A stretch of 64,000 bases of DNA, taken from contig NZ_KB233222.1 in the NCBI RefSeq assembly GCF_000314855.2, positions 1,870,774-1,934,773 on the forward strand, given 5' to 3'. Made by a program: the position numbers and the translations under genes. Position 1 is the stretch's first letter. Each line of letters begins with the position of its first letter. Positions 1-64,000 of this stretch are shown here, in pieces. Source of the stretch: Providencia burhodogranariea DSM 19968. GTDB lineage: Bacteria; Pseudomonadota; Gammaproteobacteria; Enterobacterales; Enterobacteriaceae. The notes under the pieces are model-generated. The model searched no databases and had not been told where the DNA came from. It worked only from the letters and a program-made list of their open reading frames with translations.

Positions 1-1035
1 AATATCGATATAACGCAGTACATTTTCCATATGTGCAAAACTGACTAATGGACCAAAGTTGGTTTCAGCATCGACAGGCGAACCAATTTTAATGCGAGCT
101 ACTCGTTGCGCTATTTTCTCTTCAAATTGCGCTTTTAAGCTTTCGGGAATAAAGACTCGAGTCCCATTGGTACAGACTTGCCCTGAGCTATAGAAGTTCG
201 CCATCATGGCAATATCAGCAGCTTTATCGAGATCGGCATCATCAAAAATAATCAACGGGGATTTACCGCCTAATTCCATGGTGACGTCTTTCAATGTTGA
301 ACTTGACGCATTCGCCATGACTTTTTTACCGGTTGCGACTCCCCCCGTAAATGACACTTTGGCGATACCGGGATGTTCAGTTAACCACTGACCGACCTCG
401 CTACCACTACCTGTTACAACGTTAAATACGCCGGCTGGTAAACCCGCCTCATGATAGATTTCTGCTAATTTAAGCGCTGTTAGTGATGTGACTTCACTTG
501 GTTTAAATAGCATGGCATTACCCGCAGCCAATGCGGGAGCTGACTTCCAAAGGGCAATTTGAATTGGATAATTCCACGCGCCAATACCTGCAACAACACC
601 TAATGGTTCGCGACGTGTATAGACGAATGCACTATCGCGCAATGGAATTTGCTCTCCTTCAAGTGCTGGTATAAGTCCAGCATAGTATTCCAGCACATCT
701 GCACCCGTCACAATATCGACATAACGTGTCTCAGACAGTGGCTTTCCTGTATCAAGCGTTTCAAGATGAGCTAATTCATCATTGCGTTCACGCAAAATAT
801 CTACCGCTCGGCGTAAAATACGTGAGCGCTCCATTGCGGTCATTGCAGCCCAAATTTTTTGACCTTGTTTCGCGCTTTCCACTGCCCAATTAATATCCTC
901 GCGACTTGCAGACTGCAAGCGAGCAATTACTTCACCATTAGATGGATTAATTGCATCAAATTGACCGCTTTCAGGTTCTGAGCTGTCAACATAGCCACCA
1001 TGAATATAAAGCTTATGTAATTGTGGGTTGTGCAT
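1..1035 (-). CDS. betB: Betaine aldehyde dehydrogenase, C-terminus cut off by window edge
   Basis: Oxidises betaine aldehyde to glycine betaine, the second step of choline-to-betaine osmoprotectant synthesis in the cytoplasm. The reverse strand translates from an ATG at 1035 as [15 protein letters not shown], very like E. coli BetB. It carries the aldehyde dehydrogenase motifs MELGGKSPL (catalytic Glu) and [11 protein letters not shown] (catalytic Cys). About 345 of the usual 490 residues are present; the rest lies outside the window, so no stop is seen. It follows betI by 29 bp on the same strand, as in the E. coli betIBA operon, and betA would be expected beyond the edge. Identification is firm. 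Confidence 0.95.
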
Positions 1036-1064
1036 AATTTCTCCTTCCAATTAAATACTGTGGT

Positions 1065-1661
1065 CTAAAGCTCCCCATGCCTATTCAGTTGCATATCGAT
1101 ATATTCATTCGTAATAGTAAGTGCGTCAGTTAATGGGAAAACTTCATTACTTAATGCACTACGCAGCCATAAGCCATCAATCAATGCCGCTAACCCTTTC
1201 GCTGCCATACGCGCTGATTGTTTATCTAGCACACGGGAAAACTCATAACTAAGATTCGAATACAACCGTCTATCATTCACTTGCTGTAATCGATTTAGAT
1301 TAGGTTGGTGCATACTACTTGCCCAAAATGCTAACCATGTCTTCATGGCGGCTTCGCTGATTTGTGATGAATCAAAGTTGCCTTCAACTATCGCTTGGAT
1401 GCGCAACTTAGGCTCAGCATCACTTAGCATTCGTAAACGCATCGCCACTGCAAAGCCTAATTGGTATTGAATGTGGCGCATGGTTGCTTCTAACAATCCA
1501 TTTTTATCGCGAAAGTAATGACTAATGATCCCCGTTGATAACCCTGCTTTTCGGGCAATTAAAACAATACTCGCTTCTTGCATGCCCACTTCGTTAATGA
1601 CCTCAAGCGTTGCTTGAATTAATTGCTGCTTACGTATCGATTGCATTCCTATCTTTGGCAT
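1065..1661 (-). CDS. betI: TetR-family choline-responsive repressor BetI
   Basis: Represses bet genes; repression is relieved by choline in E. coli. The 198-residue product starting [13 protein letters not shown] matches E. coli BetI (about 195 residues) end to end. It has an N-terminal TetR helix-turn-helix ([20 protein letters not shown], about residues 40-60) and a C-terminal ligand domain with the conserved [10 protein letters not shown] stretch. The frame is open 21 codons further upstream, but the ATG at 1661 is chosen because family alignment begins exactly there. It is first in betI-betB and divergent from betT, so the 208-bp intergenic region probably holds operators for both directions. 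Confidence 0.94.
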
Positions 1662-1711
1662 TATCTCTAGACCTAAAAATACAGTGAACACCTTCATTAA
1701 ACTTTTTTTTA

Positions 1712-1725
1712 ATTGAACATTCAAT
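1712..1725. promoter_or_regulatory. Candidate BetI operator
   Basis: The palindromic arms ATTGAA and TTCAAT, separated by CA, lie 50 bp upstream of betI in the betI/betT divergent region. A short inverted repeat of this kind suits a dimeric TetR repressor. Assignment to BetI is inferred from position; I did not compare it with a published matrix. Confidence 0.45.
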
Positions 1726-1869
1726 CAATATTAATTATATTTTATCACAATTCATTCACAAATTTAAGGGGGAGATAGGCGTGAAAACTTGAATCTTTGC
1801 TAAAGGATCAAACATTTAGCAAGGAATACAACTTTTAACTGTTAAATAAATAAAATTGTGGAACTGCCG

Positions 1870-3912
1870 ATGACAATTCAAAACAGTCCAAAAAATCAGC
1901 AGAAAGACAAATTAAATTCTGTGGTTTTTTTCACCTCCGCTGGTCTTATTCTAGCGTTTTCTTTTTTCACCATACTCATGACCGAAACAGCAAATCAATG
2001 GATCGTCGTTGCACTTGGATGGGTATCAAAAACCTTTGGTTGGTATTATTTATTAGCTGCAACCCTCTATATCGTATTTGTGATATTTGTCGCGACATCT
2101 CGATTTGGTAATATAAAACTAGGCCCTGAACAATCGAAGCCTGAATTCAGTATGTTGAGCTGGTCTGCGATGCTATTTGCCGCAGGGATCGGCATCGACC
2201 TGATGTTTTTCTCTGTCGCAGAACCTGTCACACAATATATGCTGCCTCCTACAGGAGAAGGCGAAACACTAGAAGCAGCTCGTCAGGCGATGGTGTGGAC
2301 GCTCTTCCACTATGGCCTGACGGGCTGGTCTATGTATGCATTAATGGGTATTGCACTCGGGTATTTTAGTTACCGGTATAATCTTCCATTAACGATTCGC
2401 TCCGCTCTTTATCCCATTTTTGGTAAACGCATTTATGGGCCAATCGGCCATACCGTCGATATTGCTGCGGTATTAGGTACTATCTTTGGTATTGCAACCA
2501 CACTTGGTATTGGTGTTGTTCAGCTAAATTATGGCTTAAAAGTCCTATTTGACCTTCCTCAAGGCTTAGCTGTCCAAAGTGGGTTAATCTTTCTTTCTGT
2601 CATTATGGCCGTGATTTCTGCCACTTCAGGTGTCAATAAAGGGATCCGTATTTTATCCGAACTCAACGTGTTACTCGCCTTGGGTTTAATTTTGTTTATT
2701 TTATTTGTCGGTGATACCGAGTTTCTACTCAATGCTTTAGTACTAAACGTAGGTGATTACATCAATCGTTTTATGGGGATGACGCTTAACAGCTTTGCTT
2801 TTGATCGTCCAACCGATTGGATGAATAGCTGGACACTGTTTTTCTGGGCATGGTGGGTTGCATGGTCGCCATTTGTTGGCTTATTTCTTGCGAGAATTTC
2901 TCGAGGACGAACAATTCGCCAATTTGTCATTGGCACCTTGATTATTCCTTTCGTATTTACTCTGCTTTGGCTCTCTATTTTTGGTAATAGCGCACTGTAT
3001 GAGATCATTCATGGCAACAAAGAATTAGCGGAAACGGTACTTGCAGCCCCAGAGAAAGGATTTTATTCATTACTTGAGCTCTATCCTGGATTTGGCTTTA
3101 CCGCCTCCGTTGCAACCATTACTGGATTACTATTTTATGTTACCTCTGCTGATTCAGGGTCTTTAGTCCTCGGTAATTTCACCTCGAATCTTAGCGATAT
3201 CAATAATGATGCACCGAATTGGTTACGTGTTTTTTGGTCAGTGGCCATTGGCTTGCTAACTCTAGGAATGTTGATGACAGATGGCGTTTCAGCATTACAA
3301 AATACCACCGTGATCATGGGGTTACCTTTTAGTTTTGTTATTTTCTTTATTATGGCAGGACTATACAAATCATTAAAATTTGAAGATTTCAGACGTGTAA
3401 GTTCGTTAAATACCAATGCGCCTGCGCCTTTATACGGCAATGGAAAATTAAACTGGAAGCAACGATTAGGCCGTGTCATGAATTTCCCCGGCACAACCTA
3501 TACTCAACGCATGTTAGATTTAGTTTGTGCGCCAGCCATGCAAGAAGTTGCTAAAGAGCTGTCCTTGCGCGGTGCAAATGTGGAATTCTATAGTTTGCCA
3601 CCTGAAGATGAAGAACGTTTAAATCATTTAGAATTAGTGGTCGACTTGGCTGAAGAGCAGAACTTTATCTACCAAATTTGGCCACAACGATACTCAGTGC
3701 CTGGTTTCACTTATCGCGCACGTTCAGGTAAGTCACACTATTACCGATTAGAAACGTTTCTTTGGGAAGGAACTCAAAGTAATGACTTAATGGATTTCAC
3801 AAAGGAGCAAGTCATTAGCGATATATTAGACCAATATGAAAAACACCTTAACTTTATTCACTTGAGTCGCGAAGCCCCCGGAGCGACATTAACATTCCCT
3901 GAATCAAGTTAA
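1870..3912 (+). CDS. betT: High-affinity choline transporter BetT (BCCT family)
   Basis: Proton-coupled choline uptake across the inner membrane, supplying BetA/BetB. The 680-residue protein has about 12 hydrophobic segments, the Trp-rich BCCT signature (FFWAWWVAWSPFVGLFLAR, about residues 320-338) and a long cytoplasmic C-terminal osmosensing domain (last 170 residues) similar to E. coli BetT throughout. I chose the ATG at 1870 (MTIQNSPKNQQKDK) over an in-frame GTG four codons earlier, because family members begin at this point and GTGGAA lies just upstream. It is divergent from betIB and ends in a strong terminator. Confidence 0.95.
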   Translation: MTIQNSPKNQQKDKLNSVVFFTSAGLILAFSFFTILMTETANQWIVVALGWVSKTFGWYYLLAATLYIVFVIFVATSRFGNIKLGPEQSKPEFSMLSWSAMLFAAGIGIDLMFFSVAEPVTQYMLPPTGEGETLEAARQAMVWTLFHYGLTGWSMYALMGIALGYFSYRYNLPLTIRSALYPIFGKRIYGPIGHTVDIAAVLGTIFGIATTLGIGVVQLNYGLKVLFDLPQGLAVQSGLIFLSVIMAVISATSGVNKGIRILSELNVLLALGLILFILFVGDTEFLLNALVLNVGDYINRFMGMTLNSFAFDRPTDWMNSWTLFFWAWWVAWSPFVGLFLARISRGRTIRQFVIGTLIIPFVFTLLWLSIFGNSALYEIIHGNKELAETVLAAPEKGFYSLLELYPGFGFTASVATITGLLFYVTSADSGSLVLGNFTSNLSDINNDAPNWLRVFWSVAIGLLTLGMLMTDGVSALQNTTVIMGLPFSFVIFFIMAGLYKSLKFEDFRRVSSLNTNAPAPLYGNGKLNWKQRLGRVMNFPGTTYTQRMLDLVCAPAMQEVAKELSLRGANVEFYSLPPEDEERLNHLELVVDLAEEQNFIYQIWPQRYSVPGFTYRARSGKSHYYRLETFLWEGTQSNDLMDFTKEQVISDILDQYEKHLNFIHLSREAPGATLTFPESS

Positions 3913-3922
3913 CGCATAGGTT

Positions 3923-3957
3923 AAAAAAGAGGCACAGAAAGTTGTGCCTCTTTTTTA
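3923..3957 (+). terminator. Rho-independent terminator after betT
   Basis: A 14-bp perfect stem (AAAAAAGAGGCACA pairing with TGTGCCTCTTTTTT) has a 6-nt loop and ends in a T run. It is A/T symmetrical, so it can also end the convergent gene that stops at 3971. Confidence 0.93.
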
Positions 3958-3970
3958 TCAAATGACCTGA

Positions 3971-4333
3971 TTATTTGCTTGACTGTTCTAATATCTCTTT
4001 CATTTTTTCTGCGCCATATAAAAAAGTAGGTTGACCTGAACACCCAGTCTTAAATACTCCACTCTCACATTTTTCTTTATACCAATTATTCCATTCTTCC
4101 TGTTTCCTGCTTTTATCCTGTTTTCGCGCTAGTAGTCCTGCATAGCTAAGATCCTCATCGGGAATTTCTTTATTTGGATCGAAAATAAAACGTTTACTTT
4201 CATGGATTTTATCAATCCCTTGATAATTTTCATTATAGTAACGATCAACTGGTGGTTTTTCATTCAACCTAAAGTCTACTGCCCATGAATTAGCCGCGAT
4301 AAAAGTCAAAAAAAAGGGAATAACCTTTCTCAT
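3971..4333 (-). CDS. Small exported protein of unknown function
   Basis: 120 residues with a clear Sec signal peptide (MRKVIPFFLTFIAANSWA, likely cut after residue 18). The mature part is hydrophilic and rich in Lys, Glu and Asn, with only two cysteines (KCESGVFKTGC) that could form a disulfide in the periplasm. A good ribosome site (AAGGAC) lies 6 nt before the ATG. No enzymatic motif is visible and I do not recognise the family. It stands alone between betT and kdgR, with a long AT-rich upstream region that must hold its promoter. It is probably a real gene because signal peptide, ribosome site and composition agree. Confidence 0.72.
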   Translation of the reverse strand: MRKVIPFFLTFIAANSWAVDFRLNEKPPVDRYYNENYQGIDKIHESKRFIFDPNKEIPDEDLSYAGLLARKQDKSRKQEEWNNWYKEKCESGVFKTGCSGQPTFLYGAEKMKEILEQSSK

Positions 4334-4766
4334 TTCAATGTCCTTATTTTATATAACGACGAGATTATAGAGAAAGACATTTTCACTCTCTACGCAACAC
4401 AAAAATAAAAAATAAAAATATTGTTTTTCAAATACATAAAAATAAAACATTAGATTAACTTTATTAGAATTTTTAATTTACCAACAAAGTTAATCTAATA
4501 AAAAAATATAAATAATATCTCGATAATACATTATAAAATCATATGTATTTTTACGATGTTGATATGCACGATTGAACCGATAGTTCTGATGGCGTTATTT
4601 TTGATCGACAAACAATCATTTTATTCAATTTAAGTGAGTATTTTTTATACTTTTAATAATCATCGATTATCCTTTAATTTCATTCATCAATAAATTAACT
4701 CGACGTGTTATTGCCTTCAATAGTAATTCGATATTCACAATCTGATGAATGAAATCGACCTTTTAC
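4334..4766. other. AT-rich intergenic region with two long inverted repeats
   Basis: No convincing gene. It contains a perfect 13-bp inverted repeat (TTAGATTAACTTT at 4450-4462 and its complement at 4486-4498) and a perfect 12-bp one (TTTCATTCATCA at 4678-4689 and its complement at 4743-4754). Neither is followed by a T run. The first may be an operator or cruciform upstream of the small exported protein; the second lies just past the kdgR stop. Confidence 0.6.
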
Positions 4767-5552
4767 TTATTGAGGATAATGATGATATCCCATTTTTTCA
4801 GAAATATTGCGAGCAGCCACTTTTAATAAGGTGACATAAGTACCGAGTTGCTGCTCATCAAAGCGAATTGTTGGAAACGAAATAGATAATCCGGCAATCA
4901 CATGCCCTAAACGGTCATATACAGGCACCGCAATACAACGTAAACCCAGTTCTTGTTCTTCCCTATCTTGCGCAAAATGTTGCTCACGTACTGTGGTTAA
5001 TTCCGCCATCAATTGTTCAATACTCAATAAGGTTGTTTCGGTTTTTTTAATAAACTCAATCTGGCTTAACGTTTCCTTGATAGCCGTTTCATCTTGCCAA
5101 GCTAATAAAATTTTACCAATTGCAGTGCAATACAGCGGGTTACGTCGACCCACTCGTGAATACATCCGTAAGTTATAACTGGAATCAATTTTATGGATAT
5201 AAATGATCGCGTTTTCATCAAGTGCACCAAGGTGCAAAGCTTCATGGGTTAACTGCCCCACACGACGCATTTCTTTGTCTGCTATTTCTATCAAATCAAC
5301 GTATTCAAGGGATTTGGCGCCTAGCTCAAAGAGTTTAAGTGTCAGGGCGTATTTATCTGCTTCCCCTTCTTGCTCGACATAACCAAGCTGTTTCATTGTC
5401 TGCAAAAAACGGTAGGCTGTCGCTTTCGACATTAATAAGCGCTGCGATAATTCAGAAACGCCTATTTCTTTTTGCTCACCTAGCGCATTTAAAATACTAA
5501 ATACTTTCACGACAGAAGATACTGCATCCGCTTGCGTTATTTTATCCATCAT
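4767..5552 (-). CDS. kdgR: IclR-family repressor KdgR
   Basis: Represses sugar-acid and pectin catabolism genes and is released by 2-keto-3-deoxygluconate. The 261 residues have an N-terminal winged helix (GVSELSQRLLMSKATAYRFL, residues about 31-50) and an IclR effector domain (LHLGALDENAIIYIHKIDS; EEQELGLRCIAVPVYDR), colinear with E. coli KdgR and sharing its GYHHYP-type C-terminus. AGGA lies 6 nt before the chosen ATG; a second ATG follows immediately. It is divergent from kdgK, the expected target, with a KdgR box between them. Confidence 0.93.
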   Translation of the reverse strand: MMDKITQADAVSSVVKVFSILNALGEQKEIGVSELSQRLLMSKATAYRFLQTMKQLGYVEQEGEADKYALTLKLFELGAKSLEYVDLIEIADKEMRRVGQLTHEALHLGALDENAIIYIHKIDSSYNLRMYSRVGRRNPLYCTAIGKILLAWQDETAIKETLSQIEFIKKTETTLLSIEQLMAELTTVREQHFAQDREEQELGLRCIAVPVYDRLGHVIAGLSISFPTIRFDEQQLGTYVTLLKVAARNISEKMGYHHYPQ

Positions 5553-5673
5553 TCATCTTCCTGTTTACTAGAGCCAATATACATCCAATCTAGTCATTTT
5601 TTTCATTTTTGTTTTTTCTGACAAACAGCATAAAGCTCACCTTCATGAAAAACAAGAATAGCGATTCGATATT

Positions 5674-5694
5674 TTTAAAACGCCGTTTCATTTT
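5674..5694. promoter_or_regulatory. Candidate KdgR operator
   Basis: On the minus strand this reads AAAATGAAACGGCGTTTTAAA, a close fit to the KdgR consensus (an ATGAAA half, a short spacer and a GTTTYA half). It lies between divergent kdgR and kdgK, 87 bp before kdgK, where a repressor would control both. Confidence 0.7.
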
Positions 5695-5736
5695 TATTGA
5701 AGTTGGCTGAGAAATAGGTTTTAATAAAATCATCAA

Positions 5737-5749
5737 GTGAAAATTTCAC
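5737..5749. promoter_or_regulatory. 13-bp perfect palindrome before kdgK
   Basis: GTGAAAATTTCAC is symmetric about its centre and lies 32 bp before the kdgK ATG. It could be a second operator in the kdgR/kdgK region; the protein that binds it is unknown. Confidence 0.4.
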
Positions 5750-5780
5750 GCAGTCGCAATAAAAATAGTAGGTGATAGAA

Positions 5781-6752
5781 ATGGCTACAGCTTTGCAAGT
5801 TGCCGTCATTGGCGAATGTATGGTCGAGTTACAAAAATCGGGTGAGCTGTTTAAACAAACTTTTGGTGGTGACACACTAAACACAGCCTTATACCTCGCG
5901 CGCTTAACTCGTGAATATGGTGTTACAACCCATTATTTAACGGGCCTTGGAAAAGATCCTTTCAGCCAACAAATGCTAGAAAGCTGGCAAAAAGAGGGGA
6001 TTAACACTGATAATGTGTTTATCTCTGATAAACATTTACCCGGTATGTACCTGATTGAAACCTCTGATGATGGCGAGCGCCGCTTTTTTTATTGGCGTGA
6101 TAATGCCGCAGCAAAATTTTGGTTGAATGAACACAGTGCAGAGCGCACACAGCAATTACTCAATCAGCAACAATATATTTATTTAAGTGGCATTAGCCTG
6201 GCTATTTTGTCTGAGCTATCTCGCAACATACTATTTAGTTTATTGAAAAATGCTCGACAGGCTGGTGCAAAAGTCATTTTTGACAACAATTATCGCCCTG
6301 CATTGTGGCCTTCCGTTGATGCAGCTCAAAATGCCTATCAAAAAATGTTATCACTTACTGATATGGCTTTTTTGACCTTTGATGATGAACAGCTCCTCTA
6401 TGGCGATCAAGATGAAGCACAATCTATTGCTCGCGCACAACAAAATGGCGTCGAAGAAATTGTGATCAAGCGTGGCGCAAATGCCTGTTTTGTTGTAATA
6501 GATAAACAACAAATTGAAGTGCCGGCAAATAAAATCAGCAACGTCATTGATACTACAGCCGCTGGTGATTCATTTAGCGCAGGCTACCTTGCTTGCCGTA
6601 TTCTTGGCGGCTCGCCAACTGACGCCGCTCAAACAGGACATTTACTCGCTGGAACCGTGATCCAACACCGGGGAGCCATTATTCCATCCGACGCAATGCC
6701 TGATAATGCGATACAAAATATAAAAGGGTTTAAACATGAATCAGTTAATTGA
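5781..6752 (+). CDS. kdgK: 2-keto-3-deoxygluconokinase
   Basis: Phosphorylates 2-keto-3-deoxygluconate to KDPG with ATP. The 323 residues form a pfkB-type sugar kinase, with the N-terminal GECMVELQ strand and the family active site DTTAAGDSFSAGYLA (catalytic Asp in the GD pair) near residue 262. The ATG at 5781 follows AGG by 8 nt; the in-frame GTG at 5772 lacks a site. It overlaps eda by 17 nt, so the two are translated together and form a KDG to pyruvate plus glyceraldehyde-3-phosphate module. KdgR control is expected from the upstream box. Confidence 0.93.
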   Translation: MATALQVAVIGECMVELQKSGELFKQTFGGDTLNTALYLARLTREYGVTTHYLTGLGKDPFSQQMLESWQKEGINTDNVFISDKHLPGMYLIETSDDGERRFFYWRDNAAAKFWLNEHSAERTQQLLNQQQYIYLSGISLAILSELSRNILFSLLKNARQAGAKVIFDNNYRPALWPSVDAAQNAYQKMLSLTDMAFLTFDDEQLLYGDQDEAQSIARAQQNGVEEIVIKRGANACFVVIDKQQIEVPANKISNVIDTTAAGDSFSAGYLACRILGGSPTDAAQTGHLLAGTVIQHRGAIIPSDAMPDNAIQNIKGFKHESVN

Positions 6753-7353
6753 AAAACTAAAAAAAATCAATGTTGTTCCTGTCATTACCATTAATAACGC
6801 AGAGCATGGTGCGCCATTGGCAAAAGCATTGATGGACAATGGCCTACCTTGCGCAGAAGTCACATTTCGTACACCAGCCGCTTTGCAAGCCATCAAAAAT
6901 ATGCGCGCTGCCTACCCTGACATTTTAATTGGCGCAGGAACCGTGTTAACCACCCAACAGGTTGACCAAGCAATTGAAGCTGGTGTTGATTTTATTGTTA
7001 GCCCCGGTTTCAATCCTAAAATTGTTGCTTATTGCCAACAAAAAAATGTGATTATTATTCCAGGAATTAATAATCCGAGCCTCGTAGAACAAGCACTAGA
7101 ATTTAATTTAACTACAGTTAAATTTTTCCCTGCTGAAGCATCTGGTGGTATCGCTATGCTTAAATCATTAAGTGCAGTGTATCCTGTGACTTTCATGCCT
7201 ACAGGTGGTATTAGCCCAAAAAACATCAAAGAGTATACTGCGCTACCTTCCGTATTGATTTGTGGTGGTTCATGGATGGTGCCAAATGATTTGATTGATG
7301 CCGAAAAATGGGATGAGCTAGGCAAGCTGATCTCAGAAGCGGCGAGTCTGTAA
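6736..7353 (+). CDS. eda: KHG/KDPG aldolase
   Basis: Cleaves KDPG to pyruvate and glyceraldehyde-3-phosphate, finishing the Entner-Doudoroff and hexuronate routes in the cytoplasm. The 205-residue class I aldolase has the Schiff-base lysine in TTVKFFPAE (Lys129), the general acid/base Glu41 and Arg45 in EVTFRTPAAL, and the phosphate-binding MPTGGIS loop. The start sits inside the kdgK 3' end with AAAAGGG just upstream. Downstream is a hairpin terminator, so kdgK-eda is a two-gene unit. It is usually called eda; some genomes carry a second copy, so this may be the kdg-linked paralogue. Confidence 0.93.
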   Translation: MNQLIEKLKKINVVPVITINNAEHGAPLAKALMDNGLPCAEVTFRTPAALQAIKNMRAAYPDILIGAGTVLTTQQVDQAIEAGVDFIVSPGFNPKIVAYCQQKNVIIIPGINNPSLVEQALEFNLTTVKFFPAEASGGIAMLKSLSAVYPVTFMPTGGISPKNIKEYTALPSVLICGGSWMVPNDLIDAEKWDELGKLISEAASL

Positions 7354-7702
7354 TCTTCGATAAAAATTAAAAGTATGATGGGTCAAAAAATTGCTTTATC
7401 GCTAGAGAATATTGACCTTTATTTACTGCTTATTTTCATTTTTTATGCCGTTTAAATAACAGAATTTTTATCATGCCTAGTGGCTGTTCGGCTGTATTGA
7501 ACAGCCCTAACCTAATTCACAAGGCGAACCACTCGCCTTTGCTTCTTTTTACTGTAAGTAAGGGCTTTAGATTCGAATAAAAATTCAATGTATAAAGATC
7601 AATAACCTCTAGATAAATCACTCAGCAATTCCGATAACGATTCATCAACCCGTCATTCGAACTGCAAGATAGCATCATTTTTTACTTGCAGTTGTTATAA
7701 AA
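7354..7702. other. Intergenic region between convergent eda and fliA
   Basis: No gene seen, and nothing resembling fliZ, which often follows fliA. It holds a GGCTGTTC hairpin (7482-7506, no T run), the eda terminator (7521-7550), and a 9-bp hairpin (AACTGCAAG at 7660-7668 with CTTGCAGTT at 7685-7693). Part of the last (7648-7668) resembles one end of the ERIC elements found elsewhere in the window. Confidence 0.55.
7521..7550 (+). terminator. Rho-independent terminator after eda
   Basis: A 7-bp stem (AAGGCGA with TCGCCTT) has a 5-nt loop and is followed by TGCTTCTTTTT. Confidence 0.7.
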
Positions 7703-8428
7703 TCATTCACTTGCTGCTTTTAAACGTCCCCGTAACCGCTTAATGGCTTGGCTGTGCAACTGGCTGACTCTCGATTCCCCCACATCTAACACTGCACCAA
7801 TTTCTTTCAGATTTAGTTCCTCTTGATAATAAAGGGTCAACACCAATTTTTCACGCTCAGGAAGTTGATCAATCGCATTCACTACCTGATCACGTAAGCT
7901 TGACTCCAGCAACAAACTCAGCGGATTACCACCACCTATCTCGTTCATTGAAGGCTCACAACTTTCACCATAAATTTCGTGCCATTCATCATAGGAAAAA
8001 AGTTGGCTATTATTTGTATCAAGCAAAACTTGACGATATTCCTCAATATCAATTTGCAGTGCCTGAGAAATTTCAGTTTCTGTTGCGCTGCGACCTAATG
8101 ATTGTTCAAGTTCGCCAATAGCTTTAGACATTTCACGGGCTTGACGACGAACACTGCGTGGTGCCCAATCACGACTGCGTAGTTCATCGAGCATAGAGCC
8201 TCGAACACGCTGCACTGCATAAGTAGCAAACGATGCCCCATGGCTTGTATCATAACGTTCCAATGCATGTAATAAACCAATTCCACCCGCTTGAATAAGA
8301 TCGTCAATATCTACACTTGCAGGTAATCTCACTTGTAGTTTTAAAGCCTCATGTCGTATTAAGGGATAATAACGCTCCCACAGGCTATTCTTATTAATCA
8401 CACCGTCGGCAGTATATAAATCACTCAC
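7703..8428 (-). CDS. fliA: Flagellar sigma factor FliA (sigma-28)
   Basis: Directs RNA polymerase to late flagellar promoters and is held inactive by FlgM until the hook is complete. The 241 residues cover sigma regions 2 (DLIQAGGIGLLHALERYD; YAVQRVRGSMLDELRSRDW), 3 and 4 (LPEREKLVLTLYYQEELNLKEIG; VGESRVSQLHSQAIKRLRG), colinear with E. coli FliA. I prefer the GTG at 8428 (MSDLYTADG) with AAGGG 10 nt upstream; a GTG at 8440 is also in frame but overlaps that site. It is transcribed convergently with eda, and fliZ is not downstream. Confidence 0.94.
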   Translation of the reverse strand: MSDLYTADGVINKNSLWERYYPLIRHEALKLQVRLPASVDIDDLIQAGGIGLLHALERYDTSHGASFATYAVQRVRGSMLDELRSRDWAPRSVRRQAREMSKAIGELEQSLGRSATETEISQALQIDIEEYRQVLLDTNNSQLFSYDEWHEIYGESCEPSMNEIGGGNPLSLLLESSLRDQVVNAIDQLPEREKLVLTLYYQEELNLKEIGAVLDVGESRVSQLHSQAIKRLRGRLKAASE

Positions 8429-8631
8429 AACCGGAATCACCCTTTAAGCTTAATTTAAAGGGACTCATTATCCTCGTTGATACATAATTCAATCCTAAGA
8501 GTAATGAGCTAAATCACCGCTATTTATCTTGTTATCTTGGCCTAAAAACATTCAGTTTATATAATTGGTTCATTGATGTTTTTACTGCATGAATTCACTC
8601 AAAAATATTGGAGTTCGAAGCATAATAAGTA

Positions 8632-8659
8632 TAAAAAAGGCCAGAAAAATTCTAGCCTT
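8632..8659 (-). terminator. Rho-independent terminator after fliC
   Basis: On the minus strand, AAGGCTAGA pairs with TCTGGCCTT (9 bp, one G-U), with a 5-nt loop and then a run of Ts. It lies 18 bp past the fliC stop. Confidence 0.85.
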
Positions 8660-8677
8660 AATAAAAAATAAAATAAA

Positions 8678-9799
8678 TTAACGTAATAGACTAAGAACAG
8701 CATTTGGAATTTGGTTTGCCTGTGCGAGAACAGCTGTACCTGCTTGTTGCAAGATTTGACCGCGGCTCATATTCGAAACTTCAGTTGCAAAATCAGCATC
8801 TTTAATACGACTACGAGCAGAGTCCAGATTGGTAGTAGAATTACTCAGGTTATTAATAGTCGATTGCAGCCGATTTTGGATAGCCCCCAAATCTGAACGG
8901 AAGCTATCAACTTGTGCTAATGCTTTGTCTAATGCTTCTAATGGCAGGTCATTAAGACCCATTTCAACTTTTTCCCCTTCCGTAACTTTCCCCGAGTCTG
9001 CAATTTTTGCTTCAGAATAAGTTGCTTTACCATCAACAACTGTTTTTAGAACAAACTCACCTTCAACTGCTTTACCATTTTTCATTTTTTGATGAATCGT
9101 TTGCCCAGCGTCTAAATCAAACACCGTTTCTTTTCCTTTAGCTTCAGGTACTGCTGGTACTGCTGGTTGATAATCTGGATCACCGGGTTTACCAACCGCT
9201 GGTTTTTCTGGTACAGCTGCTTGATCTTTAGTCGTGATTTTTGTCGATTTCGCACCTAAAACAGAACCTGTTTCTAAATTGAATTTACCTAATTGCAAAG
9301 TTCCACTGTCGATTTGCTGAAGTTTAATATCAATTTTTTCGCCATCATTAGCACCAACTTGCACAGACATGGAAGTATCTTTGCTCAGAACTTTAACGCC
9401 GTTAAATTGAGTTTCTTCAGAAATACGATTGATTTCATCCATACGCTGCTTAACTTCGGCTTGGATAGATTTAATATCAGTTTCTGAGTTAGAACCATTT
9501 TGAGCTTGAACAGTCAGTTCGCGAATACGTTGCAAGTTATCGTTGATTTCGTTAACAGCTCCTTCAGCTGTTTGTGCGATAGAAATACCGTCATTAGCAT
9601 TACGAGCCGCTTGGGTCAAACCACGAATATTAGCTGTAAAACGGTTAGCAATAGCTTGGCCCGCAGCATCATCTTTTGCGCTATTGATGCGTGAACCAGA
9701 AGAAAGGCGCTCAATCGCAGTGCCTAATACACCTTGTGAGCGGTTTAAATTGTTTTGAGTCGAGAGAGACAGAATATTTGTATTAATAACTTGTGCCAT
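8678..9799 (-). CDS. fliC: Flagellin
   Basis: Filament subunit exported through the flagellar channel. The 373 residues have the conserved D0/D1 N-terminus (MAQVINTNILSLSTQNNLNR; RLSSGSRINSAKDDAAGQAI) and the D1/D0 C-terminus ending ANQIPNAVLSLLR. The middle variable part is short and holds an Ala-Val-Pro-rich stretch (residues about 193-220) with no equivalent in E. coli flagellin. Only one flagellin gene is in the window. It is single-gene: a sigma-28 promoter at 9873-9899 drives it and a terminator follows. The neighbouring fliDST operon is divergent. Confidence 0.96.
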   Translation of the reverse strand: MAQVINTNILSLSTQNNLNRSQGVLGTAIERLSSGSRINSAKDDAAGQAIANRFTANIRGLTQAARNANDGISIAQTAEGAVNEINDNLQRIRELTVQAQNGSNSETDIKSIQAEVKQRMDEINRISEETQFNGVKVLSKDTSMSVQVGANDGEKIDIKLQQIDSGTLQLGKFNLETGSVLGAKSTKITTKDQAAVPEKPAVGKPGDPDYQPAVPAVPEAKGKETVFDLDAGQTIHQKMKNGKAVEGEFVLKTVVDGKATYSEAKIADSGKVTEGEKVEMGLNDLPLEALDKALAQVDSFRSDLGAIQNRLQSTINNLSNSTTNLDSARSRIKDADFATEVSNMSRGQILQQAGTAVLAQANQIPNAVLSLLR

Positions 9800-9872
9800 G
9801 ATATATGTCCTTGTTATTCCATTATAAAGTTAGCCGTTCTGTTAGGCTTTACGATTCTTGTCAGCATTAACA

Positions 9873-9899
9873 TTATCGGCGCTATAAAATGGGGCTTTA
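9873..9899 (-). promoter_or_regulatory. Sigma-28 promoter of fliC
   Basis: The minus strand reads TAAAG, 14 nt, GCCGATAA, a perfect match to the enterobacterial FliA consensus, about 75 bp upstream of the fliC start. Confidence 0.92.
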
Positions 9900-10078
9900 G
9901 GACTTTCAGCAAAAAATTTTTAACCTATTACGAAAAAATTCGTTGATATTAATCTTTGTACAACCACTTAATTAAAAAATATTTTATAACAATATTTTTT
10001 AATTTCTTGCGCATCAATAGAGATAAATACCCTCCTTTACGCATCTAACTCTCGTCATCATTATCTCGTGACTTAGTC

Positions 10079-10105
10079 TAATATTTCCTCGCTTCTCGCC
10101 GATAA
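10079..10105 (+). promoter_or_regulatory. Sigma-28 promoter of fliDST
   Basis: TAATA, 14 nt, GCCGATAA: the -10 box is perfect and the -35 box keeps TAA. It lies 35 bp before fliD. Confidence 0.82.
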
Positions 10106-10139
10106 CCAGACAATCAAGAACAAAGTTTAGGAGAATTAA

Positions 10140-11567
10140 ATGGCAGGTATAGCGACACTTGGTATCGGAGCAAATTTGGATTTAAATAAACAAATGGACC
10201 AGTTAGAAGCAATGGAAAAACGGCGTTTAGAACCATTAACCATCCAAAAAATTAGCTATGATGCACAGATTAGCGCTTTTGGTAAGATACAAACCTCTTT
10301 GGCGAAGCTGAAAAATGCAGCTGAAGACTTAAAAAAATATGGTGATATCAGTACGACCAAAGTTAGTGGTGAGTATAAAAGCTTTGATGTGAAAACTGAT
10401 GGCAAAGCCGTAGCTGGTGTCCATGATGTATTAGTGACACAGCTTGCTAAAGCACAAACTCTTGCGACGAAAGGCCATGATGATGATAAAAAATTACTCG
10501 GTAATAGTAATGCTGAACGTACCATAAAAATTACTCAACCCGCCGAAAAAGAGCCGACTATTCTGAAACTAGATAATGCTCATACCTCTCTGATTGAAAT
10601 TGCGGATGCAATTAACAAAACAGATAAAAGCGTAACTGCTGCAATTATCAAAGATAAAACAAGTAATTATCACTTAGTTGTAACATCAAAAAAAGAAGGC
10701 ACTGATCGTCGAATCAGCATTAATGTCGAAGGTGATGACACCCTCGCTAATATACTGAATGTCGTATCAGAGGTAGACAGCCACGGTAATGTTATCTTAA
10801 AAAATACAGATAACATTGGTATGGAACAAAAAGTTGCACCTCAAAATGCTCATCTCACGATTGACGGTTTTGAACTTGAATCTCAAACTAATGAAGAAAA
10901 AGATCTATTTCCTAGCCTAACATTAACACTCAAAAAAGAAAGTGAAGACAAAAAATCTGATCACTTAATAATTTCCGAAGATATCGAACCCGCTAAAGTA
11001 AAAATTAAAGCTTGGATTGATGCCTATAACGAATTCCAAAGCTTAGCTCGCGAACTCACTAAATATACACCGACTAATAAAGGAACTACCCCAGATAAAA
11101 GCAACGGCTCATTAATTGGGAATTCCGCATTACGTGGTATTCAAAGCCAGCTACGTGCTTTAGTAAGAAATCCGCAAGATAGTGGTAACATTAATTTACT
11201 TAATAAAATGGGAGTTAAACAAAAGCTCGACGGTACTTTAGAAATTGATAATAAAAAACTTGAGAAAGTTCTAAAAGAAAATACATCTAACATCAAAGTA
11301 TTCTTTGTTGGTGATGGTGATAAAACAGGTTTTGGAACAGAGAATTTTAACTTTTTAAAAGAGACTCTTGATATCCGAGAAGGGACTTTGCATAACGCCA
11401 CTAATGGCGTGCAGAAAAAAAAGAAAAGTCTCGATAAGCGCATAGAGCAAACGAATAAACAAATTCAAAACACCCTGGAGTTGCACCGTCGTCAATTCCA
11501 AAACCTCGATAAAATGATGAGTTCACTTAATAGCACCAGTAACTCATTAAGCCGACTATTAGGTTAA
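10140..11567 (+). CDS. fliD: Filament cap protein FliD
   Basis: Caps the growing filament and promotes flagellin folding at the tip. The 475 residues have the FliD N-terminal motif (IATLGIGANLDLNKQMDQLE), a central D2/D3 body, and the C-terminal coiled coil (NTSNIKVFFVGDGDKTG followed by LDKRIEQTNKQIQ). AGGAG lies 6 nt before the ATG. It is first in fliD-fliS-fliT and divergent from fliC. The protein is notably Lys/Asp-rich and AT-coded in the exposed middle, as expected for a surface domain under antigenic drift. Confidence 0.93.
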   Translation: MAGIATLGIGANLDLNKQMDQLEAMEKRRLEPLTIQKISYDAQISAFGKIQTSLAKLKNAAEDLKKYGDISTTKVSGEYKSFDVKTDGKAVAGVHDVLVTQLAKAQTLATKGHDDDKKLLGNSNAERTIKITQPAEKEPTILKLDNAHTSLIEIADAINKTDKSVTAAIIKDKTSNYHLVVTSKKEGTDRRISINVEGDDTLANILNVVSEVDSHGNVILKNTDNIGMEQKVAPQNAHLTIDGFELESQTNEEKDLFPSLTLTLKKESEDKKSDHLIISEDIEPAKVKIKAWIDAYNEFQSLARELTKYTPTNKGTTPDKSNGSLIGNSALRGIQSQLRALVRNPQDSGNINLLNKMGVKQKLDGTLEIDNKKLEKVLKENTSNIKVFFVGDGDKTGFGTENFNFLKETLDIREGTLHNATNGVQKKKKSLDKRIEQTNKQIQNTLELHRRQFQNLDKMMSSLNSTSNSLSRLLG

Positions 11568-11572
11568 ACATT

Positions 11573-11971
11573 ATGTATCAACAAAAGGCAAATCAAACTT
11601 ACCAACAAGTCAATTTAGAAAGTGAAATTACTAATGCAACACCTTACCAGCTCATCGAGATCCTATTTAAAGCCGCGCTCAGCGCGCTAAAACGGGGTGA
11701 AATATTTATGCAGCAAAATAAGATCAGTGAAAAAGGTAAGGAGATATCGAAAGCTATCGACATCATCGATAGTGGTCTAAAGCAAGCTCTCAATTATGAT
11801 GAAGGACGAGAACTGTCTGCCAATTTAGCCAACCTCTATGATTATATGGTCATGCGTTTGTTAAATGCAAACCTTGAAAATAATGTGGCTTATATCCAAG
11901 AAGTTTACCAACTACTCTCCGATATTGCGTCAGCTTGGCAGCAAATTGGGGCATATATGGATGAAAGATAA
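11573..11971 (+). CDS. fliS: Flagellin chaperone FliS
   Basis: Binds unexported flagellin and prevents premature polymerisation in the cytoplasm. The 132-residue all-helical protein has the family N-terminus (YQQVNLESEITNATPYQLIEILF), internal helices (LSANLANLYDYMVMRLLNAN) and a DIASAWQQI C-terminal helix. It starts 5 bp after fliD and overlaps the start of fliT. Confidence 0.93.
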   Translation: MYQQKANQTYQQVNLESEITNATPYQLIEILFKAALSALKRGEIFMQQNKISEKGKEISKAIDIIDSGLKQALNYDEGRELSANLANLYDYMVMRLLNANLENNVAYIQEVYQLLSDIASAWQQIGAYMDER

Positions 11972-12350
11972 ACAGGTGAAAAATCAAAAAACTATTGATT
12001 TACATAATATTTACTACGATGTTTTAGTATTAAGCGAAAATTTAGTTGACCTGGCACAATCAGGAGATTGGGAACAACTTGTATCCTACGAAATAGAATA
12101 TCTCTATGCCGTCGAAAACCTAACGCAATTATCCCATGAACTGGAAATACAGCAGGCTATTACGAGTAAGTTCGTCAGTTTGCTCAATCAAATCATTGAA
12201 AATGAGCGTATCACTAAAACCTATTTACAGCAGCATTTAGATTTTTTAAGTAAAGAAATGAAACAACTAGACCAAAAACGAGAACTTAATAATAGTTACG
12301 GTCAATTTAATGAACCTGCTTTACCAATGATAATAAAAGCTATCGAATAA
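11961..12350 (+). CDS. fliT: FliD-specific export chaperone FliT
   Basis: 129 residues, helical, in the invariant position after fliS. In Salmonella FliT chaperones FliD and inhibits FlhD4C2. Sequence is poorly conserved, so the call rests on position, size and helical Leu/Gln/Glu-rich composition (DLHNIYYDVLVLSENLVDLA near the N-terminus). The ATG at 11961 overlaps the fliS end and has GGGG 9 nt upstream; a GTG at 11976 is an alternative. A hairpin terminator follows directly. Confidence 0.82.
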   Translation: MKDKQVKNQKTIDLHNIYYDVLVLSENLVDLAQSGDWEQLVSYEIEYLYAVENLTQLSHELEIQQAITSKFVSLLNQIIENERITKTYLQQHLDFLSKEMKQLDQKRELNNSYGQFNEPALPMIIKAIE

Positions 12351-12356
12351 CATTGT

Positions 12357-12385
12357 GTGTCAGGCTTTCTACCTGACACTTATTC
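12357..12385. terminator. Bidirectional terminator between fliT and the deformylase gene
   Basis: An 8-bp stem (GTGTCAGG with CCTGACAC) has a 7-nt loop. It is flanked by TTATT on the plus side and by a moderately T-rich stretch on the minus side, between two convergent genes. Confidence 0.7.
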
Positions 12386-12390
12386 AATAA

Positions 12391-12894
12391 TCACTGTTTT
12401 AATCGCTGCTGTTTCTTCAATTTTTTCAATAGCATATTACGCTTTAATGTTGAAAGATGGTCGAGGAAAATTTTACCGTGCAAGTGGTCAATTTCATGCT
12501 GCATCACAATAGCTAAAAAATCATCGGACTCAGTAATAAACTCGTTACCTTCTCTATCGAGAGCTTTGACTTTAACTCGCTGAAAACGCGCAACATCTGC
12601 ATAAATTTCAGGAACAGACAGACAACCTTCTTGGTAGCTAGTCTCACCTTCACTTTCAATAATTTCTGGATTAACAAAGACTAAAGGTTCATTGCGATTT
12701 TCAGAAATATCAATAACCATCACCGATTGTGTTACGCCAACTTGAGGGGCCGCTAAACCAATGCCACTGTCAGTGCTATACATGGTATCCAATAAATCAT
12801 CAATTAATGTCTGAATTGCTGCGATATCAGTTACTGGCGCACATTTGACACGTAATCTTTCATCGGGTATTTCAATAATATCTCTTACTGCCAT
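12391..12894 (-). CDS. def: Peptide deformylase (second-copy type)
   Basis: Removes the formyl group from nascent N-terminal Met. The 167 residues carry all three family motifs: GIGLAAPQVG (residues 44-53), EGCLSVP with metal-ligand Cys91, and MQHEIDHLHG with ligands His133 and His137 and catalytic Glu134. AGGA lies about 9 nt before the start. The canonical def is normally next to fmt, so this flagellar-locus copy is probably a paralogue (inference; the other copy is outside the window). It is monocistronic and convergent with fliT. Confidence 0.93.
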   Translation of the reverse strand: MAVRDIIEIPDERLRVKCAPVTDIAAIQTLIDDLLDTMYSTDSGIGLAAPQVGVTQSVMVIDISENRNEPLVFVNPEIIESEGETSYQEGCLSVPEIYADVARFQRVKVKALDREGNEFITESDDFLAIVMQHEIDHLHGKIFLDHLSTLKRNMLLKKLKKQQRLKQ

Positions 12895-13594
12895 ATCTAA
12901 AATCCTATAAAGTCACTTTTTTACTCAAGCAGATATATCTGCCACTCATTGGATTATCTTCATTCGACGCCTAAAAATAATTCTAATTAACTAAGGCATG
13001 AAGCATTATCGTACTTTTAAATTGACGATAAGATGCAAAAAATGGCATGTCTACTTGATACTAAAATTAAATATTTAATTCATTGCGTTATAAACTTCAA
13101 ATAACTCAGATGCAGATTTGATATTTCGATGCTTCAGGTTACTAAGCTGTCCGCTATCTTTAAATGCATACCATGCAGTTGCTGTTTGTTAAGATACAAT
13201 TCAAAAAACAACATAAGGAAACGGGCAATGAAATTTTACAGGAAAATAGCATGTAACGTAAAAAAAAACACCTTAAACAGAAACAAATAGCTATTGATGA
13301 TGTTTTAACATCCTTTGAGCTCTCTACTTGTTGTTTTTTCGCTCGTTTTACCTCATTCTTACCTGCTGAACTGGCATATCGAATAATCAACAACTCAAGT
13401 GCTGTTAAATAGCCAAGAATAAGGTTAACTGAGGTAATTAGCTAGATTTTATAGACGCGTGTAGTTTATTTACTGATTAGGTAATTTGAAAAAATAATTT
13501 CGACCATTTAATGGTCAAGAAATAAAAACTAAATAGCTAACAACATTTAATAATGGAAAAGTAACTTTAAATAAAAGCTACTTTTCCATATTTA
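12895..13594. other. Intergenic region, mostly non-coding, with a possible gene remnant
   Basis: No intact gene is supported. The start holds the deformylase upstream region. On the minus strand 13075-13188 reads as a plausible C-terminal fragment (see separate entry). A perfect 10-bp inverted repeat (TGGAAAAGTA at 13554-13563 and its complement at 13579-13588) lies just past the small ORF that ends at 13595. The rest is AT-rich and featureless. Confidence 0.5.
13075..13188 (-). pseudogene. Possible 3' remnant of an unidentified gene
   Basis: The minus strand gives 37 codons with protein-like composition (ATAWYAFKDSGQLSNLK, ending LFEVYNAMN) before a stop. It has no start codon: an in-frame TAA lies directly upstream. 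No family is recognised. It could be the tail of a decayed gene or chance. Confidence 0.25.
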
Positions 13595-13771
13595 TTACTT
13601 CATATTTTTATAATGACTGACTATTTTCGAATGAATACTTAACAAGGTATCGACGTTTTTATGAGAGGTCGTACCTGACATTTCACCGACGCTTTTCGCT
13701 CGTATTAATTCAATGATAATTTGCTGTGCCGCTAATTCAGGGTTAGCCTTTGGATCAATAACTTCATTCAT
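13595..13771 (-). CDS. Small 58-residue protein, unknown
   Basis: The minus strand encodes a 58-residue product (MNEVIDPKANPELAAQQIII at the N-terminus; SIHSKIVSHYKNMK at the end), below common length cut-offs. Composition is balanced, without the Cys/Phe-rich bias of chance frames here, and it looks helical. AAGG lies 7 nt before the ATG, and a 7-bp inverted repeat covers that ribosome site. I do not recognise a family. It stands alone between the deformylase and fliE. Conservation in related genomes would decide whether it is real. Confidence 0.5.
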   Translation of the reverse strand: MNEVIDPKANPELAAQQIIIELIRAKSVGEMSGTTSHKNVDTLLSIHSKIVSHYKNMK

Positions 13772-13773
13772 TT

Positions 13774-13800
13774 TCGGTACCTTTATTCTTCTAGTACCGA
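13774..13800 (-). promoter_or_regulatory. Hairpin over the ribosome site of the 58-residue ORF
   Basis: TCGGTAC and GTACCGA form a perfect 7-bp stem around a 13-nt loop, ending 2 nt before the ATG. The AAGG ribosome site falls in the loop and stem, so translation could be blocked when it folds. It could equally be a protein operator. Confidence 0.45.
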
Positions 13801-14152
13801 GACGATACCAAAAAACAAACTACCGCATCAATCATCGTGAAATGAGTATTATTTTCATTAATCAACAAAAGATCATCATTATTAGTCATTTAGCTAGGGT
13901 AACAATCGCGTATATGGAGATAAAAACGAATTATCATCTACATGCAATGAGATAAACCCGATAAATGAGTTTTCAGCAAATATAGTGACGTAATAAGACA
14001 ATACAATTTCTTACAATTTAACACATATAATCATGAATGATATAATACGCCATAGCTGATTTAGCGTTATTTTCAACCATAAGCGAAAGTAAAAATATAA
14101 AATAAATATATTCTTACTTCCAAAATTTATAACATTCAAACAGAGATCTTAT
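13801..14152. other. AT-rich intergenic region before fliE
   Basis: I see no coding signal, repeat or terminator hairpin. It contains the putative promoter of the small minus-strand ORF and the region downstream of fliE. Confidence 0.5.
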
Positions 14153-14464
14153 TCACACGGGCATAGACATAATTTCTTGATATGCTGCAACTAACTTATT
14201 ACGCACTTGAATCCCCATTTGTAGACTCAAACTCGCCTTTTGCATATCCACCATCACATCATTTAATGCTACATTTTGCTTCCCCAAGGTAAAATCTTCT
14301 ATTTGTTTAGCGGATTGGTTTCTCACTGTGTTGATTTGATTAATAGCGGAAATTAGGTGGTCAGCAAAGCCAGCAGGCTCAATAACTGGCTTAATGGGGT
14401 TTGCTGCCTGCATGGCCGTTACCTGCATTTGCGATAACACCCCATCAATCACTTGAACTGTCAT
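14153..14464 (-). CDS. fliE: Basal-body protein FliE
   Basis: Links the MS ring to the proximal rod. 103 residues, matching the family length, with the typical C-terminus (VALNDVMVDMQKASLSLQMG and RNKLVAAYQEIMSMPV). It is divergent from fliF, as in E. coli and Salmonella, so the 238-bp gap to fliF probably carries FlhD4C2-dependent promoters for both. Confidence 0.94.
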   Translation of the reverse strand: MTVQVIDGVLSQMQVTAMQAANPIKPVIEPAGFADHLISAINQINTVRNQSAKQIEDFTLGKQNVALNDVMVDMQKASLSLQMGIQVRNKLVAAYQEIMSMPV

Positions 14465-14702
14465 TTTTATCTCATCGAATTAGTGCGAGTCATTATCGCA
14501 ATGTTATTTGGCATACCCACCCTAACACAGCCTTTTGAATTTGAAGCCGGTAAATAACACCAAAATTAAAGGCTGATTCCGTCATTAGATTCACCAAGCT
14601 CATAAATAATAGCAACGTAAAAAAGTGATGTTACGAAGAGGGAATAACATTGTTTTACCCAAAGTGTTTTCATCTGTTGATTCTGCAAGGCAAGGAATAT
14701 TT

Positions 14703-16385
14703 ATGAGTGCCGCATCTCAAGATACGGGAGATAATTCAAAAGGTTTTGCATCAATCGCATCACGCCTTAAAGACTCCCCAAAAATCCCATTAATGATTGC
14801 TGGTGCCTCGGCTATTGCCGTTATTGTCGCCCTACTTCTTTGGCTACGCAGTCCCGATTATCGCGTACTTCTTAGTAACCTAAGTGCAAAAGATGGCGGT
14901 GATATTGTTAGTCAATTAACACAAATGAATGTGCCGTATCAAATTGCCGATAATGGGAGTGCAATATTGGTACCCGCAGATAAAGTTCATGAGTTGCGCT
15001 TAAAACTCGCGCAATCTGGTTTGCCAAAAGGGGGTAACATAGGTTTTGAACTCCTAGATAAAGAACAATTTGGTATTAGCCAATTTAGTGAGCAAATTAA
15101 CTATCAACGGGCATTAGAGGGCGAATTATCTCGTACAATTGAATCATTAAGCCCTGTTCAAAATGCACGGGTACACTTAGCTATTCCAAAGCCAACGTTA
15201 TTTGTCCGCGAACAAAAATTACCTACCGCTTCTGTGACCGTCGGTTTACTACCCGGTAGGATGTTAGATGAAGGCCAAATCACTGCCATCGTTCATATGG
15301 TTTCCAGTAGTGTTACGGGCTTAACCGCAACTAATGTCACAATTGTCGATCAATCAGGCCGCTTGTTGAGCAACAATGATAACAGCCAGCAATCTGCCAA
15401 TAATGCACAAATTAAAATGACCAAAGAGATGGAATTCCATCTTAAGCAGCGTATTGAGGATATTATTTCTCCCTTAGTCGGTCGTGCCAATGTACATGCA
15501 CAAGTTACTGCACAGATGGATTTTTCTAAAGTCGAACAAACATCTGAAGAATATAAACCAAACCAAACACCTGAGAGCGCTGCGATTCGTTCTCACCAAA
15601 ATAGCCAAACCATGCAGAATAATAATGGAGGGCTAGGTGGTGTTCCTGGGGCACTTTCTAATCAACCACCGGCGCCACCGACTGCACCGATTTCAACCGA
15701 TAAAAATGAAAAATCGTCACAACAGAATACAAACTCAAGTAACAACACCAGCAATTCGCAAAGTGACGAAACCACTAACTATGAAGTCGACCGTAAAATC
15801 AGTCATACCCAACGTCAGATTGGCGTTGTCGATAGATTATCCGTTGCCGTTATCATCAGCTATTTACCGCAAGAAGGTGAAAATGGTTCACAGATGAAGC
15901 CTTTACCGCCTGAATTAATGCAACAGATTGAAGCATTAACACGCGAAGCAATGGGGTATTCCACCCACCGTGGTGACACACTAAACATAACTAACTCACT
16001 ATTTACCTCCGACATCGTTGTTGAAGAACAGCCTTCAATGCTTGAAAACCCGCAACTTATGGCTCAAGTCTTGGATTACGGCAAAATTATTCTGATTGCC
16101 ATTATTACTTGGTTTATGTGGCGTTTCGGTATCAAACCACAATGGATGAAATATCGTAAAACGCAGCAAACACCTGCAGAAGCAGAAGTCTTTGTGGCAA
16201 CACAGCAAAAAACGCCGCTTATGGTGGATGAAGAAATTAATGAAGAAATGGACGAACAAACTCGCCGTCGTCTAACTCGCCAACGCGTCAGTGCGGAAAT
16301 TCAAAGTCAACGTATTCGAGAAATGGCAGAAAAAGATCCACAAGTCGTGGCAATGGTCATTCGCCAATGGTTAGGAAGGGCATAA
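14703..16385 (+). CDS. fliF: Flagellar MS-ring protein FliF
   Basis: Forms the MS ring in the inner membrane that houses the export gate and carries the C ring. The 560 residues have a first membrane segment at about 29-47, periplasmic ring-building motifs ([59 protein letters not shown]), a low-complexity Asn/Ser linker, a second membrane segment near 470, and the C-terminal FliG-binding tail ([12 protein letters not shown]). The ATG at 14703 has AAGGAA upstream and matches family starts; the frame is open 26 codons further back. First gene of fliFGHIJK. Confidence 0.95.
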
Positions 16386-16387
16386 TA

Positions 16388-17377
16388 ATGTTAAGTGGAA
16401 CCGAAAAAAGTGCCGTGATGCTAATGACACTCGGCGAAGACCAAGCGGCTGAGGTCTTCAAACACTTGAACCCAAAAGAGGTTCAGCAATTGAGTATGGC
16501 TGTATCAAACATGCGCCAAATCTCCAATAATGAGTTGGCTGAAGTCCTTACCGAGTTTGAAGAATCGGCAATTCAGTTTGCTGCATTAAATATTAATACC
16601 AATGATTATCTGCGCTCTGTACTCATCAAAGCACTTGGTGAAGAGCGTGCAGCTAGCCTACTTGAAGATATTTTCGATAAACAAGAGAGCACATCCGGTA
16701 TCGAAAGCCTCAATTATATGGAACCACAAACAGTGGCCGATATTATTCGAGATGAACATCCACAGATTATCGCAACCATATTAGTTCATCTAAAACGTAA
16801 CCTTGCCGCCGACGTCTTGGCGCTATTTGAAGAGCGGCAACGTAACGATATTATGCTGCGTATTGCGACCTTCGGCGGTGTTCAACCCGCGGCCTTGGCA
16901 GAATTGACCGAGGTTTTAAATAATTTATTGGATGGTCAGAATCTCAAACGCAGCAAAATGGGTGGCATAAGAACAGCGGCTGAAATTATTAACCTGATGA
17001 AAAATCAGCAAGAAGAGAGCGTTATCGACGCAATGCGTGATTATGATGGCGAACTGGCACAACGTATCATCGACGAAATGTTCCTATTTGAAAACCTGAT
17101 TGAAGTCGACAATCGTAGTATCCAACGAATATTACAAGAGGTCTCCAACGATTCGCTGGTTATTGCACTTAAAGGCAGCAACCAAGCCTTACGTGACCAC
17201 TTCCTCAACAATATGGCTGTTCGCGCAGCAGAAATTGTTCGTGACGATTTAGAATCTCACTCGCCAGTGCGCATGTCACAGGTAGAAAACGAGCAAAAAG
17301 CAATCCTAATCATTGTTCGTCGTCTGGTTGAAAAAGGCGAAATCGCCATTGGTGGTGGAGATGATGCCTATGTCTAA
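16388..17377 (+). CDS. fliG: Motor switch protein FliG
   Basis: C-ring torque component that contacts MotA and FliF. 329 residues, with an N-terminal FliF-binding domain ([20 protein letters not shown]), the middle [13 protein letters not shown] (EHPQ) motif and the C-terminal charged torque helix ([17 protein letters not shown]). It starts 2 bp after fliF with GGAAGGG upstream, and its end overlaps fliH. Confidence 0.96.
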
Positions 17378-18101
17378 ATCCCCAATTAACCAAGATGAAT
17401 GGCAACCTTGGCAATTACGAGAATTGAATCAATGGGATCTTAATGCTTCGGCGATTCCCTCGTTTGATGATATCCCTACACCGGATAAGCCAAAGGTGCC
17501 TTGTCTTGAGCCACAAGAAGTGCTCGAGCAAATTAATATTTTGGATGACTTGAAAGAAAACGCTCAGAAGACAGGGTATCAACAAGGCTATGAACTCGGT
17601 CAAAAAGAGGGATATCAGGCTGGGTTTGAACAAGGCTTGAGCGCAGGTGAAGAGCAAGGCCGCCAACAGGCTTTAGCTCAAGAGCAACCGCTCATTGAAA
17701 CTTGGCAAAGTTTACTATCCGACTTCAATTATTCGTTAGATAGTATCGATACCGTTATCACAACCAAACTACTGCAAATCGCACTAACCGCGGCCAAACA
17801 AGTGCTTGGCCAATCAACCGTGAGTGATGGCACCGCATTACTAGAAGAAATTAGTCATTTATTACAACAAAAACCCATTTTTGCAGGTCAGCCCGAATTA
17901 CATGTCAATCCTGCCCATGCAGAGCTGATTGAACAGCATTTAGGTTCCCTACTCAGTCTCAATGGTTGGCGTTTAGTCACCGACCCCAAATTACATCTAG
18001 GGGGATGTCGAGTCGTCGCTGAAGATGGCGAAATCGATATGACTGTCGCAACTCGCTGGCAGGAGCTATGCCGTCTCTATGCTCCAGAGGCTATATCATG
18101 A
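17370..18101 (+). CDS. fliH: Flagellar export ATPase regulator FliH
   Basis: Anchors and restrains FliI and ties the ATPase complex to the C ring. 243 residues with the hallmark glycine-repeat segment ([20 protein letters not shown]) near residue 70 and the C-terminal domain ending [18 protein letters not shown], as in Salmonella FliH. Of several in-frame ATGs, 17370 is best spaced (9 nt) from GGAG. It overlaps both fliG (8 nt) and fliI (4 nt, ATGA). Confidence 0.93.
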
Positions 18102-19462
18102 CACTGCGAATAGGACGTTGGATAGCTGCACTTGATAGCTTTGGATCGCGAATGAAAGGGATCCCAATGACGCGTCACTATGGGCGATTAACTAAAATTA
18201 CTGGGTTAGTCATGGAAGCCGAAGGTATTAAAATGCCATTGGGTGCCACCTGCTGCATTGAACGAGATATCAATGGTCGCCATGACGAAGTTGTTTGCGA
18301 AGTTGTGGGATTTAACGGCTCACGAATGTTATTAATGCCACTCGCCGATCTCGAAGGTATCGCGCCTGGCGCTCGTGTTTATGCACAAACTACGGGTGAT
18401 AAAGGTCAAACTAGCCGGCTATTACCTTTAGGGAATGAGCTATTAGGCCGAATTTTGGATGCACAAGGTAATCCCCTTGACGGGAAAGGACCTTTAGCAG
18501 CCAAACAACGTGCACCATTAGTCACTCCTCCCATCAATCCATTAGAACGCTCACCAATCAATAGCGTGTTAGATGTTGGCGTACGGGCTATTAATGCCCT
18601 TCTCACCGTGGGACGAGGCCAACGAATGGGGTTATTCGCAGGCTCTGGCGTCGGTAAAAGTGTTCTGCTTGGTATGATGGCTCGCTTCACTCAAGCAGAC
18701 ATTATTGTTGTTGGTTTGATTGGCGAACGTGGACGTGAAGTTAAAGACTTTATTGAAAATATTTTAGGTTCCGAGGGACTCAAACGCGCGGTGGTAGTAG
18801 CTGCTCCTGCTGATGTCTCACCATTGCTGCGAATGCAAGGTGCATCTTATGCTACCCGCATCGCTGAATATTTTCGTGATCTTGGAAAGAACGTTTTGCT
18901 GATCATGGACTCCCTCACTCGCTATAGCATGGCGCAGCGTGAAATTGCCTTAGCGATTGGCGAGCCACCAGCAACCAAGGGTTATCTCCCTTCCGTCTTT
19001 GCCAAACTACCTGCACTCGTCGAACGCGCAGGTAATGGGAAAAATGGCGGCTCTATTACGGCATTTTATACCGTGTTGACTGAAGGAGATGATCAGCAAG
19101 ACCCTATTGCCGATTCAGCTCGAGCTATACTTGATGGTCACATTGTCTTATCGAGGACATTAGCCGAATCCGGTCACTATCCCGCTATTGATATTGAAGC
19201 TTCAATTAGCCGAGCAATGACAGAACTGATCGATAAACCCCATTATCGAAAAATTCAGCGATTTAAACAGCTAACGTCCAGTTATCAGCGTAATCGTGAT
19301 CTGATTAATGTCGGAGCCTATGCAGCAGGTAGCGATCCACTTCTCGATATGGCCATTCAATACTACCCACGCATGTCTACTTTTTTACAACAAGATATCG
19401 ACGAGCGCTGCGATTACCAAAGTGCCTGTGAACAGCTTGTTCATGTCGTGCCGAATGAATAA
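18098..19462 (+). CDS. fliI: Flagellar export ATPase FliI
   Basis: Hexameric ATPase that energises substrate unloading at the export gate. 454 residues, F1-beta-like, with Walker A (GSGVGKS, residues 182-188), a [11 protein letters not shown] segment, Walker B region ([20 protein letters not shown]) and the C-terminal domain. The ATG at 18098 overlaps the fliH stop by 4 nt, indicating translational coupling, and matches family N-termini. Confidence 0.96.
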
Positions 19463-19472
19463 TGAGGGTTAA

Positions 19473-19916
19473 ATGAGTGACAACAATGCGTTAGCCATAT
19501 TATTGAATTTAGCGATAGAAGCATCAGAAGATGCGGCAAAAGTGTTAGCTCAGGTTAAACAAACGCAAACACAAATGTCTCAACAACTTGATATGCTTGA
19601 AAATTATCAGGCTGAATATCGGCAGAAGCTAAATCAGACGTTACATAGCGGAATAGAATCCGGCAGATGGCAAAACTATCAACAATTTTTAGTGACTTTA
19701 GAACTGACCATTGAGCAACAACAACAACAGCTCTCATTGTGGGCACAACGTGTCAGTGAAGCGAACCGCCACTGGCAAGAAAAACAACAGCGAGTCAATG
19801 CCTTCGATACCCTAATCCAACGCGCTGAACAGACCAAAAACCAACGCCTAAACCGTTTAGAGCAAAAGCAGATGGATGAATTTGCTCAACGGGCAACGTT
19901 ACGGAGAACCCAATAA
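19473..19916 (+). CDS. fliJ: Flagellar export stalk/chaperone escort FliJ
   Basis: Coiled-coil subunit at the centre of the FliI ring that links it to FlhA. 147 residues, almost entirely heptad-patterned Gln/Leu/Glu, ending QKQMDEFAQRATLR as in the family. It starts 10 bp after fliI, and fliK begins at the next base after its stop. Confidence 0.92.
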   Translation: MSDNNALAILLNLAIEASEDAAKVLAQVKQTQTQMSQQLDMLENYQAEYRQKLNQTLHSGIESGRWQNYQQFLVTLELTIEQQQQQLSLWAQRVSEANRHWQEKQQRVNAFDTLIQRAEQTKNQRLNRLEQKQMDEFAQRATLRRTQ

Positions 19917-21272
19917 ATGGATATCAACGCAAATAGCTCCCCAGCGATTTCGGCAACAAATGGAGTGAAGAGTCCCAACTCACAACAAAAAAACGCCCGT
20001 TCTGATGATGACCAAATCGCTGTCGTTCCCTTTCAAGCCGTACTGGAAAATCAGCAACCTAAACCGAAAAAAAACCAAGCTGATGATCAATCAATAGAAA
20101 ATACCGACAATCAAACACGGGTTTCTTTGACACAGAATGACGCGCTACAATCCAATGACAGTGAGATGCTGCCTTCAGAACACGCTATCGATCAACTTAA
20201 CTACAGCCGCAATTTACTTCATGATGGCAAACAGACTACTTTGCAAACTCAATTGCTCAACCATGGTGAACCCAGCGTTCAAAAGAAACTCACTCACCTC
20301 AATCAATCCATTGATAGTCAAATTCAACAATCCGGATTAACACAATTTTCTGATGAGCAACAATCTGTGTTAGTGCCTTTTGTTCAAGCTACACAGCGGA
20401 TTAACGGTCATTCAACAATGCCTTCAGAGATGGATAGCAAGAAACCTGAGCTGAGTGTCCCAATGCAACTTGCAAGTGAGGAAGAGCTTCCCATATTGAG
20501 TACTTTTATTCAAAATGAACAAGAAGATCGCGGTGATCAGCCACTATTTTCGCTTAATAATGACCGAGAAATTCCGACAAAGAAATTATCTCAAGACTTT
20601 ATACCACTATATAAAACGTTGACGGATAAAGAATCCCCTTCAGTGGCGCAAATGCTCTCGACAACACATAATTCAATCAATGTGAAAAGCGCATTGACTC
20701 CATCAATTGACGGTAACGCATCACAGGTTATGTCGAATCATTCGTTCACGACACAGACAGTCAGCATGATGCCAGCGCCCACCATAACTCAAGCTGCAAT
20801 AGCCAATGCGCCAATTGCACAGATGCAGCCGGGTGTCCCACTTGGTAATGAAGCTTGGCAACAGCAATTGAACCAGCACTTATTATTTTTCTCGCGCCAA
20901 GGTATTTCACATGCCCAAATTCGCTTACATCCGGAAGAGTTGGGTTCTCTTAATGTTCACTTGCGCATAGAAGACAATCAGGCTGTGATGCATTTTGTTT
21001 CACCTCATAGTCAGGTGCGAGCAGCGATGGAGACGATGATGCCAATATTACGCAATGCTTTACAAGAGAGTGGAATTAATCTTACTCAAGGGTCTGTCGG
21101 ACAAGATAATCTCAATCACTCATCAGACTCGAACGGTCAAACTGGCAAAGGTCATGAAAATCACCTTCATGCAGGATCTGCACTTGGTGGAATTGCTGGC
21201 GGTGATGCCAGTATTATCACTCAAGCTCAATCGACTATCCGTGCACGAGGTGGCATCGACACATTCGCATAG
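19917..21272 (+). CDS. fliK: Hook-length control protein FliK
   Basis: Secreted molecular ruler that switches export from hook to filament substrates through FlhB. 451 residues, longer than E. coli FliK (375). The N-terminal 300 residues are low complexity (Gln, Ser, Asn) as expected of a ruler. The conserved globular C-terminal domain contains GISHAQIRLHPEELGSLNV and a QVRAAMETMMPILRNAL helix, which is what fixes the identity. The ATG follows the fliJ stop with no gap. Confidence 0.92.
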   Translation: MDINANSSPAISATNGVKSPNSQQKNARSDDDQIAVVPFQAVLENQQPKPKKNQADDQSIENTDNQTRVSLTQNDALQSNDSEMLPSEHAIDQLNYSRNLLHDGKQTTLQTQLLNHGEPSVQKKLTHLNQSIDSQIQQSGLTQFSDEQQSVLVPFVQATQRINGHSTMPSEMDSKKPELSVPMQLASEEELPILSTFIQNEQEDRGDQPLFSLNNDREIPTKKLSQDFIPLYKTLTDKESPSVAQMLSTTHNSINVKSALTPSIDGNASQVMSNHSFTTQTVSMMPAPTITQAAIANAPIAQMQPGVPLGNEAWQQQLNQHLLFFSRQGISHAQIRLHPEELGSLNVHLRIEDNQAVMHFVSPHSQVRAAMETMMPILRNALQESGINLTQGSVGQDNLNHSSDSNGQTGKGHENHLHAGSALGGIAGGDASIITQAQSTIRARGGIDTFA

Positions 21273-21435
21273 TTCTTAATCAATCTAGGGGGATTCTTAA
21301 TTAAAGCGCCGAGTTAGCCCCTTTTTGTTTCGTTTTTCCTCCCTTTAGTCCAGCTCAACCAATCCATAATGTTTAAGATTACACAGTAAAAGGCCCAGCT
21401 TGGGTTTGATCTTCATAAACAGGAATTTTGTTAAC

Positions 21436-21918
21436 ATGTCGTCTTCACGCAATGGATCGAAAAATTCAAACAAAGGATTACTGGTACTGCTCGCGCTTCT
21501 TGCCATCGGCGGTTCCGGTTTTGGTGGTTATACTTGGTGGAAAGCACAAAAGACGACAAATGTGGCAGATGTGGAAGAAAAACGATTGAACATGCCGCAG
21601 CCTATTTTTATGGATTTAGACCCTTTTACTATCAACCTACCGGGGCTTAACGAATCACCTGACCGCGTGTTGTACATCAATATCACACTACGACTCGCGA
21701 ACGAAAAATCACGTAAGCAACTTCATGAATATTTGCCAGAAGTACGGAGTCGTTTACTTCTATTGCTTTCGGAGCAGAGGCCAAAAGCACTCAGCACCCA
21801 TGAAGGTAAATTGCAATTAATGCAATCCATTAAAACCACACTATCCCCAACGTTGATCCCGGGTGAAAACGATCAGGATATTTCAGATGTATTATTTACG
21901 ACATTTATTTTGCGGTAA
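21436..21918 (+). CDS. fliL: Flagellar basal-body associated protein FliL
   Basis: Inner-membrane protein with one N-terminal membrane segment (about residues 16-32, GLLVLLALLAIGGSGFGGY) and a periplasmic domain that supports stator function. 160 residues, typical size. AGGA lies upstream of the chosen ATG; twelve upstream codons are also open. It begins the fliLMNOPQR group after a 163-bp gap from fliK, in which AGGGG and CCCCT with a T run could be a weak terminator. Overlaps the fliM region by a few bases. Confidence 0.93.
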   Translation: MSSSRNGSKNSNKGLLVLLALLAIGGSGFGGYTWWKAQKTTNVADVEEKRLNMPQPIFMDLDPFTINLPGLNESPDRVLYINITLRLANEKSRKQLHEYLPEVRSRLLLLLSEQRPKALSTHEGKLQLMQSIKTTLSPTLIPGENDQDISDVLFTTFILR

Positions 21919-21923
21919 TGCAG

Positions 21924-22931
21924 ATGAGCGATAATATTTTATCTCAAGCTGAAATCGATGCCCTGCTCAATGATGATGCGCCATCGACGAGTGGATCAGC
22001 AATACCAACTCCAGAAAAAGATCAGGTTCGTCCTTATAACCCGAATACACAACGCCGGGTTATTCGCGAGCGCATGCAATCACTCGAAATGATCAATGAA
22101 CGTTTTGCCCGACAATTCCGCATGGGGTTGTTTAACATGTTACGCCGTAGCCCTGACATTACAGTTGGCGGATTAAAAATCGAGCCTTATCATGAATTTG
22201 CTAGAAATTTACCCGTTCCGACTAACCTGAACCTTATTCATATGCCGCCATTACGTGGTACGGCACTCTTCACGTTTGAGCCTGCATTGGTGTATATCGC
22301 TGTTGATAATTTGTTCGGTGGTGATGGTCGCTTTCCTGTCCGTTCAGAAGGCAAAGAGTTTACCAATACCGAACAACGTATTATTAACCGCATGTTAAAA
22401 CTCGCTTTAGGCGCTTACCGTGATGCTTGGAAGCCAATTGCGGACATTGATGTGGAATATGTGCGATCTGAAATTCAAGTGAAATTTACCAATATCACGA
22501 CTTCCCCTAATGACATTGTTGTTACAACGCCTTTCTTAATAGAAATCGGCAATACCATTGGTGAGTTTAGTATTTGTATTCCCATTGCCATGATTGAACC
22601 ACTGCGTGAACGATTGATTAATCCTCCCGTGGAGCAAGGCCATCAAGAAAACGAAGCTTGGGTCACCAATTTAGTCACACAAGTGAAACGTTCAGAGTTA
22701 GAACTCGTCGCCAATTTTGTTGATATTCCGCTGCGGATATCTCACTTGCTGCAATTGCAAAAAGGGGATGTTATCCCTATCGAGAAACCTGAGCGCTTGA
22801 TGATAAGTGTTGATGGCGTTCCTGTATTAACCAGTCAGTATGGAACTCAAAATGGCCAATATGCATTGCGCGTTGAGCATTTGATTAACCCTGTTTTAAA
22901 CACGCTAGATGAGGAAAGTACCAATGAGTGA
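21924..22931 (+). CDS. fliM: Motor switch protein FliM
   Basis: C-ring component that binds CheY-P and transmits switching to FliG. 335 residues: N-terminal CheY-binding peptide (LSQAEIDALLN), middle domain with the GGXG motif (NLFGGDGRFP) and FliG contacts, and a C-terminal FliN-like domain (LTSQYGTQNGQYALRVEHLI). An ATG two codons earlier (21918) overlaps the fliL stop; 21924 fits the family start (MSDNILSQ). Confidence 0.95.
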   Translation: MSDNILSQAEIDALLNDDAPSTSGSAIPTPEKDQVRPYNPNTQRRVIRERMQSLEMINERFARQFRMGLFNMLRRSPDITVGGLKIEPYHEFARNLPVPTNLNLIHMPPLRGTALFTFEPALVYIAVDNLFGGDGRFPVRSEGKEFTNTEQRIINRMLKLALGAYRDAWKPIADIDVEYVRSEIQVKFTNITTSPNDIVVTTPFLIEIGNTIGEFSICIPIAMIEPLRERLINPPVEQGHQENEAWVTNLVTQVKRSELELVANFVDIPLRISHLLQLQKGDVIPIEKPERLMISVDGVPVLTSQYGTQNGQYALRVEHLINPVLNTLDEESTNE

Positions 22932-23340
22932 GGCGAAGAATTCTCCTGATGCATCGACTAATCAAGGCAGTGAGGACTTATGGGCTGAGGCAATGGAACA
23001 ACAGAAAAAAACGGAATCTGCCTCTGCTGATGCACAGGCGTTCGCAAATCTCGACGGACAAAATACATTAAATCAGTTATCTGATATCAATTTGATCATG
23101 GATATCCCAGTTCGTCTTTCTGTTGAATTGGGGCGCACTAAAATGACCATCAAAAAGTTGTTAAGCCTATCACAAGGTTCCGTCGTTTCGCTTGATGGCT
23201 TAGCGGGTGAACCATTGGATATCTTGATCAATGGTTATTTAATTGCACAAGGTGAAGTCGTGGTCGTTTCGGATAACTACGGTATTCGCATCACTGACAT
23301 TATCACGCCATCCGAGCGCATGCGCCGTTTGAGTCGTTAA
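22924..23340 (+). CDS. fliN: Motor switch protein FliN
   Basis: Forms the base of the C ring and docks FliH. 138 residues: a variable acidic/Gln-rich N-terminus and the conserved SpoA domain (DIPVRLSVELGRTKMTIKKL; LDILINGYLIAQGEVVVV; YGIRITDIITPSERMRRL). It overlaps fliM by 8 nt (ATGAGTGA) and is followed by fliO after one base. Confidence 0.95.
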   Translation: MSEAKNSPDASTNQGSEDLWAEAMEQQKKTESASADAQAFANLDGQNTLNQLSDINLIMDIPVRLSVELGRTKMTIKKLLSLSQGSVVSLDGLAGEPLDILINGYLIAQGEVVVVSDNYGIRITDIITPSERMRRLSR

Positions 23341-23341
23341 T

Positions 23342-23788
23342 ATGACAACACTGACTGAAATGCAAACCAAGCCATTTATAGTGCAAACAGAGCAACCTAG
23401 CGGGCAGGCAATCTCCGCTGTTAGTACTAGCGACAACTTAATGCAGGTTTCTGGTGCACTTGGCGCTATTATCCTGCTGATCTTGATGGGCTATTGGTTA
23501 ATAAAAAAATTGGGGCTTTCGCCAAAAAATATCGGTAAAGGTCAATTATTAGCAGTGAAAGCGAGTTGTTCACTGGGAAATAAAGAGCGGGTTATGGTGA
23601 TTGAAATCAATCAAGAATGGCTAGTTTTAGGTGTTACGGCACACTCTATTAATCTACTCCATCAATGCCCAGCGCAAAATAAGGCATCATTAACATCACA
23701 GCTTGAACCATTAACATTTCAGTCCGTTTTAAAAAAGAAACAAGATGCCGCTTATACAGTGGCTTCACAAATACCGATTTATAAATAA
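23342..23788 (+). CDS. fliO: Flagellar biosynthesis protein FliO
   Basis: Membrane scaffold that helps assemble the FliP ring of the export gate. 148 residues with one strong membrane segment (LGAIILLILMGYWLIKKL, about residues 38-56) and a cytoplasmic FliO domain (GKGQLLAVKASCSLGNKERV; WLVLGVTAHSINLL). Position between fliN and fliP is diagnostic. Confidence 0.92.
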   Translation: MTTLTEMQTKPFIVQTEQPSGQAISAVSTSDNLMQVSGALGAIILLILMGYWLIKKLGLSPKNIGKGQLLAVKASCSLGNKERVMVIEINQEWLVLGVTAHSINLLHQCPAQNKASLTSQLEPLTFQSVLKKKQDAAYTVASQIPIYK

Positions 23789-23800
23789 CTGGAAGCACAC

Positions 23801-24544
23801 ATGTTCCCTTTGAAATTTACGACTGTGATAGCTTATTTATTGTTAATGCTACCCACCAAAGCCATTGCTTCGTTGCCACCGATTATTAGTCATACATTAG
23901 CCAATGGTGGACAAAGTTGGTCATTACCCGTGCAGACGTTACTGTTTTTAACGCTGCTCGGTTTTATTCCTGCACTTTTGCTAATGATGACCAGTTTTAC
24001 ACGCATTATCATTGTATTAGGTTTATTACGGAACGCACTGGGCACACCTTCGGCACCACCAAACCAAGTATTATTAGGTTTGGCATTGTTTCTCACTTTT
24101 TTTGTGATGTCTCCCGTTGCTGACCAAGCTTATCGCGAGGCTTATCAGCCATTTAGTGAAGATAAAATTAGTTTAGAAATTGCATTAGAGCGAGGTACGG
24201 CACCTTTTCGCACCTTTATGTTAGGACAAACTCGTGAATCTGATTTAGCGCTATTTGCGCGTATTGCCAAGGTTGGTGATATTCAAGAAGCTAAAGATGT
24301 GCCGATGCGAATTTTAGTTCCTGCATTTATTACCAGCGAACTCAAGACCGCATTTCAAATTGGTTTTACAGTTTTTATTCCATTTTTGATCGTTGATCTT
24401 GTAGTTGCGAGTGTATTGATGGCTCTCGGCATGATGATGGTGCCACCCGCAACCGTTTCTTTGCCGTTTAAATTGATGTTATTTGTTCTCGTCGATGGTT
24501 GGCAATTGTTACTAGGTTCATTGTCACAAAGTTTTTTTAATTAG
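23801..24544 (+). CDS. fliP: Flagellar export gate protein FliP
   Basis: Core of the FliP5Q4R1 export gate in the inner membrane. 247 residues with a cleavable signal peptide (first 23 or so residues, ending KAIASLPP), four membrane segments and family signatures ([28 protein letters not shown] split over TM2; LILVP-type [16 protein letters not shown]). It is last before a 550-bp break in what is normally a gapless fliOPQR run. Confidence 0.94.
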
Positions 24545-24616
24545 ATTGAGATTGCAGAATATGCTCAACAATATTGTCACTCAAAATATAAAAATTAACG
24601 CATCGACCGTAAATAA

Positions 24617-24650
24617 TGCGAGTTACAGCTAAGCAACAAGTGAGTGAATC
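24617..24650 (+). repeat. Truncated ERIC-like end fragment
   Basis: GAGTTACAGCTAAGCAACAAG followed by TGAGTGAATC resembles the left arm of an enterobacterial ERIC/IRU element, comparable with the full copy at 24959-25075, but the rest of the element is missing. Confidence 0.5.
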
Positions 24651-24677
24651 GTTACAAATGATAATTTAATCATAGTA

Positions 24678-24704
24678 AAAAGTGCCATTTTGGCACTTTT
24701 AGCC
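24678..24704 (+). terminator. Terminator-like hairpin between fliP and fliQ
   Basis: A perfect 10-bp stem (AAAAGTGCCA with TGGCACTTTT) has a 3-nt loop, with the T run inside the descending arm. It lies 133 bp past the fliP stop and would limit transcription into fliQR. Confidence 0.7.
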
Positions 24705-24754
24705 TTATTTTATTTATAGATTCTAACTAAGAAATTTGAGCTGAGAATATAGCG

Positions 24755-24958
24755 AATATGCCCTAAATAATTCGAGTTACCGCCGGAAATAATACGAATG
24801 TAGTCGAAAAAACGAGCTGTTATCAGAAATAATTTGAATTTCAGCCTAAAAAAATCTAGAGGCTACCCTAAATAATTCGATTACCTATGTAAATAAACTG
24901 AGATGCTAGCCTAAATAATTCGAATTGCAGCCTAAAAAAATCTAGATGCTACCCTAAA
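24755..24958. repeat. Degenerate composite repeats in the fliP-fliQ gap
   Basis: Two short units alternate: unit A (CCTAAATAATTCGAATTGCAG and variants; four copies at about 24760, 24865, 24910 and 24952) and unit B (CCTAAAAAAATCTAGATGCT; copies near 24845 and 24930). Unit A is the same sequence as the outer end of the adjacent ERIC element, so the block looks like repeated ERIC ends. Confidence 0.6.
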
Positions 24959-25075
24959 TAATTCGAATTGCAGCTAGGCGACAAACGAAGATATCTCGGG
25001 GAGCATACATAAGTATGTGACTCGAGTAGCTGAGTGCAGTCAACAACGCTGCGGCTCGAAGTATGACGGGTAGCC
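24959..25075 (+). repeat. ERIC/IRU element before fliQ
   Basis: About 117 bp with the ERIC core GGAGCATACATAAGTATGTG (compare the classical core around CATAAGTAAGTGACTGGGGTGAGCG) and imperfect terminal inverted repeats (TTCGAATTGCAGC and GCTGCGGCTCGAAG). It ends 19 bp before the fliQ ATG. Transcribed copies fold into long hairpins. It probably inserted within the fliP-fliQ junction. Confidence 0.85.
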
Positions 25076-25094
25076 GGGTAGCGAGGAATATGTA

Positions 25095-25364
25095 ATGACC
25101 CCAGAATCAATTATGTCCATGTCCACAGAGGCGATGAAAATTGCCTTGATGTTAGCAGCACCGCTATTGCTTGCCGCATTAACAGCAGGTTTAATTATCA
25201 GTTTGCTACAAGCCGCCACCCAAGTGAATGAAATGACATTATCATTTATTCCTAAGATCTTATCGGTGATTGCAGTTTTAGTCATTGCGGGTCCATGGAT
25301 GCTCAATCTTCTGACCGATTACATGCGCACGCTACTTAGTAACCTGCCCTTTATTATTGGTTAG
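25095..25364 (+). CDS. fliQ: Flagellar export gate protein FliQ
   Basis: 89 residues with two membrane hairpin helices (ALMLAAPLLLAALTAGLIIS; VIAVLVIAGPWMLNLL) and the conserved ATQVNEMTLSFIPK turn. It forms the spiral outer part of the FliPQR gate. GAGGA lies 8 nt before the ATG. It is 2 bp from fliR, but separated from fliP by repeats and a hairpin, so its transcription may depend on read-through or a separate promoter. Confidence 0.94.
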   Translation: MTPESIMSMSTEAMKIALMLAAPLLLAALTAGLIISLLQAATQVNEMTLSFIPKILSVIAVLVIAGPWMLNLLTDYMRTLLSNLPFIIG

Positions 25365-25366
25365 TC

Positions 25367-26146
25367 ATGTTAACCATCACCAGTGAGACACTCACACTCT
25401 GGCTCAGCCAAGGATTTTACCCTTTCATACGCCTTTTAGCGCTGTTTAGCACAGCGCCTTTTTTTAATGAAAAACAGTCGATTACTAAAGCAAGAGTGAT
25501 GTTAGCATTCTTTGTGATACTGATTGTTTCACCGCAATTACCTGTGATAAATATTCCACTATTTTCGGCAATGGGACGATGGGTGATCGTACAACAAATG
25601 GTGATTGGTGCAGCGATTGGATTAACAATGCAAATTGCATTTGCCGCGGTGCGCCATGCTGGTGAAGTTATTGGGTTACAAATGGGATTATCGTTTGCGA
25701 CATTTTTCGACCCAACGGGCGGTCCAAACATGCCAATCTTAGGCCGCATTTTGAACTTAATAATGCTGTTATTATTCCTATCATTCGATGGACATTTGTG
25801 GTTAATTTATATTTTAATTAATTCATTCGATCTCATTCCAATTCAAGTTTCTCCCATCAATCGTGATGGTTTTTGGTCATTAGTGCAATTTGCAAATTCT
25901 ATTTTTATTAATGGGTTAATGCTTGCTCTGCCTTTTATTACCTTATTTTTGATCCTCAACCTCGCACTCGGTATTCTTAACCGCATGACCCCTCAGCTAT
26001 CTGTTTTTGTCGTCGGATTTCCGCTGACATTAACCATCGGCATCAGTATGTTAGGATTGATAATCTCTATCCTACCCCGTTACACTGAGCGCCTGATTAA
26101 CCAAGCTTTCGAACAATTATCGTTGATGTTTGGATTGTTTATTTAA
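25367..26146 (+). CDS. fliR: Flagellar export gate protein FliR
   Basis: Single-copy apex subunit of the FliPQR gate. 259 residues, six membrane segments, with family stretches VIGLQMGLSFATFFDPTGG and LNLALGILNRMTPQLSVFVV. It ends the fli block; the accessory CRISPR island starts about 140 bp beyond it, where flgL would be expected to be near. Confidence 0.94.
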   Translation: MLTITSETLTLWLSQGFYPFIRLLALFSTAPFFNEKQSITKARVMLAFFVILIVSPQLPVINIPLFSAMGRWVIVQQMVIGAAIGLTMQIAFAAVRHAGEVIGLQMGLSFATFFDPTGGPNMPILGRILNLIMLLLFLSFDGHLWLIYILINSFDLIPIQVSPINRDGFWSLVQFANSIFINGLMLALPFITLFLILNLALGILNRMTPQLSVFVVGFPLTLTIGISMLGLIISILPRYTERLINQAFEQLSLMFGLFI

Positions 26147-26176
26147 CGACCCCAATCGAGGCTATATTAAAAGATC

Positions 26177-26212
26177 ATTTGATGATCAAATCATTTAACG
26201 TGACATGTCACG
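26177..26212. promoter_or_regulatory. Two perfect palindromes between fliR and CRISPR array 1
   Basis: ATTTGATGATCAAAT (26177-26191) and CGTGACATGTCACG (26199-26212) are each symmetric. Neither has a T run. They could be operators or a structured fliR mRNA end; function unknown. Confidence 0.35.
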
Positions 26213-26283
26213 CTCTGGATTATGATTATATTTATGCAGGGAATAAATTATTACTGCTTAGCTAATACACTATTTTTATTTGA

Positions 26284-26792
26284 TTTCTAAGCTGCCTATG
26301 CGGCAGTGAACGAGTTTAGTGATGCGTGGGGGGTTGAGGGCAATTTCTAAGCTGCCTATGCGGCAGTGAACGTGAAAGTGAGTGATGATAGTGATTCTGT
26401 GGCTTTCTAAGCTGCCTATGCGGCAGTGAACGTATTTCGTCTTTTTGTCCATCCTCAGCAAATTTTCTAAGCTGCCTATGCGGCAGTGAACACAAATTTA
26501 TCGCCATTTATGTCGACTGGATCATTTCTAAGCTGCCTATGCGGCAGTGAACTTTTAACTGCCCGTGCGCTACAAATAAAAACGTTTCTAAGCTGCCTAT
26601 GCGGCAGTGAACGCTTCAGCAATCTTAGCTACGCTCCAGTTGTATTTCTAAGCTGCCTATGCGGCAGTGAACTTTGTTGCGGACGGTGTAAGGCACGATG
26701 AAAATTTCTAAGCTGCCTATGCGTCAGTGAACTGTTTCTGCTAAGCAGCCAAAACCGCTCAAGATTTCTAAGCTGCCTATGCGTCAGTGAAC
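26284..26792 (-). CRISPR. Type I-F CRISPR array 1: 9 repeats, 8 spacers
   Basis: 28-nt repeats at 26284, 26344, 26404, 26464, 26525, 26585, 26645, 26705 and 26765. Spacers are 32 nt, one 33 nt. On the transcribed minus strand the repeat begins GTTCACTGCC and ends GGCAGCTTAGAAA, with loop GCATA: the I-F form recognised by Cas6f. The two leader-proximal repeats (26705, 26765) both have C to A in the 5' stem arm (CTGAC instead of CTGCC). Leader is on the high-coordinate side. Apparent ORFs across the array are artefacts of repetition. Confidence 0.97.
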
Positions 26793-26945
26793 TATAAATT
26801 ATCAGGAAAAAAATCCCAGACAACAATAATTTAGGCCTAATTCCTTTAAAATACCTTCTTTTTTATCGAGCATCTTAACTTATTGTTTTAAAAGTGTTTA
26901 ATTTTAATTTTAAAAACAAAGGGTAAAATTAAGGTAAAACATCGC
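26793..26945 (-). promoter_or_regulatory. Leader of CRISPR array 1
   Basis: AT-rich, with AAAATACCTT starting 56 nt and TATTGTTTT starting 89 nt beyond the last repeat base, identical spacing to arrays 2 and 3. TATAAATTATCA directly abuts the repeat, as in array 3. It should hold the pre-crRNA promoter and the integration recognition sites. Confidence 0.85.
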
Positions 26946-27366
26946 TCGTAGCAAACACACCAATTTGTCGCCATCAATATGAATATACCTTTAATGAATG
27001 ACAACAAATTTCAGCGATCAATATCATCATTAATCAGCATCAAATTTTTAAAGAACCTTCTAACATCCAGTCGAAACGTATTAGAAGTAAAGCGACAAAT
27101 AACAAAAAATAGCCTAACTTCAAATAAAGAATTCTTTTATCCTAAGTAAAAAAAGAGTAGCGCGCATATCAAAAAATAACCAATCAAATATCCAAGATAA
27201 CTCAAGCGACCAGTAACTTTACTTAATGATAAAGCATTAGCAGAACACCACTACCCTCACTCAAATAATAGGACATTATGCACATTAAACGTGGACTCTA
27301 TACTCGTCGCCTAGATACAAATCTAATTATTTATAATTGTATTTCAAATAAAAAGGATAACCGCAT

Positions 27367-28062
27367 ATGGAAACACATTACTCCACATTGAGTCTCGCTA
27401 ACCATACACTTCACAGTATCCGCTATGATCCCATCACTTTTTCGCCTGACGATTTATTATGGATCCCTCACCATGAAAAGCTTAATCGCGCTATTGTTAA
27501 ACGACAAGCTGAACACTTGGCAGGACGTATTGCGGCATCGTATGCCATCAAACAATTAACAGGTTGTATAGAAGTCCTAAAAATGGGCGACCAAAATGAG
27601 CCTATATGGCCATCCGGAATAAGAGGAAGCATTAGTCACGATAATAACTTAGCATTATCAATCGCACTGAATAATAGAGATGCATTAGTCGGGATTGATA
27701 TTGAAACGATTTTAAATGAATTTGGTGCCAAGCAAATATGGCAAGAAGTTATCACCCTTGATGAACAAAAACAGTTTGGTGACCTTCCTTTTTCACTGGG
27801 TGTGATCTTAGCGTTTAGCGCCAAAGAGAGCTTATATAAAGCATTACACTGCCATGTAAATCGCTTTTTTGATTTTTTCAGTGCAGAGGTCATTCAAATT
27901 ACTCAAAATACCTTAACACTAAAACTAACAGAAACGCTCGCTATCTTCCCTGTGGGAGCAAAATTCACACTGCATTGGCAACAGCTAGGCCAGCAAGTCA
28001 TTACCTTACTTTGCTGTACTTCGTTTAAAAATTACCATCAATTTGATGAACGTGACTCATAA
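27367..28062 (+). CDS. entD: EntD-like 4'-phosphopantetheinyl transferase
   Basis: Transfers phosphopantetheine from CoA to carrier-protein domains, typically of siderophore or polyketide synthases. 231 residues with RQAEHLAGRIAASYA (residues 46-60), GSISH (87-91), the metal-binding VGIDIE (Asp111, Glu113) and FSAKESLYKAL (Lys153 to Lys158), all strongly like E. coli EntD. No synthetase gene is nearby, so its substrate is unknown and the symbol means family, not proven enterobactin role. Ribosome site AAGGAT lies 10 nt upstream. It sits alone, convergent with the cytochrome operon, 570 bp past array 1. Confidence 0.85.
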   Translation: METHYSTLSLANHTLHSIRYDPITFSPDDLLWIPHHEKLNRAIVKRQAEHLAGRIAASYAIKQLTGCIEVLKMGDQNEPIWPSGIRGSISHDNNLALSIALNNRDALVGIDIETILNEFGAKQIWQEVITLDEQKQFGDLPFSLGVILAFSAKESLYKALHCHVNRFFDFFSAEVIQITQNTLTLKLTETLAIFPVGAKFTLHWQQLGQQVITLLCCTSFKNYHQFDERDS

Positions 28063-28223
28063 ACGTGAACCAAACCAACACAAATATCATAGAAAAATCG
28101 TCAGGCCGAAAAATCTCTATATGGTATGGTTAAGCAACGTTCAGAATCACAAAAAGCGGATAAATGATCTCACTTTCATCATTAAATTTATTGTTGTGGC
28201 AAACTCCATTTCGCCAAAAATGA

Positions 28224-28790
28224 TTAGTTCATTGCTTGTGATTCAACTTTTGGTGCAAACATCATTCGCCATGCAGCTAAAGGCCAGCGCATGGATAAAG
28301 GCCATCTAACATCAACCTGTTTATTCTCTTTTATCATTGGCGTAACACCATGCATAAAATAAGCATACAAGGCCTCGATATCATCATCCTTGATCGCCGC
28401 ATAAGCGGGATAAGGCATCGCCGGATACAACGAATCTCCATCTTTGCGCACTCCATAACGCACCGCGTTATCAAAGTCACGCAAACTGTATTGCCCGATA
28501 CCCGTCGTTTTATCGGGAGTGATGTTAGTGCCGTAAACCATCCCGATAGGTAACGGAAGCCCATGCCCACCGGCAAAGGTGAGAGGCCCTTGATCGCTAG
28601 GGTCAGAGTGGCAAGCTAAGCAATTTCCCATCCGTGCTAAATAAGCACCTCGCTCGACCAATTCATCTTGCGTTAATGAGGATGATGCTTTTATTGTTGA
28701 TAGTGACCCTTTATAGATAAAGCCAAAAAATATCATAACTAATAGCAGCACCGAGATACCTAAAATAATAAAAAACTTCAATTTTTTCAT
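28224..28790 (-). CDS. Membrane-anchored monoheme cytochrome c
   Basis: 188 residues: N-terminal membrane anchor (about residues 7-25), then a periplasmic c-type domain with one heme site CLACH (57-61), and conserved YPAMPYPAYAAIKDDDIEALYAY. It resembles the first heme domain of the triheme cytochrome subunit of alcohol and gluconate dehydrogenases. Third gene of a minus-strand operon (FAD dehydrogenase, diheme cytochrome, this). It probably passes electrons onward to ubiquinone or an oxidase. Confidence 0.85.
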   Translation of the reverse strand: MKKLKFFIILGISVLLLVMIFFGFIYKGSLSTIKASSSLTQDELVERGAYLARMGNCLACHSDPSDQGPLTFAGGHGLPLPIGMVYGTNITPDKTTGIGQYSLRDFDNAVRYGVRKDGDSLYPAMPYPAYAAIKDDDIEALYAYFMHGVTPMIKENKQVDVRWPLSMRWPLAAWRMMFAPKVESQAMN

Positions 28791-28812
28791 GATCTTTTAC
28801 CATTTTACTCAA

Positions 28813-29607
28813 TTATTTTAAGACACTACGATATTGCGTATCTGTAATAGGTTTTGCTTGATTGCCCCACGATGAACGTAAATAGTTGATAATGGATACA
28901 ATTTGTTCATCTGTTAAAGTTTCTTTATAAGCAGGCATAACATAAGGTGGGTGTGCTTCAGTCACCGAAGTTTGTTCACCATTGGCAATAATGTGTATTA
29001 AATTGCGTGGATCACTTGCAATAACTGTACTATTACCGACTAGGCGTGGTGCCGCTGGAGGTATTCCTTGACCAGATTCACCGTGGCAAGCACTGCAATA
29101 GGTGTAATACAAAAATTTCCCTTCGGGATCTTGCTTTGCCAATACATGTTCTTCAAGTGGTGAAATAGGATTTTGAATAGACACTAAATATGCCGCCATA
29201 CTGTTCAAATCCTCATCTGTAGCATACTGCGTACTGAGTGTAACGACTTCTTTCATGGGACCACTAATGCCTTTACTTGGTGAAATACCCTGTTTTAGTA
29301 AAGACACTATTTCATGATGAGATAACGTTGATGCGCGTAAGCTCGGCGCCAGCCACCCCTCAATAATTGCGCCTGATAGGTATTCAGGGCTGCTGTCATT
29401 ATAAGCGACTTCCTGCATACCGATCCCTCTTGGAGTATGGCAAGCACCACAATGCCCAAGGCTTTGAACAAGATAAGCACCTCGCGCTATGTGTAAATCC
29501 TTATCTGAATGAGATTGTTCTTGCGCATAAACTGTCGAGATTGTTAACAGGTAAAATGCAACATAACGAAAAGTTCGCGCAAAGAGATGTTTTATTTGTT
29601 TTAACAT
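28813..29607 (-). CDS. Exported diheme cytochrome c
   Basis: 264 residues with a signal sequence (about 1-28, ending TVYAQE) and two heme sites: CGACH (53-57, in GAYLVQSLGHCGACHTPR) and CSACH (171-175, in YYTYCSACHGESGQG). These match heme domains two and three of triheme dehydrogenase cytochrome subunits. The ATG at 29607 has AAGAAGG upstream; the frame is open 47 codons further, into the preceding gene, which is ignored. It begins 17 bp after the FAD dehydrogenase and is followed at 22 bp by the monoheme cytochrome. Confidence 0.88.
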   Translation of the reverse strand: MLKQIKHLFARTFRYVAFYLLTISTVYAQEQSHSDKDLHIARGAYLVQSLGHCGACHTPRGIGMQEVAYNDSSPEYLSGAIIEGWLAPSLRASTLSHHEIVSLLKQGISPSKGISGPMKEVVTLSTQYATDEDLNSMAAYLVSIQNPISPLEEHVLAKQDPEGKFLYYTYCSACHGESGQGIPPAAPRLVGNSTVIASDPRNLIHIIANGEQTSVTEAHPPYVMPAYKETLTDEQIVSIINYLRSSWGNQAKPITDTQYRSVLK

Positions 29608-29623
29608 AAGGCCTTCTTTGTCT

Positions 29624-31519
29624 TTAAGCAGAAATGATTTCATTAACAGCGCGCCATCCCTGATCAATCGCAGAGTGCATATATGGACTCCAGCCCGAAT
29701 CAGAGTTGGCAATATGAATATGGCCGAATGGTCGCCTTGCTGTTTCAATCAATTGCTTTTCGTTATCTTCTGTATCCCACATTGTACTGGAAGCATACGA
29801 GTAACCGTGTGACCAACGATTGACTGTAATGCCTAAAATATCTTTTTGATGATCAAACCCAGCTGGCCCTAACATGGCCTGTAATTGATCTCGAATTTGT
29901 TGTTCATGCTCAGCAAATGGCATTGATAGTAATCTCGCTCGCCCCATTCGCGATTGCTCTCTTGGCGAAAGCCCGCTACCAGAAATAGTTGGCACATATA
30001 TCATATGTAAACAAATAGGATCATCAGGCGTACTTGAATGCCGATATCCTCCGATGCTCACCGGATAGTCAAGTTTAACAACGCTATACGGCGCAGCTGG
30101 AGAATAAATTTTATGAACACCGAGTTTGTCAAAACAACGCCAGTTACTTAATACAACTTTTGAATAGACTAAAGGCGCTTTGACATTTTCTTTCAAAGCC
30201 TCTTTTTGTTCTTCCGACATTGAAGGCACAATATAGGGGATCATCATGTTATACCCAGCCATAATGATTTTTTTAGAAGCGACTTTTTCCATTTGACCAT
30301 CTGCTGTTACATAGACCAGCTCTGCTCCACCATTTTCAACATTGGTGGCATGAATGGCTGTACTATTTAAGCGTAAGCGCGTTGGCGCTCCTTCTTCGTC
30401 AAGTTTGCTATAGTCAAATTTTGCGAGAACAATATCTTCCATTCCTGATTTATCCGATACCTCAGGAATTAACTTTTGCACTAAAAGGCGTGCCACACTC
30501 GCGTTCCCATCAGGGAAATGATAGATATATGGGTCGTCAAGTTCAGCCTGTTCATCAGCATCCAAAGGCGGCAAACCTGCCGTCGCAAATCCGGGCAAAG
30601 CACATAACCGTGCGTCAGAACAAGCCGTTGCATCAATACCCACGGCTTGAAAATCATTGGTGATCTGCTGAAAGTATTTAATGGCTAAAGGATTCAATTT
30701 GACTTTATCTTGTAAAAATTGTGAGTAACTCGTTTTGTCGACATATTCAATTTTTTCTTCTAAAGACATTCCCGCAAGGTAATCAACCTGTTCCTCAAAC
30801 AGTTCAATCAAATCTTCTCTATCCTGTTTAGAGAGTGGAAAATCCCCAACAAATTCACGATAACTTCGACCATTTAAGCGCCCCTCAGGGATATCATCAG
30901 CAACCCCACGGCTAGGATCACCTACAACTAACTTATCAACACCAAAGTTTGCTTTATCAAAGAAAGTCGCCTTAGCAAGCCCCCTGTTAGGATAAAAATC
31001 AACATCAAAATGGGCACCTAATTTATCAACACTCACTCCCATATCATCGAGTAACTGTTTAGCATGGTCGCTATATATATAATGTGGCGATTGAAATGAT
31101 TCACTACCACCATAACCAATAATTTGGCCTGCGGGTGTAGAAAATTCATTGCGAATTGCATGACCACCAAAATCGTTATGATTATCTATCAGCAAAATCT
31201 TTTTATCAGGGCCCATTTGCTTACGATAAAACCACGCAGCAGCTAACCCACTAATACCAGCCCCTACGATAACTAAATCATAATTTTCTTTCACTGGCGT
31301 ATTTTGAAGGTTAAATTTATCGCCTTTGCGCGCTAAACGGTGCGCATTCTCGAATGAACCATCATGATTACCTCGCAACCCTGTCAGGGCTGGTGGATAA
31401 TAAAGCGTTTTAGTCGCTAAAGTTGGGTTTATACTAGCTTGAATAAGTGATATCGGGGAAATAGCGGCGGCAATAGTAACAGCAACACCATTTAAAAAAT
31501 CTCTTCGAGTGATTGTCAT
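29624..31519 (-). CDS. Tat-exported FAD-dependent dehydrogenase, SpdH (spermidine dehydrogenase)-like
   Basis: 631 residues. It starts with a twin-arginine signal (TRRDFLNG, Arg5-Arg6, then a hydrophobic stretch), so it folds in the cytoplasm with its cofactor and is exported. A Rossmann FAD site (DLVIVGAGISGLAAAW, residues 81-96) and a C-terminal FAD contact (HIANSDSGWSPYMHSAIDQG) are clear. Overall it recalls spermidine dehydrogenases of Pseudomonas and Citrobacter, which also donate electrons to heme; that substrate is inferred, and the safe call is periplasmic FAD oxidoreductase. It is first in an operon with two cytochromes c, the likely electron acceptors. Confidence 0.8.
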   Translation of the reverse strand: MTITRRDFLNGVAVTIAAAISPISLIQASINPTLATKTLYYPPALTGLRGNHDGSFENAHRLARKGDKFNLQNTPVKENYDLVIVGAGISGLAAAWFYRKQMGPDKKILLIDNHNDFGGHAIRNEFSTPAGQIIGYGGSESFQSPHYIYSDHAKQLLDDMGVSVDKLGAHFDVDFYPNRGLAKATFFDKANFGVDKLVVGDPSRGVADDIPEGRLNGRSYREFVGDFPLSKQDREDLIELFEEQVDYLAGMSLEEKIEYVDKTSYSQFLQDKVKLNPLAIKYFQQITNDFQAVGIDATACSDARLCALPGFATAGLPPLDADEQAELDDPYIYHFPDGNASVARLLVQKLIPEVSDKSGMEDIVLAKFDYSKLDEEGAPTRLRLNSTAIHATNVENGGAELVYVTADGQMEKVASKKIIMAGYNMMIPYIVPSMSEEQKEALKENVKAPLVYSKVVLSNWRCFDKLGVHKIYSPAAPYSVVKLDYPVSIGGYRHSSTPDDPICLHMIYVPTISGSGLSPREQSRMGRARLLSMPFAEHEQQIRDQLQAMLGPAGFDHQKDILGITVNRWSHGYSYASSTMWDTEDNEKQLIETARRPFGHIHIANSDSGWSPYMHSAIDQGWRAVNEIISA

Positions 31520-31944
31520 AATTATTTAATTCCTTGTATCCGCAGTTATTTTGCCAATACAATAATCTATTGTTTTATATGTTAAAATTTGTTTTTTTAA
31601 TAGCATTTCAGGATTTTTGGAAATTACATATGATGTGTTTTTATCACCATCTTAAATCGTGAAAATATCCCAATACCCCAGAATTCATTATATGAATTAA
31701 ATTACTTGCATGATTATCTACCTAGCCCTTTCAAGGATTAGAAACGTAAGTTCATCAATTCAATAAAAATAACCAAAATTATAATCGCTATAGTTATAAT
31801 TTGAATTTAAGCGTTATTATAATAATTTATCTGTTGAATGATCCAGATAAATCACCTTCATATAATGATGAAAACGTTTTTGTTTTTGAAGCGGCGGGTA
31901 TAGCTGTGAATGGATGATGAGCGAATAAACAGAACGGTACAGCT
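31520..31944. other. Intergenic region upstream of the FAD dehydrogenase
   Basis: No gene recognised. AT-rich; it must contain the minus-strand promoter for the dehydrogenase operon. Nothing else stands out before the decayed CRISPR repeat at 31945. Confidence 0.5.
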
Positions 31945-32019
31945 TTTCTAAGCTACCTATATGACAGTGAACCTCATATCACTCAGCTTTATGTTATCCG
32001 GGATTTTTAAGCAGCCTAT
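31945..32019 (-). repeat. Isolated decayed type I-F repeats
   Basis: A 28-mer at 31945-31972 matches the array 1/2 consensus at 24 of 28 positions, and 59 nt further (32004-32019) the first half of another repeat matches at 14 of 16. The spacing equals a repeat-spacer unit, so this is a CRISPR fossil, 1.3 kb from array 2 across the papain-like gene. Confidence 0.7.
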
Positions 32020-32159
32020 AACCAAAAAATTACAACCTTTATTTACCGAAGCCACCTTGTGAGCCAAGGTTCTGAGTGACGCAGCATTTTTGACCAACAC
32101 CGTCATTCCACACTTATAGTACGTTTTCGCTCAGCCTAGCGTTAAATTTCATCAAGCAG

Positions 32160-33008
32160 CTATTGTTTATTTTCATAATAAGCTCTGATAAAAAAAAGCG
32201 TTGATGGAGGGAAGTAAGATTTTAATTCTCCAAACGTAGGCAATTTATTGAATGTTTTCCATGCATCGATAAACTGTACGCATGGCTCTTTATTTTTCTC
32301 CTGTATAATTACCGCATTAAAATCATGTGCACACTCACCAATTACTGGGAGGATATAATTTTCTGCGCTAATGATAAAAGAGAAGTCTTCCTTATTAAGG
32401 TTATAACGTCTTAAAACTTCATTTTTTACATCATCAATAGAATAAAAATAACTTAATTTAAGTTTTTGACCAAAAATGACTCGATCAACAAGGGTACTTT
32501 CTAATCCAACTGTCGGTGATTTTGTGTTTTTTACACTGTATATATCTTGCCGGTAATGGATGTTGTAATGTAAACACGCTGATAATATGGCACAATTTCC
32601 AGAATAATGAATGAATGGCTTATTGACATATTTTGCCATTTTTTCTAAATCATTTTTTCTCAAAGTTTGTGGATATAATTTTTTTTCTTTCCGTTTAACA
32701 CAGAGCGCATCTTTAATTCTTATCACATCTTTAAAATCACTATCGGTCATTTCATTATTGGATATTTTTGTATTACCTAGCCAAACTGTATGTATTTCTT
32801 TTTGAATATTTATTGCATTAGTATTTAAATTATTAAAAATTCTTTCCAAAAAATTATTTGAAACTTTTCTCAATTTAGTAGCTTTGTTAACTGGCTTAAT
32901 AGCGACAATATTTGATGAGAATTCCAGCTTTATGTTGTCGCTAATACCTGTATTATTTTCTCGAGTATTTTGACGTGGAGAATTTATATTTATAGTACTT
33001 ATTGGCAT
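32160..33008 (-). CDS. Papain-like (Cys-His-Asp) protein, possible secreted effector
   Basis: 282 residues, AT-rich, no signal peptide. A putative catalytic triad is visible in the order typical of papain-like toxins and glutamine deamidases: Cys139 in YSGNCAILSA, His228 in GECAHDFNAVI, and Asp248 in VQFIDAWKTF. The N-terminus (MPISTININS) is Ser/Asn/Thr-rich and disordered, as in many type III effectors, but no secretion genes are nearby, so delivery is speculation. GGA lies 8 nt before the ATG. No partner gene. It is flanked by decayed CRISPR repeats on both sides. I do not recognise a precise family; the fold assignment is inference from the three motifs. Confidence 0.65.
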   Translation of the reverse strand: MPISTININSPRQNTRENNTGISDNIKLEFSSNIVAIKPVNKATKLRKVSNNFLERIFNNLNTNAINIQKEIHTVWLGNTKISNNEMTDSDFKDVIRIKDALCVKRKEKKLYPQTLRKNDLEKMAKYVNKPFIHYSGNCAILSACLHYNIHYRQDIYSVKNTKSPTVGLESTLVDRVIFGQKLKLSYFYSIDDVKNEVLRRYNLNKEDFSFIISAENYILPVIGECAHDFNAVIIQEKNKEPCVQFIDAWKTFNKLPTFGELKSYFPPSTLFFIRAYYENKQ

Positions 33009-33134
33009 GCTTGTTATCCATATTCAATTAAACCTAAGAGTGTATCCGAAATATAATTTAGTGTTTTAGGTTATCATACCAATATTTGTTTTATTTCAAC
33101 TAATTAAGGTAAATACTAACACGATATTACTGAA

Positions 33135-33225
33135 AATAGCACCTGCCTGTGGGGCTGTAGACGGTCAAAATAATGATCAAAATCATCAAATGTTGATTAC
33201 CAGTAAGGCCTGTGAGCCAGTGTAC
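33135..33225 (-). repeat. Decayed repeats extending the trailer end of array 2
   Basis: At 33135-33162 and 33198-33225 the 3' 18 nt match the I-F repeat of array 3 type (GCCTGTG core) at 14/18 and 15/18. The second lies exactly 60 nt from the first array 2 repeat and the first another 63 nt away, which keeps the array phase. Confidence 0.55.
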
Positions 33226-33257
33226 TCTTGGCGTCCCCTGCAAACATCGAATGTAGC

Positions 33258-34005
33258 TTTGTAAACTGCCTATGCAGCAGTGAACAGGAAAAACTTAATA
33301 TTCAGAAAATCTGGAGGTTTCTAAGCTGCCTATGCGGCAGTGAACACTTTGGTCACGCAGGTTTTCAATAAACTGTTTTTCTAAGCTGCCTATACGGCAG
33401 TGAACGACATGTTATAGCAAATTAGCAATACTTATCATTTCTAAGCTGCCTATACGGCAGTGAACTATTTGTCTCGATCATCTGCATAACGCTGACCTTT
33501 CTAAGCTACCTATACGGCAGTGAACCTCAAAATACTTGCGTTTGTACTCGGCATCACTTTCTAAGCTGCCTATGCGGCAGTGAACCTCTAATGTTCATTT
33601 ACCCACCTTTGCAATTTTTTCTAAGCTGCCTATGCGGCAGTGAACTTTTGTTGTTTTGAGTTTGGTACACTGCATGATTTCTAAGCTGCCTATGCGGCAG
33701 TGAACACAGTGAGTGATAACAATTTAGACGGCGGCACTTTCTAAGCTGCCTATGCGGCAGTGAACATATAACGCAGTCCACGGGCTCGTCTTTAAATTTT
33801 CTAAGCTGCCTATGCGGCAGTGAACATCGCTATTAATAGTGAGGAATACGCACATAATTTCTAAGCTGCCTATGCGGCAGTGAACCCACAAACGGCTCTA
33901 TCAGTCGATCACCCTGCTTTCTAAGCTGCCTATGCGGCAGTGAACGTATCAGGGATGAAGCAAAAGCAATGTTGCTGTTTCTAAGCTGCCTATGCGGCAG
34001 TGAAC
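33258..34005 (-). CRISPR. Type I-F CRISPR array 2: 13 repeats, 12 spacers
   Basis: 28-nt repeats every 60 nt from 33258 to 33978, all spacers 32 nt. Most repeats have loop GCATA; those at 33378, 33438 and 33498 have GTATA (the canonical I-F loop), and 33498 carries a G-U in the stem. The trailer-end repeat (33258) is 25/28 to consensus. The array lies directly downstream of cas6f with its leader between, and is read on the same (minus) strand as the cas operon. Confidence 0.97.
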
Positions 34006-34135
34006 TAGACCACATTTAACAAAAAATAAGTTACAACAAATAGTTAAGGTAATTCTTACCAAAATACCTTCTTTTTCATCACTTATTGTAACCTATTGTT
34101 TTATAATTTTATTTTTAAGGAGCTAAAAATAAAGG
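34006..34135 (-). promoter_or_regulatory. Leader of CRISPR array 2
   Basis: AAAATACCTT begins 56 nt and TATTGTTTT 89 nt from the last repeat, as in the other two arrays. The leader runs right up to the cas6f stop codon, so cas operon read-through could also transcribe the array. Confidence 0.85.
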
Positions 34136-34777
34136 TTAAAAATGAGGAACAGTTGCCAAGTTAGCCTCACCGCCTGTTATTTGGCTTAACCCATAACAAT
34201 TAAATAATCCTACTTGGGCTTGCTCTGCTGATATCCGTTTAATAAATAAAGGAAATGGGCGATGAACACCCTCTCCACTTTGAGCTTTAGTTTGCTGACT
34301 TTCCATCCATAAAAAAGGCAGACGGTTATGCGCCTCAGGCCGATTTTTTTTCAATACCGCTAAACAAACGTCCTTCGATTGCCCTGTCTTCTCCGCCCAT
34401 AGCTGGGCTTTTTTGTGCATATCAGATTCGATTCGTCGCTCCCCCTTAACATGTTGGCGGACATAACTCACAGCTCTTGTATGTTCAGGTACAGATTGAA
34501 TCGACTTAATATGGACATAATCCGCCAACCGCGATAACCATTTAGTCATATTCAGCTGGGTAAGCTCCCCTTCTGTCATGGCAAATAAACGAATTTTTCT
34601 GCCTAAGCGGAACCCGACACTGCCATACTCAGGAAACGCGACGGCGATAGCACTGTGCCCATCACTCGATTTATTTTCCACCAGCGCAATATGAATTTGT
34701 TGGTAGACCTTTTGCCATAAAAAGTCCAACGGGATAGTTGGGTCAGGCAGTAATGTGATCTCCTGATAATAATTCAT
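34136..34777 (-). CDS. cas6f: CRISPR pre-crRNA endonuclease Cas6f (Csy4)
   Basis: Cuts the repeat hairpin 3' of the stem and stays bound to the crRNA in the Csy complex. 213 residues, with the catalytic His at position 29 (QQIHIALVEN), the same position as in P. aeruginosa Csy4, and a C-terminal arginine-rich and glycine-rich region (GFRLGRKIRLF; QVGLFNCYGLSQITGG). AGGTGG precedes the ATG. Last gene of the operon, 8 bp after cas7f. Confidence 0.94.
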   Translation of the reverse strand: MNYYQEITLLPDPTIPLDFLWQKVYQQIHIALVENKSSDGHSAIAVAFPEYGSVGFRLGRKIRLFAMTEGELTQLNMTKWLSRLADYVHIKSIQSVPEHTRAVSYVRQHVKGERRIESDMHKKAQLWAEKTGQSKDVCLAVLKKNRPEAHNRLPFLWMESQQTKAQSGEGVHRPFPLFIKRISAEQAQVGLFNCYGLSQITGGEANLATVPHF

Positions 34778-34785
34778 AGTCCACC

Positions 34786-35817
34786 TTATTTGTCACTTTC
34801 ACCAAAGACACCACCACGAACCAATACCGCCATCACATAGTGTTCATCTTCAATACGTGCCAATTTGTCACCTCGTGCCCACTTATCGAAATAAGTATAA
34901 AAATCCTGTTTTGCGCTAGGTGTTCTATACGCTGTACCAAGATTAGTCACTGCACCATATGGCTCAATCGCAATGGCACCCGCACTATTGATTTCATCAT
35001 CATAGGCTGGATACCAAGTATCAATGGAACGTAATGCATTACCCACTTTTTGTGAGTGCATCGCCGCATGACCATTAACATGATAAAGGATCTTACTTTT
35101 ACTGCCTTTACCTTTGCTTTTATCAAGGACTAACTCTTCACTCGGATATACTTCTTGTGCCTGCCCTAACAAGGCATAAGTGGTAATTTCAAGCAGTAAT
35201 GCGCCTTGGCTGTTAGCTAATGCCGCCGCTATTTTGTCGCCTAATGTCAGTACTTTTTCATCTTGTTGATCAAAGCTGCGGATACTGTATTGAGTCGCAT
35301 CAAAAGTCCACTGCTGCTCTTGTCCGGTATTGAGTATTTTAACGATGACTTCAATTTTTTCAGCGCCAACACGGTTACGCCATAAAAAACGAGCATTTGC
35401 AATATTATGTGCATAGCGACGACCAAGCTCACGGAATCCTTCTTTCTCAATATATTCCTTCGCAGCCTTAGAATAGCTTTCTTTGAAAAGGGCATTATTA
35501 CAAGCCGATGGCGATTCGACGCCACCTAAAACTTTAAGGGTAAACTGATGCTTTAATGTGTCTTGCTGAGGGCCTAGCGCACAGGCATCAACCGTTTGTA
35601 AGTTGGCTTTTTCTACTTCGGCATTCAGTTTTAGTGGATCATTCTTAACTGGGCCTTTTAAACGGTTCGAAATCGTACCGCGAACAGATTTTTCTTGCAG
35701 AGCTAATGGCGTAAATTGTGCTTTATTCTCCCAGCTTGTGCCATAGAAATACCCATCAGATGGAACCAATTTTTTTTCAAACGCCAATACTGATGCTACA
35801 TCATCTTTCTTCGCCAT
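34786..35817 (-). CDS. cas7f: CRISPR Csy complex backbone protein Cas7f (Csy3)
   Basis: Six copies form the crRNA-binding backbone of the type I-F surveillance complex. 343 residues, standard length, with the Csy3 N-terminus (SVLAFEKKLVPSDGYFYGTSW) and the ANARFLWRNRVGAE stretch. GGAG lies 8 nt before the ATG; 3 bp separate it from cas5f. Confidence 0.95.
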   Translation of the reverse strand: MAKKDDVASVLAFEKKLVPSDGYFYGTSWENKAQFTPLALQEKSVRGTISNRLKGPVKNDPLKLNAEVEKANLQTVDACALGPQQDTLKHQFTLKVLGGVESPSACNNALFKESYSKAAKEYIEKEGFRELGRRYAHNIANARFLWRNRVGAEKIEVIVKILNTGQEQQWTFDATQYSIRSFDQQDEKVLTLGDKIAAALANSQGALLLEITTYALLGQAQEVYPSEELVLDKSKGKGSKSKILYHVNGHAAMHSQKVGNALRSIDTWYPAYDDEINSAGAIAIEPYGAVTNLGTAYRTPSAKQDFYTYFDKWARGDKLARIEDEHYVMAVLVRGGVFGESDK

Positions 35818-35820
35818 TAT

Positions 35821-36786
35821 TTACTCTCCGCTCGTAAAATATTTAGATTCAACTTGTTGGCACAAATAGAGGTTATTTTCTAAATCATAGTGATGTTTCC
35901 ATAGCATTTCCTCAGGATGACCTATCTTGTTAACCATCACAAATTGCCCTAGTGTTACGACACTTTCTGCAAATCGATGAGGAACATCAGGGTCTCGCTG
36001 ATTTTTTGCTTCACCTAATGGGGATATTCCTTGGAAACCCGTGGCTATCGGTACAACCCAGCCTGATGTTTTACGCTGTGCTTTCCATTCAAACTGATTT
36101 TTTTTCTGCTCACTGTCTGTTTCTATTTCTACGCATTGATTATTCACAGCAACATGATCTAATAGGGCATCCATCGCATCTTGCCCCTCTTCCATCGCAC
36201 CTATCATGAGATCGCGACGCTCAATTAGTGCATAGCCAGGCATCATGCTATTCAATAATTTTCGTTTACTACTTCCATCGAGCTCATTCGCTGGCAGCGT
36301 ACATCGCTGTGGCACATCGACAGATAAAATATCGCCCCCCGCTAATTTCATCGTCGGGATAATCTCACGAAGAGTGCTAAAGATAGGATGCCCTTCAGGT
36401 AAGTCAGTATCCCCATCCTCATCTTTCGCTGCAACGGAGTACTCAATCAGTAATGAGACATCCAAGTGACAACGAGCTTCTTCGATAAAGGCAGAACGAT
36501 TACCTTCTTTATCTAATGGATTACCTGTACCAATAATGGAACTCACAAAATCGCCAGGACCTTTATAGGTTTGTAGATTGCACTCATGGCTGATCACCGC
36601 TACTGACGCAAATTCTAAACTGTCCAGATCATCTGCTTTTAGCTGATACTTTAGCTTACGCTCAAGTGCATGCATAAAACCTAGCCATGCGGTCATTGCA
36701 GGAAACCCGATCGTAAAAGGGCTTGATAAGGCGTTGGCATTTTGCACTTTCAGATGGGACAACTTAATAAAGTGAGTTGGATTCAT
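35821..36786 (-). CDS. cas5f: CRISPR Csy complex protein Cas5f (Csy2)
   Basis: With Cas8f it forms the tail that holds the crRNA 5' handle and recognises the PAM. 321 residues; the Csy2 features include the N-terminal HLKVQNANALSSPFTIGFPA and the GYALIERRDLM segment. It overlaps cas8f by 4 nt (ATGA). Confidence 0.94.
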   Translation of the reverse strand: MNPTHFIKLSHLKVQNANALSSPFTIGFPAMTAWLGFMHALERKLKYQLKADDLDSLEFASVAVISHECNLQTYKGPGDFVSSIIGTGNPLDKEGNRSAFIEEARCHLDVSLLIEYSVAAKDEDGDTDLPEGHPIFSTLREIIPTMKLAGGDILSVDVPQRCTLPANELDGSSKRKLLNSMMPGYALIERRDLMIGAMEEGQDAMDALLDHVAVNNQCVEIETDSEQKKNQFEWKAQRKTSGWVVPIATGFQGISPLGEAKNQRDPDVPHRFAESVVTLGQFVMVNKIGHPEEMLWKHHYDLENNLYLCQQVESKYFTSGE

Positions 36787-38054
36787 CGCAAAAGCTCCTT
36801 ATTTATTGCCACCACATCCGCAATAGCGCTGAATTCATCATTACCTAACGATAATGCTTTATTGCCATTGATTTTTTTATATCCCTCAATAAAGCAGCGG
36901 GCAATTTCAGGAATTAATACGAGCAGCCAGTCATCCATGTTATCTCGCTGAGTTTGCTCATTTGGAAATAACCACGTTTGTTGATACTTCGAAAGCCCTG
37001 TTGGTAAGACGCTATTTTCTAGTTCAAATGCACGTCGCACTTTCCACATCATCACTAATATGTAATCAACATATTCTTGAATAAGGTTATCGCGATACTC
37101 GATAAAACGACTGCCCCGTTTATCTTTTGGTAATGAAATTAACCCATGAAATGCTTTAAATGTCTCTTTGGCATGCCACGGGTTTTGGGTATCAGCAAAA
37201 AAATTGGTTTTCGGTAATCGCATTTCTCGGATATTTATAACCGGTGGTAATGAAGGCAATAGATATGCCCTACCCGCATTTTGGTTGTTTAATACTGAGA
37301 TATTCTGAGGTTTAGTCCCACCAAAACCAATAGAAGTGATATCATAAATTTCTTGATAGCCAACCTCGCTGTATTCCCCTTTACGCCTTAATTCACGTAA
37401 TGCTTTGGTCTGTTCTGAAAAGCGGATGACGTCAATTCGGCGGCGCATTTCAAACAACAGGCCAGAAGGTGTTAACAACGAAAGTAAATGATAATCTTCA
37501 TCATCATAAAAAATAGGAAAATAGACTTGTTTTATTTTTGAGCTAGTGACAACCGTATCATCCACTGCTGCCATTTCTAAAAAACCATCTCGCAATGTTT
37601 GATATGGTTCATTGCTGATCGTCAATAATGTTTTTGCAAGCTCCGTTTCTGCATTGATATGCTCTAGTAACGTTTGTTTATCTTGCATTTCTAATGTCAA
37701 AAACTTGTAGACATCAAGCGCGGCGGCATTTCCTAATGCATCGGGTTCAGCAGCCACATTACCCGAACGTAAAAAACCATCATTTGCCTGTTTGGCATTG
37801 GCAATAGTCGCACTAACAGAACCATTTTTGTTTTTACGAGCACTGGGGTGACTAAAGGTACAGGGGTGAGTCGACAGTGAGATTTGCCCTGCTCGCTTTG
37901 CCGCGTTAGGTATCCACTGCGCTAAAGCAAACGTATTTTCACATTCCTGCTGTTTTTCGCTAATTTCAGCGTCACTCATGGAGGCTTTTAAATTCTTTTT
38001 AAGCCAGCCGTCTTTACGTTCCGCAAAGAAATCTTCTATTGCTGGATCTAACAT
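36783..38054 (-). CDS. cas8f: CRISPR large subunit Cas8f (Csy1)
   Basis: PAM-recognising subunit of the type I-F complex. 423 residues, typical of Csy1, with the conserved THPCTFSHPSA block (around residue 72), IGFGGTKPQNISVLNNQNAG and LPTGLSKYQQTWLFP. AGGA lies upstream of the ATG. It begins the csy half of the operon after a 273-bp gap from cas2-3, which probably carries a separate promoter. Confidence 0.95.
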   Translation of the reverse strand: MLDPAIEDFFAERKDGWLKKNLKASMSDAEISEKQQECENTFALAQWIPNAAKRAGQISLSTHPCTFSHPSARKNKNGSVSATIANAKQANDGFLRSGNVAAEPDALGNAAALDVYKFLTLEMQDKQTLLEHINAETELAKTLLTISNEPYQTLRDGFLEMAAVDDTVVTSSKIKQVYFPIFYDDEDYHLLSLLTPSGLLFEMRRRIDVIRFSEQTKALRELRRKGEYSEVGYQEIYDITSIGFGGTKPQNISVLNNQNAGRAYLLPSLPPVINIREMRLPKTNFFADTQNPWHAKETFKAFHGLISLPKDKRGSRFIEYRDNLIQEYVDYILVMMWKVRRAFELENSVLPTGLSKYQQTWLFPNEQTQRDNMDDWLLVLIPEIARCFIEGYKKINGNKALSLGNDEFSAIADVVAINKELLR

Positions 38055-38124
38055 ATTTCAGGGTCCTTGTGGCTCAATTTATACATTTATTACGTTACTC
38101 GGCTTGTATTGAAATATCAGTATC

Positions 38125-38142
38125 TGCTCGGCTAGCCGAGCA
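38125..38142. promoter_or_regulatory. 18-bp perfect palindrome between cas2-3 and cas8f
   Basis: TGCTCGGCTAGCCGAGCA lies about 70 bp upstream of the cas8f start. It has no T run, so an operator for the csy genes is more likely than a terminator. GC-rich in an AT-rich spacer, which makes chance less likely. Confidence 0.5.
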
Positions 38143-38327
38143 CAACGTTTTCAGTGATCCTACAAGCCATCTTGATTCAAAATCTACAAGCATTTCATAT
38201 CCTTTTCGATATATGCATCAAATCACTAACTTATTGAATCGAAAATTAACTATTTCGATGACTAAGAGATGATCCGAGTGTATCAAACTAATCGGCTCTC
38301 TACTCAGCTTCACCATTCAAAACAAAA

Positions 38328-41300
38328 TTATCGTTTTACAACATATATTCCCATTTGGTCGTTATAGTGATATTCAACATCTTGCTTATCTCTTAACTGC
38401 AAACTAATTTCACCATATAGTCGAGAAAGTGAAATAACTTGTAGGTCTGCTTGCTCGAAAGAGTTAATAGATTGCTCGTAATCTCGAAATAGCCAAAGCC
38501 TTTTGGTTAATACTGGTTCAAATGGTTGATGCTTAATTCCATATTTCGATTCAATAAAAATCCATTGATCTTGTTGATACTGACTAAATTCTAACTTGCC
38601 ATTATTGTTAATGACTAATGACAGTCGAATAGAAGGTGTACTGTGCCGAAATGGCGTTAATTGTTGAGGTAGTCCAGTCATCCACCAGCAACCATGGGTA
38701 TAGCCCCACAAATGAAATGCTGTATTAGTCGGTAGTGGTGGCTTTGGTTGATTTGAGCGCCGAGAAGAATTATTTTGTTTAACCTCTGTTTTAGCCGCAA
38801 AAACAGCCCCCGTTGCCAGAGTTTTTTTAATGGCAGCATGCTCTAAACAGGCTAAATCACGGTGTTTTCTACTTTCATAATCGAGCTGTTTTGTAATTCT
38901 TGGGATTGAATCTACGGATTGAAGTAACTGTTGCTCATCAACCAACGCACTTAAGTTGTGAGTCACTAATCTTAGGCTTAAATTCTCGTTTTCATAACCC
39001 GGCCATCTAAACACATCTTTTGTCACCTCTTTGCCGCCTTCCTGAAACCCTTTCCAATTGTATTGAAGTAAAGCCATATTCGGATGTTCAACAGCACCTT
39101 CCCGATGTCGACGTACACGCCCCGCCATCTGAATAATAGAACGATAAGAAGAAGGTTCAACTACCGCCCAATCAAAATCATGATCACGCCCGACCTCTTC
39201 GACTGGCGTGGCAACAAGAATAAAAATAAGGTTGTTTGCCTTACCTTCATTTTTCACTTGTTCCAAGTGCCCGCGGATAATTGAATTCTCTAAGGCGACT
39301 GGAAGTTCTCCGTTTTTTTCTTTACGCTTTAAAACGCTATCAAGGTGTTTTTCTTGCTCATGGCGCAACAATAAAACCTGTTGGCTATGGTACGCCATCG
39401 TGCGAATTTCAACATTTTCAGGCCATTCACATGCAAGTAAAAAATGCGTTAGTTCCACACAGGGGCGAATATTGGCCATACGCACAACACCAAATGAAAT
39501 GTGGATCCCTGTTTGGCTATCGATAAAAGAATGCGCTGAATGTTGTGCTAGAATCGCTTGTTGAATATGTTCAAAAAAATGCGGCTGGCTATTTTGACCT
39601 TTATCCAATGACATTGGCACAATACAGGCTTTACGGCGAGCTGGCTGCGCTTGTAATATTTTGGCGCGCTTATCAATAAAAGCATCATGATATTGCTGAT
39701 AAAGAGAAGGCGCATTAGCCTCATTGGCAATGATTGTCGCTGTATGGGTCGTGGACTTACATTTATCTTTAACTGCATCATATTTGCCTTCATCGACCCA
39801 AATACACCCAATCTGGGCTGACTGTTGTCGACTTTTAGCATGTACATGCCAACCCGCCTGATAAGCATGAAAGTAGGCTAACGCTAAATCAGGTGGAATG
39901 GTCGCCGAAGAGATCATCACCTTACGCCCCAGCAGCCCCGCCATGTGCACTAAGCGCCCTATCGCTATTGAATCATGATCAGTAAAGTCATCCACTTCAT
40001 CGATAACCAGATCTGATGACATCAAACGTAAGCAAGGCAGAATGTAGCGTCCGCCACGGATTGTTTCTGTTGCCCCCATCATATGGTCGATGGTACAAGC
40101 CAGAACTGGCGCATACAGTAAGGCTCTATCTTTGGCTCTGGTGAGTACAGTCGAAAGGGATTCTTCTGGTAATATTCCTTGCCACTTATCTTCAGGCCAA
40201 TGTAATTCGTCGTCATCAAATAAACTTTCTTGTGATGCAGAACCGCTAGCTTCTGGGGTACTTTCCGCTGATATGTCCTCTTGCTTTTGTTTTGAATCCA
40301 GATGCAATTGAGTTACTGCTTTAGAGCCGACTAAAACCGCTAATTGACTGTCATCAAGCCCGATACGATCGCGATATTCATCACCGGTTTGCAGGGTCAA
40401 TGTTCGTAGCCCTAATGCCAGAATATAGCGTAAACTTTGTTTATCTTCTGATAACGCCTGCATAATCTTCGCGTTAGCCAATGTTTTTCCACAGCCTGTG
40501 CTCGCCATATTGACAATGAAATAGCCTTTTACGCCGTCTTCATGCTCTTCACGATACTTATAAAGCGTATTAACCGCATCTTCCTGCCAGCTAAATTTTC
40601 CTTGGCTATTTTTATCGTGAGTTAAATCTGGGATATCGCTAGCAGTAGGCGGTTCACTTTCAAAGAAAGGCAATGTTTCTGCTACATTACGCGCTATTTC
40701 GGCGACATTAACCAGATGTTCATCTAATTTTTGCTTAAACTGCATAAGACCAAAATACCGCTTGGTATTCGCATAAAGTGGAATATCACTTTTCCATTGA
40801 GGATCATTATCTTTTGATGAGTAATTATGATCGCCCAACATTAAGCAAAGGCGTGCATAATGCGCAATAATACGCCAACTGCCCTCGTTCATGGCTTCTT
40901 GGAACAGAGGCAGTTGATGTTTCAAATCAATTGCGGCTTGCTGAACCGCATGGCTCCATGTCATCGACTCGCTTAATAGGCCGTTTGGGAATTCAAAGCA
41001 CATGCCAAGGCGTTTTTTGAACTCATCTTCATCTTGCCTATTTTCATAGCCCCACTTTTGTTCAATCGTTTTTAATAAATTGGCTAACGAGTTACGAGCT
41101 TGATCACAGTAATTATCTCTGTTTTCTTTTTTATTCAAAAAAGGCAGCCTATGATGAGAAACGATTAGCCAAATTAGTAACGAGGCTGCATCAGGCAAAC
41201 CACTTAAAGGCGCTGATAATAAACCGTTTTCTTTTGTCCATTGTTGTAATTGAGGTTCATTCCATTGCTGATTAGCGATTATCTCTAGCCATTTTTCATC

Positions 41301-41813
41301 ACTGTCAGCCGCGGATTGGCTTTTAACCAGTGAACTAAATAGTAGTGCGGAGATCCACTCATGCCGTAATGGGTCGCCTTTAAAGGGAGATTTGATTGCT
41401 GGATTAAGTTTATCTTGGAATAATCGTGATGCTTTGCCCCAATCATGCAATAACGCCGCAAGTCGAGCAAAGGCTCCAATTAGGGAAAGGTATTTCCAAT
41501 CATTTTCATGCTCACTGCCCAGAAATGATTTTTCAGTTCGGTTCACGGGGACATACCCTTCTGCGTTAAATTTCTTTTTATTACCGACAACCCATAATAA
41601 TTGAGTTCGTGAACGAGAGCGTATCCAATGGCAACTCACTGCGGTGCTTCGGCTTGCACTTTGACGCAACATTTTTTTTACTGTCTGCAAACCTTCAGCA
41701 GTGATCAATGTTTGCCATGTGTTATCACCAATTCGATTCGCAAAAGCATCTAACACGCGCCGAGTCCTTTTCAATGCATGTTTTTCACATTGTGAGACGA
41801 AGGTAACGATCAT
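38328..41813 (-). CDS. cas3f: Cas2-Cas3 fusion nuclease/helicase
   Basis: Does two jobs in type I-F: the N-terminal Cas2 part (about residues 1-95) works with Cas1 in spacer integration, and the Cas3 part degrades targeted DNA. 1161 residues. HD nuclease motif LLHDWGKASRLF with His123-Asp124; helicase Walker A STGCGKT (438-444); DEVD box in LVIDEVDDF (605-608); motif VI-like QMAGRVRRHREG. It overlaps cas1 by 4 nt. All motifs are intact, so interference is expected to work. Confidence 0.95.
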   Translation of the reverse strand: MIVTFVSQCEKHALKRTRRVLDAFANRIGDNTWQTLITAEGLQTVKKMLRQSASRSTAVSCHWIRSRSRTQLLWVVGNKKKFNAEGYVPVNRTEKSFLGSEHENDWKYLSLIGAFARLAALLHDWGKASRLFQDKLNPAIKSPFKGDPLRHEWISALLFSSLVKSQSAADSDEKWLEIIANQQWNEPQLQQWTKENGLLSAPLSGLPDAASLLIWLIVSHHRLPFLNKKENRDNYCDQARNSLANLLKTIEQKWGYENRQDEDEFKKRLGMCFEFPNGLLSESMTWSHAVQQAAIDLKHQLPLFQEAMNEGSWRIIAHYARLCLMLGDHNYSSKDNDPQWKSDIPLYANTKRYFGLMQFKQKLDEHLVNVAEIARNVAETLPFFESEPPTASDIPDLTHDKNSQGKFSWQEDAVNTLYKYREEHEDGVKGYFIVNMASTGCGKTLANAKIMQALSEDKQSLRYILALGLRTLTLQTGDEYRDRIGLDDSQLAVLVGSKAVTQLHLDSKQKQEDISAESTPEASGSASQESLFDDDELHWPEDKWQGILPEESLSTVLTRAKDRALLYAPVLACTIDHMMGATETIRGGRYILPCLRLMSSDLVIDEVDDFTDHDSIAIGRLVHMAGLLGRKVMISSATIPPDLALAYFHAYQAGWHVHAKSRQQSAQIGCIWVDEGKYDAVKDKCKSTTHTATIIANEANAPSLYQQYHDAFIDKRAKILQAQPARRKACIVPMSLDKGQNSQPHFFEHIQQAILAQHSAHSFIDSQTGIHISFGVVRMANIRPCVELTHFLLACEWPENVEIRTMAYHSQQVLLLRHEQEKHLDSVLKRKEKNGELPVALENSIIRGHLEQVKNEGKANNLIFILVATPVEEVGRDHDFDWAVVEPSSYRSIIQMAGRVRRHREGAVEHPNMALLQYNWKGFQEGGKEVTKDVFRWPGYENENLSLRLVTHNLSALVDEQQLLQSVDSIPRITKQLDYESRKHRDLACLEHAAIKKTLATGAVFAAKTEVKQNNSSRRSNQPKPPLPTNTAFHLWGYTHGCWWMTGLPQQLTPFRHSTPSIRLSLVINNNGKLEFSQYQQDQWIFIESKYGIKHQPFEPVLTKRLWLFRDYEQSINSFEQADLQVISLSRLYGEISLQLRDKQDVEYHYNDQMGIYVVKR

Positions 41814-42787
41814 GATTTCGGCTCCTGATTCTGCTGCTCAGAGCCAGTTTTCAATGCAATCTGCTTAACGGTATCGAACAGAAAATCCAGCGCATGATTA
41901 TCAACAAAAGATTGTAAAACTTGTTGGCGAAACTCTTGTTCCGTCGCATCTTCCTTACTACAAATAAAGGCCCATGGCAGCACAATGGCATCTTTGATTA
42001 AATCCGCCACATCAAAGACCAAAGCACCACGCCGCGTTTTTCCATGCATCACTGCAAAACCATGCGGAATGCCGAGTACCCACAAACAACTCGCCGCTAA
42101 ACCATAAGCCAGATAATTGCCATGGTTCAAAAATGCATTTGCTTTATCGATAGCTTGATGCTGCCGAGTGAAGTTCTTTTTGTCGGTATTATTTGCAGCA
42201 TACTTATAAAGGACTTTGGTTAGTTGTGCCTCTGTAAGTAGTAATTCTTGTGAGTTATCCGCAGCGTCTGTACGTTTATGAAAGGTTTTCAATGCCCCTT
42301 GGACAGTATTGTCATCATAAATAAACCCTTCATTTTGTAATTCTCGCGAGCCTTGCCACACTTTTTGCAAATAACTTATGCGGGCTTGCTGCAATGTTTT
42401 TGCGGCTGCTAAGCGCTTTTCATCATCAAACCAAAATCCCATCCAACCTTGTAAATACTCGGTAGGACGATACTCACTCTGCGGTGTAAACCACTCTACT
42501 TCGGTTGCCATATAGAGTGGGGTTCCCCCTCCACCACAAAAACCAACCAGTACCCCAGCTTGTGAAAGCATGCGCATGGCAGCTTGGGTAATGGATGTGC
42601 CATTCCCGAGCAATAAAACGGTTGTATTGGCAATTGGAATATTAAAGTAGAGGTTTTCGTTTTTAGCTTCAGTAAAATAGAGTACGCGACCGTCTTTTTG
42701 CATAACACGGCAGTGTTCGAGGTAATACATATTGGCGCGTTTGGAATGAAGAATTGTTTTTAGATCTGAAGGTGAAAAGTCATCCAT
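41810..42787 (-). CDS. cas1: CRISPR integrase Cas1 (type I-F)
   Basis: Integrates new spacers at the leader-repeat junction. 325 residues with the metal ligands intact: Glu186 (LLLTEAQ), His248 (VMHGKTRR), Asp259 and Asp262 (VFDVADL), spaced as in P. aeruginosa Cas1. First gene of cas1, cas2-3, cas8f, cas5f, cas7f, cas6f, the canonical I-F1 order. No transposon (tns or tniQ) genes are near, so this is a standard defence system. Confidence 0.96.
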   Translation of the reverse strand: MDDFSPSDLKTILHSKRANMYYLEHCRVMQKDGRVLYFTEAKNENLYFNIPIANTTVLLLGNGTSITQAAMRMLSQAGVLVGFCGGGGTPLYMATEVEWFTPQSEYRPTEYLQGWMGFWFDDEKRLAAAKTLQQARISYLQKVWQGSRELQNEGFIYDDNTVQGALKTFHKRTDAADNSQELLLTEAQLTKVLYKYAANNTDKKNFTRQHQAIDKANAFLNHGNYLAYGLAASCLWVLGIPHGFAVMHGKTRRGALVFDVADLIKDAIVLPWAFICSKEDATEQEFRQQVLQSFVDNHALDFLFDTVKQIALKTGSEQQNQEPKS

Positions 42788-43145
42788 ATCAAGTATTCCA
42801 TCTCATTAATCAAGCTAAATCTGTGTGCAACTTATTGGCGTTATATTTCAGCGAAAATTGAGGCTATTTTGATGAAGAATCTTGATACTCGTAAATATTT
42901 ATGTGATTAGATTTATTTAGCTTAAGCAATCAACCATAACCCCAAGCAAACTGATAGTTAATTTAAATTAATACAATTTAACTTATAGAATGTCTATCTG
43001 TATCGATAAAATATCAGTATTACAATGCTATTTTGGGAGTGCCTTCGCAGATTTTATTACCAAGAGCAACTTATTGATTACATTTTAATTATCGAATTAA
43101 GTCTTAGATTCATTTATTAATGATTTAGTTAGCACAATCCGATTA
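42788..43145. other. AT-rich region upstream of cas1
   Basis: No gene seen. It must contain the cas operon promoter, reading on the minus strand. No clear hairpin or repeat until the orphan repeat at 43146. Confidence 0.5.
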
Positions 43146-43173
43146 TTTCTAAGCTGCCTGTGTGGCAGTGAAC
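43146..43173 (-). repeat. Orphan type I-F repeat, identical to array 3 consensus
   Basis: 28 of 28 positions match the array 3 repeat, including its distinctive ACACA loop, but no second intact repeat lies one unit away. It is 2.4 kb from array 3, with the RHH and AbiE genes between. Confidence 0.9.
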
Positions 43174-43265
43174 ATGCCTGTCTAATGAATCTTTCGACAA
43201 TATTGTCAATGTCGTACTGTATGTCATCAGAAAACGAATTTCTAAAATTATTAAATTAGTTCATA

Positions 43266-43460
43266 TCATTTCCTTAATTCTTTTTTTAAAACTTCTATTA
43301 TCCAATCAGATAGTTTCATCTCTTTTGATTGAGCTTTTTTTACGAGTGCATTTTTAAATTCAGACTGACATCTAATGTATAGTTGTGCGTCATTAGTTAC
43401 CTCTTTTTTTGCGTTACCATTACCGACGTTGCCATGATTCTTGTGTAATGTATGTTCCAT
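43266..43460 (-). CDS. Small ribbon-helix-helix DNA-binding protein
   Basis: 64 residues. After a basic, disordered N-terminus comes a strand (LYIRCQSEF, about residues 27-35) and two helices (KNALVKKAQSKEMKLSDWII and EVLKKELRK), the pattern of Arc/MetJ/CopG-type RHH regulators and of many antitoxins. AGAGAG lies just before the ATG. No toxin partner is adjacent, so it may be a solitary regulator or an orphan antitoxin. Same strand as AbiE, 470 bp downstream of it. Confidence 0.68.
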   Translation of the reverse strand: MEHTLHKNHGNVGNGNAKKEVTNDAQLYIRCQSEFKNALVKKAQSKEMKLSDWIIEVLKKELRK

Positions 43461-43639
43461 TTTATCTCTCTATTAATAGTAGTAGCGCTGCACATTTCTT
43501 CCTTCAACTTCATATTTAGTACCAACGTCAATTATTATGTATTTAAATGTTCTATATCCCATATGAACACTGATAACGTTTAATCTTCGGATTGATTTGT
43601 TAAGCTTTCTTTTTCAAAGAATGATTATACCTTTTTGTT

Positions 43640-43750
43640 TTATTGTTTAAATATTGGTGCATCAGCAACAATATTATCGCCTTCTTTTGCTATACCCGCT
43701 TTCAATTCTGCGTACAGCTTGCCGTTTTTCGCCGTCTCAGTTGTTTCTAA
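43640..43750 (-). pseudogene. Possible 3' gene remnant
   Basis: The minus strand ends a protein-like stretch (AKNGKLYAELKAGIAKEGDN then IVADAPIFKQ and a stop) of about 37 codons without a start codon; an in-frame TGA lies inside the neighbouring decayed repeat. It reads like the tail of a truncated gene. Family not recognised. Confidence 0.3.
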
Positions 43751-43771
43751 GCAGACTGTTCAGCAGTGAAT
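43744..43771 (-). repeat. Decayed type I-F repeat
   Basis: 22 of 28 positions match the array 3 consensus; the ends (TTTCTAAGC and GCAGTGAA) are best kept. It is 598 nt from the orphan repeat, close to ten repeat-spacer units. Confidence 0.55.
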
Positions 43772-43932
43772 TCGAGTCAATATCTATTCCTATCTACTTC
43801 TCAGAGCTTCGTACTAATATTGGCTGTTAGTGACATTAACTCTTTCTCCCAATAAGCCGTTAAACCACTTCCTGTTTGTCAGACCTATATTGTGCTATTG
43901 ATTGGGGAGGCTGAACAATTTACCTTAGCGTA

Positions 43933-44856
43933 TTACATCTTGAATAGTAATTTATCTGCATGTTTACCATATAAACTCAGCTGAAGCGCTAACAGTAATT
44001 CTCTTAAGGTAACCTCAAGATATTTAAGAAAATCCGGCTGACTGATAGTTCGTTCCGTGACAGTTACTGGCAAGAATCTTTTCATTTCATTTTTGAATTT
44101 TTCACTTGTCACAATCTCATTGAGAGAGTGAATTCTTTTAATTAGTAAGTCTCTGAACTCAAGGCCATAACCATAGTCTGTTAGCTTTTTTCTGACTAAT
44201 TTCGCATCAAATTCAGCGCCTTGCTGTTTCAGCCAGACCAGGTCCCATATATCTCTGTAACGGATGTATTTCTTTGTCCCAGGAAAAGATACCAATTTGT
44301 CAGCCATAATTTCATTCAACTCCTCAACCCGTACTATTAGATCAGAATATCCATCGGGTAGTTGGGGATAATTTTTGCTGAGCATTCTAGGTACACTGGT
44401 ATACGCAGGAATGTTTGCTATTTCGATCTTGATGCGTTGCTTAGGCAAGTCTTTGCGTTCGGGGAAAGTTGTAACAGATATTTGCCATTTATCTACCGTA
44501 ACATCAGCATAGTCTGGCTCCAATCGCAGTTCCGCAGGCTCCTTAACAATAACCTCCAGACCGTATCGCCCCCCGACATAGTCTTGAATGCAGTCTTTAA
44601 TTTTTTTTATATTTGCGGAGCAGAATTCATGGCCGCCAGCAAAATCCAGATCTTCACTGAATCTGTTAGAACCATAACATAGGCGTAAGGAGGTTCCCCC
44701 CTGAAATGTAATTGTCTTCAGAATCCCTGCAATAGATAAACAGTACAAAATGTCATAGTGCAGTAATTCTTTCTCAACGACTGGGCGGTTTAAAGTAAGG
44801 TTATTCGCTGTAACGATGTCATCGACCAGTACATTGAAATCGACTAAATCACTCAT
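43933..44856 (-). CDS. abiEii: Type IV toxin AbiEii, nucleotidyltransferase
   Basis: Bacteriostatic nucleotidyltransferase toxin of the AbiE abortive-infection/toxin-antitoxin family. 307 residues with the family motif FQGGTSL (Gly54-Ser57, numbered one higher if the TTG start is used) and RFSEDLDF carrying the catalytic Asp pair near 70 and 72, then VEELNEIMADKLVSF and RYRDIWDLVWL. The ATG at 44856 overlaps the AbiEi stop by 8 nt. It follows its antitoxin and lies between CRISPR array 3 and an orphan repeat. Confidence 0.9.
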   Translation of the reverse strand: MSDLVDFNVLVDDIVTANNLTLNRPVVEKELLHYDILYCLSIAGILKTITFQGGTSLRLCYGSNRFSEDLDFAGGHEFCSANIKKIKDCIQDYVGGRYGLEVIVKEPAELRLEPDYADVTVDKWQISVTTFPERKDLPKQRIKIEIANIPAYTSVPRMLSKNYPQLPDGYSDLIVRVEELNEIMADKLVSFPGTKKYIRYRDIWDLVWLKQQGAEFDAKLVRKKLTDYGYGLEFRDLLIKRIHSLNEIVTSEKFKNEMKRFLPVTVTERTISQPDFLKYLEVTLRELLLALQLSLYGKHADKLLFKM

Positions 44857-45382
44857 CAATAAGCTCCTCCTTTTGAATTAGGTGTGTATTCCTGCCAACT
44901 CGAAGAAGATCTTTGATTGCTGTTTCTTTTGTTGCAATACGCAATGGACCCCTGCCTTCTATCGTGTTTCGAATAATTTCTGACGGTTTTTTATTTGTAT
45001 GCGTGATTTCAATGACCCCCCATGGCGTCACGAACTCTCCAGATCGTCCCGTAGACATGATGGTTAGCCTATCGATGAGTATCTGTGAAATCACTCCATA
45101 CTGAGATAAAGCTGATTCTAAGCTGATGTAGTTGTATTCACCCCGTCGAATATTAACCGCAAGGCTATCCAATGGATATACACCTAACGAAGCTCTGGCA
45201 TTGACATAAACTCCTTTCGCTGCTCGCTTCAAAATACCCGCAGCAACTAAGCGATCAACTGATTTTTGTAATGTTTTCGGAGATTCATTAGGGAAAATGG
45301 TCGCCAAATCTTGGGTCAAGAAAATATTTTTTCCCTTTTTACTAAAGTCATCCAGTGTGTGAATAGCTGTAATTTGATCCAT
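44849..45382 (-). CDS. abiEi: AbiEi-family antitoxin and autorepressor
   Basis: 177 residues with an N-terminal winged helix (about residues 14-60: FLTQDLATIFPNESPKTLQK; AAGILKRAAKGVYVN) and the C-terminal antitoxin domain. In characterised systems AbiEi neutralises AbiEii without complex formation and represses its own operon through inverted repeats; matching repeats lie just upstream here. GGAG is 8 nt before the ATG. First gene of the pair. Confidence 0.88.
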   Translation of the reverse strand: MDQITAIHTLDDFSKKGKNIFLTQDLATIFPNESPKTLQKSVDRLVAAGILKRAAKGVYVNARASLGVYPLDSLAVNIRRGEYNYISLESALSQYGVISQILIDRLTIMSTGRSGEFVTPWGVIEITHTNKKPSEIIRNTIEGRGPLRIATKETAIKDLLRVGRNTHLIQKEELIDE

Positions 45383-45413
45383 TATATTATCTCCACTAAA
45401 TCACCCTTTCTGT

Positions 45414-45494
45414 GGGGTGGTTTTGTACAGATATATAATAGACTTAATATCTATACAAATAAACCCCAAATAAGGGGTTATTTTGTATAGATAA
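45414..45494. promoter_or_regulatory. AbiE operator: three 21-bp iterons
   Basis: GGGGTNNTTTTGTAYAGATAW-like elements (TTTGTA then AGATA is the core) lie at 45414-45434 (plus), 45447-45467 (minus) and 45474-45494 (plus), the second with one T to A and C/T variation. They start 32 bp upstream of the AbiEi start. Alternating orientation gives two inverted-repeat pairs, as expected for cooperative AbiEi binding. Confidence 0.78.
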
Positions 45495-45567
45495 TGGGAG
45501 TGAGACGAATTATTATTGCTGATGGAAACTAGTTATTGTTCGCTCGTAAGCTAAATAACTCTTCATT

Positions 45568-46557
45568 TTTCTAAGCTGCCTGTGTGGCAGTGAACCCGCG
45601 CATGATAGAACTTGCCCCGTTTATTTTTTTCTAAGCTGCCTGTGTGGCAGTGAACTTTGTATAGACAGTTCGAGTAATTTCATTTCGTTTCTAAGCTGCC
45701 TGTGTGGCAGTGAACTCTACCCCTCCGACGGCATTATTGATGTTCGATTTCTAAGCTGCCTGTGTGGCAGTGAACGTCACGCGCTCATATTGGGGGCTAC
45801 TGGTGCATTTCTAAGCTGCCTGTGTGGCAGTGAACATTATGTTGGTTACGTGAAAGGCGATTGGGATTTTCTAAGCTGCCTGTGTGGCAGTGAACATGAT
45901 TTTTTACAGGGGGCGTCTTTTGCTGATTTTCTAAGCTGCCTGTGTGGCAGTGAACTATTTTTTTCAACTAAAGAAATGATTGAGCTTTTTCTAAGCTGCC
46001 TGTGTGGCAGTGAACCGGAAATTGAAATAATCACGCCAGAACTGGCGATTTCTAAGCTGCCTGTGTGGCAGTGAACAAATGGGACCCGAAGGACTCAGGT
46101 TTTAAAGTTTTCTAAGCTGCCTGTGTGGCAGTGAACATTCTTGCTGTGTGTATATTTGCTCAGATACATTTCTAAGCTGCCTGTGTGGCAGTGAACCGTC
46201 CGCCGCTCGTCCTGCCAATGAGTTATCCTTTCTAAGCTGCCTGTGTGGCAGTGAACTACTGCTTTTTGAATAATGGTGAGCGTAATGCTTTCTAAGCTGC
46301 CTGTGTGGCAGTGAACCGATGTAAGCGCAAGTGCATCGATGTGCACACATTTCTAAGCTGCCTGTGTGGCAGTGAACGACTCTGTCTGCTGCGCACCAGT
46401 GGCGTTAGCTTTCTAAGCTGCCTGTGTGGCAGTGAACATAACCTTGACTGTGAGCGTCAACTAATAAGATTTCTAAGCTGCCTGTGTGGCAGTGAACCAA
46501 TCGATAAGTGAGGGTTTCGCACATCCAGATTTCTAAGCTGCCTGTGTGGCAGTGAAC
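45568..46557 (-). CRISPR. Type I-F CRISPR array 3: 17 repeats, 16 spacers
   Basis: 28-nt repeats at 45568, 45628, 45688, 45748, 45808, 45868, 45928, 45988, 46049, 46109, 46169, 46229, 46289, 46350, 46410, 46470 and 46530; spacers 32 nt with two of 33 nt. All repeats are identical, with stem CTGCC/GGCAG kept and loop ACACA rather than GCATA. Leader at the high-coordinate end. Uniform repeats suggest a young or actively growing array. Confidence 0.97.
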
Positions 46558-46710
46558 TATAAATTATCAAATAAAACGCTTAACACAACAATAAATTACG
46601 ATGATTTTTATAAAAATACCTTGTTTTTTCGCGGCATCTCTAATCTATTGTTTTTATGGTAAATTTTTAAAGAGCAAAAATAGAAGGGTAAAATAAGGTT
46701 AAAACACCGG
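46558..46710 (-). promoter_or_regulatory. Leader of CRISPR array 3
   Basis: AAAATACCTT starts 56 nt and TATTGTTTT 89 nt beyond the last repeat, and TATAAATTATCA abuts the repeat as in array 1. Same architecture as the other leaders. Confidence 0.85.
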
Positions 46711-46837
46711 TGGGAAAATGCAACTCAACAAGAAAAACAAAAGAGAGAAGAAACATAATTAATTTAAAATGTTCATTTTGGCACTTCAGTATGCAGGAAA
46801 ATACAGGAATATAGCACGGGTAATTACCTCGAATAAC

Positions 46838-46874
46838 AACCCGAATCACAGTGTTTATCTCTGTTCATCGGGTT
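46838..46874. terminator. Hairpin separating flgL from CRISPR array 3
   Basis: AACCCGA and TCGGGTT (7 bp) enclose a second ACAG/CTGT pairing, with moderate T richness on both sides. On the minus strand it lies 73 nt past the flgL stop, so it could stop flgKL transcripts from running into the leader. Confidence 0.5.
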
Positions 46875-46946
46875 TTCTTATCAAGGTGGTATCACTGACT
46901 CGCTATAAACATCTCGAATGATCTCGCTAAGTTAGCGGGTGAAAAC

Positions 46947-47882
46947 TTACCGTCCACCAAATAGCGACATACTATTGAGATCTTTGAAAATATCTTGCGA
47001 TGCTTGGAACATCGCCTTCTCTTTATAATAATCCGTTGTCGCGCCAATCCAGTTTGTATCAAGTAACTCACTGGCTCTCTGCGCATTTTGAATACTGCGA
47101 GTATCAGCTAGGAAATTTAACTTATCAATTTCCTGTAATTGTAACCCTTGTTTCGCTTCAATATTTGAGACCTGATCTAATGCAGATTTAATCGCGCTAT
47201 TGGCTATTCCAAGGTCTTTGTTAGCGGCTTCTAGCACATCTGGATCGGCGTTATCTTGCGGAACTCTCAATGTAGCAATTCCCACATTAAGCGCTTTAAA
47301 TACTTCAACCACATTATTCCTATCAGTCGGGAAAACCTGTGCCCCCGTAAAATAGGTGGTCATTTCACGGTCGTTAGACACATTTTGCGTAATCGCTTTA
47401 TTCCCACCGTTATATAGCACTTCGCCTTCTGCATTGATTTCAAAAGGGGGGTTATCCGATTGAAAACCGGCAAAGATATATCGTCCATTGCCATCGGTGG
47501 TGTTTCCCAACGCAACTAACTGATCTTTTAAACCCGTTAATTGATTAGCCAGCGAATTTCTATCTTTGTCACTCAAACCAGCTTGATTCGATGCTTGAAT
47601 AATCGTTGTATCAATTTGTGTTGTCACATCCGTCATTTGGGTCAGAATGCTCATTTGTAACGTCATTCCTGTCTTAGCAAAACCACGGCTAGCAACATAT
47701 TGCTGATTCCGATTTTCTGACTGATTAATGCGTACTGCTTGGGATGAGGCTTGTGGGTCATCAGAAGGTTTACTGACTCGTTTACCGGATGCTAATTGGC
47801 TGCCCACATCCATAAGCCGTGATTGTGCATTATTCATATCTTGTAATCGCTGGTGGTAAATCATATTGGTACTTAAACGCAT
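46947..47882 (-). CDS. flgL: Hook-filament junction protein FlgL (HAP3)
   Basis: Second junction protein, between FlgK and flagellin. 311 residues with a flagellin-like N-terminus (MRLSTNMIYHQRLQDMNNAQ; LASGKRVSKPSDDPQASSQA) and C-terminal helix (DIFKDLNSMSLFG). AGGA lies 7 nt before the ATG. Follows flgK by 28 bp. Its 3' side faces the CRISPR island. Confidence 0.94.
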   Translation of the reverse strand: MRLSTNMIYHQRLQDMNNAQSRLMDVGSQLASGKRVSKPSDDPQASSQAVRINQSENRNQQYVASRGFAKTGMTLQMSILTQMTDVTTQIDTTIIQASNQAGLSDKDRNSLANQLTGLKDQLVALGNTTDGNGRYIFAGFQSDNPPFEINAEGEVLYNGGNKAITQNVSNDREMTTYFTGAQVFPTDRNNVVEVFKALNVGIATLRVPQDNADPDVLEAANKDLGIANSAIKSALDQVSNIEAKQGLQLQEIDKLNFLADTRSIQNAQRASELLDTNWIGATTDYYKEKAMFQASQDIFKDLNSMSLFGGR

Positions 47883-47910
47883 AATAGGATCCTTTTTTAA
47901 TCTCTGAAAC

Positions 47911-49551
47911 TTAGAAAGCTCTCATCAAGGCATTGAACAGGTCATCAACAGTTTTAAGCACCTGAGCATTCGCATTAAAAAACTGTTGAATTTTTTGCAT
48001 TTGAATACTTTCTTCATTCATGTTGACGCCTGAAATCGCTTGTTCTTGCTGATAAAAACTTTCAGTCATTTTATTTTGTGTTTCAGAGTCAATTTGCGCT
48101 TGCTTGGTCTTGCTTCCAACATCATTGACTATTTTGGCGTAATAATCAGAAAATGTAGAAGTCCCCCCCACCAGCTTTTGATCTTGTAATTTCACTAATT
48201 CCTTTAAGTTTTCGTTATCACCTGAGCCACTATCTTTTGTACCCGCAGCCGCAAATTTACCCGCCTCACTAATCAGAGTTTGCATGCCATTAATTACGCC
48301 ACTCACGGGTTTCACTAAAAATGAATCGCCACTTTGTGCATTATTGTTAGTGATTTTCAATTCAATGCCAGCAAACTTAAGTGTGCTCACTCTTGAACTA
48401 TCCACATCAATCTTAGTTCCTTCAGGGAGCCGCGTGATATTCCAATCCGTGCCATCGAAACGTATTTCATAATTGCTTTCTGTTACTTGCGAAACATCAT
48501 CATAACCTAAATCAAATTCAGCTTTACCGCGGTTAAATGTATTACTCACCACACAACCTTTGCCAATCTCAAAAAAATCTTTACCTGTATTCCCAGTGGC
48601 ATCGAAGCCTTTACAGTACATTTCATTGAATTTATTAGAAAAAATAAGGGCTAATTTATTGAGTTTTTGATAGGAAGGATCAATGACTTCTTGGCGTGAA
48701 CGTAGGATGCCACTAAGCTCACCACCACGAAACGCATCATCAGCGATTTCACGTGTTTGCCCATTTGCGCCAACAAAACCTACACTAAGACGGCTATCAT
48801 CTTGTGAAGATGGCACGGCTTCAAGACGATTGGCTTTTTCCCCAGTCACCAGTGGTAAGCCATTAGCAAACGTGACGTTATAGTTACCATTTTTTTCGAT
48901 AGTTTTTATGCCAATTAACGAGTTAATTTCATTAACTAAGCGATCTCGTACATCAAGTAAATCATTGGGTTCTGAGCCACTAACAGAACGCATTCTGGCA
49001 ATCTGCTGGTTAAGACCTGCGATTTTCTCTGCATAAGTATTGATGTCTTTCACTTTTGTTTCAATTTGGCGATTAACATCACGCTCCATCTCTTGCAGCC
49101 GTCGATCCGCTTCTTTGAACTGATTAACTAATGAGTTTGATTTACCCAAAAAAACATCTATTAAGGTTTTATCACTCACATCACTCGCAGCCGCATCCAA
49201 CGCGGCAAAAAAACCACCAATATTGCTCGAAAGATCTTCAATATCATGAGTTAGTAAATCATCAACTTGGCTGCTATTTTTCGCATATGCCTGATAATCA
49301 CCACTGCGTGCGCGGGACTGGCTATATTGTTGACTAATAAATTCATCAAACTCGCGGCGCACATGGCTAAAATAGGTGCCATTACCAAAATAGCCATTAG
49401 GTGTCATTGTGCCCGGGTTTTCCCCAAAAACAGCAGTTTGACGATGATAATAACCAACGCCAGCGTTAGCTAAGTTATTTGAAATGACACTTAACCCGCC
49501 CTGCGCTGTATTCACACCACTTAGCGCATTATTCATTACATTATTCAGCAT
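47911..49551 (-). CDS. flgK: Hook-filament junction protein FlgK (HAP1)
   Basis: First hook-associated protein, exported after the hook. 546 residues with the rod-type N-terminal motif ([20 protein letters not shown]) and the C-terminal helix (QKIQQFFNANAQVLKTVDDLFNALM). AGGA 7 nt before the ATG. A sigma-28 promoter at 49632-49658 should drive flgK-flgL late in assembly. Confidence 0.95.
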   Translation of the reverse strand: MLNNVMNNALSGVNTAQGGLSVISNNLANAGVGYYHRQTAVFGENPGTMTPNGYFGNGTYFSHVRREFDEFISQQYSQSRARSGDYQAYAKNSSQVDDLLTHDIEDLSSNIGGFFAALDAAASDVSDKTLIDVFLGKSNSLVNQFKEADRRLQEMERDVNRQIETKVKDINTYAEKIAGLNQQIARMRSVSGSEPNDLLDVRDRLVNEINSLIGIKTIEKNGNYNVTFANGLPLVTGEKANRLEAVPSSQDDSRLSVGFVGANGQTREIADDAFRGGELSGILRSRQEVIDPSYQKLNKLALIFSNKFNEMYCKGFDATGNTGKDFFEIGKGCVVSNTFNRGKAEFDLGYDDVSQVTESNYEIRFDGTDWNITRLPEGTKIDVDSSRVSTLKFAGIELKITNNNAQSGDSFLVKPVSGVINGMQTLISEAGKFAAAGTKDSGSGDNENLKELVKLQDQKLVGGTSTFSDYYAKIVNDVGSKTKQAQIDSETQNKMTESFYQQEQAISGVNMNEESIQMQKIQQFFNANAQVLKTVDDLFNALMRAF

Positions 49552-49631
49552 AAGCTTTTCCTTTTGTGTTGCTTATTGCCATGGCTTATTGATGCAACCT
49601 GTGCAATATCAGCCTGAATTTATTCACTTAG

Positions 49632-49658
49632 TTATCGGAAAGATGAGATGAATATTTA
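49632..49658 (-). promoter_or_regulatory. Sigma-28 promoter of flgKL
   Basis: The minus strand reads TAAAT, 14 nt, TCCGATAA: one mismatch in each box with exact spacing, about 80 bp before flgK. Confidence 0.72.
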
Positions 49659-49694
49659 GCAATTACATCGTTTTTTGCTACTAGCCGCTAAAAA

Positions 49695-50663
49695 TTAAAA
49701 AATATCATTGAGATCGACGGTGTAAGCTTTAATCACTCTCGATATTGTTTTTTCCACAGAATGATCTCCGCGAATTTGATTAATTAAGCTAACCAGTTTG
49801 TCTGAGTAACTAGGATCTGTCGCATAGCCAGCTTGGTGCAGACGGCGAGCCGCTATCTCTGGTGATTGCGCTTGTTTTACTTTTTGATAGCGCGGGTTTT
49901 CAGTTAGTAAATTGATGTAATCAGCAATTGCTTCCTCATAAGAGCCATAAACCCGAAAGTTATCGCGCATCTTGACGCTTTTTCCATTGATAACTTCTGT
50001 GGTCATAATGTTCGTTATAGGCCCTTCCCAGCTTTTACTTGCTTTAATACCAAATACGTTATGACTGTTTTCCCCCTCGGTCGTTAATATTTCACGACGA
50101 CCCCAGCCACTCTCTAAGGCTGCCTGCGCTAAAATAAGAAAATGTGATATGCCACTTTTTTGACTTGCTGCTTTTGCGGGTTCTATCAGTTTGCTAATAA
50201 AGTCTTGGTTATTTGATGAGAGAGCTTTGACCTTCTGCAAAGGCGCTAATACTGCATCACCCAGTGGAGCAAAACGTCGCACAATCTGAGCCATAGCTGG
50301 AGTCGGTAAAGCGCCCATCAATGTTGAATCCAAGGGTTTTAACGCACCTTCCACAGATAACCCTTGGCTTTGTGCTAATTGCTGATACATCATGTCACCA
50401 AAACCAAGACCTTTTTGCGCTAAGTCTTGGGCAATTTGTTGATCATACATACTGGTCAACATCTGAGTTTGTTCACTCGAAAATAAGCCATCTTGAGGCA
50501 ATGCTGAGCGCATGCTTTTCAGCATCATCTGAACAAAAGTGGCTTCCAGTTGTTGAGTTACTTGGCGTAACCCTTTTTCTGGCGAGCCAGATAACTTGAG
50601 TTTTAAACCACTAAGCGACTGCACATCAAAAGCAGCACTTTGCATCAGCTGCATATCATTCAT
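49695..50663 (-). CDS. flgJ: Rod assembly protein and muramidase FlgJ
   Basis: N-terminal rod-cap domain (QVTQQLEATFVQMMLKSMRS; MYDQQIAQDLAQKGLG) fused to a C-terminal glucosaminidase domain (LILAQAALESGWGRREI with the catalytic Glu; YATDPSYSDKLVSLI) that opens peptidoglycan for the rod. 322 residues from the ATG at 50663, which overlaps the flgI stop by one base and matches family N-termini; ten further upstream codons are open but lie inside flgI. Confidence 0.94.
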   Translation of the reverse strand: MNDMQLMQSAAFDVQSLSGLKLKLSGSPEKGLRQVTQQLEATFVQMMLKSMRSALPQDGLFSSEQTQMLTSMYDQQIAQDLAQKGLGFGDMMYQQLAQSQGLSVEGALKPLDSTLMGALPTPAMAQIVRRFAPLGDAVLAPLQKVKALSSNNQDFISKLIEPAKAASQKSGISHFLILAQAALESGWGRREILTTEGENSHNVFGIKASKSWEGPITNIMTTEVINGKSVKMRDNFRVYGSYEEAIADYINLLTENPRYQKVKQAQSPEIAARRLHQAGYATDPSYSDKLVSLINQIRGDHSVEKTISRVIKAYTVDLNDIF

Positions 50664-51766
50664 TAGATGATCTCCAACTTGGCACGCAAGCACCCTGCAC
50701 TTTCCATTGCTTGCAAAATAGACATTAAATCTGTCGGCGTCGCACCTAACGTATTAAGGGCTTGTATAACTTGATTAAGCTGCACACTAGCGTTCACTTT
50801 TTGGAGCGTTCCACTTTGTTCACGAATACCAATATTCGTGTTTCGTGTAACGACCGTTTGGCCACCAGCAAATGGTGTATCTGGTTGATTGACTTGTGTT
50901 TGCCTCTCAACCGTTACCGATAAACTACCCTGTGCCACCGCACAACTTTCGAGTGCCACGCTGCGGTTAATCACGACTGAACCGGTACGTGAATTAAAGA
51001 TCACTTTCGCTTCGGCAATCGGTAATCGAACATTCAATTCTTGGATCTGAGCTAGGAAGCGGACTTGATCGCTATTATTCATTGGAACTCGCAATTGGAC
51101 TGTTCGTGAATCCAAAGGTGTCGCAGTGCCTGCGCCACGTAAACGGTTAATGGCGTCACTCATATCTTGGGCTAATGTGAAGCTATCATCGTTGAGTTGC
51201 AGGTTAATTACACCGTTTTGACCGAAGTTTGTTGGTAATTCACGCTCAATCGTCGCACCACTGGTGATCCGTCCTCCCGTTAGTTGGTTGACTTTTATCC
51301 TGCTACCTCCCGCACTTGCACCTGTACCCCCTACTAAAATATTGCCTTGTGCCATCGCATAAATTTGCCCATCAACACCCTTTAATGGTGTCATTAGCAA
51401 AGTACCGCCTCGAAGGCTTTTAGCATTCCCCATGGAGGAAACAACAATATCCACTGATTGGCCTGAACGAGCGAAGGGGGGCAACTTGGCCGTTACCATC
51501 ACTGCTGCAACGTTTTTCAATTGCATATTTGTACCGGGAGGCACTGTTACTCCCATCTGAGACAGCATGTTGCTCAGACTTTGGGTGGTAAAAGGGGTCT
51601 GCATAGTCTGATCACCCGAGCCATCTAGCCCCACGACCAGCCCATAACCAATTAAGGCGTTATCACGAACCCCCTGCACTGTTGTCAAATCTTTGATACG
51701 TTCACTGTGTGCTGGTGCAACAAAAGCACAAAGTAAGGTTAGAAAAAGTGCCACTAATTTATTCAT
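50663..51766 (-). CDS. flgI: Flagellar P-ring protein FlgI
   Basis: Periplasmic ring around the rod. 367 residues with a Sec signal peptide ([21 protein letters not shown]) and the family pattern ([39 protein letters not shown]). The ATG at 51766 has AGAGAG upstream; the frame is open 27 codons earlier within the flgH end. Confidence 0.95.
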
Positions 51767-51807
51767 TCGAGTCTCTCTACAGATTTCCAACCTAATCTTC
51801 ACTTTAC

Positions 51808-52539
51808 TTAATAAGGCGAAACATTTAGAAAAAAGCGTTGCAACCAACCCATGTTCTGTGACTCATTGATATAACCATCACCGACGTATTCAATACGCGC
51901 ATCAGCAACTTGCGTTGAGCTAACATTATTGTCTGCACCAATCGTACGTGGATTAACCACTCCAGAAAAACGAATAGATTCAGTTCCTTGATTGATAGCA
52001 ATGCGCTTTTCACCCACGACATGTAAATTGCCATTAGCTAAAAGTTGGTCGACAGTTACGGTAATGGTGCCTTTAAAGGTGTTGTTGGCATTTGCGCCTC
52101 CTTTGCCCGTGAAATCACTGTTGCCTTTCACTTCTAACTCGCTATTACTTCCACCTAACCAACCTTGCATAAAACCGGGTAAGATCGCGGCCAAAAATCC
52201 TGTTTTTCCGCTGCGCTTCGCATTTGCAGATGAGTTTTTGCTGGCACTGACATTTTCTTGCAAGTTGATTGTCAAAATATCACCAATATTGCGTGGCCGT
52301 CTGTCTTCAAAAAGTGGCTGATAACCATAATAAGCAGGTTGTGCGCTTTGAAAAATTGCGCCATTCGGCGCAGGTGCTGTTGGCGGATTGGGTAACGCGC
52401 TGGTTTGAGTATCAACCAGTGGACGAGGTTTAATATATGCACAGCCACTGATGGCTAATGCCAAAACCATCACGAGAGCCTTACGAGTTGAAAATAATAA
52501 ATTTTCTCGATTTTGAAGGGCAATACCACGTTTCGTCAT
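51808..52539 (-). CDS. flgH: Flagellar L-ring lipoprotein FlgH
   Basis: Outer-membrane ring. 243 residues with a lipobox (LAISGC; lipidated Cys at residue 33) and the family core ([50 protein letters not shown]). The start is uncertain: 52539 is the most probable ATG, with an ATG at 52575 and a TTG at 52602 also in frame. Confidence 0.93.
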
Positions 52540-52647
52540 TAGGGTACTCTTTTGCTGCTGTGTATGTTTTGTCATCACATGAATTGTCTTCTCACCCACC
52601 AAATGACAACTCGTCTCGACATCAACAAGCTGCCACTGAGTATTGAA

Positions 52648-53430
52648 TTACAGTTGAGCTAATCGTTGCAACATTTGATCCGATGCTGAAATGGCTTTGC
52701 TGTTAATTTCGTAAGCTCGTTGAGTTTGGATCATATTGACCAGCTCTTCTGCAACATTAACGTTCGAGGTTTCAAGCATATTTTGATACAACAATCCAGC
52801 GCCATTAGTACCCGGCGCAGTTTCATTTGGTGCACCTGAACTTGCCGTTTCCATATAAAGGTTCTCACCCATGCTTTCTAAACCAGAATCATTGATAAAT
52901 GTAGTCAGGGTAATTTGACCAATCTGTTGAGGTTGATTATCACCAAAAACGGTTACCGAAACTGTCCCATCACGCGCGATGGTTAAGCTGCTCGCATTAT
53001 CAGGAATAATAATCACAGGTACGATTTGATAGCCGCTCGACGTCACCAATTGCCCATCTTGGTTGGGTTGTAGTGCGCCATCACGAGTATAAGCATCCGT
53101 GCCATCCGGCATTTGCACATGCAAAAAACCTTGCCCTTTGATGGCAATATCCGTTGTTGTGCCCGTTTGGTTTAAATTACCTTGGCTATGAATACGCATC
53201 GTGGCAACAGGTCGCGATCCTGTTCCCATCTGTAACCCTGATGGCAATGATGTTTGCTCCGAACTCATTGCGCCCGGTTGCCGAATGTTTTGATACAATA
53301 AATCTTCAAATACCGCACGTTGGCGTTTGAAACCATTGGTGCTGACGTTTGCCAAGTTATTTGAAATAACATCAAGGTTAGTTTGTTGGGTATCAAGCCC
53401 TGTTTTAGCAATCCATAAAGAGCGGATCAT
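52648..53430 (-). CDS. flgG: Distal rod protein FlgG
   Basis: Distal rod subunit. 260 residues, the same length as E. coli FlgG, with [20 protein letters not shown] at the N-terminus and the [21 protein letters not shown]-terminal motif. The second of two adjacent ATGs is chosen because AGGA is 6 nt upstream and it gives the family start. Confidence 0.95.
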
Positions 53431-53449
53431 CATTATTCCTTACTGAAAA

Positions 53450-54205
53450 TTAGCTGACGGTAAGCAACTGGTTTGCCCTTTGTGCATTTTCATCTGCACT
53501 GTGAACTACCTTCATTTGCATTTCAAAATGCCTTGCGTTAGCAATCATTGATACCATTGCTTCAGCGGCACTCACATTACTTCCTTCAATTACTCCTGAG
53601 GTTATTGACGCGCGTTCACTTTGCGGGAGGAGATTGCCATTAATGGCTTGTGCTTGTGCTGATAAATGAAATAGCCCATCTTCACCGCGTATCAAATCTT
53701 GTGACTGTGCTTCAACAACTTTTAGGCGGCCAATTTGGCCCAACATGGTCGGCGGATCAGTTGCCAATAACGCTGTCACAGTTCCATCGGCGGCAATGGT
53801 GAGATCGGTATTTGGTGGCACATTAATTGGCCCACCATCCCCTTGCAGACGATGCTTACCAATCATCAGCTCGCCTTCAGATGAGATTTGAATGCTGCCG
53901 TTACGGGTATAGGCTTCCCCACCCTCCGCAAGTTCAACCGTTAAAAAATGTTTATCGCTAAGTGCCACATCTAGCGGCCTGCCCGTATAGTTAAGCGGCC
54001 CTCGGCTCATATCGGCACCTGGTGTCGAGGCTACAACTAATGTACGGGTTTGCTCGCTATCACCTTTAACGGGTACCGCTCGCATTGCGGATAGTTGAGC
54101 TTTAAAACCTGATGTCGAAACGTTCGCAATGTTATTCGACACAATTGCTTGGTTTTCAAGCGCATGCCTCGCGCCTCCCATAGCAGTATAAATAACGTGA
54201 TCCAT
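53450..54205 (-). CDS. flgF: Proximal rod protein FlgF
   Basis: Rod subunit. 251 residues, exactly the E. coli length, starting MDHVIYTAMGGARHALENQA, with VSNNIANVSTSGFKAQ and AAEAMVSMIANARHFEMQMK motifs. AGAGG lies 6 nt before the ATG at 54205; an ATG two codons earlier is in frame. Confidence 0.95.
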   Translation of the reverse strand: MDHVIYTAMGGARHALENQAIVSNNIANVSTSGFKAQLSAMRAVPVKGDSEQTRTLVVASTPGADMSRGPLNYTGRPLDVALSDKHFLTVELAEGGEAYTRNGSIQISSEGELMIGKHRLQGDGGPINVPPNTDLTIAADGTVTALLATDPPTMLGQIGRLKVVEAQSQDLIRGEDGLFHLSAQAQAINGNLLPQSERASITSGVIEGSNVSAAEAMVSMIANARHFEMQMKVVHSADENAQRANQLLTVS

Positions 54206-54220
54206 GGACATCCTCTATAC

Positions 54221-55441
54221 TTAGCGTAAGTTAACCATCGTTTGTAGCATCTGATCTTGTGTTTTGATCGTCTGGGCATTTGATTGGTAATTACGTTGCA
54301 TCACTATCATGCTGATCAGCTCTTGGCTCATATCCACATTAGAAGATTCAAGTGCACCGCTGGTTAATTTACCGAATTGACCCACGCCCGGTATACCATC
54401 CATTGGATTACCCGACGCATTTGATGAGGCCCAAACGTTGCCCCCCTGAGACACCAATCCATTTGGATTCGCAAATGCAGAAAGAGCAACTTGCCCAACT
54501 ACCCGTTTTTGTTGGTTTGAATAGTTGGCAAAAATTAGACCGTTATCTTCAATTTTGAATTTGGTGTATTCACCTGCGGGATATCCATTAACATCGATAC
54601 CGCTGACAGAAGATTCACTCACTTTTTGTTGGCGTATTTTATTCAGGTCAACTTGCAAAATGCCGTTATTGGCACCATTGACTCCGGTGTAAGCAAAGCC
54701 AAATACAGCATTCGCAGGATTACTTAAACGACCGTTCCCATCAAACTCCATATCGCCGAGTTTTGTCGCGACTTGGTCGCTTGAATCTTTGCCATAAGCC
54801 GACCATTTATTGTCAGCTGTTTTGACAAAATAAATTGAAATTTCGTGGGTATTACCTTGACTATCAAAGGCGGTCATTGTGGTACTAAAGTTGTAACTCC
54901 CCTTATCACCAGGGTTATTCACATCAAAAGGCTTTGGCTTAACTTGGTCTTCTGAGTTCAGGTTGATCGTCAATTTTCCCATGTCAGAGGCTTTTGCATC
55001 CATCATATCTGTTGGAATATTCAATCCAGCAGGCACACCACCACTTTGAATCGTGACATTGCCTTTTTCATCAATGCCCGCAGGAAAACCCGTGATAATC
55101 ATTTCCTGATTATTGACAAGGTTACCGCTTTTATCGCGAGTGAATTGCCCATCACGACTGTAATAAATGTCGCCATTTTTATCTTGAACGCGGAAAAAAC
55201 CGTTACCTGAAACCGCAACATCTGTTGGTCTATCAGTACGTGTAATAGGGCCATCTTTAAAGTTTTGTGTCACCGCAGCGACATTAACGCCGAGACCGAC
55301 GCCTGAACCAGCAAACATATCGGCAAAGGAAGCTGTGGCACCTTTAAATCCGTTGGTAGCAGAGTTGGCAATATTATTGCCAATCGAATCAAGTCCCGCT
55401 GAGGCAGCATTTAAGCCACTAACTGCTTGTGAAAATGACAT
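54221..55441 (-). CDS. flgE: Hook protein FlgE
   Basis: Main hook subunit, the universal joint. 406 residues with the conserved N-terminus (GLNAASAGLDSIGNNIANSA), a surface middle region and C-terminal motif (SSNVDMSQELISMIVMQRNY). GGAG 5 nt before the ATG. Between flgD and flgF. Confidence 0.95.
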   Translation of the reverse strand: MSFSQAVSGLNAASAGLDSIGNNIANSATNGFKGATASFADMFAGSGVGLGVNVAAVTQNFKDGPITRTDRPTDVAVSGNGFFRVQDKNGDIYYSRDGQFTRDKSGNLVNNQEMIITGFPAGIDEKGNVTIQSGGVPAGLNIPTDMMDAKASDMGKLTINLNSEDQVKPKPFDVNNPGDKGSYNFSTTMTAFDSQGNTHEISIYFVKTADNKWSAYGKDSSDQVATKLGDMEFDGNGRLSNPANAVFGFAYTGVNGANNGILQVDLNKIRQQKVSESSVSGIDVNGYPAGEYTKFKIEDNGLIFANYSNQQKRVVGQVALSAFANPNGLVSQGGNVWASSNASGNPMDGIPGVGQFGKLTSGALESSNVDMSQELISMIVMQRNYQSNAQTIKTQDQMLQTMVNLR

Positions 55442-55471
55442 GTTTTCTCCATGACGGTTGGGGGAATAAAA

Positions 55472-56290
55472 TTAAGGTGTTGAGTAGACTTTAAAAATGC
55501 TGCTCAAGGGAGCGCTTTGCCCAATTCCAACATCTAATAAAGGCGCATCTGTACCCGGCGTCACACCATTGACTCGGGTGTATCCTAATTTGGTGACTTC
55601 AATTTCAGCGCCGTTACTGATGGCCTTCACATCAAAGAAATATTTACTTTTAGTATCTAAAACGAGATTGCCATTATTGTCGCGACCATCCCATGACATA
55701 TCATAAATATCGGGGTTAACTTTGGTCGCGTAGGCAATAGTTCGAACCACTGCCCTATTTTTGTCACGAATGGTAATTTCGACGCTATCGGCATTTTTAG
55801 GCAGAAAAAAACCAAATGGTGAGGAGATATAATCTCCTTGAGACTCTTCCTTTGGCGCCTCATTGCCGCTGATGCTCTCATCTTCAGGTAACGGGTTAGT
55901 TGGCTTGGATATTATTGCCTCTTTACCATCGCTCTTCTCTATCTTCACTGGCGCGAAAATAATTTCATTTCGCGGGATCAATACCCCTTTCCCCACTAAT
56001 TGAGTCGCTTGTAATGATTGACCAGAACCAATTTGTCGTGATATTCCACCGACACTATCACCGAGTTTATTCATACTCTCGAGTGTGGCTATTTGAGCTA
56101 GTTGACTGGTTAAGTCTGTATTATCCATCGGCTTGGTGGGATCTTGATTTTGCATCTGCGTGACAATCATTTTTAAAAATGTATCGCGCATATCATCATT
56201 TTGACTTTTCTTTGGAATATTACTTTTCAACGCCTCAGGACCGGCGGTTGTATTATCCAAAGAGTCATACATTGTGGCGGCAATCCCCAT
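55472..56290 (-). CDS. flgD: Hook cap/scaffold FlgD
   Basis: Caps the growing hook and is needed for FlgE assembly. 272 residues with the N-terminal FLKMIVTQMQNQDPTKPMDN motif and the tudor/Ig-like core (TIRDKNRAVVRTIAYATKV; YDMSWDGRDNNGN). An acidic linker (residues about 115-155) is longer than in E. coli. GGAGG 6 nt before the ATG. Confidence 0.94.
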   Translation of the reverse strand: MGIAATMYDSLDNTTAGPEALKSNIPKKSQNDDMRDTFLKMIVTQMQNQDPTKPMDNTDLTSQLAQIATLESMNKLGDSVGGISRQIGSGQSLQATQLVGKGVLIPRNEIIFAPVKIEKSDGKEAIISKPTNPLPEDESISGNEAPKEESQGDYISSPFGFFLPKNADSVEITIRDKNRAVVRTIAYATKVNPDIYDMSWDGRDNNGNLVLDTKSKYFFDVKAISNGAEIEVTKLGYTRVNGVTPGTDAPLLDVGIGQSAPLSSIFKVYSTP

Positions 56291-56302
56291 TTCTCGCCTC
56301 CG

Positions 56303-56707
56303 TTACTGACCGAGTGTTAAGGTTTTTTGAAGCAGCGTTTTTGCTGTATTCATCACTTCTAAGTTGGCTTGATAGCTGCGCGAAGCCGATATGGTATTGA
56401 CCATTTCACCAACCATGTCGACATTCGGCATACGCACATAGCCTTTTTCATTTGCCAGCGGATGACCCGGTTTATATTCCAAACGTGGTGCCGCAGGATC
56501 TTCAATTAGTTGGCTAACACGCACACCTCCCACTTCATGGCGACCTTGTGGGGACATTTGGAATATCACTTGTTTCGCACGGTATGGTTCACCGTCAGGG
56601 CCTGCGACACTTTCCGCATTCGCCATGTTACTTGCGCTGACGTTAAGACGCTGTGATTGCGCAGTAAGTGCTGATGCAGAAATATCAAAAATACTTAGTA
56701 ATGCCAT
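56303..56707 (-). CDS. flgC: Proximal rod protein FlgC
   Basis: 134 residues, matching the family, with [20 protein letters not shown] and [20 protein letters not shown] motifs. AAGGG 8 nt before the ATG. 5 bp after flgB. Confidence 0.95.
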
Positions 56708-56712
56708 AATGA

Positions 56713-57126
56713 TTACCCTTGCTGTAATACCGCCAACATGCTTTTAACGCGGCTATTGATGAATGTAAGATCGGCTTGGTATTTCAAGGTATTATCAGCA
56801 AATTGGCTACGTTCAATATCCATATCGACAGTATTGCCATCCATTGAGGTTTGGTAAGGAACGCGATATTTGAGATCAAGAGCGGATTGTTTCATTCCCC
56901 GCCCTTCAATATGACTTTTTGACGTCACGGCAAGCGCAATACCTTTACCTTTGGCGACGCCACTGTTCGTGGCCTGTTGCAATTGTCGGTTAAAATCGAT
57001 ATCACGAGCTTGATACCCCGGTGTATCTGCATTGGCAATATTTGATGCCAATACGGTTTGTCTTGCTTCGCGCATTGATAAAGCCTGTTGCTGAAAAGCA
57101 AACGTGGTATTTAATTTATCAATCAT
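56713..57126 (-). CDS. flgB: Proximal rod protein FlgB
   Basis: 137 residues with [20 protein letters not shown], then [15 protein letters not shown]. The ATG at 57126 has GAGGGT upstream and gives the family start ([11 protein letters not shown]); ten more codons are open. First gene of flgBCDEFGHIJ, divergent from flgA across 251 bp, where the FlhD4C2-dependent promoters are expected. Confidence 0.95.
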
Positions 57127-57377
57127 ATGTACCCTCAATGAATTTGCACTTATCAATCACTCGATAGAATAAGCTGCTACATGCCTGATGATTTGCTGAC
57201 AGTCATCCAATTAATGAAATGACAATATAGAAATTCGACGGACGTATATTAACGGCTTACAAAAAATCTAATGGTAGGATAAAGGCAAAATAATTAACTT
57301 ATTTGGCTCATTCATTATTGGTGACATGCGTAAACTCCGAGCCTGTGAAAGTTTATTTTGATGGAAAAGGCAATCGA

Positions 57378-58034
57378 ATGAACGGTTTTCGTACCACACT
57401 ATTGAGTATTTTAGTTTTATTGACGACGACTGCGCAGGCTGCTTTGCCACAAGATATCAATAATTATTTTCGTAAGATTTATCCCAAGCCCTATCAGGTT
57501 TCTATTGAAATCAAAACACCGATTGAGCGCTGGCCTACCTGTGATAAGCCGCAAATATATTCTCCTATTAATGGCCGTAATATGGGTAATGTATCGCTAC
57601 CCGTTCAATGCGGTAAGAAAAAACAATTTATTCAATTAACCATCAATGTCATTGGGCAATACTTTGTCGCGACACGAAACATCACTCGTGGTGAAAAGAT
57701 TGAATTTGTCGATATCGGCACGAAGAAAGGGTTATTACATAAATTACCAACAGGTGCAGTACGCGATAAAGTTACACTGCGTGGAAATATTACATTGCGT
57801 GATATTAGGGCTGGCCAGACGATTACCAGCGCTATGTTACGTCGCCCATGGGCTATTAAGGCTGGGCAAACTGTACATGTATTTGCCAATGGTGATAATT
57901 TTTCAGTGAAATATGAAGGACGAGCCATTAATAATGCAATCACAGGTGAAAATACACGAGTTCGTTTAGTCAATGGCCAAGTCGTTAATGGCGAAGCTTT
58001 AGAGAATGGCAGTGTACAGATAGCTCTTAAATAG
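57378..58034 (+). CDS. flgA: P-ring assembly chaperone FlgA
   Basis: Periplasmic chaperone for FlgI. 218 residues with a Sec signal peptide (about 1-21, ending TTAQAALPQ) and the C-terminal SAF-type domain (GQYFVATRNITRGEKIEFVD; MLRRPWAIKAGQTVHVFANG). AAGG lies before the ATG at 57378; 25 upstream codons are open but lack family similarity. Divergent from flgB. Normally followed at once by flgM; here a 337-bp gap with repeats intervenes. Confidence 0.94.
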   Translation: MNGFRTTLLSILVLLTTTAQAALPQDINNYFRKIYPKPYQVSIEIKTPIERWPTCDKPQIYSPINGRNMGNVSLPVQCGKKKQFIQLTINVIGQYFVATRNITRGEKIEFVDIGTKKGLLHKLPTGAVRDKVTLRGNITLRDIRAGQTITSAMLRRPWAIKAGQTVHVFANGDNFSVKYEGRAINNAITGENTRVRLVNGQVVNGEALENGSVQIALK

Positions 58035-58107
58035 CAAAACGATTTCAATGGTCGCGTTTCATCGTCTATTATCTAGTTGTATTACAACGTTATTCTGAAA
58101 ATTGAGT

Positions 58108-58156
58108 TCTATCGTTTTTGAATTCTGTCATTTTTGAATTCTGTCGTTTTTGAATA
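58108..58156 (+). repeat. Short tandem repeat after flgA
   Basis: A 16-17-bp unit (CGTTTTTGAATTCTGTC and a variant with A for G) occurs two and a half times. No stem-loop terminator was found, so it does not explain how flgA transcription ends. Confidence 0.6.
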
Positions 58157-58185
58157 AAAGATAATACGCAGACTTTGTTCTAAAG

Positions 58186-58295
58186 ATTTCGGATAGTCAC
58201 TAGGCGGCAACTGAACGGATCCTAGGAGCATACATAAGTATGTGACTAGGATACGTGAACGCAGCTACAACGTGAGAATTCGAAAGATGACGAAC
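58186..58295 (+). repeat. ERIC/IRU element between flgA and flgM
   Basis: About 110 bp with the same core as the first copy (GGAGCATACATAAGTATGTG) and a degenerate right arm (GAGAATTCGAAAGATGACGA). It ends 16 bp before the flgM -35 box. Confidence 0.82.
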
Positions 58296-58310
58296 AAATG
58301 ATGAACAAAT

Positions 58311-58337
58311 TAAAGAAAGACAAAACAAAGCCGATAT
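58311..58337 (+). promoter_or_regulatory. Sigma-28 promoter of flgMN
   Basis: TAAAG, 14 nt, GCCGATAT: near-perfect FliA promoter, 35 bp before flgM. It lets FliA boost its own anti-sigma factor and the FlgKL chaperone. Confidence 0.9.
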
Positions 58338-58371
58338 ATGGTTTGAAAAACATCGGAATAGGAAAAACATC

Positions 58372-58683
58372 ATGGCCATTGAACAAACACCTGCAATCTC
58401 AGCATTAACTCAAATTAGCACTCGTGATCCTAACGATGCGGCGACGTCTCTTCGCGATAAAAATATATCAACTCCAGAATCGGTCAAAGAAAGTTCATTC
58501 TCACCAAGTGAGTTGCAAAAAAAACTATTACAACCTCAAGCAAGTGATATTAATGCCAAAAAAGTTGAAAAGATTAAGCTTGCGATTAAACACAGTACGT
58601 TACAAAAGGATGTAGACAAAATTGCAGATGGCATTTTACGCGATGCTTACGAAGTTATGTTATCCATTAAATCAGATAATTAA
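58372..58683 (+). CDS. flgM: Anti-sigma-28 factor FlgM
   Basis: Binds FliA in the cytoplasm until secreted through the completed hook-basal body. 103 residues: disordered, Ser/Asn/Asp-rich N-terminus and C-terminal FliA-binding helices (AKKVEKIKLAIKHSTLQKDV; DKIADGILRDAYEVML). Two bp before flgN. Confidence 0.92.
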   Translation: MAIEQTPAISALTQISTRDPNDAATSLRDKNISTPESVKESSFSPSELQKKLLQPQASDINAKKVEKIKLAIKHSTLQKDVDKIADGILRDAYEVMLSIKSDN

Positions 58684-58684
58684 A

Positions 58685-59125
58685 ATGAACAACGAATTAC
58701 TCACATTGTTAGAGCAACAGCTGACACATCTACAGTCATTACAAATCGTCATGAAAAATGAAGAATTATTGTTAAGTTACCATCGTGTCCCAGCATCACC
58801 TTTTCAGGAAACAACTGAACAAAAACGTTTTTTGGTAGCGACGATTAGTCATGGTGAGACACATCGATTACGTCTCGAACAAGATAACCAAATTACAGCG
58901 CCCTATGACAATAACCTTACGTTATTTCCTCTATGGGTTGCTATAAAAGAGCTAACCTCAACTCTGAAAGAACTGAATTACCGAAATCTCCAAATGTTAC
59001 AATTGCACATCGAACTCAATAACCAACGCATTCTCTTTATGAAAAAGCATAATAATCAATCAACCTATGGCGCGGATGGTTTAGAACAAAAACATCTTAT
59101 ATTGGGCAAAAAAATCTCGATTTGA
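58685..59125 (+). CDS. flgN: FlgK/FlgL export chaperone FlgN
   Basis: Delivers the junction proteins FlgK and FlgL to the export gate. 146 residues, long helices typical of FlgN (LLTLLEQQLTHLQSLQIVMK; LQMLQLHIELNNQRILFM). Family sequence is weakly conserved; position after flgM and helical pattern carry the call. It starts 1 bp after the flgM stop. Confidence 0.87.
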   Translation: MNNELLTLLEQQLTHLQSLQIVMKNEELLLSYHRVPASPFQETTEQKRFLVATISHGETHRLRLEQDNQITAPYDNNLTLFPLWVAIKELTSTLKELNYRNLQMLQLHIELNNQRILFMKKHNNQSTYGADGLEQKHLILGKKISI

Positions 59126-59382
59126 ATTTATATATCTTATTGAATACCTCATTAACAATTAATAAATTTATTATCACCAAACTTATCCAACTATAATTAT
59201 TGGCCATTTCGCACTAGGCTTTAATAAAATGGCTTGTAAGTGCCGAGTAAAACTATCTTTTTAGCCACAACAATTACTGCAATTTTAGTCGCTAATTACC
59301 TAATGGTATCGACAAATTCCCCCTAGCAATTAAACTATTATATGAGTAAATAATATGAGAATACATTCATGTCATTCCCTTA

Positions 59383-59450
59383 TATTCCACTATTCCACTA
59401 TTCCACTATTCCACTATTCCACTATTCCACTATTCCACTATTCCACTATT
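59383..59450. repeat. Octanucleotide tandem repeat, 8 copies
   Basis: TATTCCAC is repeated eight times without change, followed by a partial TATT. Perfect copies suggest slippage-prone DNA; it is intergenic between flgN and the flhA 3' end. Confidence 0.95.
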
Positions 59451-59649
59451 AAAATACTTTACCTATTGACTATTGACCTTTGCTACTTAGTTTTACTGCA
59501 ATATTGATTAGAGTAGTATTAATTTCATCATGTCACGTCTTGAAGTAATTTAAAAATCTCATCACAATTCAACTCATAAATGAAAAGCCTCTTTCAATCT
59601 CGATTAAAAGCGATTTTTTGCTGTATTGAGCAATGCAGCCTAGTTCACT

Positions 59650-59671
59650 AAGCCGCAAGCTTCGGTTTTTA
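59650..59671 (+). terminator. Probable terminator for flgMN
   Basis: AAGCCG pairs with CGGTTT (one G-U) around a 7-nt loop, followed by Ts. Confidence 0.5.
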
Positions 59672-59679
59672 ATTCGAAT

Positions 59680-59707
59680 AAAAATTGACCTTAAAAGAAC
59701 AATTTTT
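59680..59707 (-). terminator. Probable terminator for flhBA
   Basis: On the minus strand, AAAAATTG pairs with CAATTTTT around a 12-nt loop; the T run lies in the descending arm. It starts directly after the flhA stop. Confidence 0.55.
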
Positions 59708-59708
59708 C

Positions 59709-61805
59709 CTAGCTTCCGCTTATCATCGACGTCATTCGAATTTTACGGGAGTCATTCAGTTCAAGGTTCGACATCACAACTAATTGAGGCAAACTTCGAC
59801 GCAGGAAACGAGATAAAATTAAACGCAATCCATGATTAACCAATAACACTGTTGGTGACCCCATAGCTTCTTGATGCCCTATTGCCTCTTCAGCTTGTAT
59901 TTGAATAAATTGTGCCAAGTTTGGCTCTAAACCACCGCCATTTTTAGCCGTTTGTAATAAAATTTGTTCAAGATTAGCATCAAGTCCAATGACTTGAATT
60001 TCCTCTGAATTTCCAAACCATTGCTGAGTAATTGCTCTTCCTAATGCAATACGTACCTGCGAGGTCAAATAATCTGTATCTTTTTGCTCGCCATTTTCTC
60101 CCACCATTTCAGCTAGGGTTTCAACTATGGAGCGCATATCACGGATCATTACGTCTTCTAATAATAAATTCTGTAATACTCGATGCAAAATAGTGAGTGA
60201 AATCGTGTCTGGTATAAGATTATCAGCCAGTTTTGGCATCTCTTTTTTCACTCGCTCATAGAGCATTTGAGCTTCTTGGCGACCAAATAGTGTACTCGAA
60301 TTTTGCAATAAAATTTGATTAAAATGAGTTGCTACTGCCGTGCTCGCGGAAACAACGGTATAACCTTGAATTTGTGCCTGTTCACGCAGATCATCATCGA
60401 CCCAAATTGCCGGTAAACCAAAAGCAGGTTCCTTGGTCATATCACCTTGCAATGTACCAACAACATTTCCTGGATCAATAGCCAAACAGCGCCCCGGCTG
60501 TGCTTCACCGCGACCAACTTCAGCACCTTTAATGAGAATTCGGTATTCACAAGGGGACAGTTCTAAATTATCGCAAATATGCACCACAGGAGGTAAATAT
60601 CCAACCTCTTGTGCAAATTTTTTACGAAGACCGCGGATCCGCCCAAGTAACTCGCCTTGCTGCTCATTATCCACAAGTGGAATCAAACGATAACCAACTT
60701 CCATGGCTAATAGATCTTCGAGTTGGACATCATCCCATGTAGCTTCAACGACTTTATTTGCATCTTGGAAATGCTTCATCTGACTATCATCAGATAGGCT
60801 CCCCGGCTGTTTCTCTTTGTGAACTAAATACCAACCCAGGCCAGCTAAGGCTGCGGTAAATAATAAAAACACAAAATTTGGCATACCTGGAATTAAGCCA
60901 ATAAGACCTAATACGCTAGCACTTAACCACATAACTCTTGGATTATTAAATAGTTGGGAGACCATTTGTTCTCCCACATCTTCGTCAGTTGCAACTCTAG
61001 TAACAATGACACCTGCCGCTGTTGATATTATTAAAGCTGGAATTTGAGCAACTAACCCATCACCGATCGTCAGTAATGTATAAACGCTAGCAGCATCACT
61101 GAGTGTCATATCGTGCTGACCAACACCGATAATCAGCCCTCCGATTACGTTGATCACCATAATCATAATCCCCGCGATAGCATCACCTCGCACAAATTTA
61201 CTGGCACCATCCATAGAACCATAAAAATCAGCTTCTTGAGTCACTTCTGCACGGCGTTTTTTAGCCTCCTCATCATTAATAACGCCTGCATTCAAATCGG
61301 CATCTATCGCCATTTGCTTGCCCGGCATTCCATCTAATACAAACCGCGCCCCTACTTCGGCGATACGCCCAGCACCTTTAGTGATGACCATAAAGTTAAT
61401 CAAAATTAAAATAATGAAAATCACAATACCGATGGCAAAATTACCACCAACAAGGAAGTGACCAAAAGCTTCGACAACCTTTCCAGCAGCATCAGGTCCT
61501 GTATGCCCGTCGAGTAAAATAATACGTGTTGATGCAATGTTTAAAGATAAACGTAATAACGTTGCAAAAAGTAAAATAGTTGGAAATGCCGCAAATTCTA
61601 AAGTGTGCTTTGTGAACATCGCAACTAGTAGCACCATGATGGATAAAGCGATATTAAACGTGAACAATAAATCCAATATAAAAGCAGGTAATGGTAGTAC
61701 CATCATCGATAAGATAAGTAATATTAGAACCGGTCCAGCGAGGAGCTGCCATTGGGTACCCTGTAAATTTTTCGGCAATTTTAATAGTTCAACCAAGTTA
61801 GCCAT
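59709..61805 (-). CDS. flhA: Flagellar export gate protein FlhA
   Basis: Forms the nonameric export-gate ring and uses the proton motive force. 698 residues: eight N-terminal membrane segments, the FHIPEP-family signature (GARFVLDGMPGKQMAIDADL), and a large cytoplasmic docking domain for chaperone-substrate complexes (residues about 330-698). The ATG at 61805 overlaps the flhB stop by 8 nt and fits the family; seven extra upstream codons are open. Downstream flhE is absent. Confidence 0.95.
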   Translation of the reverse strand: MANLVELLKLPKNLQGTQWQLLAGPVLILLILSMMVLPLPAFILDLLFTFNIALSIMVLLVAMFTKHTLEFAAFPTILLFATLLRLSLNIASTRIILLDGHTGPDAAGKVVEAFGHFLVGGNFAIGIVIFIILILINFMVITKGAGRIAEVGARFVLDGMPGKQMAIDADLNAGVINDEEAKKRRAEVTQEADFYGSMDGASKFVRGDAIAGIMIMVINVIGGLIIGVGQHDMTLSDAASVYTLLTIGDGLVAQIPALIISTAAGVIVTRVATDEDVGEQMVSQLFNNPRVMWLSASVLGLIGLIPGMPNFVFLLFTAALAGLGWYLVHKEKQPGSLSDDSQMKHFQDANKVVEATWDDVQLEDLLAMEVGYRLIPLVDNEQQGELLGRIRGLRKKFAQEVGYLPPVVHICDNLELSPCEYRILIKGAEVGRGEAQPGRCLAIDPGNVVGTLQGDMTKEPAFGLPAIWVDDDLREQAQIQGYTVVSASTAVATHFNQILLQNSSTLFGRQEAQMLYERVKKEMPKLADNLIPDTISLTILHRVLQNLLLEDVMIRDMRSIVETLAEMVGENGEQKDTDYLTSQVRIALGRAITQQWFGNSEEIQVIGLDANLEQILLQTAKNGGGLEPNLAQFIQIQAEEAIGHQEAMGSPTVLLVNHGLRLILSRFLRRSLPQLVVMSNLELNDSRKIRMTSMISGS

Positions 61806-62949
61806 CGTGATTATTTTCTCCAGCAAAATCTAGTGCCAATGGCACAGGTAAATTTTTCGGCCTTCTTGGTTTTAAACCACCTTCATGCCGCCAGCGCCGT
61901 AGTTGATAAACCCATGCTAATACTTCAGCCACCGCGGCATACAAAGCAATTGGGATACTTTGCCCTATTTCTGCATGGCGATATAATGCCCGTGCAAGTG
62001 GGGGGGCTTCTATCTGTAAAATTCGATATTCTTGCCCTATTGTCTTAATTCGTAGAGCCAATACCCCTGCTCCTTTTGCAAGTACTTTGGGTGCTCCCAT
62101 TTTTTTATCATCATATTTCAATGCAATAGCGTAATGAGTGGGATTGGTCACAATCACATCAGCATGTAGCACATCAGACATCATTCGATTACGGGCGATT
62201 GCACGCCGCTGTTGACGAATTTTTGCCTTTATTTGTGGATCACCTTCTTGCTGTTTAAATTCATCCTTAAGTTCTTGACGACTCATACGCAATTTCTTTA
62301 AATGAGAATGAAACTGATAAAACACATCAAATGCCACCATTGGGATCAATAAAAAAACAATCAAATAACCGGCGAAAAGGACTTTATGCAGTGCATTTGC
62401 TAATGCCGTAACTGGCGATTCATTCACTAAATGCAACAATGATGACCCGTTTTGCCATAAAAAAATGGTTGCCCCTAGCCCAACAAATAATGATTTCAAA
62501 ATAGCTTTAAACAACTCTGAAAGTGCATTTATCGAAAAAATTCGTTTCAAACCTTTTACTGGATTGAGCTTTTTTAAATCGAATTTAATCAGCTTACTAT
62601 TAAATACTAAGCCGCCCATTAATGATGAAGCTGAAATTCCAACGAAGGCTAGCCCCCCAATAACCGGAAATAAAGCAAATAGAGCCTCACTCACCATTCG
62701 TCCGAAATAACTCACCATTAGCATTGCATTTTGAATATAGTGCCCATCAAAAATAAAACCTTGGCGGAAAATATGATGCAGTTTATTCGCAAGATGACCT
62801 CCACTAAGCCATAACAAACTAATACCTGCCAACATCATCATTATTGAGTTCAACTCTTTCGAACGAACTATCTGCCCATCGTCTTTGGCTTTTTGTTTTT
62901 TATGGGTCGTTGGATCTTCTGTTTTTTCTACATCACTGTCGTCAGACAC
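61798..62949 (-). CDS. flhB: Flagellar export switch protein FlhB
   Basis: Membrane gate protein that switches substrate specificity after autocleavage. 383 residues: cytoplasmic lead (SDDSDVEKTEDPTTHKKQKA), four membrane segments, and the autocleavage site NPTH at Asn269-Pro270-Thr271-His272, the same numbering as Salmonella. It starts with GTG (AAGGAAACGGC just upstream), matching family N-termini. First gene of flhBA; no cheZ lies upstream within the window. Confidence 0.94.
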   Translation of the reverse strand: MSDDSDVEKTEDPTTHKKQKAKDDGQIVRSKELNSIMMMLAGISLLWLSGGHLANKLHHIFRQGFIFDGHYIQNAMLMVSYFGRMVSEALFALFPVIGGLAFVGISASSLMGGLVFNSKLIKFDLKKLNPVKGLKRIFSINALSELFKAILKSLFVGLGATIFLWQNGSSLLHLVNESPVTALANALHKVLFAGYLIVFLLIPMVAFDVFYQFHSHLKKLRMSRQELKDEFKQQEGDPQIKAKIRQQRRAIARNRMMSDVLHADVIVTNPTHYAIALKYDDKKMGAPKVLAKGAGVLALRIKTIGQEYRILQIEAPPLARALYRHAEIGQSIPIALYAAVAEVLAWVYQLRRWRHEGGLKPRRPKNLPVPLALDFAGENNHDG

Positions 62950-63234
62950 GCCGTTTCCTTGCTCATCCGCAAATTAGGAGTTTGTGCTATAGCATGACAG
63001 AGTGTAAAAAATTCAATGCTAGAAATTAGATAAGGTTCGCAAAGGTTATTTAACCATTGAGTAATTTGTCATTTGTTTTGCGAAAGGCATCGATAAAATC
63101 GTTTTTTATGTTAAAAACATCGAGATACCATCAAAAAATGGCGTTACAGTAAATAAAAGGAAAAAAACAAACGAGATTAGGCAATAAATGAATACTTATA
63201 ATCGAAAGTTATCAGGAACTGTATTGCAAACAAA
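62950..63234. other. Upstream region of flhB
   Basis: AT-rich; must contain the flhB promoter. No convincing gene or repeat seen. Confidence 0.5.
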
Positions 63235-63470
63235 ATGAACGTCGAACAACAATTAATGCAGCACTCCTTAGATAACAAACTGTATACGCCAATCGATCAG
63301 GTTACTGACAATTTCGCTTGGGTCTATAGCCGTATTACCCTCGTCAAGCCTTATTTGATAGCAGTCCTATGGAAGTGACTATTTACGGTTTAAGCCCAAA
63401 TCAGCCTGAAGAAAACCATTACGATGCAATTAGTACAATGCATATCATTAATCTACATCAATATAATTAA
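63235..63470 (+). pseudogene. Small frameshifted ORF, unidentified
   Basis: Frame 1 from the ATG at 63235 gives 47 residues (MNVEQQLMQHSLDNKLYTPI, then DNFAWVYSRITLVKPY) and stops at 63378. A second frame continues the same style (FDSSPMEVTIYGLSPNQ, ending MHIINLHQYN) to a stop at 63470. Joining them near 63350 gives a single protein of about 77 residues, so this looks like a gene broken by one frameshift or a sequencing error. No family recognised; ribosome site weak. Confidence 0.4.
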
Positions 63471-64000
63471 AACTAACTTATAGATAAATCAGCTCTAGTG
63501 AATTGGTCGCATTCACATACTAAACACTTGGAATAATAGCATCTTAATTATGCTTTCTATTCATTTTAAAAAATAGAGACAAAAAAACAAAAAATGCCTC
63601 TTACATTTAATTAAGAGTAATTTTTCGCTGTATTGAGCGGTATTTTCTTAGTTTATTAGTTGGTTAATCATTTACTTCATTATTTTTTATAATAAATGAT
63701 GATTAAATAACTCACTTTCACTTTCACTTTCACTTTAATATTAATTTATCTTCAATGTTTAATAACAACAATTGAATTATTGATTAAATTAATCATTTAT
63801 ATTTTAGTAGTGAAAGCTACCCCCCAATAATTAAGATGAAACGAAACCATTAAAACATGAATAGCAGTGGATGTTGTTCAATGATTTTAAAGTTTAAATT
63901 ATAATATAATTATTTAATTACAATGAAAGTTAAAAAAAACAACAAATAATTGTAATACATTGAAGTTTAATAACAATATTTTAATTATTCTCGTGTGATA
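63471..64000. other. AT-rich end of window without genes
   Basis: No coding signal. It contains a segment similar to 59579-59640 (near 63590-63650, sharing GCTGTATTGAGC after a T run) and a short CTTTCA tandem repeat (63715-63735). Confidence 0.5.

Follow-up and report, generated by a model that had tools for sequence, protein, structure and literature searches.

CRISPR arrays, being built of repeats, should lose segments by recombination, and little is known about what retains them. The window analysed here, a 64,000-nucleotide stretch of the Providencia burhodogranariea DSM 19968 genome, raises this question in a concrete form. A single repeat stands beside cas1, and an abiE toxin-antitoxin (TA) operon and an RHH-like gene separate it from the third of three arrays. 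Does this orphan repeat belong to the array, and if so, how did the genes come to lie in between and remain there?

Array 3 (45568..46557, reverse strand), delimited by repeat search, reads leftward and consists of 17 identical repeats and 16 spacers. The orphan repeat (43146..43173, reverse strand) agrees at 28 of 28 positions with the array 3 consensus, which all 17 repeats share, whereas the most frequent repeat in arrays 1 and 2 differs from it at 2 of 28 positions (a GCATA rather than an ACACA loop). A genome-wide search with a pattern admitting both loops and at most three mismatches found 41 repeats, all inside the window and in a single orientation; the ACACA form occurred in array 3 and the orphan repeat only. 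A weaker repeat at 43744..43771 (reverse strand) matches the consensus at 22 of 28 positions. When the repeat was shuffled 300 times, the best match over the whole window on both strands was 17-20 in 299 cases and 21 in one, so the matches at 43146 and 43744 both exceed chance. The first-pass annotation had reported the identical repeat, including its loop, and the weaker one, and both hold. The orphan repeat retains a predicted fold; the degenerate repeat at 43744 has lost its hairpin (-2.3 kcal/mol, against -7.8 for the array 3 repeat).

The leader of array 3 (46558..46707, reverse strand) resembles the sequences flanking arrays 1 and 2, and pairwise similarity among the three leaders reaches z 11-15. 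Upstream of the orphan repeat and of the 43744 repeat, comparison with these leaders gave z values of -0.2 to 0.7 and no leader, which rules out a second leader at the orphan repeat. Since the orphan repeat has no leader of its own, the cargo lies within array 3. On the far side, the array adjoins a 311-aa flagellin-like gene (46947..47882, reverse strand; Pfam Flagellin_N), and 8 of 10 relatives have a 311-aa ORF, matched by length only, on that side of their array. Elsewhere in the window, an SpvD-family gene adjoins array 2.

On the near side, the orphan repeat lies 358 bp from the type I-F cas1 (41810..42787, reverse strand; Pfam Cas_Cas1, and TIGR03637 at 485.5 bits in G000), the first gene of a leftward cas operon. 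In ten other Providencia loci, which represent different species rather than strains of one species, the distance from terminal repeat to cas1 is 149-391 bp, with 714 bp in one. The DNA between cas1 and the array (42968..43098) is conserved: it is 69% identical to that of G010 at the same place, and aligns by eye with L001, L002 and L115. None of the ten loci carries abiE, and in nine the array is unbroken at this place, the next repeat following 58-61 bp from the terminal one. At the species level, this is the continuity that the first-pass annotation expected wherever abiE is absent. It had named an isolated repeat in abiE-free strains as the contrary case; the only isolated repeat encountered was at the tenth locus (G008), where the terminal repeat is stranded by other, non-TA cargo, namely two glycosyltransferases (GT25 and GT9). 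Because the orphan repeat occupies the syntenic place of the terminal repeat and is flanked by partly homologous DNA, it is the trailer-end repeat of array 3. Repeat identity, syntenic place and the absence of its own leader thus all assign it to that array.

The cargo itself includes an apparently intact AbiEi-AbiEii pair, to judge from the sequence. The product of abiEii (43933..44859, reverse strand), a predicted nucleotidyltransferase toxin, scores 115.5 bits against Pfam PF08843 (cut-off 22.5) and 383 bits against the PADLOC AbiEii model; no relevant NCBIfam family matched it. Motifs I/II (GG...DLD) and IV (RDxxD, here RDIWD) were found by pattern, and motif III was matched by a loose pattern alone. 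The overlapping abiEi (44849..45382, reverse strand), a predicted antitoxin and repressor, matches NCBIfam TAA_AbiEi at 220 bits (cut-off 150) over residues 1-170 and falls slightly below the cut-off for Pfam AbiEi_4 (23.9 against 25 bits). Both genes match their families at near full length. Upstream of abiEi, inverted repeats of the kind expected of an AbiE promoter (45386..45495; arms 45386-45434/45447-45495 and 45448-45467/45474-45493) form operator-like, putative operator sites. The pair appears to be a self-contained type IV TA operon with its own promoter-operator region, which would not need the array, and AbiEii is presumably toxic here.

The other gene of the interval encodes an RHH-like protein of 64 aa (43266..43460, reverse strand), identified as an ORF with only sub-threshold matches to NikA and MobA. 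It lies left of the degenerate repeat, which separates it from abiE, and the interval therefore comprises two cargo blocks. The first-pass annotation had placed both genes between the two repeats and array 3, and had a 2.4-kb cargo enter the array near its trailer end. The genes are present, and synteny and the missing leader confirm that they lie inside the array; their arrangement around 43744 differs from that description, however, and a single insertion is not established. An open stretch of 36 aa to the left of 43744 matched no known family and no plasmid.

As for the source of the cargo, 11 plasmid records match it, none over 80% of its length; every match falls in the abiE part, with DNA identities of 63-72%, and no plasmid donor was found among them. 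Within the family, 15 of 198 genomes, the window's own included, match some portion of the cargo, the best other match being 72% over abiE. Two Proteus mirabilis records contain an AbiEi of 75% identity, and the RHH-like gene has remote relatives only. The 117-base stretch to the right of the orphan repeat gave no convincing phage match (best E 0.3), and no homologue of SpvD, AbiE or the RHH-like protein was found in 80 Cas1 loci.

We give an even chance to the explanation that abiE and the RHH-like gene entered the tail of array 3 by insertion and that cells excising them are counter-selected. The abiEi-abiEii pair and, separately or jointly, the RHH-like gene would have entered trailer-end spacers of this I-F array and left its oldest repeat stranded beside cas1. 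As the cargo lies between identical 28-bp repeats (43146 and any repeat of array 3), recombination could excise it cleanly. Excisants would be counter-selected because cells that lose abiE would keep AbiEii activity without fresh AbiEi; since toxin and antitoxin are deleted together, any effect would have to be post-segregational. Such counter-selection would explain the high share of TA genes among cargoes surviving inside or between I-F arrays. As a by-product, the array tail would be locked in and deletions reaching the terminal repeat locked out. Protection of the CRISPR locus, which the first-pass annotation proposed, would be limited in the same way: abiE could penalise only these deletions, as recombination among the 17 inner repeats would leave it intact.

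TA genes in fact recur inside or between arrays of other I-F loci. In Salinivibrio siamensis, ParDE has the terminal repeat on one side and a broken repeat on the other, and an HTH-HipA pair lies between paired arrays. Paired arrays in G173 enclose VapBC-like genes, of which no near relatives were found in E. coli genomes or plasmids; in these last two cases each array has its own leader. RelE/Gp49-HTH genes interrupt the csy4-side array of both G002 and G012 at one shared trailer position (a single family at a single site), without a further leader (z values of 0.8 and 1.2), although on the leader side the repeats and the array length differ between the two. Counted by hand, after the pattern had been noticed, TA genes occupy 6 of 15 coding intervals (binomial 1.9e-6 at a background of 2.8%, range 1.4-4.2%, which is a single Serratia count with an assumed gene number rather than a matched control). 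The uniform filter alone gives 3 of 11 (3.1e-3 at 2.8%, 0.22 at a 15% background), the remaining four intervals, three of them with TA genes, having come from closer inspection of Providencia and Salinivibrio. The masked cargo of four intervals (L017, L034, L067 and L283) was left out of this reading. Non-TA cargo fills the other 9 of 15, including the G008 glycosyltransferases at the very same place and an IS21-like element, so labelled by reading.

This mixture of cargoes bears on a competing explanation, neutral hitch-hiking, in which old, non-essential trailer ends collect any mobile cargo and TA genes are merely common travellers that do nothing for the array. In its favour, cargo other than TA genes is indeed found in such places (the glycosyltransferases of G008, the gene beside array 2 and the IS21-like element), and the count of the uniform filter would be unsurprising if the background were 15%. 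The hand count, however, is well above the 1.4-4.2% background, and the G002/G012 cassette has stayed in place within the array even though the repeat sequence and the array on the leader side have changed. We regard neutral hitch-hiking as quite possible, though we do not favour it. It is rather improbable that recombination between the repeats of different arrays or strains, instead of insertion, brought a repeat-flanked abiE segment into array 3. Two blocks split by a degenerate repeat would fit such stepwise or repeat-mediated assembly, but among 24 Providencia genomes the RHH-like gene was found in the window's own only (the 23 others lack it), and the only other abiEii is a distant copy (37% identity) in G014, a genome without a match to the array region.

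Two further alternatives concern the orphan repeat itself. That cas1 simply has an independent solitary repeat or mini-array beside it finds a parallel in the solitary repeats beside ordinary genes at L146, L293 and L303, but the loop shared with array 3 only, the missing leader, the syntenic terminal place and the partly homologous trailer DNA make it very unlikely. We give equally little credence to control of the CreTA/CrePA type, in which the orphan or degenerate repeat would yield a crRNA-like guide with which Cascade represses abiE, so that abiE senses the loss of CRISPR. Excerpts of the published accounts describe ectopic repeats beside a toxin gene as a hallmark of I-F CreTA (PMC10097628) and CreA repeats as degenerate (PMC9458426), as is the repeat at 43744. 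That repeat has lost its hairpin, however (the one at 43146 still folds), AbiEi is itself a protein antitoxin, and the search for guides argues against this control.

In this search, each of the 44 32-nt stretches that follow a repeat in the window was aligned, without gaps, to the whole window (best three matches listed) and to the abiE promoter region. Against the promoter region, the sequences following the orphan and the degenerate repeat score 16/32 and 15/32, within the range of 14-20 for all 44. Among the whole-window matches listed, their top scores are 21/32 (inside abiEii, lacking a CC) and 20/32, where the remaining stretches score 19-23. Neither stretch stands out, and this ungapped search found no guide-like spacer with a partial match and a CC PAM in the toxin promoter, although a weak partial match like that of CreA could have escaped it; an array 3 spacer (repeat 45688) reaches 20/32 there with a seed of 2/7 and no CC.

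Superintegron cassette arrays are stabilised by TA cassettes. The likeness is that TA genes dispersed among repeats might make large deletions costly; the difference is that integron cassettes move by an integrase, and no integrase gene was named among the ORFs of the cargo interval. The CreTA/CrePA modules, according to excerpts of the reports, share with this locus a toxin, ectopic repeats and the idea of CRISPR addiction (PMC12737573, PMC10097628), but their antitoxin is a guide RNA with Cascade, whereas a protein antitoxin is encoded here and no guide match was found. AbiE systems on plasmids and ICEs have the same protein families and promoter inverted repeats, and AbiE is able to stabilise a plasmid, as described in excerpts of PMC3985639; here the operon is located within a CRISPR array. 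Titles and abstract openings among the matches listed gave no report of TA genes inside CRISPR arrays. The precedent for TA genes between I-F arrays is Pectobacterium atrosepticum, where, in the excerpted descriptions, the putative TA pair eca3686-7 separates CRISPR2 from CRISPR3, likewise near the cas operon (PMC3513311, PMC3630108). Those are two named arrays with leaders described as distinct (PMC4117759, in excerpt), in contrast to the single split array with a leaderless trailer-side repeat found here.

The likeliest course is that TA genes arriving in old array tails persist because their loss by repeat-repeat recombination is punished; that the CRISPR locus would benefit is plausible. 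With different TA pairs in like places in other bacteria, such genes may have lodged repeatedly in CRISPR arrays, perhaps preventing their loss. It is a more doubtful step to regard protein TA modules as recurrent, convergent residents of I-F arrays that act as retention locks, so that spanning repeat-repeat deletions kill or stall the cell; the tail of the array and the cas genes next to it would then be retained even as spacers and repeats on the leader side are replaced. If unrelated TA families do land repeatedly in arrays and stay as the array changes, they would naturally slow the loss of arrays, and would form a class of selfish genes using immune memory as a home. Annotators should also be aware that a lone repeat next to cas1 may be the cut-off end of an array, separated from it by cargo.

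The window is part of a Providencia genome and carries three arrays beside a type I-F cas operon. Its Cas1 is 86-90% identical to those of Providencia stuartii, P. vermicola and P. rettgeri, the closest named Cas1 relatives, and a whole-genome search put the genome in a genus group of 24. The whole genome contains 41 repeats (with at most three mismatches), every one of which lies within the window in a single orientation. The orphan repeat beside cas1 (43146-43173) matches array 3 fully, as the first-pass annotation had claimed, and is the same as all 17 of its repeats (45568-46557). A degenerate repeat at 43744-43771 matches the array 3 repeat at 22 of 28 positions; the chance level, determined from 300 shuffled repeats, had a maximum of 21, reached once. 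The interval between the orphan and array 3 contains an RHH-like gene of 64 aa, then the degenerate repeat, abiEii and abiEi, and all four share the strand of the cas operon and array 3. Next to the degenerate repeat, the minus strand has a coding-like open stretch of 36 aa (43648-43755), for which no known family was found.

Comparison with other Providencia loci bears out the earlier proposal that this cargo lies inside array 3. An array is found upstream of cas1 in all 10 loci examined, and on the far side of the array eight of them have a 311-aa ORF, which is likened by length to the flagellin-like gene of the window. The distance from cas1 to the nearest repeat is 358 bp in the window, 149-391 bp in the other loci, and 714 bp in one genome, G002, which has an HTH gene in this gap; part of the cas1-orphan DNA (42968-43098) is recognisably the same in another genome, G010. 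A check of array continuity in the relatives placed the terminal repeat 58-61 bp from the next one in 9 of 10 loci. Genome G008 (locus L120) has a degenerate terminal repeat; the next one starts 2,951 bp from it, and GT25 and GT9 glycosyltransferases lie in between. The leaders of arrays 1-3 give similarity scores (z) of 11-15 when compared with one another, and no similarity to these leaders was found upstream of either the orphan or the repeat at 43744 (z -0.2 to 0.7). The orphan, syntenic with terminal repeats and without a leader, is the tail of array 3, and the cargo therefore sits within a single array. In 8 of 10 Providencia relatives at least three changes make the terminal repeat degenerate, whereas the window has a perfect one with the loop of array 3; we therefore infer that the insertion of the cargo, or a later homogenisation of the orphan, is not very old.

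AbiEi scores above the curated NCBIfam cut-off across nearly its full length and just under the Pfam cut-off, and in AbiEii a pattern search found motifs that passages of PMC3985639 describe: I/II of the nucleotidyltransferases, and IV (RDxxD). The abiE promoter region has inverted-repeat pairs inside 45386-45495, as does that of the abiE system in the same passages, and a stem with a T-rich tail (45462-45479) has a terminator-like score on both strands. Among the 23 other Providencia genomes, abiEii was not found in 22 (the single copy, 37%, is in G014) and the RHH gene was not found in any; plasmid records match the abiE part only, at 63-72% DNA identity (11 records). Since abiE is rare among Providencia, has promoter inverted repeats and matches plasmids only distantly, the module appears to be an import with its own regulation.

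The array survey covered 252 loci and the window, made up of 227, 20 and five loci (the five being Providencia csy4-side loci); a looser first pass covered 147 of the 227. Arrays of at least three repeats were found in 128 of the 227 loci plus window (167 arrays) and arrays in 19 of the 20 additional loci (22 arrays), although some loci are the same genome from two collections, so that the arrays in these totals are not all independent. We counted unmasked, gene-bearing intervals of more than 600 bp with I-F repeats of one orientation on both sides, leaving out four masked intervals (in L017, L034, L067 and L283) and gaps of some 200-730 bp that lack clear genes, including L229 (three short ORFs). 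By hand count there are 15 such coding intervals, six with toxin-antitoxin (TA) modules and nine without. The TA intervals hold AbiE (window array 3), ParDE and HTH-HipA (both Salinivibrio siamensis L026), RelE/Gp49-HTH (Providencia G002, locus L121, and G012, locus L306), and a VapBC-like pair with a PIN toxin and a MazE/AbrB-type antitoxin (G173, locus L206); the protein labels come from Pfam matches, and that of the G012 pair from alignment to G002. One of the others is the part of the window from array 1 to the repeat at 31945; the rest hold the SpvD-family gene of window array 2 (degenerate repeats on both sides), the glycosyltransferases of G008, proteins without a Pfam family in L076 (167 aa) and L241 (392 aa), an IS21-like element in L287, and ordinary genes at solitary repeats in L146, L293 and L303, the last four loci being labelled by reading. 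Uniform filters alone yield 11 of the 15 intervals, three with TA; the remaining four (window array 3, G008, L026 ParDE and G012) came from closer looks, and three of these hold TA.

In two cases, HTH-HipA of S. siamensis (z 44) and the VapBC-like pair of G173 (z 14), a second leader follows, so both are situated between paired arrays. The S. siamensis ParDE has on one side the terminal repeat, whose sequence is the same as in the relative L027, and on the other a repeat disrupted by a non-coding element; no leader was found upstream of the terminal repeat (z 0.0). This element (L026:7796-8236) ends within the CRISPR repeat, with 11-12 bp duplicated (GCACAGGCAGC), and its start is present in a second copy at 5521. 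A repeat is split by the G002 cassette, with 15 bp duplicated. The cassette occupies the same place as that of G012, with alignable trailer DNA beyond both and no second leader found for either (z 0.8 and 1.2), and the two leader-side arrays are unlike both in repeat sequence and in length (64 vs 5 repeats). A third copy of this family (75%) is on another contig in genome G017 and adjoins a UmuC-like gene (labelled by reading).

A TA background of about 2.8% per two-gene insert was derived from one Serratia genome, for which an extract of PMC7725324 gives 32 predicted TA systems, and an assumed ~4,500 genes. At this background the probability is 1.9e-6 for 6/15, 2.8e-5 for 5/14 (G002 and G012 counted once) and 3.1e-3 for the filter-only 3/11; with the background set high on purpose, at 15%, they become 0.017, 0.047 and 0.22. 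Because the count followed the noticing of the pattern and the background is without a matched flank control, the TA excess in array intervals is a good lead, short of proof.

Recombination between identical repeats would be expected to remove the cargo unless its loss were harmful, and TA modules, as genes whose loss harms the cell, would be retained there. Alternatively, the orphan or degenerate repeat might be the source of a guide controlling abiE, as in the CRISPR-regulated toxins (CreTA), which in type I-F have repeat-like elements and a guide partly matching a CC-flanked target beside the toxin, according to part of PMC10097628. This is very improbable: the would-be guides of the orphan and the degenerate repeat match the abiE promoter at 16/32 and 15/32, within the 14-20 range of all 44 tested stretches, they have no match across the window better than ordinary spacers give, and the hairpin is lost in the 43744 repeat. 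Persistence of the TA by addiction is the likeliest reading, with about an even chance of being correct, after a slight lowering for the filter-only count of 3/11. In passages of PMC3985639, an unstable plasmid was no longer lost when it carried abiE with its own promoter. For the array, the tail would be locked and deletions reaching the terminal repeat would be resisted, but not those among inner repeats; protection by the TA, as the first-pass annotation suggested, is thus plausible in this narrower form.

The nearest precedent is in P. atrosepticum, where a putative TA lies between CRISPR2 and CRISPR3 (excerpts of PMC3513311 and PMC3630108). A survey of Providencia defence systems mentions AbiE and I-F arrays separately, and no link between them was found in the passages covered (PMC12935923); TA modules as a recurrent pattern inside CRISPR arrays were not found in the literature, among the matches listed.

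Array 2 (31884-33285) has the same layout as array 3. Its trailer decays (25/28 at 33258, 18/28 at 33135), and beyond it lie the SpvD-family gene (32160-33008), not found in 80 Cas1 loci, and then two stranded repeats 61 bp apart, at 31945 (24/28) and 31884 (19/28). Several other Providencia genomes contain, elsewhere, 100% matches to one array 3 spacer (46136-46168), the target of which is presumably a phage or plasmid common to them. A tandem 8-bp repeat, TATTCCAC, of about eight units lies at 59367-59478. In Pseudoalteromonas aurantia (L031:6076-7127), an odd long-period set of six single I-F-like repeats, with a period of about 190-224 bp, lies beyond the array.
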